The position numbers were made by a program, and so were the translations under genes. A stretch of DNA of 38,930 nucleotides from Methylomonas methanica (GTDB lineage: Bacteria > Pseudomonadota > Gammaproteobacteria > Methylococcales > Methylomonadaceae): assembly GCA_001644045.1 (NCBI GenBank), contig LUUF01000075.1, positions 1 to 38,930 of the forward strand. The letters run 5' to 3'. Shown one piece after another: positions 1 to 38,930 of the stretch. Within the stretch, counting starts at the first letter, position 1, and each line of letters starts with the position of its first letter. Below the pieces are notes generated by a model. It searched no databases, was not told where the DNA came from, and worked only from the letters and a program-made list of their open reading frames with translations.

Positions 1-8
1 TGACGACA

Positions 9-338
9 CTATCTAGTGGGTGAAATGGCACCGGGCGCGGCAGGGTTGGTAAAACCTGTTGTGAAACCGCCTGGAGAGCTGGCTTCATAGCGAATAAATA
101 CTTTGGGATGTGCGGGATCGCTGTTGTCTTCGCGAATTTTTGGCACACCGTAATGGTTGTAAGTGTACGTTCCGCCAATCGCGGTACTATGAATGTCGTC
201 AATTTCGATTTCAAAGCCGTAGCAGATGTCGCCGGTGTCGTTCACTGCGTCGAAATTGCCTAACGAACCATACGCGGTTGACGCGCAGGCATCGTGTATG
301 CCAAGCAATAAAACTGCCGGGATTATAAGTTTTCTCAT
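9..338 (-). CDS. short exported protein of unknown function, possibly truncated by a frameshift
   Basis: The 109-residue product starts with a typical signal peptide: a basic start (MRKL), a hydrophobic stretch, and likely cleavage after ACA or CAS near residue 19. The mature part is rich in Gly, Asp, Asn and aromatic residues and has no known catalytic motif. I do not recognise a characterised family, although similar N-termini occur, as I recall, on much longer secreted proteins. The frame ends in ISPTR-stop 9 bases from the window edge. Skipping one base before the stop would read PTD and stay open to the edge, so this may be the N-terminus of a longer gene broken by a one-base change. It is the third minus-strand exported-protein gene in a row, and a CRP/FNR-like palindrome lies about 100 bases upstream. 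Confidence 0.55.
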   Translation of the reverse strand: MRKLIIPAVLLLGIHDACASTAYGSLGNFDAVNDTGDICYGFEIEIDDIHSTAIGGTYTYNHYGVPKIREDNSDPAHPKVFIRYEASSPGGFTTGFTNPAAPGAISPTR

Positions 339-437
339 GGTGTGGTCCTTTTATTGGAGGTGCTATAGGCGCAAGGGTAAGCCGCCGGGGCGAACGCCAC
401 GGCATTGCAGCATATGAAAATGAATTCAATATTAATT

Positions 438-453
438 TGAGATTAAAATCACA
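438..453 (-). promoter_or_regulatory. CRP/FNR-family-like operator upstream of the short exported protein
   Basis: On the plus strand the site reads TGAGATTAAAATCACA. On the coding strand it is TGTGA-N6-TCTCA, which matches nine of the ten conserved bases of the CRP consensus TGTGA-N6-TCACA. It lies 100 bases upstream of the start codon at 338. Essentially the same element in the same orientation occurs at 4147-4162 before the FG-GAP gene, with similar flanks over about 45 bases. The core also resembles FNR half-sites (TGAT-N4-ATCA), so the regulator could be CRP or FNR. Confidence 0.4.
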
Positions 454-493
454 ATTTAGTTAGGTTTATTGGCTTAGCCAAAATTACCAACGA

Positions 494-637
494 TCAAGGC
501 AGATACGAGGCACCCAGTAATTTGTATTTGAACTCGGTAGCGGTATTAGTCCACCAGATCGCGCTGATATTGGCGTTCGCGCCGCTACCCAGCGCCACGG
601 TGCCGTCCCACAAGCCAGTACCTATTGCAGATGACAA
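494..637 (-). pseudogene. out-of-frame 3' end of the propeller gene
   Basis: These 47 codons begin LSSAIGTGLW and end GASYLP-stop. They continue the repeat pattern of the upstream gene (585-1916) but lie in another frame. Joined after residue G in ASGWG of the upstream frame, they complete the final blade: a small-residue strand, then an AIWW strand of the kind seen in every other repeat. The frame changes at a run of five C on the plus strand (639-643). With four bases the two frames would be continuous. This segment is therefore the original C-terminus, lost by a one-base insertion or by a sequencing error in the homopolymer. Confidence 0.6.
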
Positions 638-1916
638 GCCCCCAACCACTTGCTGGCGTAAAACTCGCGACATTGGCGCTAGACGAGCCATTATCTATCC
701 AGCCAACCGCAGCGGCGGAACCGTCGGCACTGATGGTTGCACTTGGATAGCTATTCCCGGTTTGCGGGTCTACTGGCCAAGACGCAGCCGACTGGATTAA
801 GCCATTTGCCGACAGTATTTGCGCCTCAATCTGCCAAAGTCCGGTGCTTGCTTCACTTTCAAGCCAGCTGATAAGCACGTCTCCGCCTGTGCTCACCGCA
901 ATATCGGGCGAATAGGCGGCAAACGGCCCGGCATAGCCGTACTGAGTGCCAGGTGCCGATGCCAGGGTTATCGGGGTTGTCCATGTTGATGACGCATTAG
1001 AGTTGTCGCGTCTAGACAGCTGAACCGAATAATTGTTATCCCACACCAGGGTGGCAATACCGTTTCCATCAATGCCGGTACGCAATGTCCAGGTCTGAGC
1101 CGCAAGGTTCTGGGGATTTTCCACTGGACTCCACACTCCGCGACTGTCCCGGTAAGTCGCGTTAAGCGCAAAAGAGATACTGGTGCCGTTGGTCAGTTTT
1201 TCTTGCCACGCCAATAGCGCCTCACCGTTGGCAGCCAAGGAAAGGCTGGGTAGAGAAATGGGGTTGTTGGAGCTGTAGACACTTTGCGCTGTAGACCACG
1301 TCCCGCCGGTGGTTTGGCTGGCCATTTGTAGTTGAGTCGGCTGGCCGGCGCTCGGCAGATAGCGCCAAGAGGCCAGCAAGTTGCCGGAAGCGTCGACGGC
1401 GATTTGTGTATCGTCGATCAAAATGCCTTGCGCCGAAAGATTGGTCTTGCTCCAGCTTGTGCCGCCAACCGACAGGGTGGCGACTTTAGCGAAACTCTTG
1501 CTCGGCCCCAAGCAGCGGATCACCCGGCCGCCGGAAACGCAATATTGCAATGTACCGGGCGTAGTCGATGCGAAAATCGCGACAGCACTGCCATCGCTTT
1601 TTACGACAACATGGGCGCTACTGGTAGTTTCGTTTTTGGTAGCCGAGGGCACGTAAAGTGATTTTGCCGCAGACCAAACACCGGCTTTGCGCTGCGCGTA
1701 TTGCACGACGTTGTTACTCTCGTTAATCCAAACTGCTGTACTGTCGCCATTGGCGACAACCACGACCGAGGCATTGTTGGCGGGTAAGCTGAACAGTGTC
1801 ATCGTGCTCAACGCGGTCGGCGCAGTCCAACCAGGGACGGCTGACGCGAGATTATTCAGGCCAACCACGAGTAAGGCAAATAACCAAACGCAAGATTTTA
1901 GGTGTTTTTTATTCAT
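585..1916 (-). CDS. exported beta-propeller-like repeat protein, frameshifted near its C-terminus
   Basis: The 443-residue product has a signal peptide (residues 1-26, cleavage near ASA). It is built from about seven or eight repeats of roughly 45-60 residues. Each contains a strand such as ANGDSTAVWI, ASGNLLASWR, ANGEALLAWQ, GNGIATLVWD or TGGDVLISWL, followed by a WS or WT element. This resembles sialidase-like or Kelch-like propeller blades, but no BNR Asp-box or catalytic residues are evident, so a binding or structural role is more likely than an enzyme. The last 15 or so residues (LVICNRYW onward) do not fit the repeat; the true tail lies in another frame at 494-637. The gene is 84 bases downstream of the FG-GAP gene and probably co-transcribed with it. 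The ribosome site before the ATG at 1916 is weak. Confidence 0.65.
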   Translation of the reverse strand: MNKKHLKSCVWLFALLVVGLNNLASAVPGWTAPTALSTMTLFSLPANNASVVVVANGDSTAVWINESNNVVQYAQRKAGVWSAAKSLYVPSATKNETTSSAHVVVKSDGSAVAIFASTTPGTLQYCVSGGRVIRCLGPSKSFAKVATLSVGGTSWSKTNLSAQGILIDDTQIAVDASGNLLASWRYLPSAGQPTQLQMASQTTGGTWSTAQSVYSSNNPISLPSLSLAANGEALLAWQEKLTNGTSISFALNATYRDSRGVWSPVENPQNLAAQTWTLRTGIDGNGIATLVWDNNYSVQLSRRDNSNASSTWTTPITLASAPGTQYGYAGPFAAYSPDIAVSTGGDVLISWLESEASTGLWQIEAQILSANGLIQSAASWPVDPQTGNSYPSATISADGSAAAVGWIDNGSSSANVASFTPASGWGLVICNRYWLVGRHRGAG

Positions 1917-2000
1917 ACGGTCGCTCGAAAAAAGGCTGATAGCGATGTTTTGCCGCCCGCGATTGTCAGACCGCGTAGCGGCGTAACCACTAATTAAGGG

Positions 2001-4061
2001 TTATTTGACGGTATAAACAACGGATGCATTACCCGGATTTCCGGCTTTATCCAATGCGCCGTTGCAAAATGCTGTTAACTGGCCGATGCTTCCGCCGGTC
2101 ACTGTCAAGGTCGCGTTGTTTAATACACCAGACCGGGCATCGCTGGTGCTGCAACCGGCTGTCGGCACTTTTCCGCGCCGATAGACAGCGCCATTTTTTA
2201 CGCCGGTAACGGTTACCAGAGGAGCGGTTAAATCAATTTTTACATCCAGACGAACCGGTATTTCGTGGTTGCCGGCTCGATCCGCGCTGGCTGCATAGAA
2301 TGTGTGATTTCCTTCGCTCCCCGCAGCCACACCGGCACAAGCGGTCAAAGTTAGATCGTTGATACTGGCCGGCGTGGATGCCGGGTCGAGCGCGCAACGG
2401 GTTTCCAGCAAACCGGAACCGCCTGCTTCATCGACCGCGCTTGTTTGAAAGGTTATGGGTGTATTGTTCCAGCCGAACGCATTGGCTATCGGGTTGCTGT
2501 TAACCGTCGTAATCGGCGGGGTCTTATCGTTACTTTGCCCATAAATCAGGTAAGCAGTGCCGGAATTGGTCAGTAATGATGTGCCGTCGAAACTGCTAGC
2601 CAATCTGGCGCCTATCAGTAAGTCGGCGGCTCCGTCGCCATTGATATCACCGCCACCGGCGACTGCCCAACCGGATTGGGAACCGGCGCCGACCCCAGCT
2701 ATTTGAAAGCCGTTGTTCCCGTCGAGGTGATTGACAAATACCGGGTTACCGGTTAATTGCAACGGAGAGGCAAATGCACCGCTCTTACCGAAAATGACAT
2801 AACTACTACCGGAAGCCGTGCCATTGTAGCTGCTATACGGAGCCCCTATAGCCAAATCCGGCTTGCCGTCGCCGTTGATGTCACCGGCGCCTGCCAGCGA
2901 CCAACCGGACCGGTCGCGAGTCGCGGCTCCGTATATCTGGAAGCCACCGTTGCCGCCATTCAAACTGGAGACATTCAATGTCGATGCAAAACCGTGTGAT
3001 CCAAATACCACGAAGGTTTTTCCGGCTTGGTTGTTGGTCGAATTGGTCGACGCCGTGGGAGCGCCAATGGCAAAATCATCAAGATTATCGCCGTTGATGT
3101 CACCGATACCGGCAATTGCCGCTCCGAAATTGCTCCCGGCGGCGCCATCGGTAAGCGTGAAACCATTAATGTTGCTCAAATCGACGCTGGCTGGGAAGCT
3201 ACCATTTTGGCCGAATATCACCGAGGCGGACGTAGCATTCCAGGAACCGACCGCTATGTCGGTATGGCCGTCGCCATTGATATCGCCAATACCGCTGACG
3301 ACGAATGAGCCGCGATTGATGGCCGCGCCGACGATGCTAAAGCCGTTTGCGCCATTCAAGGTTGCGGTGTCTATGACGGCGGGGAAGGAATTGCCGCCGA
3401 ACAAGACATAGCCAGCACCAAGGTTGGGGCTGCCGTTACCGACAATAATATCGTTGAGTCCATCGCCATTGACATCGCCGGCGTTGGCGACGGTGTAACC
3501 CAGCTGACTATTGACCGTACCGGTCAGACGAAAACCGTTTAGGCCATCCAGACTATTAACCCCAAAATTTCCGGAATAGCCGCCGGCTAACCCGAACACA
3601 ACGTATACAGAATCACTCCCTGGGGCGCCAAGCAGCAAGTCCGCGTAACCATCGCCGTTTAAATCACCGGCGCCGGACACAGCGGTTCCCAATTGGCTAT
3701 TGGCAATACTACCGTCAATCTTAAACCCTTCGTTATTTGCCAGCGTCGTCAGATTGATCGGAAAATTTAGACCGCTTGCCGTACCGTAAATGACGTACGC
3801 CGAACCCGGTTGGGTGGAACTGTTTGGCGCGCCAATCACGAAGTCATCGCGGCCGTCGCCGTTGAAATCGCCGATTTTACTGACCGAGTAACCCAGGAAA
3901 TCTCCGTTTGCCACGCCGTCGATCCGGGTGCCGTTGCTACCGTCGAGGCTGGAGAGGTTGACGTTGGCCGGGAAGGCCGCCACCGAACTGTTTGTCAGTC
4001 CGGTAGCGATCAGGCCGAACGCGCCGACTAATAAAGTTGTTTTGCTTGCGGGTTGCGACAT
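2001..4061 (-). CDS. exported seven-repeat FG-GAP (integrin-alpha-like) propeller protein with Ig-like tail
   Basis: I place the start at the ATG at 4061, which has AAGAGG five bases upstream. A GTG two codons earlier (4067) is also in frame. The product is about 686 residues. A signal peptide is followed by seven FG-GAP repeats, each with a calcium loop of the form GDxNGDGxxD and an IGAP-like turn. Examples are GDFNGDGRDD, GDLNGDGYAD, GDVNGDGLND and GDINGDNLDD. Seven repeats make one complete propeller. The C-terminal 180 residues look like two Ig-like or HYR-type segments (TPPITTV and TAPLVTVTG starts, AVDEAGGSG and DKAGNPG motifs) with paired Cys residues. No LPXTG or PEP-CTERM anchor is visible. 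The family usually acts in extracellular adhesion or calcium-dependent binding; the ligand is unknown. Confidence 0.85.
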   Translation of the reverse strand: MSQPASKTTLLVGAFGLIATGLTNSSVAAFPANVNLSSLDGSNGTRIDGVANGDFLGYSVSKIGDFNGDGRDDFVIGAPNSSTQPGSAYVIYGTASGLNFPINLTTLANNEGFKIDGSIANSQLGTAVSGAGDLNGDGYADLLLGAPGSDSVYVVFGLAGGYSGNFGVNSLDGLNGFRLTGTVNSQLGYTVANAGDVNGDGLNDIIVGNGSPNLGAGYVLFGGNSFPAVIDTATLNGANGFSIVGAAINRGSFVVSGIGDINGDGHTDIAVGSWNATSASVIFGQNGSFPASVDLSNINGFTLTDGAAGSNFGAAIAGIGDINGDNLDDFAIGAPTASTNSTNNQAGKTFVVFGSHGFASTLNVSSLNGGNGGFQIYGAATRDRSGWSLAGAGDINGDGKPDLAIGAPYSSYNGTASGSSYVIFGKSGAFASPLQLTGNPVFVNHLDGNNGFQIAGVGAGSQSGWAVAGGGDINGDGAADLLIGARLASSFDGTSLLTNSGTAYLIYGQSNDKTPPITTVNSNPIANAFGWNNTPITFQTSAVDEAGGSGLLETRCALDPASTPASINDLTLTACAGVAAGSEGNHTFYAASADRAGNHEIPVRLDVKIDLTAPLVTVTGVKNGAVYRRGKVPTAGCSTSDARSGVLNNATLTVTGGSIGQLTAFCNGALDKAGNPGNASVVYTVK

Positions 4062-4146
4062 AGTCACCTCTTCTAATAATTACCTAAAGTCGGCTGAAAT
4101 GAGCCGTGGCGTATCAGAACAGGCAAAGATAAATTCAAGCTTAAAA

Positions 4147-4162
4147 CATGATTAAAATCACA
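4147..4162 (-). promoter_or_regulatory. CRP/FNR-family-like operator upstream of the FG-GAP gene
   Basis: On the plus strand the site reads CATGATTAAAATCACA. On the coding strand it is TGTGA-N6-TCATG, matching eight of ten CRP consensus bases, with a TGAT-N4-ATCA core that also fits FNR. It lies 86 bases upstream of the ATG at 4061. The surrounding 45 bases align without gaps to the region around 438-453, including AATTCAA at one end and TAGGTTT at the other. This argues for a shared regulatory block rather than chance. Confidence 0.4.
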
Positions 4163-4184
4163 TTAATTGTAGGTTTTTAGTACG

Positions 4185-4802
4185 CTAGGGTTTTGGTTTT
4201 TTACCGGTTAGCATAGCTTTGACCAAATTCTCCTTGTGCAGTTTGCTTGACAATATGACCCCGATTAAATGCAAGCTGATTAAAAACAACATGAAATTGG
4301 TCGAGCCTTCGTGGATTTCTTCCCAAAATTCTTCGTCTTGGCTTTCCGTTTCTTCTTTTTCGTCGTCTTCCGCATGGGCGGCGCTGATCAACGTTAACAC
4401 CGCGGGATTACCGGCTAGAGGTCCGCGACCTTCCTCTATCGCGTATACTTTTAAGCCGCTGATAGTTACAACCAGCAGCGTAACAAGCAGTGCAACCACC
4501 ATCCAGCCGCCCAAGGGATTGTGGCCGAGATAGTGCTTGGCGGAGCCCGCACGCAGCTCGCGAATGTAGTTATAAACACCTCCGGGCGAACAGACGAAAT
4601 CGCTAAAACGGGCATGTTGGCTGCCGATTAATCCCCACAGGATGCGGAAAATAATCAAACCCAAAACCGTGTAGCCGGCGTAAATATGCCAGGCGTTTTC
4701 TTCCTCGCTGGTGAAATAGGCGACAGTGAAGGCAATGACCAGCGACCAGTGAAAAATACGGATAAAAATGTCCCAGACCACTACGGTGTTTTCGTTACTC
4801 AT
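4185..4802 (-). CDS. cytochrome b561-family membrane protein (Ni/Fe-hydrogenase b-type cytochrome-like)
   Basis: The 205-residue protein has four predicted membrane helices. It starts with the family hallmark VWDIFIRIFHWS (His18), followed by His39 in AWHIYAGY and a C-terminal His in LISLHLIG. These are candidate axial ligands for two b hemes. Such proteins pass electrons between a periplasmic c-type partner or a reductase and the quinone pool. A strongly acidic insert (residues about 145-165, with the run EDDEKEE) sits in the loop before the last helix. That is longer than in typical members and could be a docking surface. The gene is divergent from the two-component system at 4939, with about 136 bases between them, so that system is a plausible regulator. 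The physiological partner is not in the window. Confidence 0.85.
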   Translation of the reverse strand: MSNENTVVVWDIFIRIFHWSLVIAFTVAYFTSEEENAWHIYAGYTVLGLIIFRILWGLIGSQHARFSDFVCSPGGVYNYIRELRAGSAKHYLGHNPLGGWMVVALLVTLLVVTISGLKVYAIEEGRGPLAGNPAVLTLISAAHAEDDEKEETESQDEEFWEEIHEGSTNFMLFLISLHLIGVILSSKLHKENLVKAMLTGKKPKP

Positions 4803-4938
4803 TGTTGCTTACCTCGGCATGCTTAGTTGCAGATATGGATAGTGTAAGAAACCGATATGAATCCAATCTTAAAAATTCGGCATTAGAATACTGCTAGGCG
4901 AGCTACTCATTGAAACCAACCATTGTCATGAATCAATT

Positions 4939-5604
4939 ATGCGATTATTGCTGGTAGAAGACGATCCAGGCTTATCCAGATCATTAAAAGCCGACTTGGA
5001 AAGGGCAGGGTTTGCGGTTGATCTGGCCATGGATGGCGAAAACGGCGAATTTATGGGGATGACGGAATCCTACGATATCGTCATCCTGGATTTAGGCTTA
5101 CCGAAAATGCCCGGGCTTGAAGTATTGCGGCGCTGGCGGCAGGCCGGCAATCATGTGCCTGTGATTGTTCTAACGGCGCGGGATGCCTGGCATGAAAAAG
5201 TCGATGGCTTTAAAGCCGGCGCCGACGATTATTTAGGCAAGCCGTTTCATATCGAAGAATTGCAGGCGCGTATCCAAGCCTTGTTAAAACGTCTACATGG
5301 CAGAATGCAGCCGCAACTTTACGCTTGCGGCGTAAGCTTGGATGAAGATAGACAAACCGTCTGCGTGGATGGTGCTCAACATGCGGAGCTGACGGCAATC
5401 GAGTTTCGGTTACTGCGCTATTTCATGCTGCATCCAGGCAAACTTCTCACCAAAACCCATTTGCTCGAGCACGTATACGAGTGCGATAGCGATCCCGCCA
5501 GTAACGTCATTGAAGTCTATATCAACCGCTTACGCCGCAAACTGGGTAAGGATTTGATCGCTACCCGGCGCGGGCAAGGTTATGTCTTTGGCGAAAAGCC
5601 ATGA
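4939..5604 (+). CDS. OmpR/PhoP-family response regulator
   Basis: The 221-residue protein has a receiver domain (residues 1-115) with the acidic pair in VEDD near residue 8, phospho-acceptor D51 in VILDLGLP, a Thr in VLTARD and Lys in LGKPF. A winged-helix DNA-binding domain follows (about 127-219), with the RRKLG and TRRGQGY segments of the OmpR subclass. It is most like PhoP/QseB. The start ATG at 4939 is followed directly by the usual MRLLLVEDD. The stop overlaps the start of the kinase gene by four bases (ATGA), so the two proteins are translationally coupled. The divergent cytochrome gene is a likely target, but I see no clear direct-repeat operator. Confidence 0.92.
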
Positions 5605-6923
5605 TCTCATTACGCCGGCGTCTCAACCGCGGCCTGATTATTATTCTGAGCATCGTATTTGTCGCACATTGGCTGGCGGCCGATTGGGTGATTCGCTCGG
5701 TGGCGGAAAAACAAATGCTGACCCGCTTACAGCACGATGGCGATTCGCTGCTCGATACCTTGAAGCTTAACGCGGAAGGACAACTGATCTTCGACAGCTC
5801 ACATGCCGGCACGGTATACGGTCAAGCCTTTTCCGGCCACTATTTCGTACTTCAGGTTGCGGGAAAAGCCTATTATTCAAAATCGCTGCAAGATGTGGTT
5901 TTGCCTTTCACAGCCGAGCCAGTCAATACCGCCAGGCAATTTCATTTCCCCGACGGTCCGCAGCACCAGCCCCTGCTGGCCTTGAGTCGAGGTTTCGAGC
6001 GTTTTGGCCATGCAATCACCATCAGTGTTGCCGAGGACTTGAGCGATATAGGCCATGATATAGACCATATCCGGCTGGCCTATCTGGTACTGACGACAAT
6101 GGTATTGCTGATCGCAATCGCCCTGCAAAGTAACGATGTGCGCAGATCGCTGAAACCGTTACGGGCGGCGCGCGATGAGTTGGCGGAAATTGCCTATGGA
6201 CGTCAATCACAGATTCAAGCCAGAGTACCGGCGGAAATCAAACCCCTGGTTAAGGAAGTCAATCGCTTGTTGGTATTGGTGGAACGGCGCTTGCATCAAT
6301 CGCGCACGGCGATTGGCAATTTGGCGCATGCGTTGAAAACGCCGCTGGCGATGCTGTTTCGTCTGGCCGAAAATCCGCAACTGGATGACTATCCGGACTT
6401 GCGCAACCAGCTGCAACAGCAAACTCAAGCGATACATGAGCGCATAGAGCGGGAATTAAAACGTGCTCGCATCTCGGGCAATATGCAAACAGCCAGCGTG
6501 TTTAATCCGCGCCAAGAACTAACTGCCTTAGTCATGTTGTTAAAGAACATTTACGCGGAAAAAAATTTAATGATTCAGGTCAACGCACCCGATCAATTAA
6601 TTAATTTCGATCGGGAAGATATGCTGGAGCTCACTGGTAATTTGCTGGATAACGCCTGCAAATGGGGACATAAGCAGGTAGTGGTAACGGTAAAGAATTC
6701 GCATGGTATGACTATCAGCGTCGAAGACGACGGCCCCGCTTGTTCGGCGCAGGACATGCAGCAACTGAGCAAGCGCGGTTTACGGCTGGATGAAGCGGTG
6801 CAGGGCCATGGTTTGGGGTTGGCGATTGTCCGAGACATCGCGGTATTTTATGGGGGCACTCTGCAGATTAGCCGCTCCGAACAACTCGGTGGTTTGCAGG
6901 TGACTGTGCAATTCCCAAGGTGA
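5601..6923 (+). CDS. PhoQ-like sensor histidine kinase
   Basis: The 440-residue inner-membrane kinase has a first membrane helix near residues 10-28, a periplasmic sensor segment of about 130 residues and a second helix near 155-175. A linker with HAMP-like character comes next. The dimerisation domain has phospho-acceptor His243 in [10 protein letters not shown], which closely resembles the PhoQ H-box. The ATPase domain has the N-box [14 protein letters not shown], a DDGP G1 box and the [12 protein letters not shown]2 box, all intact. It phosphorylates the regulator encoded just upstream, with which it overlaps by four bases. The sensor region lacks the long acidic cluster of enteric PhoQ, so magnesium sensing should not be assumed. 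Confidence 0.9.
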
Positions 6924-6939
6924 ATAGCGCTAGCATCGG

Positions 6940-6945
6940 TATAAT
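6940..6945 (+). promoter_or_regulatory. sigma-70 -10 element for argH
   Basis: A perfect TATAAT lies 35 bases upstream of the argH ATG and just after the stop of the kinase gene. No good -35 hexamer is found at 17 or 18 bases (AAGGTG or CAAGGT), so the promoter may depend on an activator or be weak. It suggests argH is transcribed separately from the two-component operon. Confidence 0.4.
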
Positions 6946-6979
6946 TCCCACTTCTTTTGCATTTACCGTTTGACTGCTT

Positions 6980-8383
6980 ATGACCACCGTTAACACCGAA
7001 AAACTCTCCAGCGCCCGTTTTGCCGAAGCCACCGATGCTTTTGTCGAAGAATTTACCGCTTCCGTCAATTTTGACCGGCGCATGGCCCGGCAGGATATTC
7101 AAGGCTCTTTGGCGCATGCGGCGATGCTGTGCAAAATAGGTATTCTTACCGAGCAGGAACTCTCAGACATTCGCGGCGGTTTGCTGCAAATCGGCGGCGA
7201 GATCGAACGGGGCGAGTTTGTCTGGTCTATCAAGCAGGAAGATGTGCATATGAACATCGAAGCGCGCTTGACCGATCTTATCGGCATTGCCGGCAAAAAA
7301 CTGCATACCGGCCGCTCGCGTAACGACCAGGTGGCGACCGATATTCGCTTATATTTGCGTAGCGAAATCGAAATGATACTGGCGCAGTTGCAACGCCTGC
7401 AAATCGCCTTGTTGGATCTGGCTGAACGCGAAGCCGACACCATCATGCCCGGTTTTACCCACCTGCAAGTCGCACAGCCCGTGACCTTCGGCCATCACCT
7501 TATGGCGTGGTTCGAGATGCTATGCCGGGATAAAGAGCGTCTGCAAGATTGCTGTAAGCGCCTGAATGTGATGCCGCTGGGCGCGGCCGCATTGGCCGGC
7601 ACTAGTTATCCTATCGACCGTTTCATGACCGCCGAGTTGTTGGGATTTTCCCGGCCGTCGAATAATTCGTTGGATTCGGTCAGCGACCGGGATTTTGCGA
7701 TTGAATTCGCGGCGGCCGGCAGTTTAATCATGATGCATCTGTCACGCTTTTCCGAAGAACTGGTGCTGTGGGCCAGCGCGCAATTCAATTTTATCGACAT
7801 TCCGGATGCGTTTTGTACCGGTTCTTCGATCATGCCGCAAAAGAAAAACCCGGACGTACCTGAGTTGGTAAGAGGTAAATCCGGCCGGGTCACCGGTCAT
7901 TTGGTGTCCTTGTTGATGCTGATGAAAAGCCAGCCCTTGGCTTATAACAAGGATAATCAGGAAGATAAGGAACCCTTGTTCGACACCGCTGACACCTTGA
8001 TCAATTGTCTGCGGGCTTTTGCCGACATGATGCCGCGCATTCAAGCCAAACGCGAGAATATGTATAACGCCGCGAAACGAGGCTTTGCTACTGCCACAGA
8101 TCTGGCGGATTATTTGGTACGAAAAGGCATGCCATTCCGCGATGCCCACGAAGTCGTAGGGCAGGCCGTGCGCCTGGGTCTGCAAACCGAGCGGGACTTA
8201 TCGGAATTAAGCTTGGCGGAGTTGCAAGGCTTTGCCGCAACGATTACGGCGGATGTATTCGATATTCTAAAACTGGAAGGCTCGGTAGCCGCGCGCAATC
8301 ATATTGGCGGCACGGCTCCGGAAGCGGTTCGTAAGGCAATTTGTGACGCAAGACAAAATACCCTACAAAACTCAGTAAAATAG
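6980..8383 (+). CDS. argH: argininosuccinate lyase
   Basis: This enzyme splits argininosuccinate into arginine and fumarate, the last step of arginine biosynthesis, in the cytoplasm as a homotetramer. The 467-residue length is normal. The fumarase/aspartase superfamily signature [12 protein letters not shown] lies at residues 281-292 and carries the catalytic Ser loop. The substrate-binding segments [12 protein letters not shown] and the catalytic-His region ([10 protein letters not shown]) are intact. The start ATG at 6980 gives the usual N-terminus, in which a short tail leads into WGGRF-like sequence (here [10 protein letters not shown]). In Pseudomonas argH lies in the same broad region as cyaA. 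Here the two are separated by the GTPase/Roadblock cluster, which begins 47 bases after the argH stop. Confidence 0.97.
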
Positions 8384-8430
8384 TTCTTTCACTGCTAACC
8401 TTCCGGCATCGTTTGATTCGGAGGGTTGCA

Positions 8431-9132
8431 ATGCCCACATTTTGCTCCAGCTTGATTGTTGAACAGCACGTCGATGGGTTTCAGCAGGAAACCAGCCTGT
8501 GGCAAGATCGCGAGTTAGCCGTATTCGGCTATTCTTATCAACATGAAGGCCAAGCGTTGGATGCGTTGGTCTTCAAAGTCCGTAGAAATCCCAAGGATCT
8601 ACTGACGCATCTGCGGCGGATTTATTTTTGTTACGAAAAATGTTTGTCGGCCCAACTTTATGCGGCGTTGCTAGACTTATTAATCGTCTTGCAGGGAAGA
8701 GGGCAAGCTATTAGTCGCCGGATGATTGAAGCTAGTCGTACGCAACTGAATAGCCGGCAATTGCAGTTATTGAATCAATCCGCGGGTCACGAGCTGCTCG
8801 GCAATACTTATTCCCTATTCAGCAACGGCTATATCGGCTACAGCGAATTGGTGGAAAGCAAGGAACAAACCGAAACTCAGCATGACTTTCTGACGCTGGC
8901 CAACGACTTTATAGAATACAGCCAGCTTGAACAAGCCATGGATGTGTTGGAAACCGGAATTAGCTTGCATCCGGATCGCCAGGATTTTCAGCATGCTTTA
9001 CTAGAACTTTATAAATCGACGGGGAATCGCGAGCGCTTTCAAACCCATCGGCAAACATTCAGCGACTCCGGCATTTTGTTAGCGGACGAATGGCTGGACC
9101 TGGCACATTTTTTTGAAGGGCAGGCATCATGA
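8431..9132 (+). CDS. TPR protein with FimV-like C-terminal repeats, first gene of the GTPase cluster
   Basis: I place the start at the ATG at 8431 because GGAGG lies six bases upstream; a TTG at 8413 is in frame but unsupported. The roughly 233-residue cytoplasmic protein has no signal peptide. Its first half is helical and unrecognised. From about residue 150 it carries TPR-like helix pairs (LTLANDFIEYSQLEQAMDVL, then HALLELYKSTGNRERF) that resemble the C-terminal repeats of FimV. In Pseudomonas aeruginosa FimV is linked to activation of an adenylate cyclase, though a different class from the one here. The stop overlaps the next start by four bases (ATGA). A role as scaffold for the GTPase complex is inference only. 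Confidence 0.7.
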   Translation: MPTFCSSLIVEQHVDGFQQETSLWQDRELAVFGYSYQHEGQALDALVFKVRRNPKDLLTHLRRIYFCYEKCLSAQLYAALLDLLIVLQGRGQAISRRMIEASRTQLNSRQLQLLNQSAGHELLGNTYSLFSNGYIGYSELVESKEQTETQHDFLTLANDFIEYSQLEQAMDVLETGISLHPDRQDFQHALLELYKSTGNRERFQTHRQTFSDSGILLADEWLDLAHFFEGQAS

Positions 9133-10358
9133 GCACGCCGACTAAAACACCGTTTCGAATTGCTCTACATGGCATGGATAGCCGAACGTGCAAAACCATG
9201 GAAATGTATTTGAAGGGGCCGTGCCGCGGCGCTGCCGTGGTAGTCGATACCATGGAGGCCAACATCGATATGATCGATGCGGATCATCCAAAAGCCAGGG
9301 ATATTCTGGATGCCAGAAAAGTCGCTACGCCGGACCGACCGATAATTTTGCTGTCTTTACAAAATCTGCAGTTAGACAATACCTATTTTATAAAAAAGCC
9401 AGTAAACGTCGAACAAATATTGGCAGTGCTCGACAAAATCAAAGCAGTTGCCAAGGCCCGCAAAGCCAATGCCGAAAGCGCAAAAATCAGCCAGACACCA
9501 CCTAAACCAGTTGATTTGCCGGAACAGCCCAAAGTGGCATTGCCGGAAAAAGTGGCTATCGACGTTTATGTCAATAAGTCCAAAGCAACTAAACCAGTCG
9601 ATTCTCCGGAGCAGCACAAAGCCGGCAAACATCAATCGGCGATGCAACTGAACGAAGGCGGCTTTACCGCATTTTTGGGAACGCTGAGTAATGTCGATTT
9701 CGATGATGAAACGCAACTATTAACCGCCTGCTACGACCCTAGACAGTATTTTTTAGGCTACGTAATGTCGGCGTATAAAACCGCTAATTTGCAATCTCGC
9801 GTCTTGCAACTATGTTCGATCTGGAAGCCTTTGACGATTTTTCCGGAAAATCAGGAAATCTGGGTGGATGCCGACGATAAGCAAACCCGTGCCTTTGCCG
9901 GGATGCCCTTGGTTAAAGGCTCCGTCAGCAATATGGTATTGACCGCGGTCGATGCCGCAATACCTATCCAACGAGCCGAGGATAAGTTTCAGGATATGAG
10001 CGCCTTTATCTGGAAGTTAGCTATTTGGACCTCAAAGGGCCGCTTTCCGATCGGCTTGGATATTCAGCGGCCGGTCTTCTTGGAAAGATGGCCAAACTTT
10101 ACCCGGCTGGTCATCACCCCGGACGCCTTGCGCATTGCCGCGTTACTGATCCAAGCCCCCAGAACCCCGTTGGAAGTTGCCAGCCTGTTACATGTCAAGC
10201 CGCAATATGTGTTCGTATTTATTAGCGCTTGTCAGGCGATAGGCATCTTGAAACAAAGCGAACGCCAAGTTGATACGGTAATTGCCGTGGCACAGACCAA
10301 GAAACCAAAGAACGAAGGTCTATTAAGCAAAATTCTCAACAAATTGCGCGGCGCTTAG
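9129..10358 (+). CDS. pseudo-receiver and winged-helix protein of the GTPase cluster
   Basis: The 409-residue cytoplasmic protein is not a named family I recognise. Residues 1-115 fold-match a response-regulator receiver by pattern: an Asp after strand three (MIDADHPKA), a Ser in ILLSLQN and a Lys-Pro in FIKKPVN. The acidic pair after strand one is missing (IALHGMD), so phosphorylation is doubtful. A charged Pro-rich linker (about 115-175) contains an imperfect repeat, KPVDLPEQPK then KPVDSPEQHK. The middle is unassigned. The last 80 residues look like a winged helix (RTPLEVASLLHVKPQYVFVFISACQAIGIL) with a basic tail. Its likely role is an adaptor or effector that responds to the GTPase. It is translationally coupled to the TPR gene. 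Confidence 0.7.
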   Translation: MSTPTKTPFRIALHGMDSRTCKTMEMYLKGPCRGAAVVVDTMEANIDMIDADHPKARDILDARKVATPDRPIILLSLQNLQLDNTYFIKKPVNVEQILAVLDKIKAVAKARKANAESAKISQTPPKPVDLPEQPKVALPEKVAIDVYVNKSKATKPVDSPEQHKAGKHQSAMQLNEGGFTAFLGTLSNVDFDDETQLLTACYDPRQYFLGYVMSAYKTANLQSRVLQLCSIWKPLTIFPENQEIWVDADDKQTRAFAGMPLVKGSVSNMVLTAVDAAIPIQRAEDKFQDMSAFIWKLAIWTSKGRFPIGLDIQRPVFLERWPNFTRLVITPDALRIAALLIQAPRTPLEVASLLHVKPQYVFVFISACQAIGILKQSERQVDTVIAVAQTKKPKNEGLLSKILNKLRGA

Positions 10359-10376
10359 CAAGCGATAGGAATCTCG

Positions 10377-10913
10377 ATGAGCCAATACAAAATTATTTTC
10401 ACTGGCCCCGTGGGCGCCGGCAAAACCACTGCAATCAATGCCATTAGCGATGTACCGCCGGTTAAAACCGATGCGGCAGCTAGCGATATGACGAAAAACC
10501 GCAAAGCATCGACAACGGTGGCGATGGACTATGGCGTGATGAATTTGGCGGGCGGCGAAAAAATTCACCTATACGGTACCCCCGGTCAGGAACGCTTCGA
10601 TTTCATGTGGGATATTTTAACGATGGGCGGGATCGGCTTGGTTTTATTGCTAGACAATACCCGTGCCGACCCCTTCCAAGATATGAAGTTTTTTCTGGAT
10701 ACGTTCGGTAAGTTTATCAACGATACCAGTGTGGCGATTGGGGTAACCCAAATGGATCTGAGCAATAAACCCAGCATAGAAGACTATCATCAGCAATTAC
10801 AGGGATTCGGTTTAAAACCGCCGGTTTTTGCGGTGGATGCGCGGGAAAAAAACGATGTGTCTTTGTTGGTGCAAGCCTTGCTGTATTCCCTGGATCCTGG
10901 TTTGGCGGGGTAA
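10377..10913 (+). CDS. small Ras-like GTPase of the MglA/CvnD type
   Basis: The 178-residue protein has all the expected G motifs. The P-loop GPVGAGKT is at residues 10-17. Switch I Thr46/Thr47 lies in STTVAMDYG. The G3 motif YGTPGQERF covers residues 66-74, and Gly67 replaces the Asp of canonical DxxG. G4 TQMD is at 124-127, and VDAR serves as the G5 position. The STTVAMDYG and GTPGQERFDFMW segments closely match GTPases of the Streptomyces conservons (CvnD) and related prokaryotic Arf-like proteins. Such GTPases work with Roadblock/LC7 partners as GTPase-activating or exchange factors; two Roadblock-type proteins are encoded immediately downstream. The ribosome site AGGA is six bases before the ATG. 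It lacks membrane or lipidation signals. Confidence 0.9.
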   Translation: MSQYKIIFTGPVGAGKTTAINAISDVPPVKTDAAASDMTKNRKASTTVAMDYGVMNLAGGEKIHLYGTPGQERFDFMWDILTMGGIGLVLLLDNTRADPFQDMKFFLDTFGKFINDTSVAIGVTQMDLSNKPSIEDYHQQLQGFGLKPPVFAVDAREKNDVSLLVQALLYSLDPGLAG

Positions 10914-10918
10914 TCGCG

Positions 10919-11575
10919 ATGGAAAGATTTACATTAAAAGACGGGTTGTATTTATATCCCACTCCAGCCGGCGCCTATTTCGCCATTTCTGCTCCGGAGA
11001 CAGATAAACCACGACGGTTTTTAACCCGCCTGCTGCAACAGGAGCAAACACCGCAATTAAATATCGAGCAATTGCAAAAACTGACGGAAATCGACGACGA
11101 AGATAAAGCATTGCAACTGTTGCTGTACTGCCAAAAGCTGGGTTGGGTGCAGGGTGTGGATACTCCTTTGCGGGCGCCGCATGCGGCACTTGAGGAAATT
11201 TTGCCGGAATTGTTGGGGAAAATATCCGAAAGCGGCAAAGTGTTGTTGGCCGACGACCAGGGATTTTACTTGGCTTGCAGCGGATTTGCTCATGAAGTAG
11301 CCGAAGAACTATCGGCACTCAGCGCGGAGTTGGCGACCGTGCATAAACGCCGATCAGGTCTGTTGATCAACAATATGGGCATATCCAGCCATGCCTGGGC
11401 CATCGTCGATCCCTTCGGTAACAGTCAAATCGGTTTTTGGCCGATGTTCGTCGGTAAGCAGCGTTTTGTGTTGGCAATAACGGGCGTACCGCATTTTAAC
11501 CAGGCTGAATTTGTTACTCTGGCCTGGGCTTTAATCACGCGTTATTTAACAAAAGCCGCTGACATTTCAAACTGA
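10919..11575 (+). CDS. winged-helix plus Roadblock-like partner of the GTPase
   Basis: The product has 218 residues. The N-terminal 85 residues look like a winged helix (TEIDDEDKALQLLLYCQKLGWVQ). The C-terminal part (about 105-210) follows the Roadblock/LC7 pattern: a strand KVLLADDQGFYLACSG, a helix EVAEELSALSAELATV, further strands around WAIVDPFGN and RFVLAITG, and a final helix. This arrangement recalls the conservon component CvnC (a small winged-helix protein) joined to a CvnB-like Roadblock fold. That parallel is my inference. It starts five bases after the GTPase stop, so the two are certainly in one operon. It may pair with the classical Roadblock protein next door to form a heterodimer on the GTPase. 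Confidence 0.65.
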   Translation: MERFTLKDGLYLYPTPAGAYFAISAPETDKPRRFLTRLLQQEQTPQLNIEQLQKLTEIDDEDKALQLLLYCQKLGWVQGVDTPLRAPHAALEEILPELLGKISESGKVLLADDQGFYLACSGFAHEVAEELSALSAELATVHKRRSGLLINNMGISSHAWAIVDPFGNSQIGFWPMFVGKQRFVLAITGVPHFNQAEFVTLAWALITRYLTKAADISN

Positions 11576-11616
11576 GCGCAGTGCAACATCACCCATTTTT
11601 TAAGAGGAACTAAATT

Positions 11617-11979
11617 ATGAAAGCAGACATGCTGACATCGGTTTTAACCGAGTTGAACGGCACCTCGGCGGATATAGAGGCATCCGGCGTGATTTCCACC
11701 GATGGTTTGATGATGGCATCGGTGTTGCCCGCCGGCATGGATGAAGACCGGGTCGGGGCGATGAGTGCTGCCATGCTATCCCTAGGCGATAGGACCGCGC
11801 AGGAATTGAACCGCGGCAATTTGGAACAGGTGTTGATCAAAGGCGCCAGGGGGTATGTGTTGATGACTTATGCCGGTAACGAAGCGGTATTAACGGTACT
11901 GGCCAAACCCAACGCTAAACTCGGGCTAATCTTTCTTGATGTCAAGCGTGCGGCGGAGAGTATTTCCGAAATGCTGTAA
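11617..11979 (+). CDS. Roadblock/LC7-domain protein (MglB/CvnB-like)
   Basis: This 120-residue single-domain protein spans the whole Roadblock fold. It has the typical opening helix LTSVLTELNG, the strand IEASGVISTDGLMMAS, a helix with VGAMSAAMLSLGDRTA and the strand pair YVLMTYAGNEAVLTVLAKP. The final helix is KRAAESISEML. Family members dimerise and regulate small GTPases, usually the one encoded beside them, so its substrate is probably the protein from 10377. A good ribosome site, AGAGGA, lies eight bases before the ATG. The residues are less degenerate than in the neighbouring winged-helix Roadblock-like protein, which suggests this is the canonical regulator. Confidence 0.9.
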   Translation: MKADMLTSVLTELNGTSADIEASGVISTDGLMMASVLPAGMDEDRVGAMSAAMLSLGDRTAQELNRGNLEQVLIKGARGYVLMTYAGNEAVLTVLAKPNAKLGLIFLDVKRAAESISEML

Positions 11980-12006
11980 ACCTTAACCGGAAACCCGGAG
12001 CAAATC

Positions 12007-12483
12007 ATGATCGTTGATATGAAACCCGAAGATATTGTTGGTGAGTACCGGGAAGCGACTCTTACCTACTACGATGGCAAATCCCGAAAAGTATTGTACA
12101 CCGAGCTTGAGACACCCTACCCGGATGGCAAACTGATCGTTTCCACCACCACCCCTGATGGCGTCATCAGCCACGTGAATCGGGCTTTCGTGGAAATGTC
12201 TGGCTACAGCGAAGCGGAATTGCTAGGTGCGCCGCATTCCATACTCAGGCATCCGGACATGCCGGCCGCCGCTTTTAAAGACTTATGGGATACGGTGTTA
12301 CGCGGCGAAAAATGGCAAGGCTTTGTAAAAAACCTGCGCAAGGACGGCGGGTACTATTGGGTAAAAGCCACGGTGATACCGAATGTGCGCGGCGGTAAGG
12401 TGGTAGGTTATACCTCGGTGCGCCGAAAACCCTCGCGCAGCAAAGTCGATGAATGCATCGCGCTGTATCCGACACTTTTTTGA
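12007..12483 (+). CDS. free-standing Aer-type PAS domain protein, probable FAD redox sensor
   Basis: The 158-residue protein is one PAS domain (about 40-140) with a short N-terminal extension and almost no tail. There is no membrane segment, HAMP, kinase or methyl-accepting domain. It matches the PAS domain of the aerotaxis receptor Aer: RHPD at 81-84, W94, W103 and N109. As I recall the Aer literature, FAD-critical residues R57, H58, D60, F66, W70, W79 and N85 map here at a constant offset of 24, and all are conserved. It should therefore bind FAD and report redox state. Its output must be by protein contact, most likely within the surrounding GTPase/Roadblock complex. It starts 27 bases after the Roadblock stop. 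Confidence 0.85.
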   Translation: MIVDMKPEDIVGEYREATLTYYDGKSRKVLYTELETPYPDGKLIVSTTTPDGVISHVNRAFVEMSGYSEAELLGAPHSILRHPDMPAAAFKDLWDTVLRGEKWQGFVKNLRKDGGYYWVKATVIPNVRGGKVVGYTSVRRKPSRSKVDECIALYPTLF

Positions 12484-12495
12484 TTGGGGAACATC

Positions 12496-13242
12496 ATGTC
12501 TGTCATGTTTACAGTTAGTCCGGATTTTGCCCCAGATCGCCTGTCGGGCTGGTATATCTTCAATACCTGGTTGCAAAAGCAGAGTGCCGAAGCCATCCAT
12601 CTGGAAATGTACAACCACTATCAAGACCTACACCAGGCCATAGCTGAGGACAAGATCGATTTGATTTATGCCAATCCCTTCGACGCCGCGATGTTGGTCA
12701 GAGAGAAAGGGTTTTTGCCCCTGGTTCGCGCCAAGGGCGAATCCGACGAAGCGATCATTGCCGTGAATGCCGACAGCAATATCAACGATGTGGCCGACCT
12801 AAAGCCGAATACCCGCGTGGCATTCACCGACGATCCGGATGTGCGTTTGATGGGTATGATCATGCTGGAACCCGCCGATTTGCATACCGGCAATATCGTC
12901 CCGCTGTTATCGGACAATCATGTGTTGGTAGCCAAACACCTGCTGAAAGGCGAGGCGGATGTCGGCATCATTCTGGCGGAGGCATACGACAACCTGTCAG
13001 GTATGATAAAAAAACAGCTGCGGGTATTGGTGCGCAGTCAAATTAGTGTTATCTACCATTCCCTGATGATCGGTCCAAGATTACAAAACCGCCGCGACGA
13101 TTTCCAAAAAATACTGGTGGCGATGGATAAGGACGAAAAAGGTAACGGGGTGCTGAATGCTCTTGGTTTCAGTGCATGGCAAAAAATCGAGGACGAAGAA
13201 ATGGAGTTCATGATCGATTTGATGGATACCTTGAACACCTGA
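12496..13242 (+). CDS. cytoplasmic PhnD-like substrate-binding domain protein
   Basis: I choose the ATG at 12496, preceded by GGGGA five bases upstream; a TTG at 12484 is also in frame. The 248-residue product has the two-lobe pattern of phosphate/phosphonate-binding (PhnD-type) proteins: an opening SPDFAPDRLSGWYIFNTWL, the hinge KIDLIYANPFDAAMLV, a DVADLKPNTRVAFTDDPDVRLMG lobe and GEADVGIILAEAY. It lacks a signal peptide or lipobox, so unlike transporter components it should stay in the cytoplasm, and no permease or ATPase gene is nearby. It probably serves as a ligand sensor for the cluster. It follows the PAS gene with only 12 bases between. The ligand cannot be told from the sequence. Confidence 0.8.
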   Translation: MSVMFTVSPDFAPDRLSGWYIFNTWLQKQSAEAIHLEMYNHYQDLHQAIAEDKIDLIYANPFDAAMLVREKGFLPLVRAKGESDEAIIAVNADSNINDVADLKPNTRVAFTDDPDVRLMGMIMLEPADLHTGNIVPLLSDNHVLVAKHLLKGEADVGIILAEAYDNLSGMIKKQLRVLVRSQISVIYHSLMIGPRLQNRRDDFQKILVAMDKDEKGNGVLNALGFSAWQKIEDEEMEFMIDLMDTLNT

Positions 13243-13258
13243 TACGGATTTAATCGTG

Positions 13259-13858
13259 ATGAATCAGCCAACCATAATAGACTTTCTGCGGCACGGCGAA
13301 GCGCGCGGCGGTTCGTATTATCGCGGTATTACCGACGATCCGCTTACGGAACGCGGTTGGCGGCAAATGTATAGCCAATGCGGGGAAGGGCAGTGGGACG
13401 CGGTGATCAGTTCGCCGCTAAGACGCTGCAGATCCTTTGCCGCCGCCTGGTGCGAACAACAGCAACTGGACTTACTGATCGAACCGGCCTGGAGCGAAAT
13501 CGATTTCGGCGCTTGGGAAGGCCAATCCGCCGAACAAATTTCGAGTCGCTGGCCCGACGCACTTGCGGCATTTTATAAAGACCCGGTGAAATTTACCCCG
13601 CCCAGCGCCGAAAGCTACCAAACATTCGCCGCTCGCGTACGGCAGGGCTGGGAAAATTTATTGGCCGGACATGGCGGACGCCGAGTGCTGGTTGTTACCC
13701 ATGCCGGGGTGATCAGAGCACTATTCGCGGAAGCCTTCAATCTGCCGGTTACCCAAAGTTTTCATATCGACCTGCCGCACGCTTGTTTGACCCGTTTCAC
13801 CTGTTTCAACGACGGTAATGGGCGCTTCGTCCAGCTTAACTTTCACAAGCCGGGTTGA
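13259..13858 (+). CDS. histidine phosphatase-superfamily protein (CobC/phosphoglycerate mutase-like)
   Basis: The 199-residue product has the RHGE motif with phospho-acceptor His12, a conserved Arg in SSPLRRCRSF, Glu80 in SEIDFGAWEG and the second catalytic His148 in VTHAGVIR. The set is complete, so it should be an active phosphatase. The WEGQ and RHGEARGG features and the length resemble alpha-ribazole-5'-phosphate phosphatase (CobC), but no cobalamin genes are present, so the substrate is uncertain. It lies 16 bases after the PhnD-like gene, and I prefer the ATG at 13259 over a GTG one codon earlier. It may belong to the preceding operon. The cyaA promoter begins inside its last codons. 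Confidence 0.8.
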   Translation: MNQPTIIDFLRHGEARGGSYYRGITDDPLTERGWRQMYSQCGEGQWDAVISSPLRRCRSFAAAWCEQQQLDLLIEPAWSEIDFGAWEGQSAEQISSRWPDALAAFYKDPVKFTPPSAESYQTFAARVRQGWENLLAGHGGRRVLVVTHAGVIRALFAEAFNLPVTQSFHIDLPHACLTRFTCFNDGNGRFVQLNFHKPG

Positions 13859-13870
13859 TTCTTCTATACT
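13842..13870 (+). promoter_or_regulatory. sigma-70 promoter for cyaA
   Basis: TTCACA (13842-13847) and TATACT (13865-13870) are spaced by exactly 17 bases, each one mismatch from consensus. The predicted transcription start is near 13877, about 24 bases before the TTG start of cyaA, which gives a short leader. The -35 lies inside the end of the phosphatase gene. This suggests cyaA can be expressed independently of the upstream GTPase cluster. Confidence 0.6.
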
Positions 13871-13900
13871 TGCCTCACACTTGATTTTGGCGCGGCAACT

Positions 13901-16699
13901 TTGACGAATCGATTCCTACCCATCCATTTAGGCGCGCCGGGCGAAGAGATCAGCAAAAAAGATCTGTATGCGGTTGCCCAACGTTTCAAGCACTTCAATC
14001 AATTGCGTTTACAGCATGTACAAAGTTTCCTGCAGCCGCGCCAGCAGGACTTTTTGAAGCTACTGCCATTACTGTTTCATCAGAATCACCCCTTGTTACC
14101 CGGTTTCGTATCGCTGGAAGGCCCCGCCGGTATTCCCGATTACACCCCCAACAAACAAACCACCGATGTCGCCAAACAGTTTTCCAAGGGCTTTGTTTAT
14201 AAGCGCAAGGCCTTAAGACACTATCCGATCCAGGCTATTTTTTTAATGGGTAGCGTCGGTAGCATGGCTTTTTCAAAAAATAGCGATATCGATATTTGGC
14301 TTTGTCATTCATCCACCTTGGCGCCCGATGAATTGAACGAATTGCGGCAAAAAGCCCAGGAAGTGGAAAAATGGGCGGCATCCTTAAAAATCGAAGCGCA
14401 TTTTTTTCTGGTTGATGCGACGCAGTTTTTGCGCGGTGAAAACACACCGATCTCCAAAGAGAGTAGCGGAGAAACCCAACATTATTTGTTGTTGGAGGAG
14501 TTCTACCGCACCTCGATTTATATCGCCGGGCGCTTGCCGGTCTGGTGGTTGGTGCCGCCGCAACAGGAAAAATACTATAAGCAATACGTCGCGCACTTAC
14601 TGGAAAACCGGTTTGTCTCGGAAGCGGACGTCATCGATTTCGGCGGCCTGCAAGACATGCCGATGGCCGAATTCGTCAGCGCGACGCTCTGGCATATATA
14701 CAAATCCCTGACTTCGCCGCACAAATCTCTGTTGAAGCTACTGTTGATGGAAAGTTATGCCAGCGAATTTCCCAATCCGCAATGGCTGTGTCTGTCCTTG
14801 AAGCAGGCGGTTTATCAAGGCGATTTCAGTGTCGATAGTCTGGATCCATACTTGTTGATGTACCGCAAAGTGGATGCCTATCTGCGCCAAGCGCAGTCCA
14901 AACGGCGGTTGAACCTGATTAGGGAATGTTTTTACATGAAAATCATGGCTGCCTCCGAAAATCTCACGGAGAACAGGGTACGCCTGCAGCGCGAAGATTA
15001 TCTGCACAGCGTGGCAAATCAATGGGAATGGCCGGACGATTTATTGGACAATTTGGCCAGCCAAAAATTTTGGGACATCAAAAAAGCCAGTGTCGAGCAT
15101 GTGGTGATTCGCGATCAACTGCAGCAATGTCTGCGGATGATTTTGAAGTTCTCCGGTTTGCCGTTGGATCAGGCGCAGCGGGAAAACAGGGACTTGAAGT
15201 TGATTGGCCGTAAATTGCGGGCCGCCCTGGATTTACGCCCCGACAAAATCGAAGTGCTAACCACCAGAACCACCGTCCACGCTAAACCCGATCTATTAGT
15301 TGTTGTGGAGGTTCTTGCTGACGACACGGCCCCACGCTGGTGTTTATATGTCGATAGAATCGCTTCGCAAAAAGCGTCCCCCGAAAGCGCTATTAAATCG
15401 GGCGAGAGTTTGCTGGAAGTTTTGTGCTGGGCGGTGGTGAACGGTTTATATAAAAAATCGCTCAATCTGCAACTAGTTACCACGACTCTTAAAATAGCCA
15501 GTAATGATTTGTATCAGCTATTTAATGAATTGAATGCGTTTCTAAATCGCTATCTGTCCGGCCGGGAGAACGATCTGGAGGTTTACGGCGAGCCTAATCG
15601 CATCTCCTCCTCGTTGTTACTGATTAATCTTGGCGAAAGCTTGGCGATCGACGCGAACAATCAGCAATTAGTGATGAGCGAGCGCTCCGACCCATTAAGT
15701 TATGGCGACAGCCGCCAGTGTTTCATCCAGAGCATTCAACGCTTATCCGTATCCAGTTGGGGCGAGGCCAGCTTGCAACGCTATATCGGCATAGAAGGCG
15801 TTTTTAACTGCCTCGTCGATGTATTCAACAATAGTGCCGGACCTTTATCGGCCGATAAACTCCAGGCCTTATGTTACAACCCGGTACGCGGCAGAAGCAT
15901 AGTTTTGCGCATCGAAGCCTTGTTCGGCAATTTACTAAAGTTTTTTGCGTCCGGCCGGGACGGCTTACAGCGCTACATTGTTGCCGCCGAGACGGGTTAT
16001 GGCTTGTTCCAACTTAGAAACGGCAGCCTGGGTTATTATCGGTTGGACACCCAAAATCAACTGCTACAAGAATTGGCCAAACCCAATCCGCAATTTTCCG
16101 CGGTTTTTTTTGACGCCTATGTGCTGGATCAAACCTATATCCCTTCTTTATATAGCCATAATTTGGCTGATGTGATTCAGGTTTTTTATCACGCAACCAG
16201 CAAACACGTCGGGGTTTATGTGCTCGATGAAAAAGGCGCGCTGTTCGTTCATCAGCATAGCAATGCCAATCCGGAACACCTTATCACTCATTATTCGGTG
16301 TTTTTGGGAACGCTGCTGGCGCGCGCGCAATTGCCGGATGGCTTAAACGTCAAGTTTTACGAAATCCAGCGAAACTCGGCAGGGGTGCTGTCTTGCCAGG
16401 CCGTACCGGTCAAACTTGGCGCCAGTGTGATGGATTTAAGAGTCCGGATAGCTACCGAGGAAACCGGCGCTATTGCAATATATTGCAACGAAGAAAAATT
16501 TTCCGTCACCAACGCCGACAGCTTTAAACCCATCCGCGCCCATATACTTGGCTATCGCAAGAATCACGACGACTACCCGTTTCACATCACGGAAATAGAT
16601 GTACCTTGCCGACTATTGGGTACGGAGCGTAACGAGCAGTTACAGACCACGCATTTCCTAAACTACAAACAAAAAATAGAAGATAAATTAAATATTTAA
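13901..16699 (+). CDS. cyaA: class I adenylate cyclase
   Basis: This cytoplasmic enzyme makes cAMP from ATP. The 932-residue length is close to enterobacterial CyaA (about 850). The N-terminal catalytic domain carries the nucleotidyltransferase motif GSVGS (117-121) followed by SDIDIW (128-133), with metal-binding D129 and D131. The C-terminal half is the regulatory region that, in enteric bacteria, responds to the glucose PTS. The start is a TTG: the frame upstream is closed by the TGA at 13856 and has no other start codon, and the first internal ATG is past residue 110. A TTG start is also used in Escherichia coli cyaA, where it limits translation. CRP-like sites at 438, 4147 and 18044 suggest local targets of the cAMP made. 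Confidence 0.95.
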   Translation: MTNRFLPIHLGAPGEEISKKDLYAVAQRFKHFNQLRLQHVQSFLQPRQQDFLKLLPLLFHQNHPLLPGFVSLEGPAGIPDYTPNKQTTDVAKQFSKGFVYKRKALRHYPIQAIFLMGSVGSMAFSKNSDIDIWLCHSSTLAPDELNELRQKAQEVEKWAASLKIEAHFFLVDATQFLRGENTPISKESSGETQHYLLLEEFYRTSIYIAGRLPVWWLVPPQQEKYYKQYVAHLLENRFVSEADVIDFGGLQDMPMAEFVSATLWHIYKSLTSPHKSLLKLLLMESYASEFPNPQWLCLSLKQAVYQGDFSVDSLDPYLLMYRKVDAYLRQAQSKRRLNLIRECFYMKIMAASENLTENRVRLQREDYLHSVANQWEWPDDLLDNLASQKFWDIKKASVEHVVIRDQLQQCLRMILKFSGLPLDQAQRENRDLKLIGRKLRAALDLRPDKIEVLTTRTTVHAKPDLLVVVEVLADDTAPRWCLYVDRIASQKASPESAIKSGESLLEVLCWAVVNGLYKKSLNLQLVTTTLKIASNDLYQLFNELNAFLNRYLSGRENDLEVYGEPNRISSSLLLINLGESLAIDANNQQLVMSERSDPLSYGDSRQCFIQSIQRLSVSSWGEASLQRYIGIEGVFNCLVDVFNNSAGPLSADKLQALCYNPVRGRSIVLRIEALFGNLLKFFASGRDGLQRYIVAAETGYGLFQLRNGSLGYYRLDTQNQLLQELAKPNPQFSAVFFDAYVLDQTYIPSLYSHNLADVIQVFYHATSKHVGVYVLDEKGALFVHQHSNANPEHLITHYSVFLGTLLARAQLPDGLNVKFYEIQRNSAGVLSCQAVPVKLGASVMDLRVRIATEETGAIAIYCNEEKFSVTNADSFKPIRAHILGYRKNHDDYPFHITEIDVPCRLLGTERNEQLQTTHFLNYKQKIEDKLNI

Positions 16700-16755
16700 T
16701 ATTTCAGCTTGGCAGCCGATATTCAGCTCAAATCAGTCGAGCTGTGGAGGTTGCC

Positions 16756-17808
16756 ATGATTATCCAGAATTCCGCCGTCAAACTTCAAAGCCAACATCAA
16801 GCCCAACAGCTCGCCAAGAGTAGCGAATCGTTGCGAATCTGGATCGATAAGCCGGAAAACACTCCCGATAAAGCGCGCTCGCACCGTTCCGAAGCAGCAG
16901 ACACGCTTGCTTTAAGCCACGCCGCGCAAACTTCGGCAACCGAATCACAGCCCCTGGATACCGAAACAAAGCTCAGTTCCAAGGATAACTTGCTGCTGCA
17001 AATCATCAGGCGCATGGTCAAGGAGATTACCGGCCGGGATTTTGAATTGTTCGCTCCGGAAGATCTAAAGGGACAAGCCGATCAAGTGACTATTCAGGCT
17101 CCGCGGGAAGCACCCGCGACAGCTGCTTCGGAACGCGAAGGTTATGGTCTGGTTTATCAAAAATCCGAGTCTTATTTCGAAAGCGAAACAACTAGTTTTA
17201 GCGCGGAAGGCAATATCCAAACCAAGGATGGTCAAAATCTGAATTTTTCGGTGTCCTTATCCATGAGCCGCAGTTTTTACATCGAATCCGATCTTAGTAT
17301 ACGCGCGGGCGATGCGGTGAAAACCGACCCATTGGTCATTAATTTCGACGGCACCGCCGCGGAACTAAGCAATACCCGATTTCAATTCGATATCGATGCG
17401 AACGGCAGCCTCGATCAAATTGCCGGATTGAAAGCGGGCAGCGGTATGTTGGCGTTGGATAAGAATCAGGATGGTTTAATTAACGACGGTTCGGAATTAT
17501 TCGGCCCGAAAAGCGGCGACGGCTTTGCGGATTTGGCTACGTACGACGACGATAAAAATCAATTTATCGATGCCGGAGATGCAATCTACACGCAATTGCG
17601 CATCTGGCAACGTCATGAGGACGGATCGCAGCAGTTATTCGCGCTGGGAGATAAAAACGTCGGCGCGATTTACTTGGGCCACTTGACTACGCCGTTTCAA
17701 TTGAAAGACACGTCTAATCAAGCGCTGGGCGAAATTGCCAGCAGCGGTATCTATTTAACCGAACAAGGTAAAGCCGGCAGCGTCCAGCAGCTTAATTTCC
17801 TGGCTTGA
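16756..17808 (+). CDS. calcium-loop protein of unknown function
   Basis: I choose the ATG at 16756, which has GGAGG five bases upstream; a GTG at 16744 is in frame. The roughly 350-residue product has no signal peptide. Residues 1-130 are polar, Gln- and Ser-rich and probably disordered. The middle (about 130-195) is beta-rich. Residues about 210-280 hold three acidic loops: DIDANGSLD, DKNQDGLINDGSELFG and DDDKNQFIDAGD. They are typical of calcium-binding segments found in RTX and other secreted proteins. Export by a signal-less route is possible, but no type I secretion genes are nearby. A 6-bp inverted repeat (16724-16729 with 16739-16744) sits just before the ribosome site and might fold in the leader. 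Function unknown. Confidence 0.7.
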   Translation: MIIQNSAVKLQSQHQAQQLAKSSESLRIWIDKPENTPDKARSHRSEAADTLALSHAAQTSATESQPLDTETKLSSKDNLLLQIIRRMVKEITGRDFELFAPEDLKGQADQVTIQAPREAPATAASEREGYGLVYQKSESYFESETTSFSAEGNIQTKDGQNLNFSVSLSMSRSFYIESDLSIRAGDAVKTDPLVINFDGTAAELSNTRFQFDIDANGSLDQIAGLKAGSGMLALDKNQDGLINDGSELFGPKSGDGFADLATYDDDKNQFIDAGDAIYTQLRIWQRHEDGSQQLFALGDKNVGAIYLGHLTTPFQLKDTSNQALGEIASSGIYLTEQGKAGSVQQLNFLA

Positions 17809-18147
17809 CCGATTGATTTTTCGCCAATTTCCTCCCGCCGAGTCGGCCAAATTTTTCCGGTTTGGCCATGTCGCACGGCACTACCTGCTCACCGCCCGCC
17901 CGAATTCGATAATTGAACTAAACTTGCCGATACAACCTTAAAAATTTCAATGCGGTTGTTACGCACAACGTTTTATTAAGCAGACCAATCAAGCTTGGTG
18001 TGCCATTCCATACCCTTTGTTGAGTGTCTTTCTAAGTGCTCAATGTGATCGGTATCAATAGTGAAACGACATACTGGACACAACCATCCGCCTAAGGTTG
18101 GTTAACAGAAAATCTTGTATTACTAATAGCGCTGATCAGAAGCTCTT
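17809..18147 (+). other. 339-base gene-free region upstream of the TonB-dependent receptor
   Basis: No credible gene is present. Near the left end a perfect 7-bp inverted repeat (GGCCAAA at 17845-17851 and TTTGGCC at 17861-17867, 9-base loop) lies 37 bases after the preceding stop. It could terminate transcription but has no following T run. Further right lies a CRP-like half-palindrome at 18044. The last 80 bases are AT-rich and probably contain the promoter of the receptor gene, but I cannot define a convincing -35/-10 pair. Confidence 0.5.
18044..18059 (+). promoter_or_regulatory. CRP-like site upstream of the TonB-dependent receptor
   Basis: The sequence TGTGATCGGTATCAAT has a perfect left half (TGTGA), correct 6-base spacing and TCA in the right half, eight of ten consensus bases. 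It lies about 89 bases before the ATG at 18148. A single site of this quality can occur by chance. It gains some weight from the similar sites at 438 and 4147 and from the nearby cyaA. Confidence 0.3.
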
Positions 18148-20130
18148 ATGAAAAAATATATTGCCGGATTTTTATTATTTACTGGCCAGGTCTGTGCATC
18201 GCAGGCCGCATCTCAAGACGCCCTTGAGCTGAATGTGGAAGACTTGCTAAATGTCGAAGTCACTTCTGTTTCAAAGAAAGCTCAAGCCTTAAACGATTCA
18301 GCGGCCGCGATATTTGTGATAACTCACGATGACATCAAACGTACCGGTGCGACCAGTATCCCGGAAGCTTTGCGGATGGCGCCGGGTCTGGACGTGGCGA
18401 GAATAGACTCGAACAAATGGGCGGTAAGCGCGCGCGGCTTTAACAGTCGCTTCGCGAATAAGCTATTGGTGCTAATCGATGGCCGCAATACCTATACCCG
18501 CTCCTTTTCCGGCGTTTATTGGGAAAACCAGGATGTGATGCTGGAAGACGTAGAAAGAATAGAGGTGATCAGAGGACCAGGTGCCACACTTTGGGGGGCT
18601 AACGCGGTCAATGGCGTTATCAACATTATCACCAAACATTCGTCAAAAACCGCAGGCGGCTTGTTGACCGGGGGCGGTGGTACCGAGGAACAAGGCTTTG
18701 GAGCTTTACGCTACGGAGCGCAATTGGGCGAAGATACGACCGGTCGCACATATGTTAAAGGCTTCAAACGCGACCAAAACACTAACGCCTTGGGCGCCGG
18801 CGCGGGCGACGATTGGGACAAAGTGCAAGGCGGCTTCAGAATAGATTCCAATTTGACGTTAAAAGACGAATTAAAATTACAAGGCGACTTGTATCATAGT
18901 CATCTCAATCAAACGATAACGATTCCGCAGATCGCGGCACCGTATACCGATACTTTTCGCGACAAAGCGGAAACGTACGGCGGCAATATTCTCGGCCGTT
19001 GGCAACACACTGTTTCAACCAGTTCGGATTATTCCCTGCAACTCTATTACGATTACTACCGGCGCAACGAGGCCTGGTTCAGCGAGGGCAGGAATACGCT
19101 GGATTTGGATTTTCAGCACCGCTTTAGCTTGCTTGATAATAATGAAATCATCTGGGGCTTCGGTTACCAATACACCCACGACGACACACGCGCGGGCAGG
19201 TTGTTAAGTCTAAGTCCCACCAGTCGTAACGATCAACTATTCAGCACCTTCGTGCAGGATGAAATGGAATTGATCGATCAAAAATTGTGGTTGACCTTAG
19301 GCACCAAACTCGAACATAACGATTACAGCGGATTCGAGGGGCAGCCTACCGCACGCTTGATGTGGACGCCGCATTCTCAACATCGTATATGGGGAGCGGT
19401 GTCCAGGGCGGTACGCACACCGTCGCGGGCCGAACACAATATGAGCTTATTGCAAACAGTGGTGCCGCCGTCCGCGTTGAACCCATTCCCGACCGAGGTG
19501 AATTTGCAAGGGACCCGTAATTTTCGCACCGAGGATGTGATTGCTTATGAACTGGGTTATCGAACGACGTTTATAAAGTCGTTGTCGATCGACATTGCCG
19601 GATTTTATAACGATTACAAAAACTTGCGGTATCCAACCCAAGTTCCTTATTACTTCGATCCCACGCGCTTCGTCGTGGTGCAACCGGTACCCTTGGGCAA
19701 CGACTATAAAGCCAAGACCTATGGCTTTGAGGTTGCCACCGTTTGGCAAATGCTGGATTGGTGGCGTTGGGATGCCAATTACAGTTTATTGAAAACCGAT
19801 ATGCAAGATACGGCGCCCCCATTCGGTACCAGTCCGCAACAACGGGTGAGCCTACGCAGTGCATTATCGGTAAGCAAGGACCTGGATTTTGATTTATGGT
19901 TTAAGTATGTTGATAACAATACCAGTGCGACAGTTTATGGTATGAACCACATTAAGAATTACGTGACGATGGATGCCCGGCTGGCTTGGCGGCCGGTTCA
20001 TGAGGTGGAGTTATCACTGGTAGGACAAAATTTGTTTGCATCAAGCCATCTGGAATATCAACAAGAAAATATGGTTATGCCAACATTAATCGATCGTGGA
20101 ATGTACGGTAAAGCCAGTTGGAGTTTTTGA
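18148..20130 (+). CDS. TonB-dependent outer membrane receptor
   Basis: The 660-residue protein has a signal peptide (cleavage near residue 20). A plug domain occupies about 40-160, with the plug motifs LRMAPGLDVARI, SARGFNSRFANKLLVLIDGR, VERIEVIRGPGATLWGANAVNGVINIITK. A 22-strand-type barrel follows, ending in the outer-membrane C-terminal Phe (KASWSF). There is no N-terminal STN signalling domain. The closest general group is the colicin I/vitamin B12-type receptors; the ligand is not evident. It precedes a YfiR-family gene and a giant sensor protein in the same direction. Such receptor/YfiR/cyclase trios recur in proteobacteria, which hints that the receptor feeds a c-di-GMP circuit rather than only nutrient import. 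Confidence 0.9.
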   Translation: MKKYIAGFLLFTGQVCASQAASQDALELNVEDLLNVEVTSVSKKAQALNDSAAAIFVITHDDIKRTGATSIPEALRMAPGLDVARIDSNKWAVSARGFNSRFANKLLVLIDGRNTYTRSFSGVYWENQDVMLEDVERIEVIRGPGATLWGANAVNGVINIITKHSSKTAGGLLTGGGGTEEQGFGALRYGAQLGEDTTGRTYVKGFKRDQNTNALGAGAGDDWDKVQGGFRIDSNLTLKDELKLQGDLYHSHLNQTITIPQIAAPYTDTFRDKAETYGGNILGRWQHTVSTSSDYSLQLYYDYYRRNEAWFSEGRNTLDLDFQHRFSLLDNNEIIWGFGYQYTHDDTRAGRLLSLSPTSRNDQLFSTFVQDEMELIDQKLWLTLGTKLEHNDYSGFEGQPTARLMWTPHSQHRIWGAVSRAVRTPSRAEHNMSLLQTVVPPSALNPFPTEVNLQGTRNFRTEDVIAYELGYRTTFIKSLSIDIAGFYNDYKNLRYPTQVPYYFDPTRFVVVQPVPLGNDYKAKTYGFEVATVWQMLDWWRWDANYSLLKTDMQDTAPPFGTSPQQRVSLRSALSVSKDLDFDLWFKYVDNNTSATVYGMNHIKNYVTMDARLAWRPVHEVELSLVGQNLFASSHLEYQQENMVMPTLIDRGMYGKASWSF

Positions 20131-20231
20131 ATCATTTAAATTTGTAGGTATACATAAATCTTGATGCCGGCTGAATAATCTTTTGCAAACCAATCTAATA
20201 AGTTTGAATTCTACCTTGCCGCACGAATAAC

Positions 20232-20771
20232 ATGGAAAAGCTGATTCGATATTTAGCGGTTTCGGTATGTTTAGTTACTGCGCCGATAGTTAATGCCGCA
20301 CCGCAAGCCATGGAACAATATACGGTATTGGCAGCGCTAACGTTGAACTTTGCCAGATTCACCCAATGGCCGGAGCAAGCATTTGCAGAATCGGGCGATT
20401 CGTTGAATGTATGTTTGGTAGGCGATAATGTTGTGCAGCAATCCTTTGAGTCTATCAACGGCAAAAACGTTGGAGATAGGGCGATTAAAATTATCTACGC
20501 CGACCGATTGCGTAATTTAACGCAATGTCATGTGTTATTTATTAGTGAATTAGCAAAAAATTTACTGTTACAAGTTTTTATCGATATTAAATCACACCCT
20601 GTTTTGACCATGGGGGAAGATCAAGATTTTATGGATTCCGGCGGCATGGTAAGCATGATTAATAAGGAGGGTAAGATTCAGCTATATGTTAATTTAGCCG
20701 CCGCAAAGGCTGCGCGGTTGAATATAAGCTCAAATCTGCTGCGGCTTGCGAATATTGTCGGCGAAAATTAG
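20232..20771 (+). CDS. YfiR-family (DUF4154) periplasmic regulator
   Basis: The 179-residue product has a signal peptide (cleavage after VNA, near residue 22). It then shows the family pattern: a helix with ALTLNFARFTQWPE, a strand LNVCLVGDN, ADRLRNLTQCHVLFIS, then PVLTMGEDQDFMDSGGMVSMINKEGKIQLYVNLAAAKAARLNISSNLLRLANI. In Pseudomonas YfiR binds the periplasmic part of the CHASE8-containing cyclase YfiN and keeps it inactive. The next gene, 15 bases downstream, encodes a CHASE8-type N-terminus, so the same partnership is likely here. Two Cys (in NVCLV and TQCHV) could form the structural disulfide known in YfiR. The partner YfiB lipoprotein is absent. Confidence 0.88.
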   Translation: MEKLIRYLAVSVCLVTAPIVNAAPQAMEQYTVLAALTLNFARFTQWPEQAFAESGDSLNVCLVGDNVVQQSFESINGKNVGDRAIKIIYADRLRNLTQCHVLFISELAKNLLLQVFIDIKSHPVLTMGEDQDFMDSGGMVSMINKEGKIQLYVNLAAAKAARLNISSNLLRLANIVGEN

Positions 20772-20786
20772 GAGAGATGAGTAAAA

Positions 20787-23700
20787 ATGTTTAAATGGTT
20801 TAATAATGCGCCAATTAAAATAAAGCTGGTTTCTATATTAACATTTACCGCTATGCTGACCTTGTTTTTGGCGACGGCAGCTATTATTGTGAATGAATAT
20901 TTCGCAAAGAAAAAAGAAACGGAACAACAGTTAGTTTTAATTGCCGATATTATTGCATCCAATATTTCAGCAGCCTTGGTGTTTCAAGACGTGGCTGCCG
21001 CCAGCTCCATGTTGGCGAGCATGCAAACACGTGACAGTATATTAAATGCGGAACTATATAATAAAAACGGCATATTGTTCGCGGATTACCACGGGCCAAA
21101 TACTACCAGCGAAAATTGGACCTCATCGAAAATCCTGGCTATCATGGAAAGCCCCCATAAAGCCGATTTTTCTGAAAATCCTTTCAAAATAGTTAGCAAT
21201 GCATTTAACCAGTTATTCCCTTATAGCAAGTCTCCAATAAATCAAACTAGCAATAGAGATATATTCGAGTACGACGCACAAAATAACTTACATTTTGTCC
21301 GCCCTATTTATTTAGACAGCGATGTTATCGGCATTTTGCATCTGGTAGATGATCAAAGCGGTTTATATGCGATTTTAAAAACCTTTTATTTCGTTACCGG
21401 TTTGATCGTGGTGTTTACCATGATTTTTATCGGTATGCTAACTACCAAGTTGCAACAAATATTCTTGGGGCCGTTATTAAAGCTCATGGAGGCGATGAAA
21501 TCCGTCGGCCATGAAAAAAGCTTTTCGCATCGTATTAATAAAACCAGTACCGACGAATTTGGCGATTTAGCCGAAGTCTACAACGCCATGCTCGCGGAAA
21601 TTCAATTTCGCGACGATCAACTCGCCATGCATCGGAATTCTCTTGAGCAACTGGTCGTTGAACGAACCCAACAATTAGCGGAAAAAAATCAGGAGTTGAA
21701 CAACAGCATAGCCGAGGCTCTGGCGGCAAAAGAACAGGCCGAACAAGCCAGTAAAGCCAAATCTCAGTTCTTGGCGACCATGAGCCACGAGATCAGAACG
21801 CCGATGAATGGCGTACTGGGCATGACCGAACTACTGATGTCATCGGGCTTGGACGACCGGCAAACCCGCTTTGCCGATACTGCCTATCGTTCCGCCAATT
21901 CGCTATTAAGCATCATCAATAACATTCTCGACTTTTCCAAAATCGAAGCAGGCAAATTACAGTTGATCGTCCAGGAGTTCGACCTGCGCCGCTTGTTGGA
22001 AGACACCGTGGAAATGATGGCCGAACAAGCCCATCGGAAAGGCGTGGAACTGATACTGAATCTTCCACACCAGTTACATTGCATCGTGCAAGGCGACGCG
22101 GAGAGATTACGGCAAGTGCTGGTAAATCTGCTCAGCAACGCCATCAAATTTACCGAAGAAGGCGATGTTCAGCTTAAGGTGAGTTTTACGGAAAGTTCGG
22201 CCCGCGATAAAGTCACATTGCTGTTCGAAGTCATCGATACCGGCATAGGCGTTGCCGTCGAACGCCAGGCGGAAATTTTCGATAGTTTCACCCAGTCAGA
22301 CGGGAGCATAACCCGGCGTTACGGCGGCACCGGTTTGGGACTGACTATTTCCAAGCAGTTGGTGGAATTAATGGGTGGCAATCTGTACCTGGACAGCAAT
22401 ATTGGTAGCGGATCGCGGTTTTACTTCAACTTGGAATTTGGTTTGGGCATCCAGACCAACATCGAACGTGCCGACACCAGCGCGTTAGAGGGTCTGCATA
22501 TCTTGGTGGTCGATGATAATGCGATAAACCGCGACATACTTTTCGACCAGGTTTCGCTGTGGGGAGCCAACGTCACGACTGTCGACAGCGGCCCCAGAGC
22601 GCTGAAGATACTGGTCGAGGCGGCTACCCTCAATAATCCGTTTCAAGTCGCTTTACTGGATTGGCATTTGCCCATCATGGACGGCCTAACCTTGGCAAAG
22701 GCTATTCAACGCGACCAGCGTATCCCTAAGCTGGCCTTGATCATGCTCAGTTCCGAAAATGTCAATGTGCAAACCGGTCTAACCCATGAATACGGCATCA
22801 GCTTCTATTTAAACAAACCGGTTTTCCAGCAACGCTTGCTCAATTGCTTATTGGAGATCGCCACGTTCGCACCAGTGGAACAAACGTCTTCTTTCAGTAC
22901 GGCACCCGAGCAGCAGAAGCTCTCCGGACGTATTTTGGTTGCCGAGGATAACTTGGTAAATCAGGAAGTGGTTAAAAGTTTCTTGGAAAATATGGGCTGT
23001 ACCGCGGATGTCGTGAAAGACGGTCAGGAAGCACTACAAGCCGCCTGCCAACGCCGTTACGACTTGATTTTGATGGATTGCCATATGCCGGTTATGGACG
23101 GGTTTTCGGCAACCGCCAAAATTCGCGAACAAGAGCAAGCGAATGCCACGGCAAGAATCCCCATCATTGCGTTGACCGCCGATGTGCAAAAAGGGATCCA
23201 CGACCAATGTGAAATGGTGGGTATGGACGGTTATTTGAGCAAGCCGTTCAGCAAGGAACAACTGCGCCAGCTGTTGACGAACTGGTTGCCGAGTGCAGCG
23301 GATAAGGCATTAGCGCCGGCTCCGCTTGAACATCCGGATACGGCATCGATAGACGGCTCCACACAGAGCCCGATATGTCATGCCGATCTGGATCAGCTTA
23401 GGGATATTTACGATGCCAATGGGGTAAGTTTATTAAATAAAGCCATAACCTTATATTTGCAAACCGCGCCGGAAACAGCGGAAAAACTCAGACAGGCCGT
23501 CGCCAATAATCAACCGGATTTATTAGCCAATATGGCCCATGCTCTGAAGTCGTCCAGCGCAAATCTTGGCGCCAAGGAGCTGGCTAAAACCTGCCTGATG
23601 CTGGAAACCGCCGGCCGCCAAGCCGATCTTGAGGCGATTCCGGCGCTGCTCGAGGCATTCGAGATTGAACTGCCGCAAGTTTTGGCGGCGTTGCGCGCTA

Positions 23701-25880
23701 TCGCCGACGCATCTATGCCCGGTGCACCGCATGCCGGCGCCGAGAACCAAGCTCGCGGCCTATCTCTGGAAGCCAAGCGAATTTTACTGATCGACGACGA
23801 TCCGAATTTTAGACTGATTACCGGTGAGCAGTTAAAAGCCGCCGGTTTCGACGTAGTAGAGGCCGAGAGTGGAGAAGCGGCATTGTTGCGATTGGATGCG
23901 GCAATTCCGGATCTGGTCATAGTCGATGCGATTATGCCCGGTATCGACGGATTCGAAACCTGCCGACGCATGTCGGCCAATCCCGCGATGACCGATGTAC
24001 CCATCATTATGTCCACCGGTCTGGAAGACATAGAATCGATAAACCGGGCATTCAAGGTAGGCGCTACCGACTTTATTATCAAACCACTTAATCATGTGGT
24101 GTTGATTCATCACATCAGATTTTTGCTGCGCTCCAGCCACGATACCGCCGAATTGCGTAACAGCAAGCAGCAACTTTCCGCCGCGCAACGCATCGCGGGT
24201 TTGGGCTATTGGACCTGGGATCCTAAGCTGGATAAATTCGAAATTTCGCCATTTTTAGCCGAAATGTGCCAAATGCCGGCCGACTATTTCCGAGGTGAGC
24301 TGAGCAGCTATCTGAATTTGATCGAGGCGTCGGACCGTAAATTAGTACTGACCTTGATAGAAGCGGCTGCCCAGGGCGAAAAAGTGGAATACGTCGAGTA
24401 TCGTTTGCGTCCTGACTTAGAGACCGCGATTAACGTCCGCCAGGATACCGCGTTGATTAGCAGCGGGCAGCTGAGCTTCGTCACCGGCACGGTTCAGGAC
24501 ATTTCCAAGCAAAAGCAATCGGAACAAATCATCCATCAGTTGGCGTATTTCGATGAACTGACCGGGCTGGCCAGCCGCGTTCATTATCACAAGCGGATTC
24601 AGCAAACCATAAAAGCCGCGGCGCGCGGTAAGCTGGAATTCGCGTTTTTATTCCTGGATCTGGACGAGTTTAAATATGTCAACGACAGCTTCGGGCACAA
24701 CATCGGCGATCAATTCCTGAAAGCGATAGCCCAGCGCATTCAAAACGTGGTCCGCGAAGAGGATTTTGCGGCCAGATTGGGTGGGGACGAGTTTTGTATC
24801 ATTGCCAGTAGCATCACCGACGAATTTCAAGCCATGGAAATCGCCGAACGCTGTTTGCAAGAAATCAATCGGCCTTTAATTCTCGATACGCACCATTTAA
24901 AACCTCGCGTCAGCATCGGTATCGCCATTTATCCAAAAGATGGCGAGAACGAGCACGACCTGATGAAGGCTGCCGATACCGCCATGTACTCGGCCAAAAG
25001 CGCCGGTAAACAGCGCTACGCGTACTATCGGCCGGAGATGACGGGGCTGGCCATCAAACGCTTGCAAGACGAACAAACCTTGCGGGATGCGCTGGAATAC
25101 CACCAGTTTGAACTCTATTACCAGCCGCAAGTGAGTATGTTGGATGGCCGCATGATAGGTATCGAAGCCTTGCTGCGCTGGCGCCATCCCTTGCGTGGTC
25201 TGATAGGGCCAAGCGAATTTATTCCTTTGGCCGAAGCGCTGGGTTTGATCGGGAAAATTTGCGACTGGGCGATTCAACTGGCCTGCGAGCAACTAATTGC
25301 TTGGCAAAATCAAGGACTGCCGCTGATCACCACGGCTGTTAACGTGTCGGCAAGCCATTTCCGCGATCCGCAATTTCCGGTCAAGTTGCAGGAGATCCTT
25401 AAACACACGCAATTGCCCGCTCAGTATTTACAAATCGAAGTCACGGAAAGCGCGATGCAAACCCCGAAGGACTTGGATATTTTTAAAAAATTGAAAGCAA
25501 TAGGGGTAAAAATTGCGATAGACGATTTCGGTACCGGTTTTTCGTCGCTGGCGTCGCTGAAGCAGATGCCGGTGGATTGCCTGAAAATCGACCGAACGTT
25601 TGTCCAGGATGTGCTGTTCAATCCGCAAACACCTATTCTGTTGGGAACGATTATCGGTATGGCCAATGCGATGGAATTCTCGTTAGTGGCCGAAGGCGTC
25701 GAAACCATAGAGCAAGCCATGGTCATGAGCGGTTTGGGTTGTCAGGTCGTCCAGGGCTATTTGTTTAGCCCACCGCTCACCGCCGCCCAATTGCCGGCAT
25801 TGTTTTACAAAGATTTCCGGCTGGAATTTATTCAGTCGAAACAAGATTATAACGACAGACCACTAAACGATTATGATTGA
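20787..25880 (+). CDS. giant membrane hybrid histidine kinase with GGDEF and EAL domains
   Basis: The product has 1697 residues. Domains in order: TM1 (about 14-36), a CHASE8-like periplasmic domain, TM2 (about 205-225), HAMP, and a coiled coil to about 320. The histidine kinase core follows (His334 in [11 protein letters not shown], then the ATPase domain), then REC1 (Asp625), REC2 (Asp764), HPt (His918), REC3 (Asp1047), PAS (about 1125-1245), GGDEF (GGDEF at 1332-1336, with I-site REED at 1323-1326) and EAL (EAL at 1460-1462, later IDDFGTG). All catalytic and phospho-acceptor residues are present, so it could autophosphorylate, run an internal phosphorelay, and both make and break c-di-GMP. 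The YfiR-like protein upstream probably contacts CHASE8. Its stop overlaps the HDOD gene start. Confidence 0.93.
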
Positions 25881-26733
25881 CCTGGAATTGCCGGAGTGTT
25901 TCGCCGATGTTAAGCGGCTGCCTTCGTTGCCACATGATGTCCATCAAGTCGTCAAAGCCCTGTCCAACGACGATCTGGACTATGCCCGGTTAGCAAAGAT
26001 CCTGGCGGGGCATGCGACTATATCGTCCCGACTGATCGCCTTAGCCAATTCGGCTTGGTTTAATAACTCCAGCGAACCGGTGACGTCTCTGGAGAGAACC
26101 TGTTTGAAACTGGGTTTGAATATTGTCCGGGGCGTCGGTATCGGTCTGGCGGTGATGAAACCGTTTAATGTCAGGGATTGCCGAAGTTTCGATATTAAGC
26201 GCTATTGGGTCAGTACCATGTTGGTGGCGCATGCCGCCCGCTCGCTATCCGATGAATTTGCGTTGGAACAAGGTAACGAGCAGTTGGCGCAAACCGTGCA
26301 CACGGGCGGCATACTGCATAACATCGGTTTGTTGTGCATGGCCGACATCATGCCCGAGGAGACCAATCAGGCCCTGCGTTTCAAACAAGCTAATCCCGAA
26401 GTGGACCTGAATCAGGCTTTACGCAAAGTGCTGCATACCGATTATTGCGAAGTAGGGGCGCATCTGGCCGACTCCTGGGGCATACCCGAAGCGCTGGTTG
26501 CGATTATTCGATACCACCGCAATCTTGCTTATGAAGGCACATATTGGCGCCAAGCGGCCATAGTGGGTGCCGCGGCGCAAATGGTTGGTAGTCTGTTCGA
26601 CGATATAGACACATGGCCGGTAGTGGCTTTCGAAAAACTGGCGATCAGCCCGGCCCACCAAACCGAGCTGTTTGCCGATCTGCAAAGCCAGTTTTTAAAA
26701 ACCCAGGAATTAGCAAAAGTACTATTCCGTTAG
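25873..26733 (+). CDS. HDOD-domain protein coupled to the giant sensor
   Basis: The 286-residue protein has an HDOD domain over most of its length: [15 protein letters not shown] at the start, [18 protein letters not shown], the helical bundle with [15 protein letters not shown], and [14 protein letters not shown] followed by [24 protein letters not shown] proteins are HD-superfamily members that usually lack full metal-ligand sets and act as signalling adaptors. Here some His-Asp pairs remain (ILHNIG lacks the HD dyad), so enzymatic activity is unlikely. The ATG overlaps the end of the sensor gene by eight bases, which implies coupled translation and a shared pathway. It is convergent with the PepSY gene, 16 bases apart. 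Confidence 0.88.
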
Positions 26734-26749
26734 GCGCATTGAAAACGCG

Positions 26750-28099
26750 CTACTTTAGCCGTTTTACCTGCCTGACTCGGCCGTATAACTTTTGCAAAGC
26801 TCTGCGCAATGCGGGTATCAAAACGTCAATAATCAGTTTTAATCCGAATTTTGACACTTTTACACAATCAGCCACTGCCGTTTCGGTAGCCCGTTTCAGG
26901 TCTACTTCTCGGTCGGCGACAAAGCCGTGCCGGAATAACCAATGGATTAAACCGCTCGCATAGAGGAGGGCGGGCGTCAATCCCGCAAAAAACCACAATA
27001 AACGCCCGCTGCTGCCAAAGGCTTCTCCGGTGTGTAGTGGCCAAAGCCAGGTGGTAAACGTTTGTCCGGCCGAGAATTTGCTTGGGTTTTGTACATCGCG
27101 AATCTGCCCGCTCCAGCGGTCCACCCAGACGGTCGTGAACGGATGGTGTTGATTGATTTCGTCGCGTTGGCGCAAATTGATCCGATACGTACCCAGCTCG
27201 CCAACCGGTGTGGTAATACGCCGGACTTCCGAGCTGGGGAACGGCCCGCGCGCTACCAATATTGCTTCGGATAGACTAACCGGCCGGTCATTGGGTATCG
27301 CGGTGCTGCGCACATTGGGACCGGCATCGCCATGCCCCATGCCCGACGCGGCGGTCAGATTCTCCAGCAGGGTAGGGTAAGCCAGATGAAAACCGGTAAA
27401 GGCCAGCAAGATTAAGAAGCCGGCACTGGCGAATCCCACTAAGCGATGCAAATCAAACATAAGCCGCATCACGCCTGCATCGTGCCGTACTGTAAACGCG
27501 TGCGCCAACTGTCGCCAGCCGGGCCACCATAAGTACAAGCCGCTGCATACCGACAGCATCAATAAGCCGCCCAAAACCGCTAATGCATTCCGGCCAAAGC
27601 CGTCCAATTGTAATTGGGTATGTAGATCCAATATCCAAGTGCTCAGCGTCTGCCCCCACAGCCGGCTGTCGACAACTTCGCCGGTATAAGGGTTGATCGA
27701 AACCATCAATGGCGCATAAAAAGCATCCACGCTTTCCTTGGGTTTTTCAAACCAGGCGGTAATCATGCCGTCCGGTGTCCGTGGCATCTCCAAGGTCCAG
27801 GCACCGTGCCTGTCAGGATGCGCGGCGCGTACTGCGGCGGCGATCTTGTCGGGAGACAAAGCCGGGGTTTGTGGGGCATCAACTTGCAAGTGCGGATTAA
27901 ACAAGCTATCCAGCTCTTCCCGGTAAATACTCAAACTGCCTGTCAACCCAATCAGCGCAAATATCAGCCCCAAACTCAATGCCAAATAAACATGGCACAA
28001 ACTCCACCATTTGCGGGCGTTGAGGATAAAGCGCGGGCGGACGATCAGCGGGTAATGGGTTTCGGGCATGCGGAAAAATGGTTGGAGTTTTATCGACAT
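26750..28099 (-). CDS. PepSY-associated transmembrane protein (iron-regulated/reductase-like)
   Basis: The 449-residue inner-membrane protein has an N-terminal helix with the family pattern WWSLCHVYLALSLGLIFALIGLTGSLSIYREELDSLFNP. A periplasmic PepSY-like domain follows (SPDKIAAAVRAAHP, TGEVVDSRLWG). Later helices contain LDLHTQLQLDGFGRNALAVLGGLLM, a SGLYLWWPGW motif, FDLHRLVGF and a late LHTGEAFGSSGRLLWFFAGL helix. Conserved His residues in helices suggest heme binding, as in related siderophore ferric reductases. Such genes often sit with TonB-dependent receptors. Here it is on the opposite strand, 8 kb from the receptor. The start ATG at 28099 has an AGGCGG upstream; an alternative start is at 28069. 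Confidence 0.82.
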   Translation of the reverse strand: MSIKLQPFFRMPETHYPLIVRPRFILNARKWWSLCHVYLALSLGLIFALIGLTGSLSIYREELDSLFNPHLQVDAPQTPALSPDKIAAAVRAAHPDRHGAWTLEMPRTPDGMITAWFEKPKESVDAFYAPLMVSINPYTGEVVDSRLWGQTLSTWILDLHTQLQLDGFGRNALAVLGGLLMLSVCSGLYLWWPGWRQLAHAFTVRHDAGVMRLMFDLHRLVGFASAGFLILLAFTGFHLAYPTLLENLTAASGMGHGDAGPNVRSTAIPNDRPVSLSEAILVARGPFPSSEVRRITTPVGELGTYRINLRQRDEINQHHPFTTVWVDRWSGQIRDVQNPSKFSAGQTFTTWLWPLHTGEAFGSSGRLLWFFAGLTPALLYASGLIHWLFRHGFVADREVDLKRATETAVADCVKVSKFGLKLIIDVLIPALRRALQKLYGRVRQVKRLK

Positions 28100-28330
28100 C
28101 CGCCTGCCAAGCAGTCTTAGTCGTTATAAGTTCAAAAATGGATAATTCGCCGCGCACGGCAGCCCTCTATTTTGCAGGAATAATTCGACAACAACCAGCC
28201 TATCGCGAATGTTGATCCGGGAAGAAGTTTAAAAATTCGACTAGACTGCGTCAATGCCACTAAGCGGCTGAGCTTATTTGGTAGAAAAGTAAAATATCTA
28301 ATTAAAGAATAGGCTTGGATCGGAGACACA

Positions 28331-30628
28331 ATGAACTCGACCAGTTTAATGTTTCTGGCAGGCGTTGTTGCCGTGCAGCAATTCAGCCGATTACCCAATA
28401 TGTTCGAATTGCTTGGTTTGGGCATGTGTTGTTTACCGTTGATATATCGGCGGTATTGGCGGGTTTTCGCGTTGGTTGCCGGCGTATTGTGGGCGAGTTT
28501 ATATGGCGACTGGCGATTGACTCAACAATTACCCGAGGCTTATCAAAACAGGGACGTCAAGGTGCAAGGTTACATTGCCAGTTTGCCGCAACAACAAGAT
28601 CAGCGGACCAATTTCGATTTTATTGTGACGGCTCCGGCCGACGACTTTCCGGATAAGATTCGTCTGAGTTGGTATTTTCCCCAATTGAGTTTAGCTGCCG
28701 GGCAAAGTTGGGAATTTCACGTAAAACTGCGCAAACCGCATGGTCGTCTCAATCCCGGCGGTTTCGATTTCGAAGCCTGGCTATTTAGCAGCCATATCGG
28801 CGCGACCGGTTATGTACGCGATAAACCTGCACCGCAACTCGCGAGTATTCCGCTAAGTATCGGTCAATATTTTGCCAAGTGCCGGCAAGCGATTGCCGAG
28901 AGGCTGGACGCGGCTTTACCCGGCAGTCCGCAAACGGGCATCATAAAAGCGCTAACTATCGGCAGCCAAGACGCGATAACCCAACAGCAATGGCAAGTAT
29001 TCAGAATTACGGGCGTTGTGCATTTAATCGTGATTTCCGGTTCGCATATTAGTTTGATCGCCGGCCTGATTTACCTTTGGACGAGAAGGCTTTGGGCTTG
29101 GACTGGGACGCTTAATGTCTCGCCTCAACGCGCGGCGGCTTTGTGCGCTTGGCTGGCTGCGGTGTTTTACGCCGGCCTGGCGGGATACTCGGTGCCAACC
29201 CTGCGCGCTGTCATTATGCTCAGCGTAGCGCTAGCGGCAATCGCCTGGCAGCGTAACACCGCGCCGATGCGAATTTTGTTGCTGGCATTGCTGGCTGTGC
29301 TGTTGTTCGATCCGTTGGCGGTGTTATCGGTCGGTTTTTGGCTATCGTTCGTGGCGGTGGCGTTGTTGATTTATGTGTCGGCTGGCCGATTGGGCAGACC
29401 CTCGCATTGGCGTGAAGCCGGCGGTGCGCAATTAGCCACGGCAGTAGGCTTGTCGCCCTTATTGATCGTGTTTTTTCAGCAGGTATCACTGATATCGCCT
29501 GTCGCCAACTGGCTGGCGGTGCCGGTTATCGGCATCTTGATCGTGCCGCCAGCTTTGCTTGCCGTGGTATTTCTGTTTATCTGGCCGGCGTTGGCGGCGC
29601 TATTGCTAAATATCCTGGACTCTATGCTGCAAGGACTGTGGTGGATACTCTGGCAAATGGCTGAATTACCTTTAGCCAGTGTCTATTGCCTGCCGCCACC
29701 CTGGCATGCGGTTGGATTGGCGGCCATGGGTGTTTTGCTGCTGTTGGCTCCACGCGGCTTTCCTTGCAGGCATTTAAGTCCATTATTGTTTTTACCGCTG
29801 ATATTTGTGGCGGTTGAGAAACCCAAACCCGGAGAAGCCTGGTTGACCGTGCTGGACGTCGGGCAGGGCTTGGCGGCCGTGGTACAAACCGCAGAGCATA
29901 GCCTGGTATTCGACACCGGCGCACGTTATTCGGAATATTCCGATATGGGCGATTCCGTGGTTCTGCCGTTTTTACGCGAGCAGGGTGTTGATCGAGTCGA
30001 CAGCTTGGTGATTAGTCATGGCGATAACGATCACAGCGGCGGCGCTGACTCGATACTTGCCGAGTTGCCGGTAGACAAAGTCGTTAGCAGCGTTATCGAA
30101 TGGGCCGCACGCGAACGCGGAGAGTATTGCCGGTCCGGACAAACCTGGCGCTGGGACGATGTAAGCTTTGAGATTTTGTCGCCGCCGGAAAGCGGATTTG
30201 CGAGTGACAACGACAACTCCTGTGTATTACAAGTAAGCACCGCGCGGCAGCGCTTTTTGCTGACCGGCGACATCGAGCAAGCGGCCGAAACCTGGCTGGT
30301 GCGCGAGTACGGCGACAGACTGGCCAGCGATGTATTACTAGCGCCGCACCACGGCAGTAAAACATCGTCAAGTCTTGCTTTGCTTGAAATGGTCAATCCC
30401 AAGCTTATTCTGATCCCCGCCGGTTACCAAAACCGCTTCGGTTTTCCGCATCGGCAGGTTACCGAACGCTATAGCCGGCTTGGCATACCTTGGTTGAACA
30501 GTGCCGAGCAGGGTGCTATTTCCGTGCACAGTGGTTCTGAAAATATTCAGCTGACAGCTGAGCGAGTAAAACGACAACGATATTGGCGGACACCCGTGCC
30601 GAATCGGCAGAGTATTGATGTCAGATAA
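28331..30628 (+). CDS. comEC: ComEC/Rec2-family DNA uptake channel protein
   Basis: The 765-residue inner-membrane protein carries single-stranded DNA into the cytoplasm during natural transformation. It has N-terminal helices and a DUF4131/OB-like segment (to about 190). The Competence domain follows, with many helices (about 200-480; VVHLIVISGSHISLIAGL is the signature). A C-terminal metallo-beta-lactamase-like domain (about 500-730) carries TVLDVGQGLAAVVQT, SHGDNDHSGG (His563, Asp565, Asp567, His568) and LLAPHHGSKTSSS. The metal ligands look intact, as in ComEC proteins thought to degrade the non-transported strand. GGAG lies seven bases before the ATG. A PilZ gene overlaps its very end in position and follows directly. 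Confidence 0.95.
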   Translation: MNSTSLMFLAGVVAVQQFSRLPNMFELLGLGMCCLPLIYRRYWRVFALVAGVLWASLYGDWRLTQQLPEAYQNRDVKVQGYIASLPQQQDQRTNFDFIVTAPADDFPDKIRLSWYFPQLSLAAGQSWEFHVKLRKPHGRLNPGGFDFEAWLFSSHIGATGYVRDKPAPQLASIPLSIGQYFAKCRQAIAERLDAALPGSPQTGIIKALTIGSQDAITQQQWQVFRITGVVHLIVISGSHISLIAGLIYLWTRRLWAWTGTLNVSPQRAAALCAWLAAVFYAGLAGYSVPTLRAVIMLSVALAAIAWQRNTAPMRILLLALLAVLLFDPLAVLSVGFWLSFVAVALLIYVSAGRLGRPSHWREAGGAQLATAVGLSPLLIVFFQQVSLISPVANWLAVPVIGILIVPPALLAVVFLFIWPALAALLLNILDSMLQGLWWILWQMAELPLASVYCLPPPWHAVGLAAMGVLLLLAPRGFPCRHLSPLLFLPLIFVAVEKPKPGEAWLTVLDVGQGLAAVVQTAEHSLVFDTGARYSEYSDMGDSVVLPFLREQGVDRVDSLVISHGDNDHSGGADSILAELPVDKVVSSVIEWAARERGEYCRSGQTWRWDDVSFEILSPPESGFASDNDNSCVLQVSTARQRFLLTGDIEQAAETWLVREYGDRLASDVLLAPHHGSKTSSSLALLEMVNPKLILIPAGYQNRFGFPHRQVTERYSRLGIPWLNSAEQGAISVHSGSENIQLTAERVKRQRYWRTPVPNRQSIDVR

Positions 30629-30631
30629 ATT

Positions 30632-30659
30632 TTGCCGCGCCGACGTTTCTGCCTATACT
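30632..30659 (+). promoter_or_regulatory. candidate promoter for the PilZ gene
   Basis: TTGCCG (30632-30637, four of six) and TATACT (30654-30659, five of six) are spaced by 16 bases, just after the comEC stop. The predicted transcript would begin near 30666. That is consistent with translation from the GTG at 30687 and not from the start codons at 30615-30618. Confidence 0.4.
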
Positions 30660-30686
30660 CTCAGGAACAACATATGGAGCATTGCA

Positions 30687-31049
30687 GTGGAGAACGAAAA
30701 CCGTACCAGAATACGTTTTAACCCGGAAGGACTCGTGGCGCACATCATTATCGAACCGCCACCGCCCGGCGGTGAAATCATCATCGACGGCCAAGTCGTC
30801 GATATGAGTTACAGCGGCATTAAAATTCGTTTGAAAGAACCCTTGGGACAAGCAGTGGACGAGGCAGAATTGCGGATTTCCATCATATTGCCGGAATCGC
30901 GGGTGGCCATGTCGATACACGGCAACATCAAACATATCCGCGAAGACCGCGAATGCGGCTTGCAATATAACCCAAACAAACACAGCGAGGACGAATTCGA
31001 CGATCTGATGTTCGAATGCGTCAAGCTGGTGCCGCAACGTAAAGATTAA
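30687..31049 (+). CDS. PilZ-domain c-di-GMP-binding protein
   Basis: I place the start at the GTG at 30687, which has GGAG seven bases upstream and gives a typical PilZ N-terminus of 120 residues. The frame is open further up to 30615, but that would overlap comEC and precede the likely promoter. The c-di-GMP signature is complete: RxxxR at residues 6-10 (RTRIR) and DxSxxG at 39-44 (DMSYSG). The remaining beta-barrel (RISIILPE, ISMSIHGNIKHI-like strands, CGLQYN) is normal. It is a single-domain receiver of c-di-GMP, probably acting through protein contact. Cognate producers are the two GGDEF proteins in this window. The target is unknown; the position after comEC suggests, but does not show, a link with pili or DNA uptake. 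Confidence 0.85.
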   Translation: MENENRTRIRFNPEGLVAHIIIEPPPPGGEIIIDGQVVDMSYSGIKIRLKEPLGQAVDEAELRISIILPESRVAMSIHGNIKHIREDRECGLQYNPNKHSEDEFDDLMFECVKLVPQRKD

Positions 31050-31060
31050 TTGAGACCCCG

Positions 31061-31243
31061 ATGAGCGCGTTTATTCGGTATTTGCGGTCATTTTGGCGCC
31101 ACCTCAACGGCGACGCCACTTATGAACGCTATCTGCGACACTGGCACGAACGTCACGCGGAACAACTTCAACCGTTAAGCCGAAAAGCGTTTTTTGCCGC
31201 TGAAACGCAACGCAAATGGAATGGGGTGAAGCGGTGTTGCTGA
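31061..31243 (+). CDS. YbdD/YjiX-family small protein, without its usual CstA partner
   Basis: The 60-residue protein matches the YbdD/YjiX (DUF466) pattern: an N-terminal helix with LRSFWRHLNGDATYERYLRHW, the segment LSRKAFFAAETQRKW, and the hallmark C-terminal RCC. Family members are normally encoded right after the peptide/pyruvate transporter gene cstA (btsT) and are thought to help that transporter. Here the upstream gene encodes a PilZ protein and no carrier is present, so this is an orphan copy. It starts 12 bases after the PilZ stop and is probably co-transcribed. The typical GG before RCC is changed to GVK. Confidence 0.8.
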   Translation: MSAFIRYLRSFWRHLNGDATYERYLRHWHERHAEQLQPLSRKAFFAAETQRKWNGVKRCC

Positions 31244-31386
31244 ATTTAATTGTTGTTTGAAATTGCTCGCGCTATAAAGTTATTGGACTACTTTACGACC
31301 AGATGCGATTGTTACGGCCGGAAAACCAGTTCAATTCGATCTACTTGTATCGTACACAATTTTGGCACGGCGAGCCGCAAGACAAT

Positions 31387-31416
31387 AAAAAAGGCCTAGG
31401 TTTTTCAACCTAAGCC
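31387..31416 (-). terminator. intrinsic terminator of the DEAD-box helicase gene
   Basis: Read on the minus strand, a 10-bp stem (GGCTTAGGTT with AACCTAGGCC, one G-T wobble pair) encloses a 4-base loop and is followed by a run of six T. It lies 34 bases beyond the helicase stop at 31450, in the correct orientation. The rest of the interval 31244-31386 holds no evident gene. Confidence 0.85.
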
Positions 31417-31449
31417 CTTGCAGTCACTGACTATGGAGCTCGAGCTGAT

Positions 31450-33198
31450 TTATTCGGCTTGATCCTTGTTTTTGCCGCGTCTTGAAGGTGAGCCGACCCG
31501 TTTTTTGCTTTTGTCTTTTTTCACCAAAGCCGGGTCGAACTTGGAAATATCCAACGGCTTACCGACTACCCGGACTTTTTTCAGGGCCTGGAACAAATCC
31601 TTGGGCATACCTGCCGGTAATTCAACAGTGCTGTAATGTTCTTCGATTTTAATTCGGGCAATGTGGTCGCCGTCTATACCGGTTTCGTTGGCGATCGCGC
31701 CGACAATATTGCCGGGTTTCACGCCGTCGCTATGGCCTACTTCGATACGGAAGGTTTCCATTTCCACCGCGCCGGCCCGGCCTTTTTCCCGTCTCGGGCC
31801 ACGGTCACTACGATCATTGCGGTCGGAACGGCCTTTTTCCTCGGCGTCCTTGCGGGGTTTTTTGCTGGGTTCTTTCATCAACAAAGGCGTATCGCCTTGC
31901 AACAATTTGGCTAATGCCGCCGCAACGTCCAATGCCGGTACGTTGTACTCAACCTGATATTGGTTGATCAGTTGGTTGTAAAAGCTGAGTTCCTCGCCGG
32001 CCAACGTGTCGGTAATCCGCTGTTTGAAACGGTTGATGCGCGCGTTGTTAATAAAGTCGGTGGAAGGCAATTGCATTTCTTCGACTTTTTGTTTGGTGGC
32101 TTGTTCGATGTTGGCCAGCAAGCGTTTTTCGCGCGGCGAGACGAATAAAATCGCGTCGCCGGTGCGGCCCGCGCGACCGGTACGGCCGATGCGATGGATA
32201 TAAGACTCGGTGTCGTACGGGATGTCGTAGTTGACGACATGGGTGATACGATCGACGTCCAGGCCGCGAGCGGCGACGTCGGTGGCAATCAGAATATCCA
32301 GTTTGCCGCTTTTCAGATTATCGATAGCGCGCTCGCGCAAGGCTTGCGACATGTCGCCGTTGATGGCCGAGGCGGAAAAACCGCGAGCTTCCAGTTTTTC
32401 GGCTACTTCGATGGTGGCGGTTTTGGTTCTGACGAAGATAATCATGCCGTCGAAGTTTTCCGCTTCCAGAATCCGGGTCAGGGCATCCATTTTGTGCACA
32501 CCGCTGACAAACCAGTAACGTTGGCGAATATTGGCGGCGGTGGCGGTCTTGACCTTGATGGTGACTTGTTCGGGGTTGTTCAGGTATTTCTGCGCGATTT
32601 TGCGAATTTCGGTCGGCATGGTCGCCGAGAACAATGCGGTTTGCCGGGTTGACGGGGTTTGCTCCAGAATCCATTCCACGTCATCGATAAAGCCCATTCG
32701 CAGCATTTCATCGGCTTCGTCCAGCACCAGCGTGGTGAGTTGGTCCAGCTTCAGCGTGCCGCGCCGCATGTGGTCCATGACCCTGCCTGGTGTGCCGACC
32801 ACGACATGCGCGCCGCGACTCAATTGGCGCAACTGGCTGGTGTAATCCTGGCCGCCGTAGATCGGTAATACGTGAAAGCCCTTGATATGTGCGGCATAAC
32901 TTTGAAACGCCTCGGCAACCTGTATCGCCAATTCGCGGGTTGGGGCTAGTACCAAAGCTTGCGGGTCTTTTTGCTTAAGATCGATGCGCGACAAAATCGG
33001 CAAGGCGAATGCGGCGGTTTTGCCGGTGCCGGTTTGCGCTTGGCCTAGTACGTCGCGGCCAGCCATCACGAAAGGAATAATCTGAGCTTGAATCGGAGAA
33101 GGGGTTTCGTAACCGACACTTTCCAGGGCTTTGAGAATAGGGTCTGAAAGCGATAAGTCTTTAAAGGAAGGCGTGGCGGAGGAGGGGGTGTCGGACAT
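31450..33198 (-). CDS. deaD: DEAD-box RNA helicase, CsdA/DeaD type
   Basis: From the ATG at 33198 the protein has 582 residues; an upstream in-frame start at 33246 would add a non-conserved tail. The core has the Q motif (SPIQAQI), motif I AQTGTGKT (54-61), PTREL, GTPGR, DEAD (160-163), SAT (FSATMP), VATDVAARGLD-type motif V and HRIGRTGRAGRTG. The C-terminal part has a basic, Asp/Arg-rich linker, then a DbpA-type RNA-binding domain (METFRIEVGHSDGVKPGNIVGAI, LPAGMPKDLFQAL), and a Lys-rich end. This architecture is that of CsdA/DeaD, which helps ribosome assembly and mRNA decay at low temperature. A TACAAT -10-like element on the minus strand at 33255-33260 suggests a leader of about 50 bases. 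The gene is monocistronic with a strong terminator. Confidence 0.95.
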   Translation of the reverse strand: MSDTPSSATPSFKDLSLSDPILKALESVGYETPSPIQAQIIPFVMAGRDVLGQAQTGTGKTAAFALPILSRIDLKQKDPQALVLAPTRELAIQVAEAFQSYAAHIKGFHVLPIYGGQDYTSQLRQLSRGAHVVVGTPGRVMDHMRRGTLKLDQLTTLVLDEADEMLRMGFIDDVEWILEQTPSTRQTALFSATMPTEIRKIAQKYLNNPEQVTIKVKTATAANIRQRYWFVSGVHKMDALTRILEAENFDGMIIFVRTKTATIEVAEKLEARGFSASAINGDMSQALRERAIDNLKSGKLDILIATDVAARGLDVDRITHVVNYDIPYDTESYIHRIGRTGRAGRTGDAILFVSPREKRLLANIEQATKQKVEEMQLPSTDFINNARINRFKQRITDTLAGEELSFYNQLINQYQVEYNVPALDVAAALAKLLQGDTPLLMKEPSKKPRKDAEEKGRSDRNDRSDRGPRREKGRAGAVEMETFRIEVGHSDGVKPGNIVGAIANETGIDGDHIARIKIEEHYSTVELPAGMPKDLFQALKKVRVVGKPLDISKFDPALVKKDKSKKRVGSPSRRGKNKDQAE

Positions 33199-33319
33199 TA
33201 ATAATACCTGTAGAAAAAAAGAGAGTGGCAGGCCATCGGCGAGCAATACTCGGCATTGTATCGCAACTTGGCTTGATATTGCTTAACTTATTGATAATAA
33301 CCGTAAAATCCTGGCTTAT

Positions 33320-34294
33320 CTAGCCTGCTTTCTTGGTTGAGTAATTTAAGCAAATAAAAATAAAAAATTGCGCGCCAAAAATCAGATTAGCCATCAACAG
33401 ATGCACCGGCTGAGCGACGGCGGGAAAACCCAGTCTATCCAGGCTGACGCCAGCCAAAATGGCGGTAACGATCAAGCCCATCAACACATAGGCGGTGCGC
33501 AGCAGCAGGCTGTGTTTGTCGGCTTGTTGATAGATTTTCCAGGCCAGCCAGAAGTTGGTGAATAAAATGATCGATGAAAAAGAACGGTGGATATAAAAAA
33601 TGATAGGAAAACTATCCCGCCAATACTGCCTGTCGATATAGCTGTGCTCATGAGCGATGTAATCGACCGCTTCCCTGACTTGGGTGCCCATTGCCACTTG
33701 CAATAAGGTCATTGCCATCGCAATTTTTAAAATCAAAGCAAAGCGCGGCGTTAGCCAATGGCTGTCAATGGCTTGCAGTAATGGCTTTTGCGATCTGGCG
33801 ATGGCATAGATTAGTAGCGCGACGATAAACAGGGCCAGCAACATGTGCAGCGTTATCATTAATGGTTTCAGGTTGCTTGCCACCACGGCCGAACCCAGCC
33901 ATCCCTGAAAGCCGACCAGCAAAAAAACCGATAACGCTAAATAAAAGATGGCTTTGTCGGCCTTCAGATAAACCCGCGATGTCCAGGCGGTGAGAAAAAT
34001 CAGAAAACCGATAGTCACTCCGACCAGACGATTGGTGTACTCGGTCCAGGTTTTTACCGGATTGAAGGCGGTGCTTTCATAGCCGCGCGCAGCATAAATT
34101 TCGTGATAATTGGCAGGCAATTGCGACTCGTGAGTCGGAGGCACCCATTGCCCGAAGCAGGTCGGCCAATCCGGACAGCCCATGCCGGCGCCCGAGGCGC
34201 GGACGATGCCGCCAACCAAAATCACGAAATACACGGCAAAGATGGTAAGTGTGCCTAAGCGGCGAAAACGGGCGGCGTCTTGGGCGTCTATCAT
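33320..34294 (-). CDS. ctaA: heme A synthase (Cox15/CtaA family)
   Basis: This membrane enzyme oxidises heme O to heme A for aa3-type cytochrome oxidase. The 324-residue product has about eight helices. It shows the family opening VGGIVRASGAGMGCPDWPTCFG, then EYTNRLVGV with a conserved Glu and nearby residues, ITLHMLLAL with a heme-ligand His, IHRSFSSIILF and VHLLMANLIFG with the second pair of His. The long loop with two Cys-containing segments is of the proteobacterial Cox15 type (type 2). No oxidase subunit or heme O synthase (ctaB) genes are in the window. It starts 13 bases after the HDOD gene stop and is the last gene of a ygfZ-HDOD-ctaA group. Confidence 0.92.
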   Translation of the reverse strand: MIDAQDAARFRRLGTLTIFAVYFVILVGGIVRASGAGMGCPDWPTCFGQWVPPTHESQLPANYHEIYAARGYESTAFNPVKTWTEYTNRLVGVTIGFLIFLTAWTSRVYLKADKAIFYLALSVFLLVGFQGWLGSAVVASNLKPLMITLHMLLALFIVALLIYAIARSQKPLLQAIDSHWLTPRFALILKIAMAMTLLQVAMGTQVREAVDYIAHEHSYIDRQYWRDSFPIIFYIHRSFSSIILFTNFWLAWKIYQQADKHSLLLRTAYVLMGLIVTAILAGVSLDRLGFPAVAQPVHLLMANLIFGAQFFIFICLNYSTKKAG

Positions 34295-34307
34295 GTGTTT
34301 TTTTGTC

Positions 34308-35150
34308 TCAAAGGAACATCGAATGAGCTAGTTCGATCTCTTCCGAGACCCCTTCGATTTCCAAAATTTCGGTATCGGGCTGGATGCCCAGTTTCACAAA
34401 GGCAGGTACGGTGTTCCAATCGACGCGGCAGGCCGGATGATCGGTGCCGGCGATGCTTTGCAGAAACGCGACTTGCACTAAATCGACGTAATCCGCCTTT
34501 GGACCGGAGTCGCGCTGAAAATCGACGTATTCGGAGGGCACCAATTTAAGTTCTTCCGGAAAATTCCAGGTATTCATGATCAGTTTGCCGACGTGTGGAT
34601 GGGCTTTTTCCAGCAGCTTATCCAAGCGAGATGGGCTATCTCTAAATTCCGGAATTTTTTCGACTAGCGTCAGTATCGGTAATTTACCGATTTGATGAAT
34701 CAGTCCGGCCAGCATCGCTTCATCGGCGTTTAAATGCGGCACAAATGCGGCCAACGCGCGACTGATCGCCGAGACGTTCACGCCTTGCTCCCAAGTGCTG
34801 CGGAAATAACCTTCCAGTAACGCTGTGGTAGGCGTGAACATTTGCTGCATGATCAAACTGGTGATCAAGGTACGGATGGTGTTGTTACCGAGCCGGGTTA
34901 CGGCCATTTGGATATTTTTGATTTCCATCGTGCCGCGATACAAGGGGCTGTTGGCAACTTGTATCAAACGTGCGGAAATGGCGGCATCGGTCGCGATAAT
35001 ATCCGCCAGACTTTGCGCGGTGGCATCGCCTTTGCTGACGGCATCGCGAACTTTGATGGCGACGTCCGGCAAGGTAGGCAGGATTAATCGATTGGCGTCC
35101 AGTTCCGCTTGTACATGGACTAAAAAGTCTTGAACAGATTTGAATTGCAT
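34308..35150 (-). CDS. HDOD-domain signalling protein
   Basis: The 280-residue protein is a single HDOD domain: LPTLPDVAIKVRDAV, IATDAAISARLIQVANSPLYRG, MAVTRLGNNTIRTLITSL, LAGLIHQIGKLPIL (H-Q instead of the HD dyad), then HPHVGKLIMNTWNFPEELKLVPSEY. The missing catalytic dyad points to an adaptor role. It lies between ygfZ and the heme A synthase gene, 14 and 13 bases from each, so the three are co-transcribed. It is a different subgroup from the HDOD proteins at 25873 and 36627, whose domains differ clearly in sequence. There is no evident DNA-binding or GGDEF partner in its operon. Confidence 0.9.
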   Translation of the reverse strand: MQFKSVQDFLVHVQAELDANRLILPTLPDVAIKVRDAVSKGDATAQSLADIIATDAAISARLIQVANSPLYRGTMEIKNIQMAVTRLGNNTIRTLITSLIMQQMFTPTTALLEGYFRSTWEQGVNVSAISRALAAFVPHLNADEAMLAGLIHQIGKLPILTLVEKIPEFRDSPSRLDKLLEKAHPHVGKLIMNTWNFPEELKLVPSEYVDFQRDSGPKADYVDLVQVAFLQSIAGTDHPACRVDWNTVPAFVKLGIQPDTEILEIEGVSEEIELAHSMFL

Positions 35151-35164
35151 GGATTAAATTTCCG

Positions 35165-36118
35165 CTATTGATCCGAAATTATCGCCACAGGGGTACGATA
35201 GTCGTCATCAAGTATAAGGTTTTTTGGCAGTCCATCAACTATTTGCAGGACTAGCAGCGCACGGTTTGTTCCGGCCCAGACGGCATTGGTCAGTAAGCAC
35301 CCCATATTTTGCTGCGAAATGCCGTCCAGCACCTTACAGCCATTAATTGTACTGCCCGTTAATTGCCCGCATTCGGCAACAAACAGCGCGCGTTTGATTT
35401 TGCCCAAATAGTGACTGCGGGCTACGATTTCCTGGCCTGTATAACAGCCTTTACTGAAACTGATCCCGCCAAGTTGATCGATACCCAACATTTGCGGAAT
35501 ATGTTGTTCCGATTGACTAATATCGAACCAGGGTAGGGCTGTGGAGATGTCCTGGTAGCGCCACTCGTCCAGGCAACCGGATTCGAAATCGTGTTGGGAA
35601 CGCAGTACTTCGGCAAATTCATCAATATGATTAGAGGTGCCGAGCACTAGGTGGCGCGGCGCTCCAGGCAACTTAATGGTTGTTAACGGTAATTGCCCAA
35701 CTGCAAAATTATCTGCGGGAGCACTAAACTCGGGCGAAATATTCGTTATACCCAAGATCTGCAGATTCCCGGTTTGATCATGCAACTGTGCATCGGCGCG
35801 TAGCACGTACATCCGCAATTTTTTTAATACGGTATCGAGTAAGTCAGCGGGTAGTATCAGGTAAAAAGATTCGTGCGATTTAAAGACCAACAGCGTACTG
35901 ATTACCCGGCCCTTGGCATTGCAAAACGCGGCTATACTGGCCTGCGACGCGGATAAATCATTAATATTGCATGTCAATTGGCCCTGTAAAAGTATTGCGG
36001 CATCTTGGCCGCGAACTTCTATAAGGGCCAGGCCAGTGGAAGCGAATACTTTTCTGGATAACGGAAATGAATTGGTTCTGTTAAAAGCGCTTTCGGGATA
36101 TGTCCGGTCTTCAAGCAT
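35165..36118 (-). CDS. ygfZ: YgfZ/GcvT-fold folate-binding protein, iron-sulfur cluster maintenance
   Basis: The 317-residue protein has the GcvT-like fold: RGQDAAILLQGQLTCNI (N-terminal binding motif), AFCNAKGRVISTLLVFK, and the family signature KGCYTGQE at residues 223-230, with the conserved Cys, followed by IVARSHYLGK. YgfZ uses tetrahydrofolate and helps maintain or repair certain Fe-S enzymes such as MiaB. Length is normal (E. coli 326). It is divergent from a ygfX-like gene, an arrangement shared with E. coli, where sdhE lies between them; here sdhE is missing. The start ATG at 36118 is followed by a short non-conserved tail (MLEDRTYPESAFNRTN). A palindrome at 36158-36172 lies in the divergent promoter region. 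Confidence 0.9.
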   Translation of the reverse strand: MLEDRTYPESAFNRTNSFPLSRKVFASTGLALIEVRGQDAAILLQGQLTCNINDLSASQASIAAFCNAKGRVISTLLVFKSHESFYLILPADLLDTVLKKLRMYVLRADAQLHDQTGNLQILGITNISPEFSAPADNFAVGQLPLTTIKLPGAPRHLVLGTSNHIDEFAEVLRSQHDFESGCLDEWRYQDISTALPWFDISQSEQHIPQMLGIDQLGGISFSKGCYTGQEIVARSHYLGKIKRALFVAECGQLTGSTINGCKVLDGISQQNMGCLLTNAVWAGTNRALLVLQIVDGLPKNLILDDDYRTPVAIISDQ

Positions 36119-36157
36119 GGCGGTAAAGTTTGTAGGGATACGTAAACATAATTTAGC

Positions 36158-36172
36158 AGGGTAGTTTACCCT
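36158..36172. promoter_or_regulatory. palindrome between ygfZ and ygfX, operator candidate
   Basis: AGGGTA and TACCCT form a perfect 6-bp inverted repeat around GTT. It lies 40 bases upstream of ygfZ and 24 bases upstream of the ygfX-like start. It is too short and lacks a T tract, so it is not a terminator. It could be an operator serving both genes, but it could be chance. Confidence 0.3.
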
Positions 36173-36195
36173 AGCTCGGAAAAGGTGCGGCGATT

Positions 36196-36627
36196 GTGTC
36201 GAAAAATCTTGAACAGAGCATGAGTTTTACAATAGGACGATCGCGTGTACTGATAATCATCGTTAGCGCCATCTACGTTCTAACCTTATTGGCTTGTTGG
36301 TTAAACGCGCTGCCTATGCCTTACAAATGGATGCTAACGATGCTGGTATTATTGAGCTGGAAAAGCAATGTGACGTCTGGCGAAATTAACGTCGTTTATC
36401 TGCGCTATACTCCTAATCACGGATGGTCGCTGCTTAGCGATAGCGACCACTACCAGCCGATCGACATTCAAGCGTCAACTGTGGTTACTAGGTTTCTAAT
36501 CGCGTTGCATTGGGTACAGAATAAAGGGAGGCGTCAATCGATGATAATTCCAAAAGATGCAATGAGTAGCAACGATTACCGCAAACTATCGGTTTGTTTA
36601 ATTATTTCAGATCATGGTCACGGTTGA
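36196..36627 (+). CDS. YgfX (CptA)-like membrane protein
   Basis: The 143-residue product starts at a GTG (36196) after GGTG. It has two adjacent membrane helices (about 17-35 and 41-56), a soluble beta-rich part with the typical W-x-L-L segment (GWSLLSDSDHY), then a stretch ending IIPKDAMSSNDYRKLSVCL. That last motif is the YgfX signature (IPDAL-x-x-DDYRRLRVRL). In E. coli, YgfX is described both as a toxin affecting cytoskeletal proteins and as a membrane partner of the flavinylation factor SdhE. Here no sdhE gene is adjacent, so its role is open. The stop overlaps the start of the HDOD gene by one base (TGATG), so the two are coupled. Identification rests on motif and synteny. Confidence 0.65.
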   Translation: MSKNLEQSMSFTIGRSRVLIIIVSAIYVLTLLACWLNALPMPYKWMLTMLVLLSWKSNVTSGEINVVYLRYTPNHGWSLLSDSDHYQPIDIQASTVVTRFLIALHWVQNKGRRQSMIIPKDAMSSNDYRKLSVCLIISDHGHG

Positions 36628-37496
36628 TGAACGCCGGTGTAAAGCAAACAATTGAATTGCAAATGAATTCGCTGAAGAACTTGCCGGTTTTGCCCGAGGC
36701 CAGTTTGCGAATTTTGGCTGCTATTAACACTCCGGAAATACCGATAGATAAACTGGCCGATGCCTTATCGTTATCGTCTGGCTTAGTCGCCAGATTGCTT
36801 GGACTAGCTAATTCCGCCTATTTTGCCCGGGGCAGAAATGTGTCCGATATTCGTACCGCCATTTTTCAGGTCTTGGGGCTGGACTTGGTAAAAGCACTGG
36901 CATTGGCAATTATCTTTAATGTGCTGTTCGATACGCGCAAATGCCAAGGATTTGACGCCGAGTACTTTTGGATACGCTCGTTAACGACAGCCGTATCCGC
37001 GCAAAAACTGGCAGCCGAGATCCCTCAATTGCGTGAGTTTACGCCCTCGACTATTTATTCGGGTGGCTTATTGCTAAACATCGGCATATTGGTGCTCGGT
37101 TATCTGCAGCCTGATGAGTTGCATGGCATTTTTGTCGATAGCAAAAAAAATCGCTTGTCCGTGGCTCAAGAGATTTCACAGCAACTAGGGCAGAGCCATT
37201 ATCAAATTGGTTATTTTTTATTGCATAAATGGCATCTGCCGATGCTGTATCAGGTTTTATTGCAAAACTACGAAAATAAGGATTTTGAGGGTGCGGAACA
37301 GTCTTTATTGGCCCTATTGCGGATTTGTGAGCGATTAAGCGCAACCGTGATTACCGGCCAGCCGATTAATCCGCTAGAGTTTGAAGCGGAATGCCGAAAA
37401 ATCGAGTTGCCGCTTGAACGTGTACTTGAGCTTGCCGAACAATTGGCGGAAAACCAACCGGCTATGCAAAAACTTGCAACTATCATGGGGAATTGA
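36627..37496 (+). CDS. HDOD-domain protein coupled to GAF-GGDEF cyclase
   Basis: I place the start at the ATG at 36627, which overlaps the preceding stop (TGATG); a TTG at 36594 lies inside ygfX. The 289-residue protein is one HDOD domain: LPVLPEASLRILAAIN, LSLSSGLVARLLGLANSAYFARG, RTAIFQVLGLDLVKALAL, SGGLLLNIGILVLGYL and QIGYFLLHKWHLP. The HD dyad is absent (LLNIG), which argues against hydrolase activity. Its stop overlaps the next start in the same way (TGATG), so it probably acts in the pathway of the GAF-GGDEF protein. The giant sensor also has an HDOD protein coupled to it, so an HDOD partner beside a c-di-GMP enzyme occurs twice in this window. Confidence 0.88.
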   Translation: MNAGVKQTIELQMNSLKNLPVLPEASLRILAAINTPEIPIDKLADALSLSSGLVARLLGLANSAYFARGRNVSDIRTAIFQVLGLDLVKALALAIIFNVLFDTRKCQGFDAEYFWIRSLTTAVSAQKLAAEIPQLREFTPSTIYSGGLLLNIGILVLGYLQPDELHGIFVDSKKNRLSVAQEISQQLGQSHYQIGYFLLHKWHLPMLYQVLLQNYENKDFEGAEQSLLALLRICERLSATVITGQPINPLEFEAECRKIELPLERVLELAEQLAENQPAMQKLATIMGN

Positions 37497-38695
37497 TGAA
37501 CCAGCAAAGCGCGGACAATCAGGATGCCAAGTTGACAGGCTTCGGCGTGCAAGACTTGCTGATCGACCTAGTCAATGCGCTGTCCGCGGTGAAGCAGTTG
37601 TCCGAAATCGACTATCAAGTCGATGATGAAAAAGCCCTTATCAGACAAGCTTTGGCAAGCTTAATCCAATATCAAGACATGGAACGCTGTTCTTTCTTTA
37701 TCGTGGATAGCGACGGCTTCTTAAGCAATGTCGCCGGCATCAGTATTCTCGAGCTGGCTAACTCTGAAGCAAGCGTCACTACACCTCTGCGGTTTAAAGT
37801 GGGAGAAGGCTTGATTGGTGCCGCCGCCGCGAGCGGCGTTTTGCAACATTGTCAAAATTGCCATGAAGACAGGCGATTTGAAAAAAGCGGAAAACCCGAT
37901 CAATTGCCAGGCTCGGTTATCAGTGTGCCGGTATTTACCTTCAATCGAACGCTGATTGGCGTTTTAAACGTATCCCATCCGCAAGCAAATTATTTCAGCG
38001 AGTGGCACATCCGTCTGCTCGAAGTGTATAAAAATATTCTTGGCCAACTCATCACAACCCGGCGTTTGGTTCAGCAAATGGAGCAACAAATTGCGTTTAG
38101 GACGGCGGAATTAGAGAGTCTGGTTGCGGAAACCAATCAGCTGAAAGATCATTTTGCCAGTATGTCTATGCACGACCAATTGACAGGCCTGCATAACCGG
38201 CGATTTTTTTACGACCAAGTCGAAGTCGTTATCGCGCATCACAAACGCTACAAAAATAGTTTTTGTCTGTTGGTTATGGACATCGATCATTTCAAGGTAA
38301 TCAATGACCGTTTTGGACATTTGTTCGGCGATCAAGTATTAACCGGTGTGGCCAACGCGTTAAAACGGCAAGTGCGCAATACCGATATTCTGGTACGTTT
38401 TGGCGGCGAGGAGTTTGTGGCGATTTTCACCAACACCCGCTGCGATAATGGTAGAACGTTCGCGGAACGTATTCGGCAGGAAATTAAAACCCTGGAATGG
38501 TTTGTCGATAACGAGGTGGTTAATTTGACCCTGAGTATTGGTTTGTATTGCCTGAATGGCGACTTACTGCAATCCGAACAAATGCCGGACATTGACCAAA
38601 TGATTAATTACGCCGATGCCGCCTTGTATCAAGCCAAAGCCGGCGGGCGCGATCAGACGGTAGTATTCGGAGAATTCCGCTCAGATCGGAATTAA
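37496..38695 (+). CDS. GAF-domain diguanylate cyclase
   Basis: From the ATG at 37496 the protein has 399 residues. A GAF domain (about 45-200) is followed by a coiled coil (about 200-225: QQMEQQIAFRTAELESLVAE) and a GGDEF domain. The active-site motif is GGEEF (303-307), DIDHFKVINDRFGH is present, and the inhibitory I-site RNTD (294-297) lies in the correct position. It should make c-di-GMP with product feedback. It has no membrane helices or signal peptide, so it is cytoplasmic. The GAF sensor has two Cys in HCQNCHED, a possible metal or redox site. It is translationally coupled to the HDOD gene. Confidence 0.92.
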   Translation: MNQQSADNQDAKLTGFGVQDLLIDLVNALSAVKQLSEIDYQVDDEKALIRQALASLIQYQDMERCSFFIVDSDGFLSNVAGISILELANSEASVTTPLRFKVGEGLIGAAAASGVLQHCQNCHEDRRFEKSGKPDQLPGSVISVPVFTFNRTLIGVLNVSHPQANYFSEWHIRLLEVYKNILGQLITTRRLVQQMEQQIAFRTAELESLVAETNQLKDHFASMSMHDQLTGLHNRRFFYDQVEVVIAHHKRYKNSFCLLVMDIDHFKVINDRFGHLFGDQVLTGVANALKRQVRNTDILVRFGGEEFVAIFTNTRCDNGRTFAERIRQEIKTLEWFVDNEVVNLTLSIGLYCLNGDLLQSEQMPDIDQMINYADAALYQAKAGGRDQTVVFGEFRSDRN

Positions 38696-38761
38696 GAATA
38701 CTGCGGATCGTTTTGGCTTATTAATTTTAATTAAAATATCTGAATTTCCGATTACTCTAAC

Positions 38762-38930
38762 TGATCCACCCATCAAAAACGGACAGATCAAGAAGCGAGT
38801 GCTTGTTTAAAATTGGCTTCAAATTCTATCGGGCTTAGGAAGTCGTTGGATGAGTGTAATCTAACGGGATTGCAATCCGTTTCGATATATTCAAATACCG
38901 TTTACCGCATGGCTTTGCGTCTATCAAACC
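38762..38930 (-). mobile_element. right-edge fragment of an IS3-family insertion sequence
   Basis: The element's end seems to lie at 38762, where TGATCCACCCATCAAAAACG begins like an IS3-family terminal repeat (TG start, C- and A-rich body). Inside it, on the minus strand, is the C-terminus of an OrfB transposase. The rest lies beyond the window. The transposase fragment has an in-frame stop, so the copy is probably inactive. Confidence 0.65.
38788..38930 (-). pseudogene. C-terminal fragment of IS3-family OrfB transposase with a nonsense codon
   Basis: On the minus strand the translation ending at the TGA at 38788-38790 reads VFEYIETDCNPVRLHSSNDF, then LSPIEFEANFKQALAS. This is the conserved end of IS3-family integrase-type transposases (pattern FxYIExxYNxxRxHSxxxxxSPxxFE). 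Just before it, at 38902-38904, a TAA interrupts the frame; the context MR-stop-TV suggests a CAA to TAA change in MRQTVFEYIE. The upstream part, FDRRKAM, still fits the family, so this is one gene with a nonsense mutation rather than a frame error. Confidence 0.7.

Follow-up and report, generated by a model that had tools for sequence, protein, structure and literature searches.

The window analysed here spans an entire contig (38,930 bases) of a 5.02 Mb genome. Positions 8431 to 13242 are filled by seven co-directional open reading frames (ORFs), A to G, with intergenic distances of −4, 18, 5, 41, 27 and 0 bases from A to G, and the first-pass annotation, which had described seven close-packed genes, was accurate on this point. 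The genes are as follows:

A, 8431..9132, + strand: cytosolic TPR-type protein of 233 amino acids (ATG start at 8431; the ORF is open from a TTG at 8413)
B, 9129..10358, + strand: degenerate receiver (residues 5–119), variable linker and C-terminal helices that are winged-helix-like
C, 10377..10913, + strand: small GTPase with Group 3 MglA motifs (GTPGQ, TQMD, DAR)
D, 10919..11575, + strand: N-terminal helical region (winged-helix-like) and C-terminal Roadblock fold (predicted fold)
E, 11617..11979, + strand: Roadblock/LC7 protein, the best conserved of the seven (Robl_LC7, E 8.6e-17)
F, 12007..12483, + strand: stand-alone Aer-type PAS protein of 158 amino acids (8dik, E 8.7e-37)
G, 12484..13242, + strand: PhnD-like binding protein, apparently cytosolic (Phosphonate-bd, E 1.9e-43)

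Scans of the window with Rfam (gathering threshold) and for tRNAs were empty. A PADLOC search at E 0.01 matched none of the seven proteins, and a role in anti-phage defence was rejected on this basis.

The core of the operon resembles a Group 3 MglA system

C has several small-GTPase and P-loop matches in Pfam and contains all of the Group 3 motifs, namely a Thr at the position of the G2 Arg, GTPGQ, a G4 motif that lacks Lys (TQMD) and DAR. These are well kept among 79 homologues, with TTVA[ML]D in 77, GTPGQ in all 79, DAR in 76 and a G4 without Lys in 74 of the 77 motifs that could be read. The marks of Group 1 MglA, an Arg finger beside the G2 Thr and TVPGQ, are absent. The setting of the gene agrees with the motifs: its neighbour B has a receiver-like N terminus, two MglB-type Roadblock proteins are encoded nearby (E by Pfam, D by predicted fold) and the host, which among named genomes is most closely related to Methylomonas, is a beta/gamma-proteobacterium. 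In beta- and gamma-Proteobacteria, Group 3 MglA systems have been described as a REC-like protein with a winged helix-turn-helix, a GTPase and one or two MglB-type proteins, and the 2014 survey that defines them also lists Neisseria, Xanthomonas and Stenotrophomonas (PMC4316618). Judged by sequence, the receiver-like protein, GTPase and two Roadblock proteins of our operon are this published system, sharing its REC-like protein, GTPGQ, missing G4 Lys, DAR, MglB-type proteins and taxa (PMC4316618). The first-pass annotation knew of no named system with this content, but since Group 3 has been described, the core is not nameless (PMC4316618). A, F, G and the globin and CZB neighbours discussed below are features of the loci examined here that go unmentioned in the sections of the survey that were consulted (PMC4316618). 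The part of PMC11580455 that we consulted adds nothing further on Group 3.

The same motifs bear on whether the operon is a conservon, as its first description had suggested. No kinase is found by Pfam among the seven proteins, so the module has no CvnA-type histidine kinase, and its G4 motif is TQMD instead of the Group 2 NxFD; membership was rejected for these two reasons. Conservons also have a CvnC partner, a DUF742 protein. What did survive from the first description is its gist, confirmed by the families found: GTPase and Roadblock proteins are accompanied by soluble PAS and PhnD-like proteins, and a membrane kinase is missing. Conservons and other actinobacterial G protein systems resemble the module in combining a GTPase, a Roadblock protein and a further partner, with soluble accessory proteins as probable inputs, but they have a CvnA histidine kinase core and a different G4 motif and belong to Actinomycetota (PMC13343842).

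Predicted folds of A, B and D

At E 0.1, Pfam has no match for B or D. An AlphaFold model and structure comparison give B a receiver-like fold, as proposed earlier; the winged helix proposed with it corresponds to helices at residues 333–371 that are compatible with such a domain in predicted secondary structure only, the fold list for B being filled by its receiver domain. D is similar in that the Roadblock fold was recovered by AlphaFold and structure comparison, and the winged helix that it was also said to contain would be compatible with helices at residues 30–80 in predicted secondary structure only. Profile comparisons of D with E and of D with B found nothing, and therefore the Roadblock assignment of D is based on its predicted fold.

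Could B be a working receiver, phosphorylated by the adjacent OmpR-type kinase pair or by a Chp-type kinase, with F and G only modulating the signal? The acceptor Asp is kept in 37 of 44 sequences and the Lys in 44 of 45, the window has a kinase and a response regulator 1.5 kb upstream, and Chp-like clusters occur in a few relatives. However, the metal-binding acidic pair of B is lost, and the kinase pair is kept with the module in only 5 of 114 loci, as part of a flank that changes from genome to genome. We consider a kinase-driven system very improbable.

For A, the TPR part of the earlier name "FimV-like TPR" is supported by a TPR_14 match below the Pfam threshold and by TPR proteins in a profile search. 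The FimV part is weak, as FimV scores E 0.013 in that search, behind unrelated TPR proteins, and the FimV family is absent from the NCBIfam results. The N terminus of A has no hydrophobic stretch.

The seven genes are conserved as a set

C was matched in 38 of 61 genomes searched (the window's own genome, its genus and its order). Twenty regions were fetched, of which 12 contain all seven genes in order and 16 hold the window-type GTPase. The eight incomplete regions comprise one that ends at contig ends on both sides (L031), one in which F and G are absent from the 2.9 kb after E (L030), two with a PhnD-like gene upstream of A instead (L033, where it is a STAS-PhnD fusion, and L037), three other GTPase copies (L025, L026, L027) and the second Roadblock locus of the window genome (L042).

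When named genomes were scanned, relatives of E turned up at 409 places; the best 80 were kept, which biases this set toward near kin. The complete operon, in unchanged order, occurs in 59 of these best 80 loci; the set is thus widespread, and the concern that the genes might occur together in a single strain has been dispelled. Methylotuvimicrobium buryatense 5G, a tractable laboratory methanotroph, carries the module at L089. Among the 21 incomplete loci, contig ends explain eight (L099, L101, L109, L121, L129, L134, L144, L149). Three have A to E without F and G (L131, L135, L152), L133 also has no F or G, L097 has no A, and L138 has A, D and E. The other seven encode E without the core on its strand (L095, L098, L104, L120, L137, L147, L148), and in two of them E is alone, with no sensor (L120, L137).

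Counted over 114 loci, A recurs in 84, B in 92, D in 93, E in 95, F in 69, G in 74 and C in 78, the last being too low because longer overlapping ORFs were kept. The genes that flank the operon in the window are far less constant (argH in 8 of the 114, a cobC-like gene in 9, cyaA in 10), and we therefore rejected deducing a function from them. The conserved unit is the seven-gene set, not the neighbourhood, and its repeated occurrence between differing flanks is not due to chance.

To follow the module across the class, we used an even sample of 370 genomes. E was matched in 79 of these, with identity of at least 55% in 49; among nine relatives of the same order, its identity is 82–93%. Sixty regions were fetched around most, not all, of the stronger matches, yielding 46 E loci at 160 bits or more. 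In the 34 loci with at least 5 kb upstream, the neighbours of E include B in 33 cases, D in 29, C in 27 (including C within a kinase-GTPase fusion) and A in 27; A is usually the first gene of the operon. Of the 41 loci with at least 2.5 kb downstream, 13 encode F together with G and none has only one of them. As diverged genes can escape detection, all of these class-sample counts are lower bounds.

Putative soluble sensors occupy an exchangeable place beside E

F matches only PAS families in Pfam, and its similarity to the Aer PAS domain (8dik) bears out the earlier call of an Aer-type PAS protein. RHPDMP is kept in 65 of 69 homologues, and the C terminus has the consensus LYPTLF. F shares its sensor-domain sequence with the Aer aerotaxis receptor but stands alone, without a membrane part and, by Pfam, without HAMP or chemoreceptor signalling domains. 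G belongs to a binding-protein fold family by Pfam, and a profile search matched PtxB at E 8e-5 as well as ArrX. By a simple hydropathy measure, neither G nor any other of 74 homologues (74/74) has a hydrophobic N-terminal stretch that could serve as an export signal, in keeping with the first-pass description of a cytosolic PhnD-like protein. F and G occur as a pair: in the best 80 named loci neither is found without the other, the sole exception being at a contig end.

Elsewhere among the genomes compared, the position next to E is occupied or shared by a gene for a protoglobin, a bacterial globin, a 2Fe-2S-globin fusion or a CZB zinc domain. Protoglobin adjoins E in eight of the best 80 named loci (L088, L090, L091, L107, L113, L146, L147, L148) and is near E in 6 of the 46 class-sample loci; the family (PF11563) was confirmed with Pfam in L088, L148, L166 and L159, and the other cases were identified by a profile derived from genes of this type. 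CZB adjoins E in L135, L152, L162, L184 and L199 (two of the best 80 named loci and 3 of 46 class-sample loci), with Pfam confirmation in three. A bacterial globin is near E in L188 (Pfam) and in L173 and L189 (profile), and in L190 the globin is fused behind a 2Fe-2S domain. These four globin loci have a more distant arrangement, with a gene for an ABC-ATPase/phosphatase fusion and a small conserved ORF without a Pfam family. In L147 and L148, the protoglobin-E pair occurs without the core; the Methylobacter luteus contig that carries L148 also contains the full module L090, at a distance of about 1.1 Mb.

On a tree of C, D and E with 55 rows, made by a quick method that leaves 18 of 52 inner branches open, at least 13 changes of sensor state are needed (F-G 8, protoglobin 7, CZB 2). 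The states are nonetheless clustered, as shuffling gave a mean of 22.1 changes, and we conclude that they are inherited as well as exchanged.

One could argue that F and G are passengers, a separate redox and ligand pair that is merely co-expressed with the GTPase module. They are soluble and could act elsewhere, and many loci have A to E without them: F and G are absent from 28 of 41 class-sample loci, many of which have no known sensor beside E. Yet F and G directly follow E in distant lineages, other sensor genes substitute for them at the same place, and a globin fused to a Roadblock domain is known from Methylacidiphilum (PMC4476040). Passenger genes are thus an improbable explanation. 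In actinobacterial G protein systems, soluble accessory proteins are likewise the probable sensors (PMC13343842). Gene context supports input coupling, and our inference is that the GTPase is influenced, by way of E, by soluble sensors of the flavin, haem, zinc or ligand type.

Loci that may link the module to type IV pili

Only five loci show a link to pili. One is L138, where A, D and E directly precede a Pil-Chp-like cluster. This encodes two response regulators, the first of which has an additional N-terminal part, as well as CheW, a CheA hybrid and an MCP, all five identified by Pfam. In L095, L098 and L104, such a cluster comes after E, and A lies between the two on the opposite strand; B, C and D were not found in these three loci. 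As for the MCP, L104 has a confirmed one and L098 a similar candidate ORF, while none was seen in L095. In the fifth locus, L176, a related B-C-E set adjoins genes whose profile matches are PilG-, CheW- and MCP-like. Among genomes in which E reaches at least 55% identity, 49 of 49 have PilT above its cut-off, compared with 268 of 321 others (p 2.8e-4), an association to which we give little weight since PilT is near-universal in the class and lineage or genome size may explain it.

Two outputs come into consideration. The 2014 survey suggested transcription (PMC4316618), in which case B and D would bind DNA, gated by the GTPase, and F and G would set gene expression instead of motility. The predicted helices of B (333–371) and D (30–80) fit winged helices, but no DNA-binding family or fold was matched in these regions, a weak negative as other domains filled the fold lists. 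Data from Snodgrassella favour pili instead: its mgl genes are Group 3, and mutation of an orphan mglB altered the edge of soft-agar colonies and competition in bees (PMC11112851). Furthermore, in Myxococcus the effect of MglA-GTP on pili is exerted through a TPR protein, SgmX (PMC7519303). We rate a pilus output, with reserve, as likelier than the transcription proposal, which we regard as unlikely but a serious competitor.

Discussion

We favour, with some reservation, the view that the operon encodes a Group 3 MglA-type G-protein module that is fed by soluble cytosolic sensors and acts through a TPR effector on type IV pili. Here F would be a flavin-binding PAS protein that supplies a redox or oxygen input, and G, as a PhnD-like protein, would bind an anion or other small ligand. 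The pair would signal to E, which together with the second Roadblock protein, D, would control the nucleotide state of C, presumably through physical contacts and GAP or GEF activity. The degenerate receiver B may serve as a scaffold or connect the module with chemosensory signalling. A would be the effector of the GTPase, conveying its state to the pilus machinery in the manner of SgmX, such that pilus-based movement or attachment tracks redox state and ligand. Within this scheme, we hold the pilus output less surely than sensor input via E.

How does the module compare with the known systems that it most resembles? Myxococcus MglA-MglB-RomR-SgmX likewise joins a GTPase, a Roadblock regulator, a receiver protein and a TPR effector at the pilus, but its genes are scattered, it has no soluble PAS or PhnD partners and SgmX has 1,060 amino acids (PMC7519303); its MglA is a Group 1 GTPase with the Arg finger and TVPGQ (PMC4316618). 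HGbRL of Methylacidiphilum also couples a haem globin to a Roadblock domain, but as a single fused protein whose partner is unknown, whereas the globin genes described above are separate, beside E and in other genomes (PMC4476040). While the GTPase/Roadblock core has been described, the accessory parts, namely A, the F-G pair and the exchangeable partners, are new here: searches of open-licence full texts, and the sections of PMC4316618 that were consulted, gave no description of the TPR gene, the PAS-PhnD pair or the exchangeable haem, zinc and iron-sulfur partners.

A broader proposal, which we advance tentatively and hold to be somewhat less probable than its opposite, is that Group 3 MglA systems are widespread kinase-free G-protein pathways in which the highly conserved Roadblock protein would accept exchangeable plug-ins, namely cytosolic sensors of redox state, gases and ligands (flavin PAS with PhnD, protoglobin, globin, 2Fe-2S-globin, CZB). 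By steering type IV pili according to oxygen or redox state, such pathways may amount to a small-GTPase form of energy taxis on surfaces.

The inputs sensed by bacterial Roadblock-type GTPase regulators are largely open, and functional data on Group 3 are scarce, with a single study found. Here the partners of the core are exchangeable and their chemistry (flavin, haem, zinc, iron-sulfur or bound ligand) can be recognised, which makes the input directly testable, and the complete seven-gene set is carried by culturable methanotrophs.

Genes downstream of the module

The gene for the PhnD-like binding protein (G), the last of the module, is followed directly in the window by two further genes:

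window 13256-16699: cobC-like phosphatase, then class I adenylate cyclase (cyaA)

The gaps are 13 bases for the cobC-like phosphatase gene and 42 bases for cyaA, and both may lie on one transcript with G. This order, G followed by the cobC-like phosphatase and cyaA, is confined to near relatives.

Domain fusions and neighboring genes at related loci

At several of the fetched loci (L numbers), the GTPase or Roadblock domain is fused to another domain or has additional genes nearby:

L183, 8347-9846: Ser/Thr protein kinase domain fused to GTPase (Pfam)
L202, from 5248: the same fusion (profile matches)
L168, from 6129: the same fusion (profile matches)
L174, 6468-8072: AAA ATPase fused to Roadblock domain
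L190, 9333-11495: protein of ~720 aa carrying binding-protein domains of two kinds (DctP and Peripla_BP_6), near Roadblock genes
L192, 10852-13008: likewise a protein of ~720 aa with these two domains, near Roadblock genes
L088, 6191-6628: hemerythrin-domain gene (Pfam)
L042, 5756-8063: second Roadblock locus of the window genome, contig C80

In the kinase fusions, the kinase domain is N-terminal, with the GTPase behind it. The Roadblock domain likewise lies behind the ATPase in L174, where the ATPase part resembles the PEP-CTERM-associated ATPase family. In a related arrangement, a gene that fuses a dual-specificity phosphatase domain with an ABC-type ATPase lies between the GTPase and Roadblock genes (L188, from Pfam; L173, L179 and L190, from profile matches).

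In three Methylobacter loci, L088, L090 and L091 (the latter two from profile matches), a hemerythrin-domain gene is immediately upstream of the TPR-type gene A, and protoglobin is encoded in the same loci. L042 consists of an OmpA-domain gene, a V4R-domain gene and two Roadblock genes, one after another, with no GTPase gene seen across its 15 kb region; V4R is a further small-ligand domain adjoining Roadblock genes.

Other genes in the window

Elsewhere, the window encodes:

2001-4067: FG-GAP repeat protein, 688 aa
20232-20771: YfiR/HmsC-like gene
25873-26733: HDOD-domain gene
34308-35150: HDOD-domain gene
36594-37496: HDOD-domain gene

Three HDOD-domain genes occur within a single 39 kb window, the last followed directly by a GAF-GGDEF gene. 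Directly after the YfiR/HmsC-like gene is encoded a 1,697 aa kinase/GGDEF/EAL-type protein, whose domains were assigned by eye.
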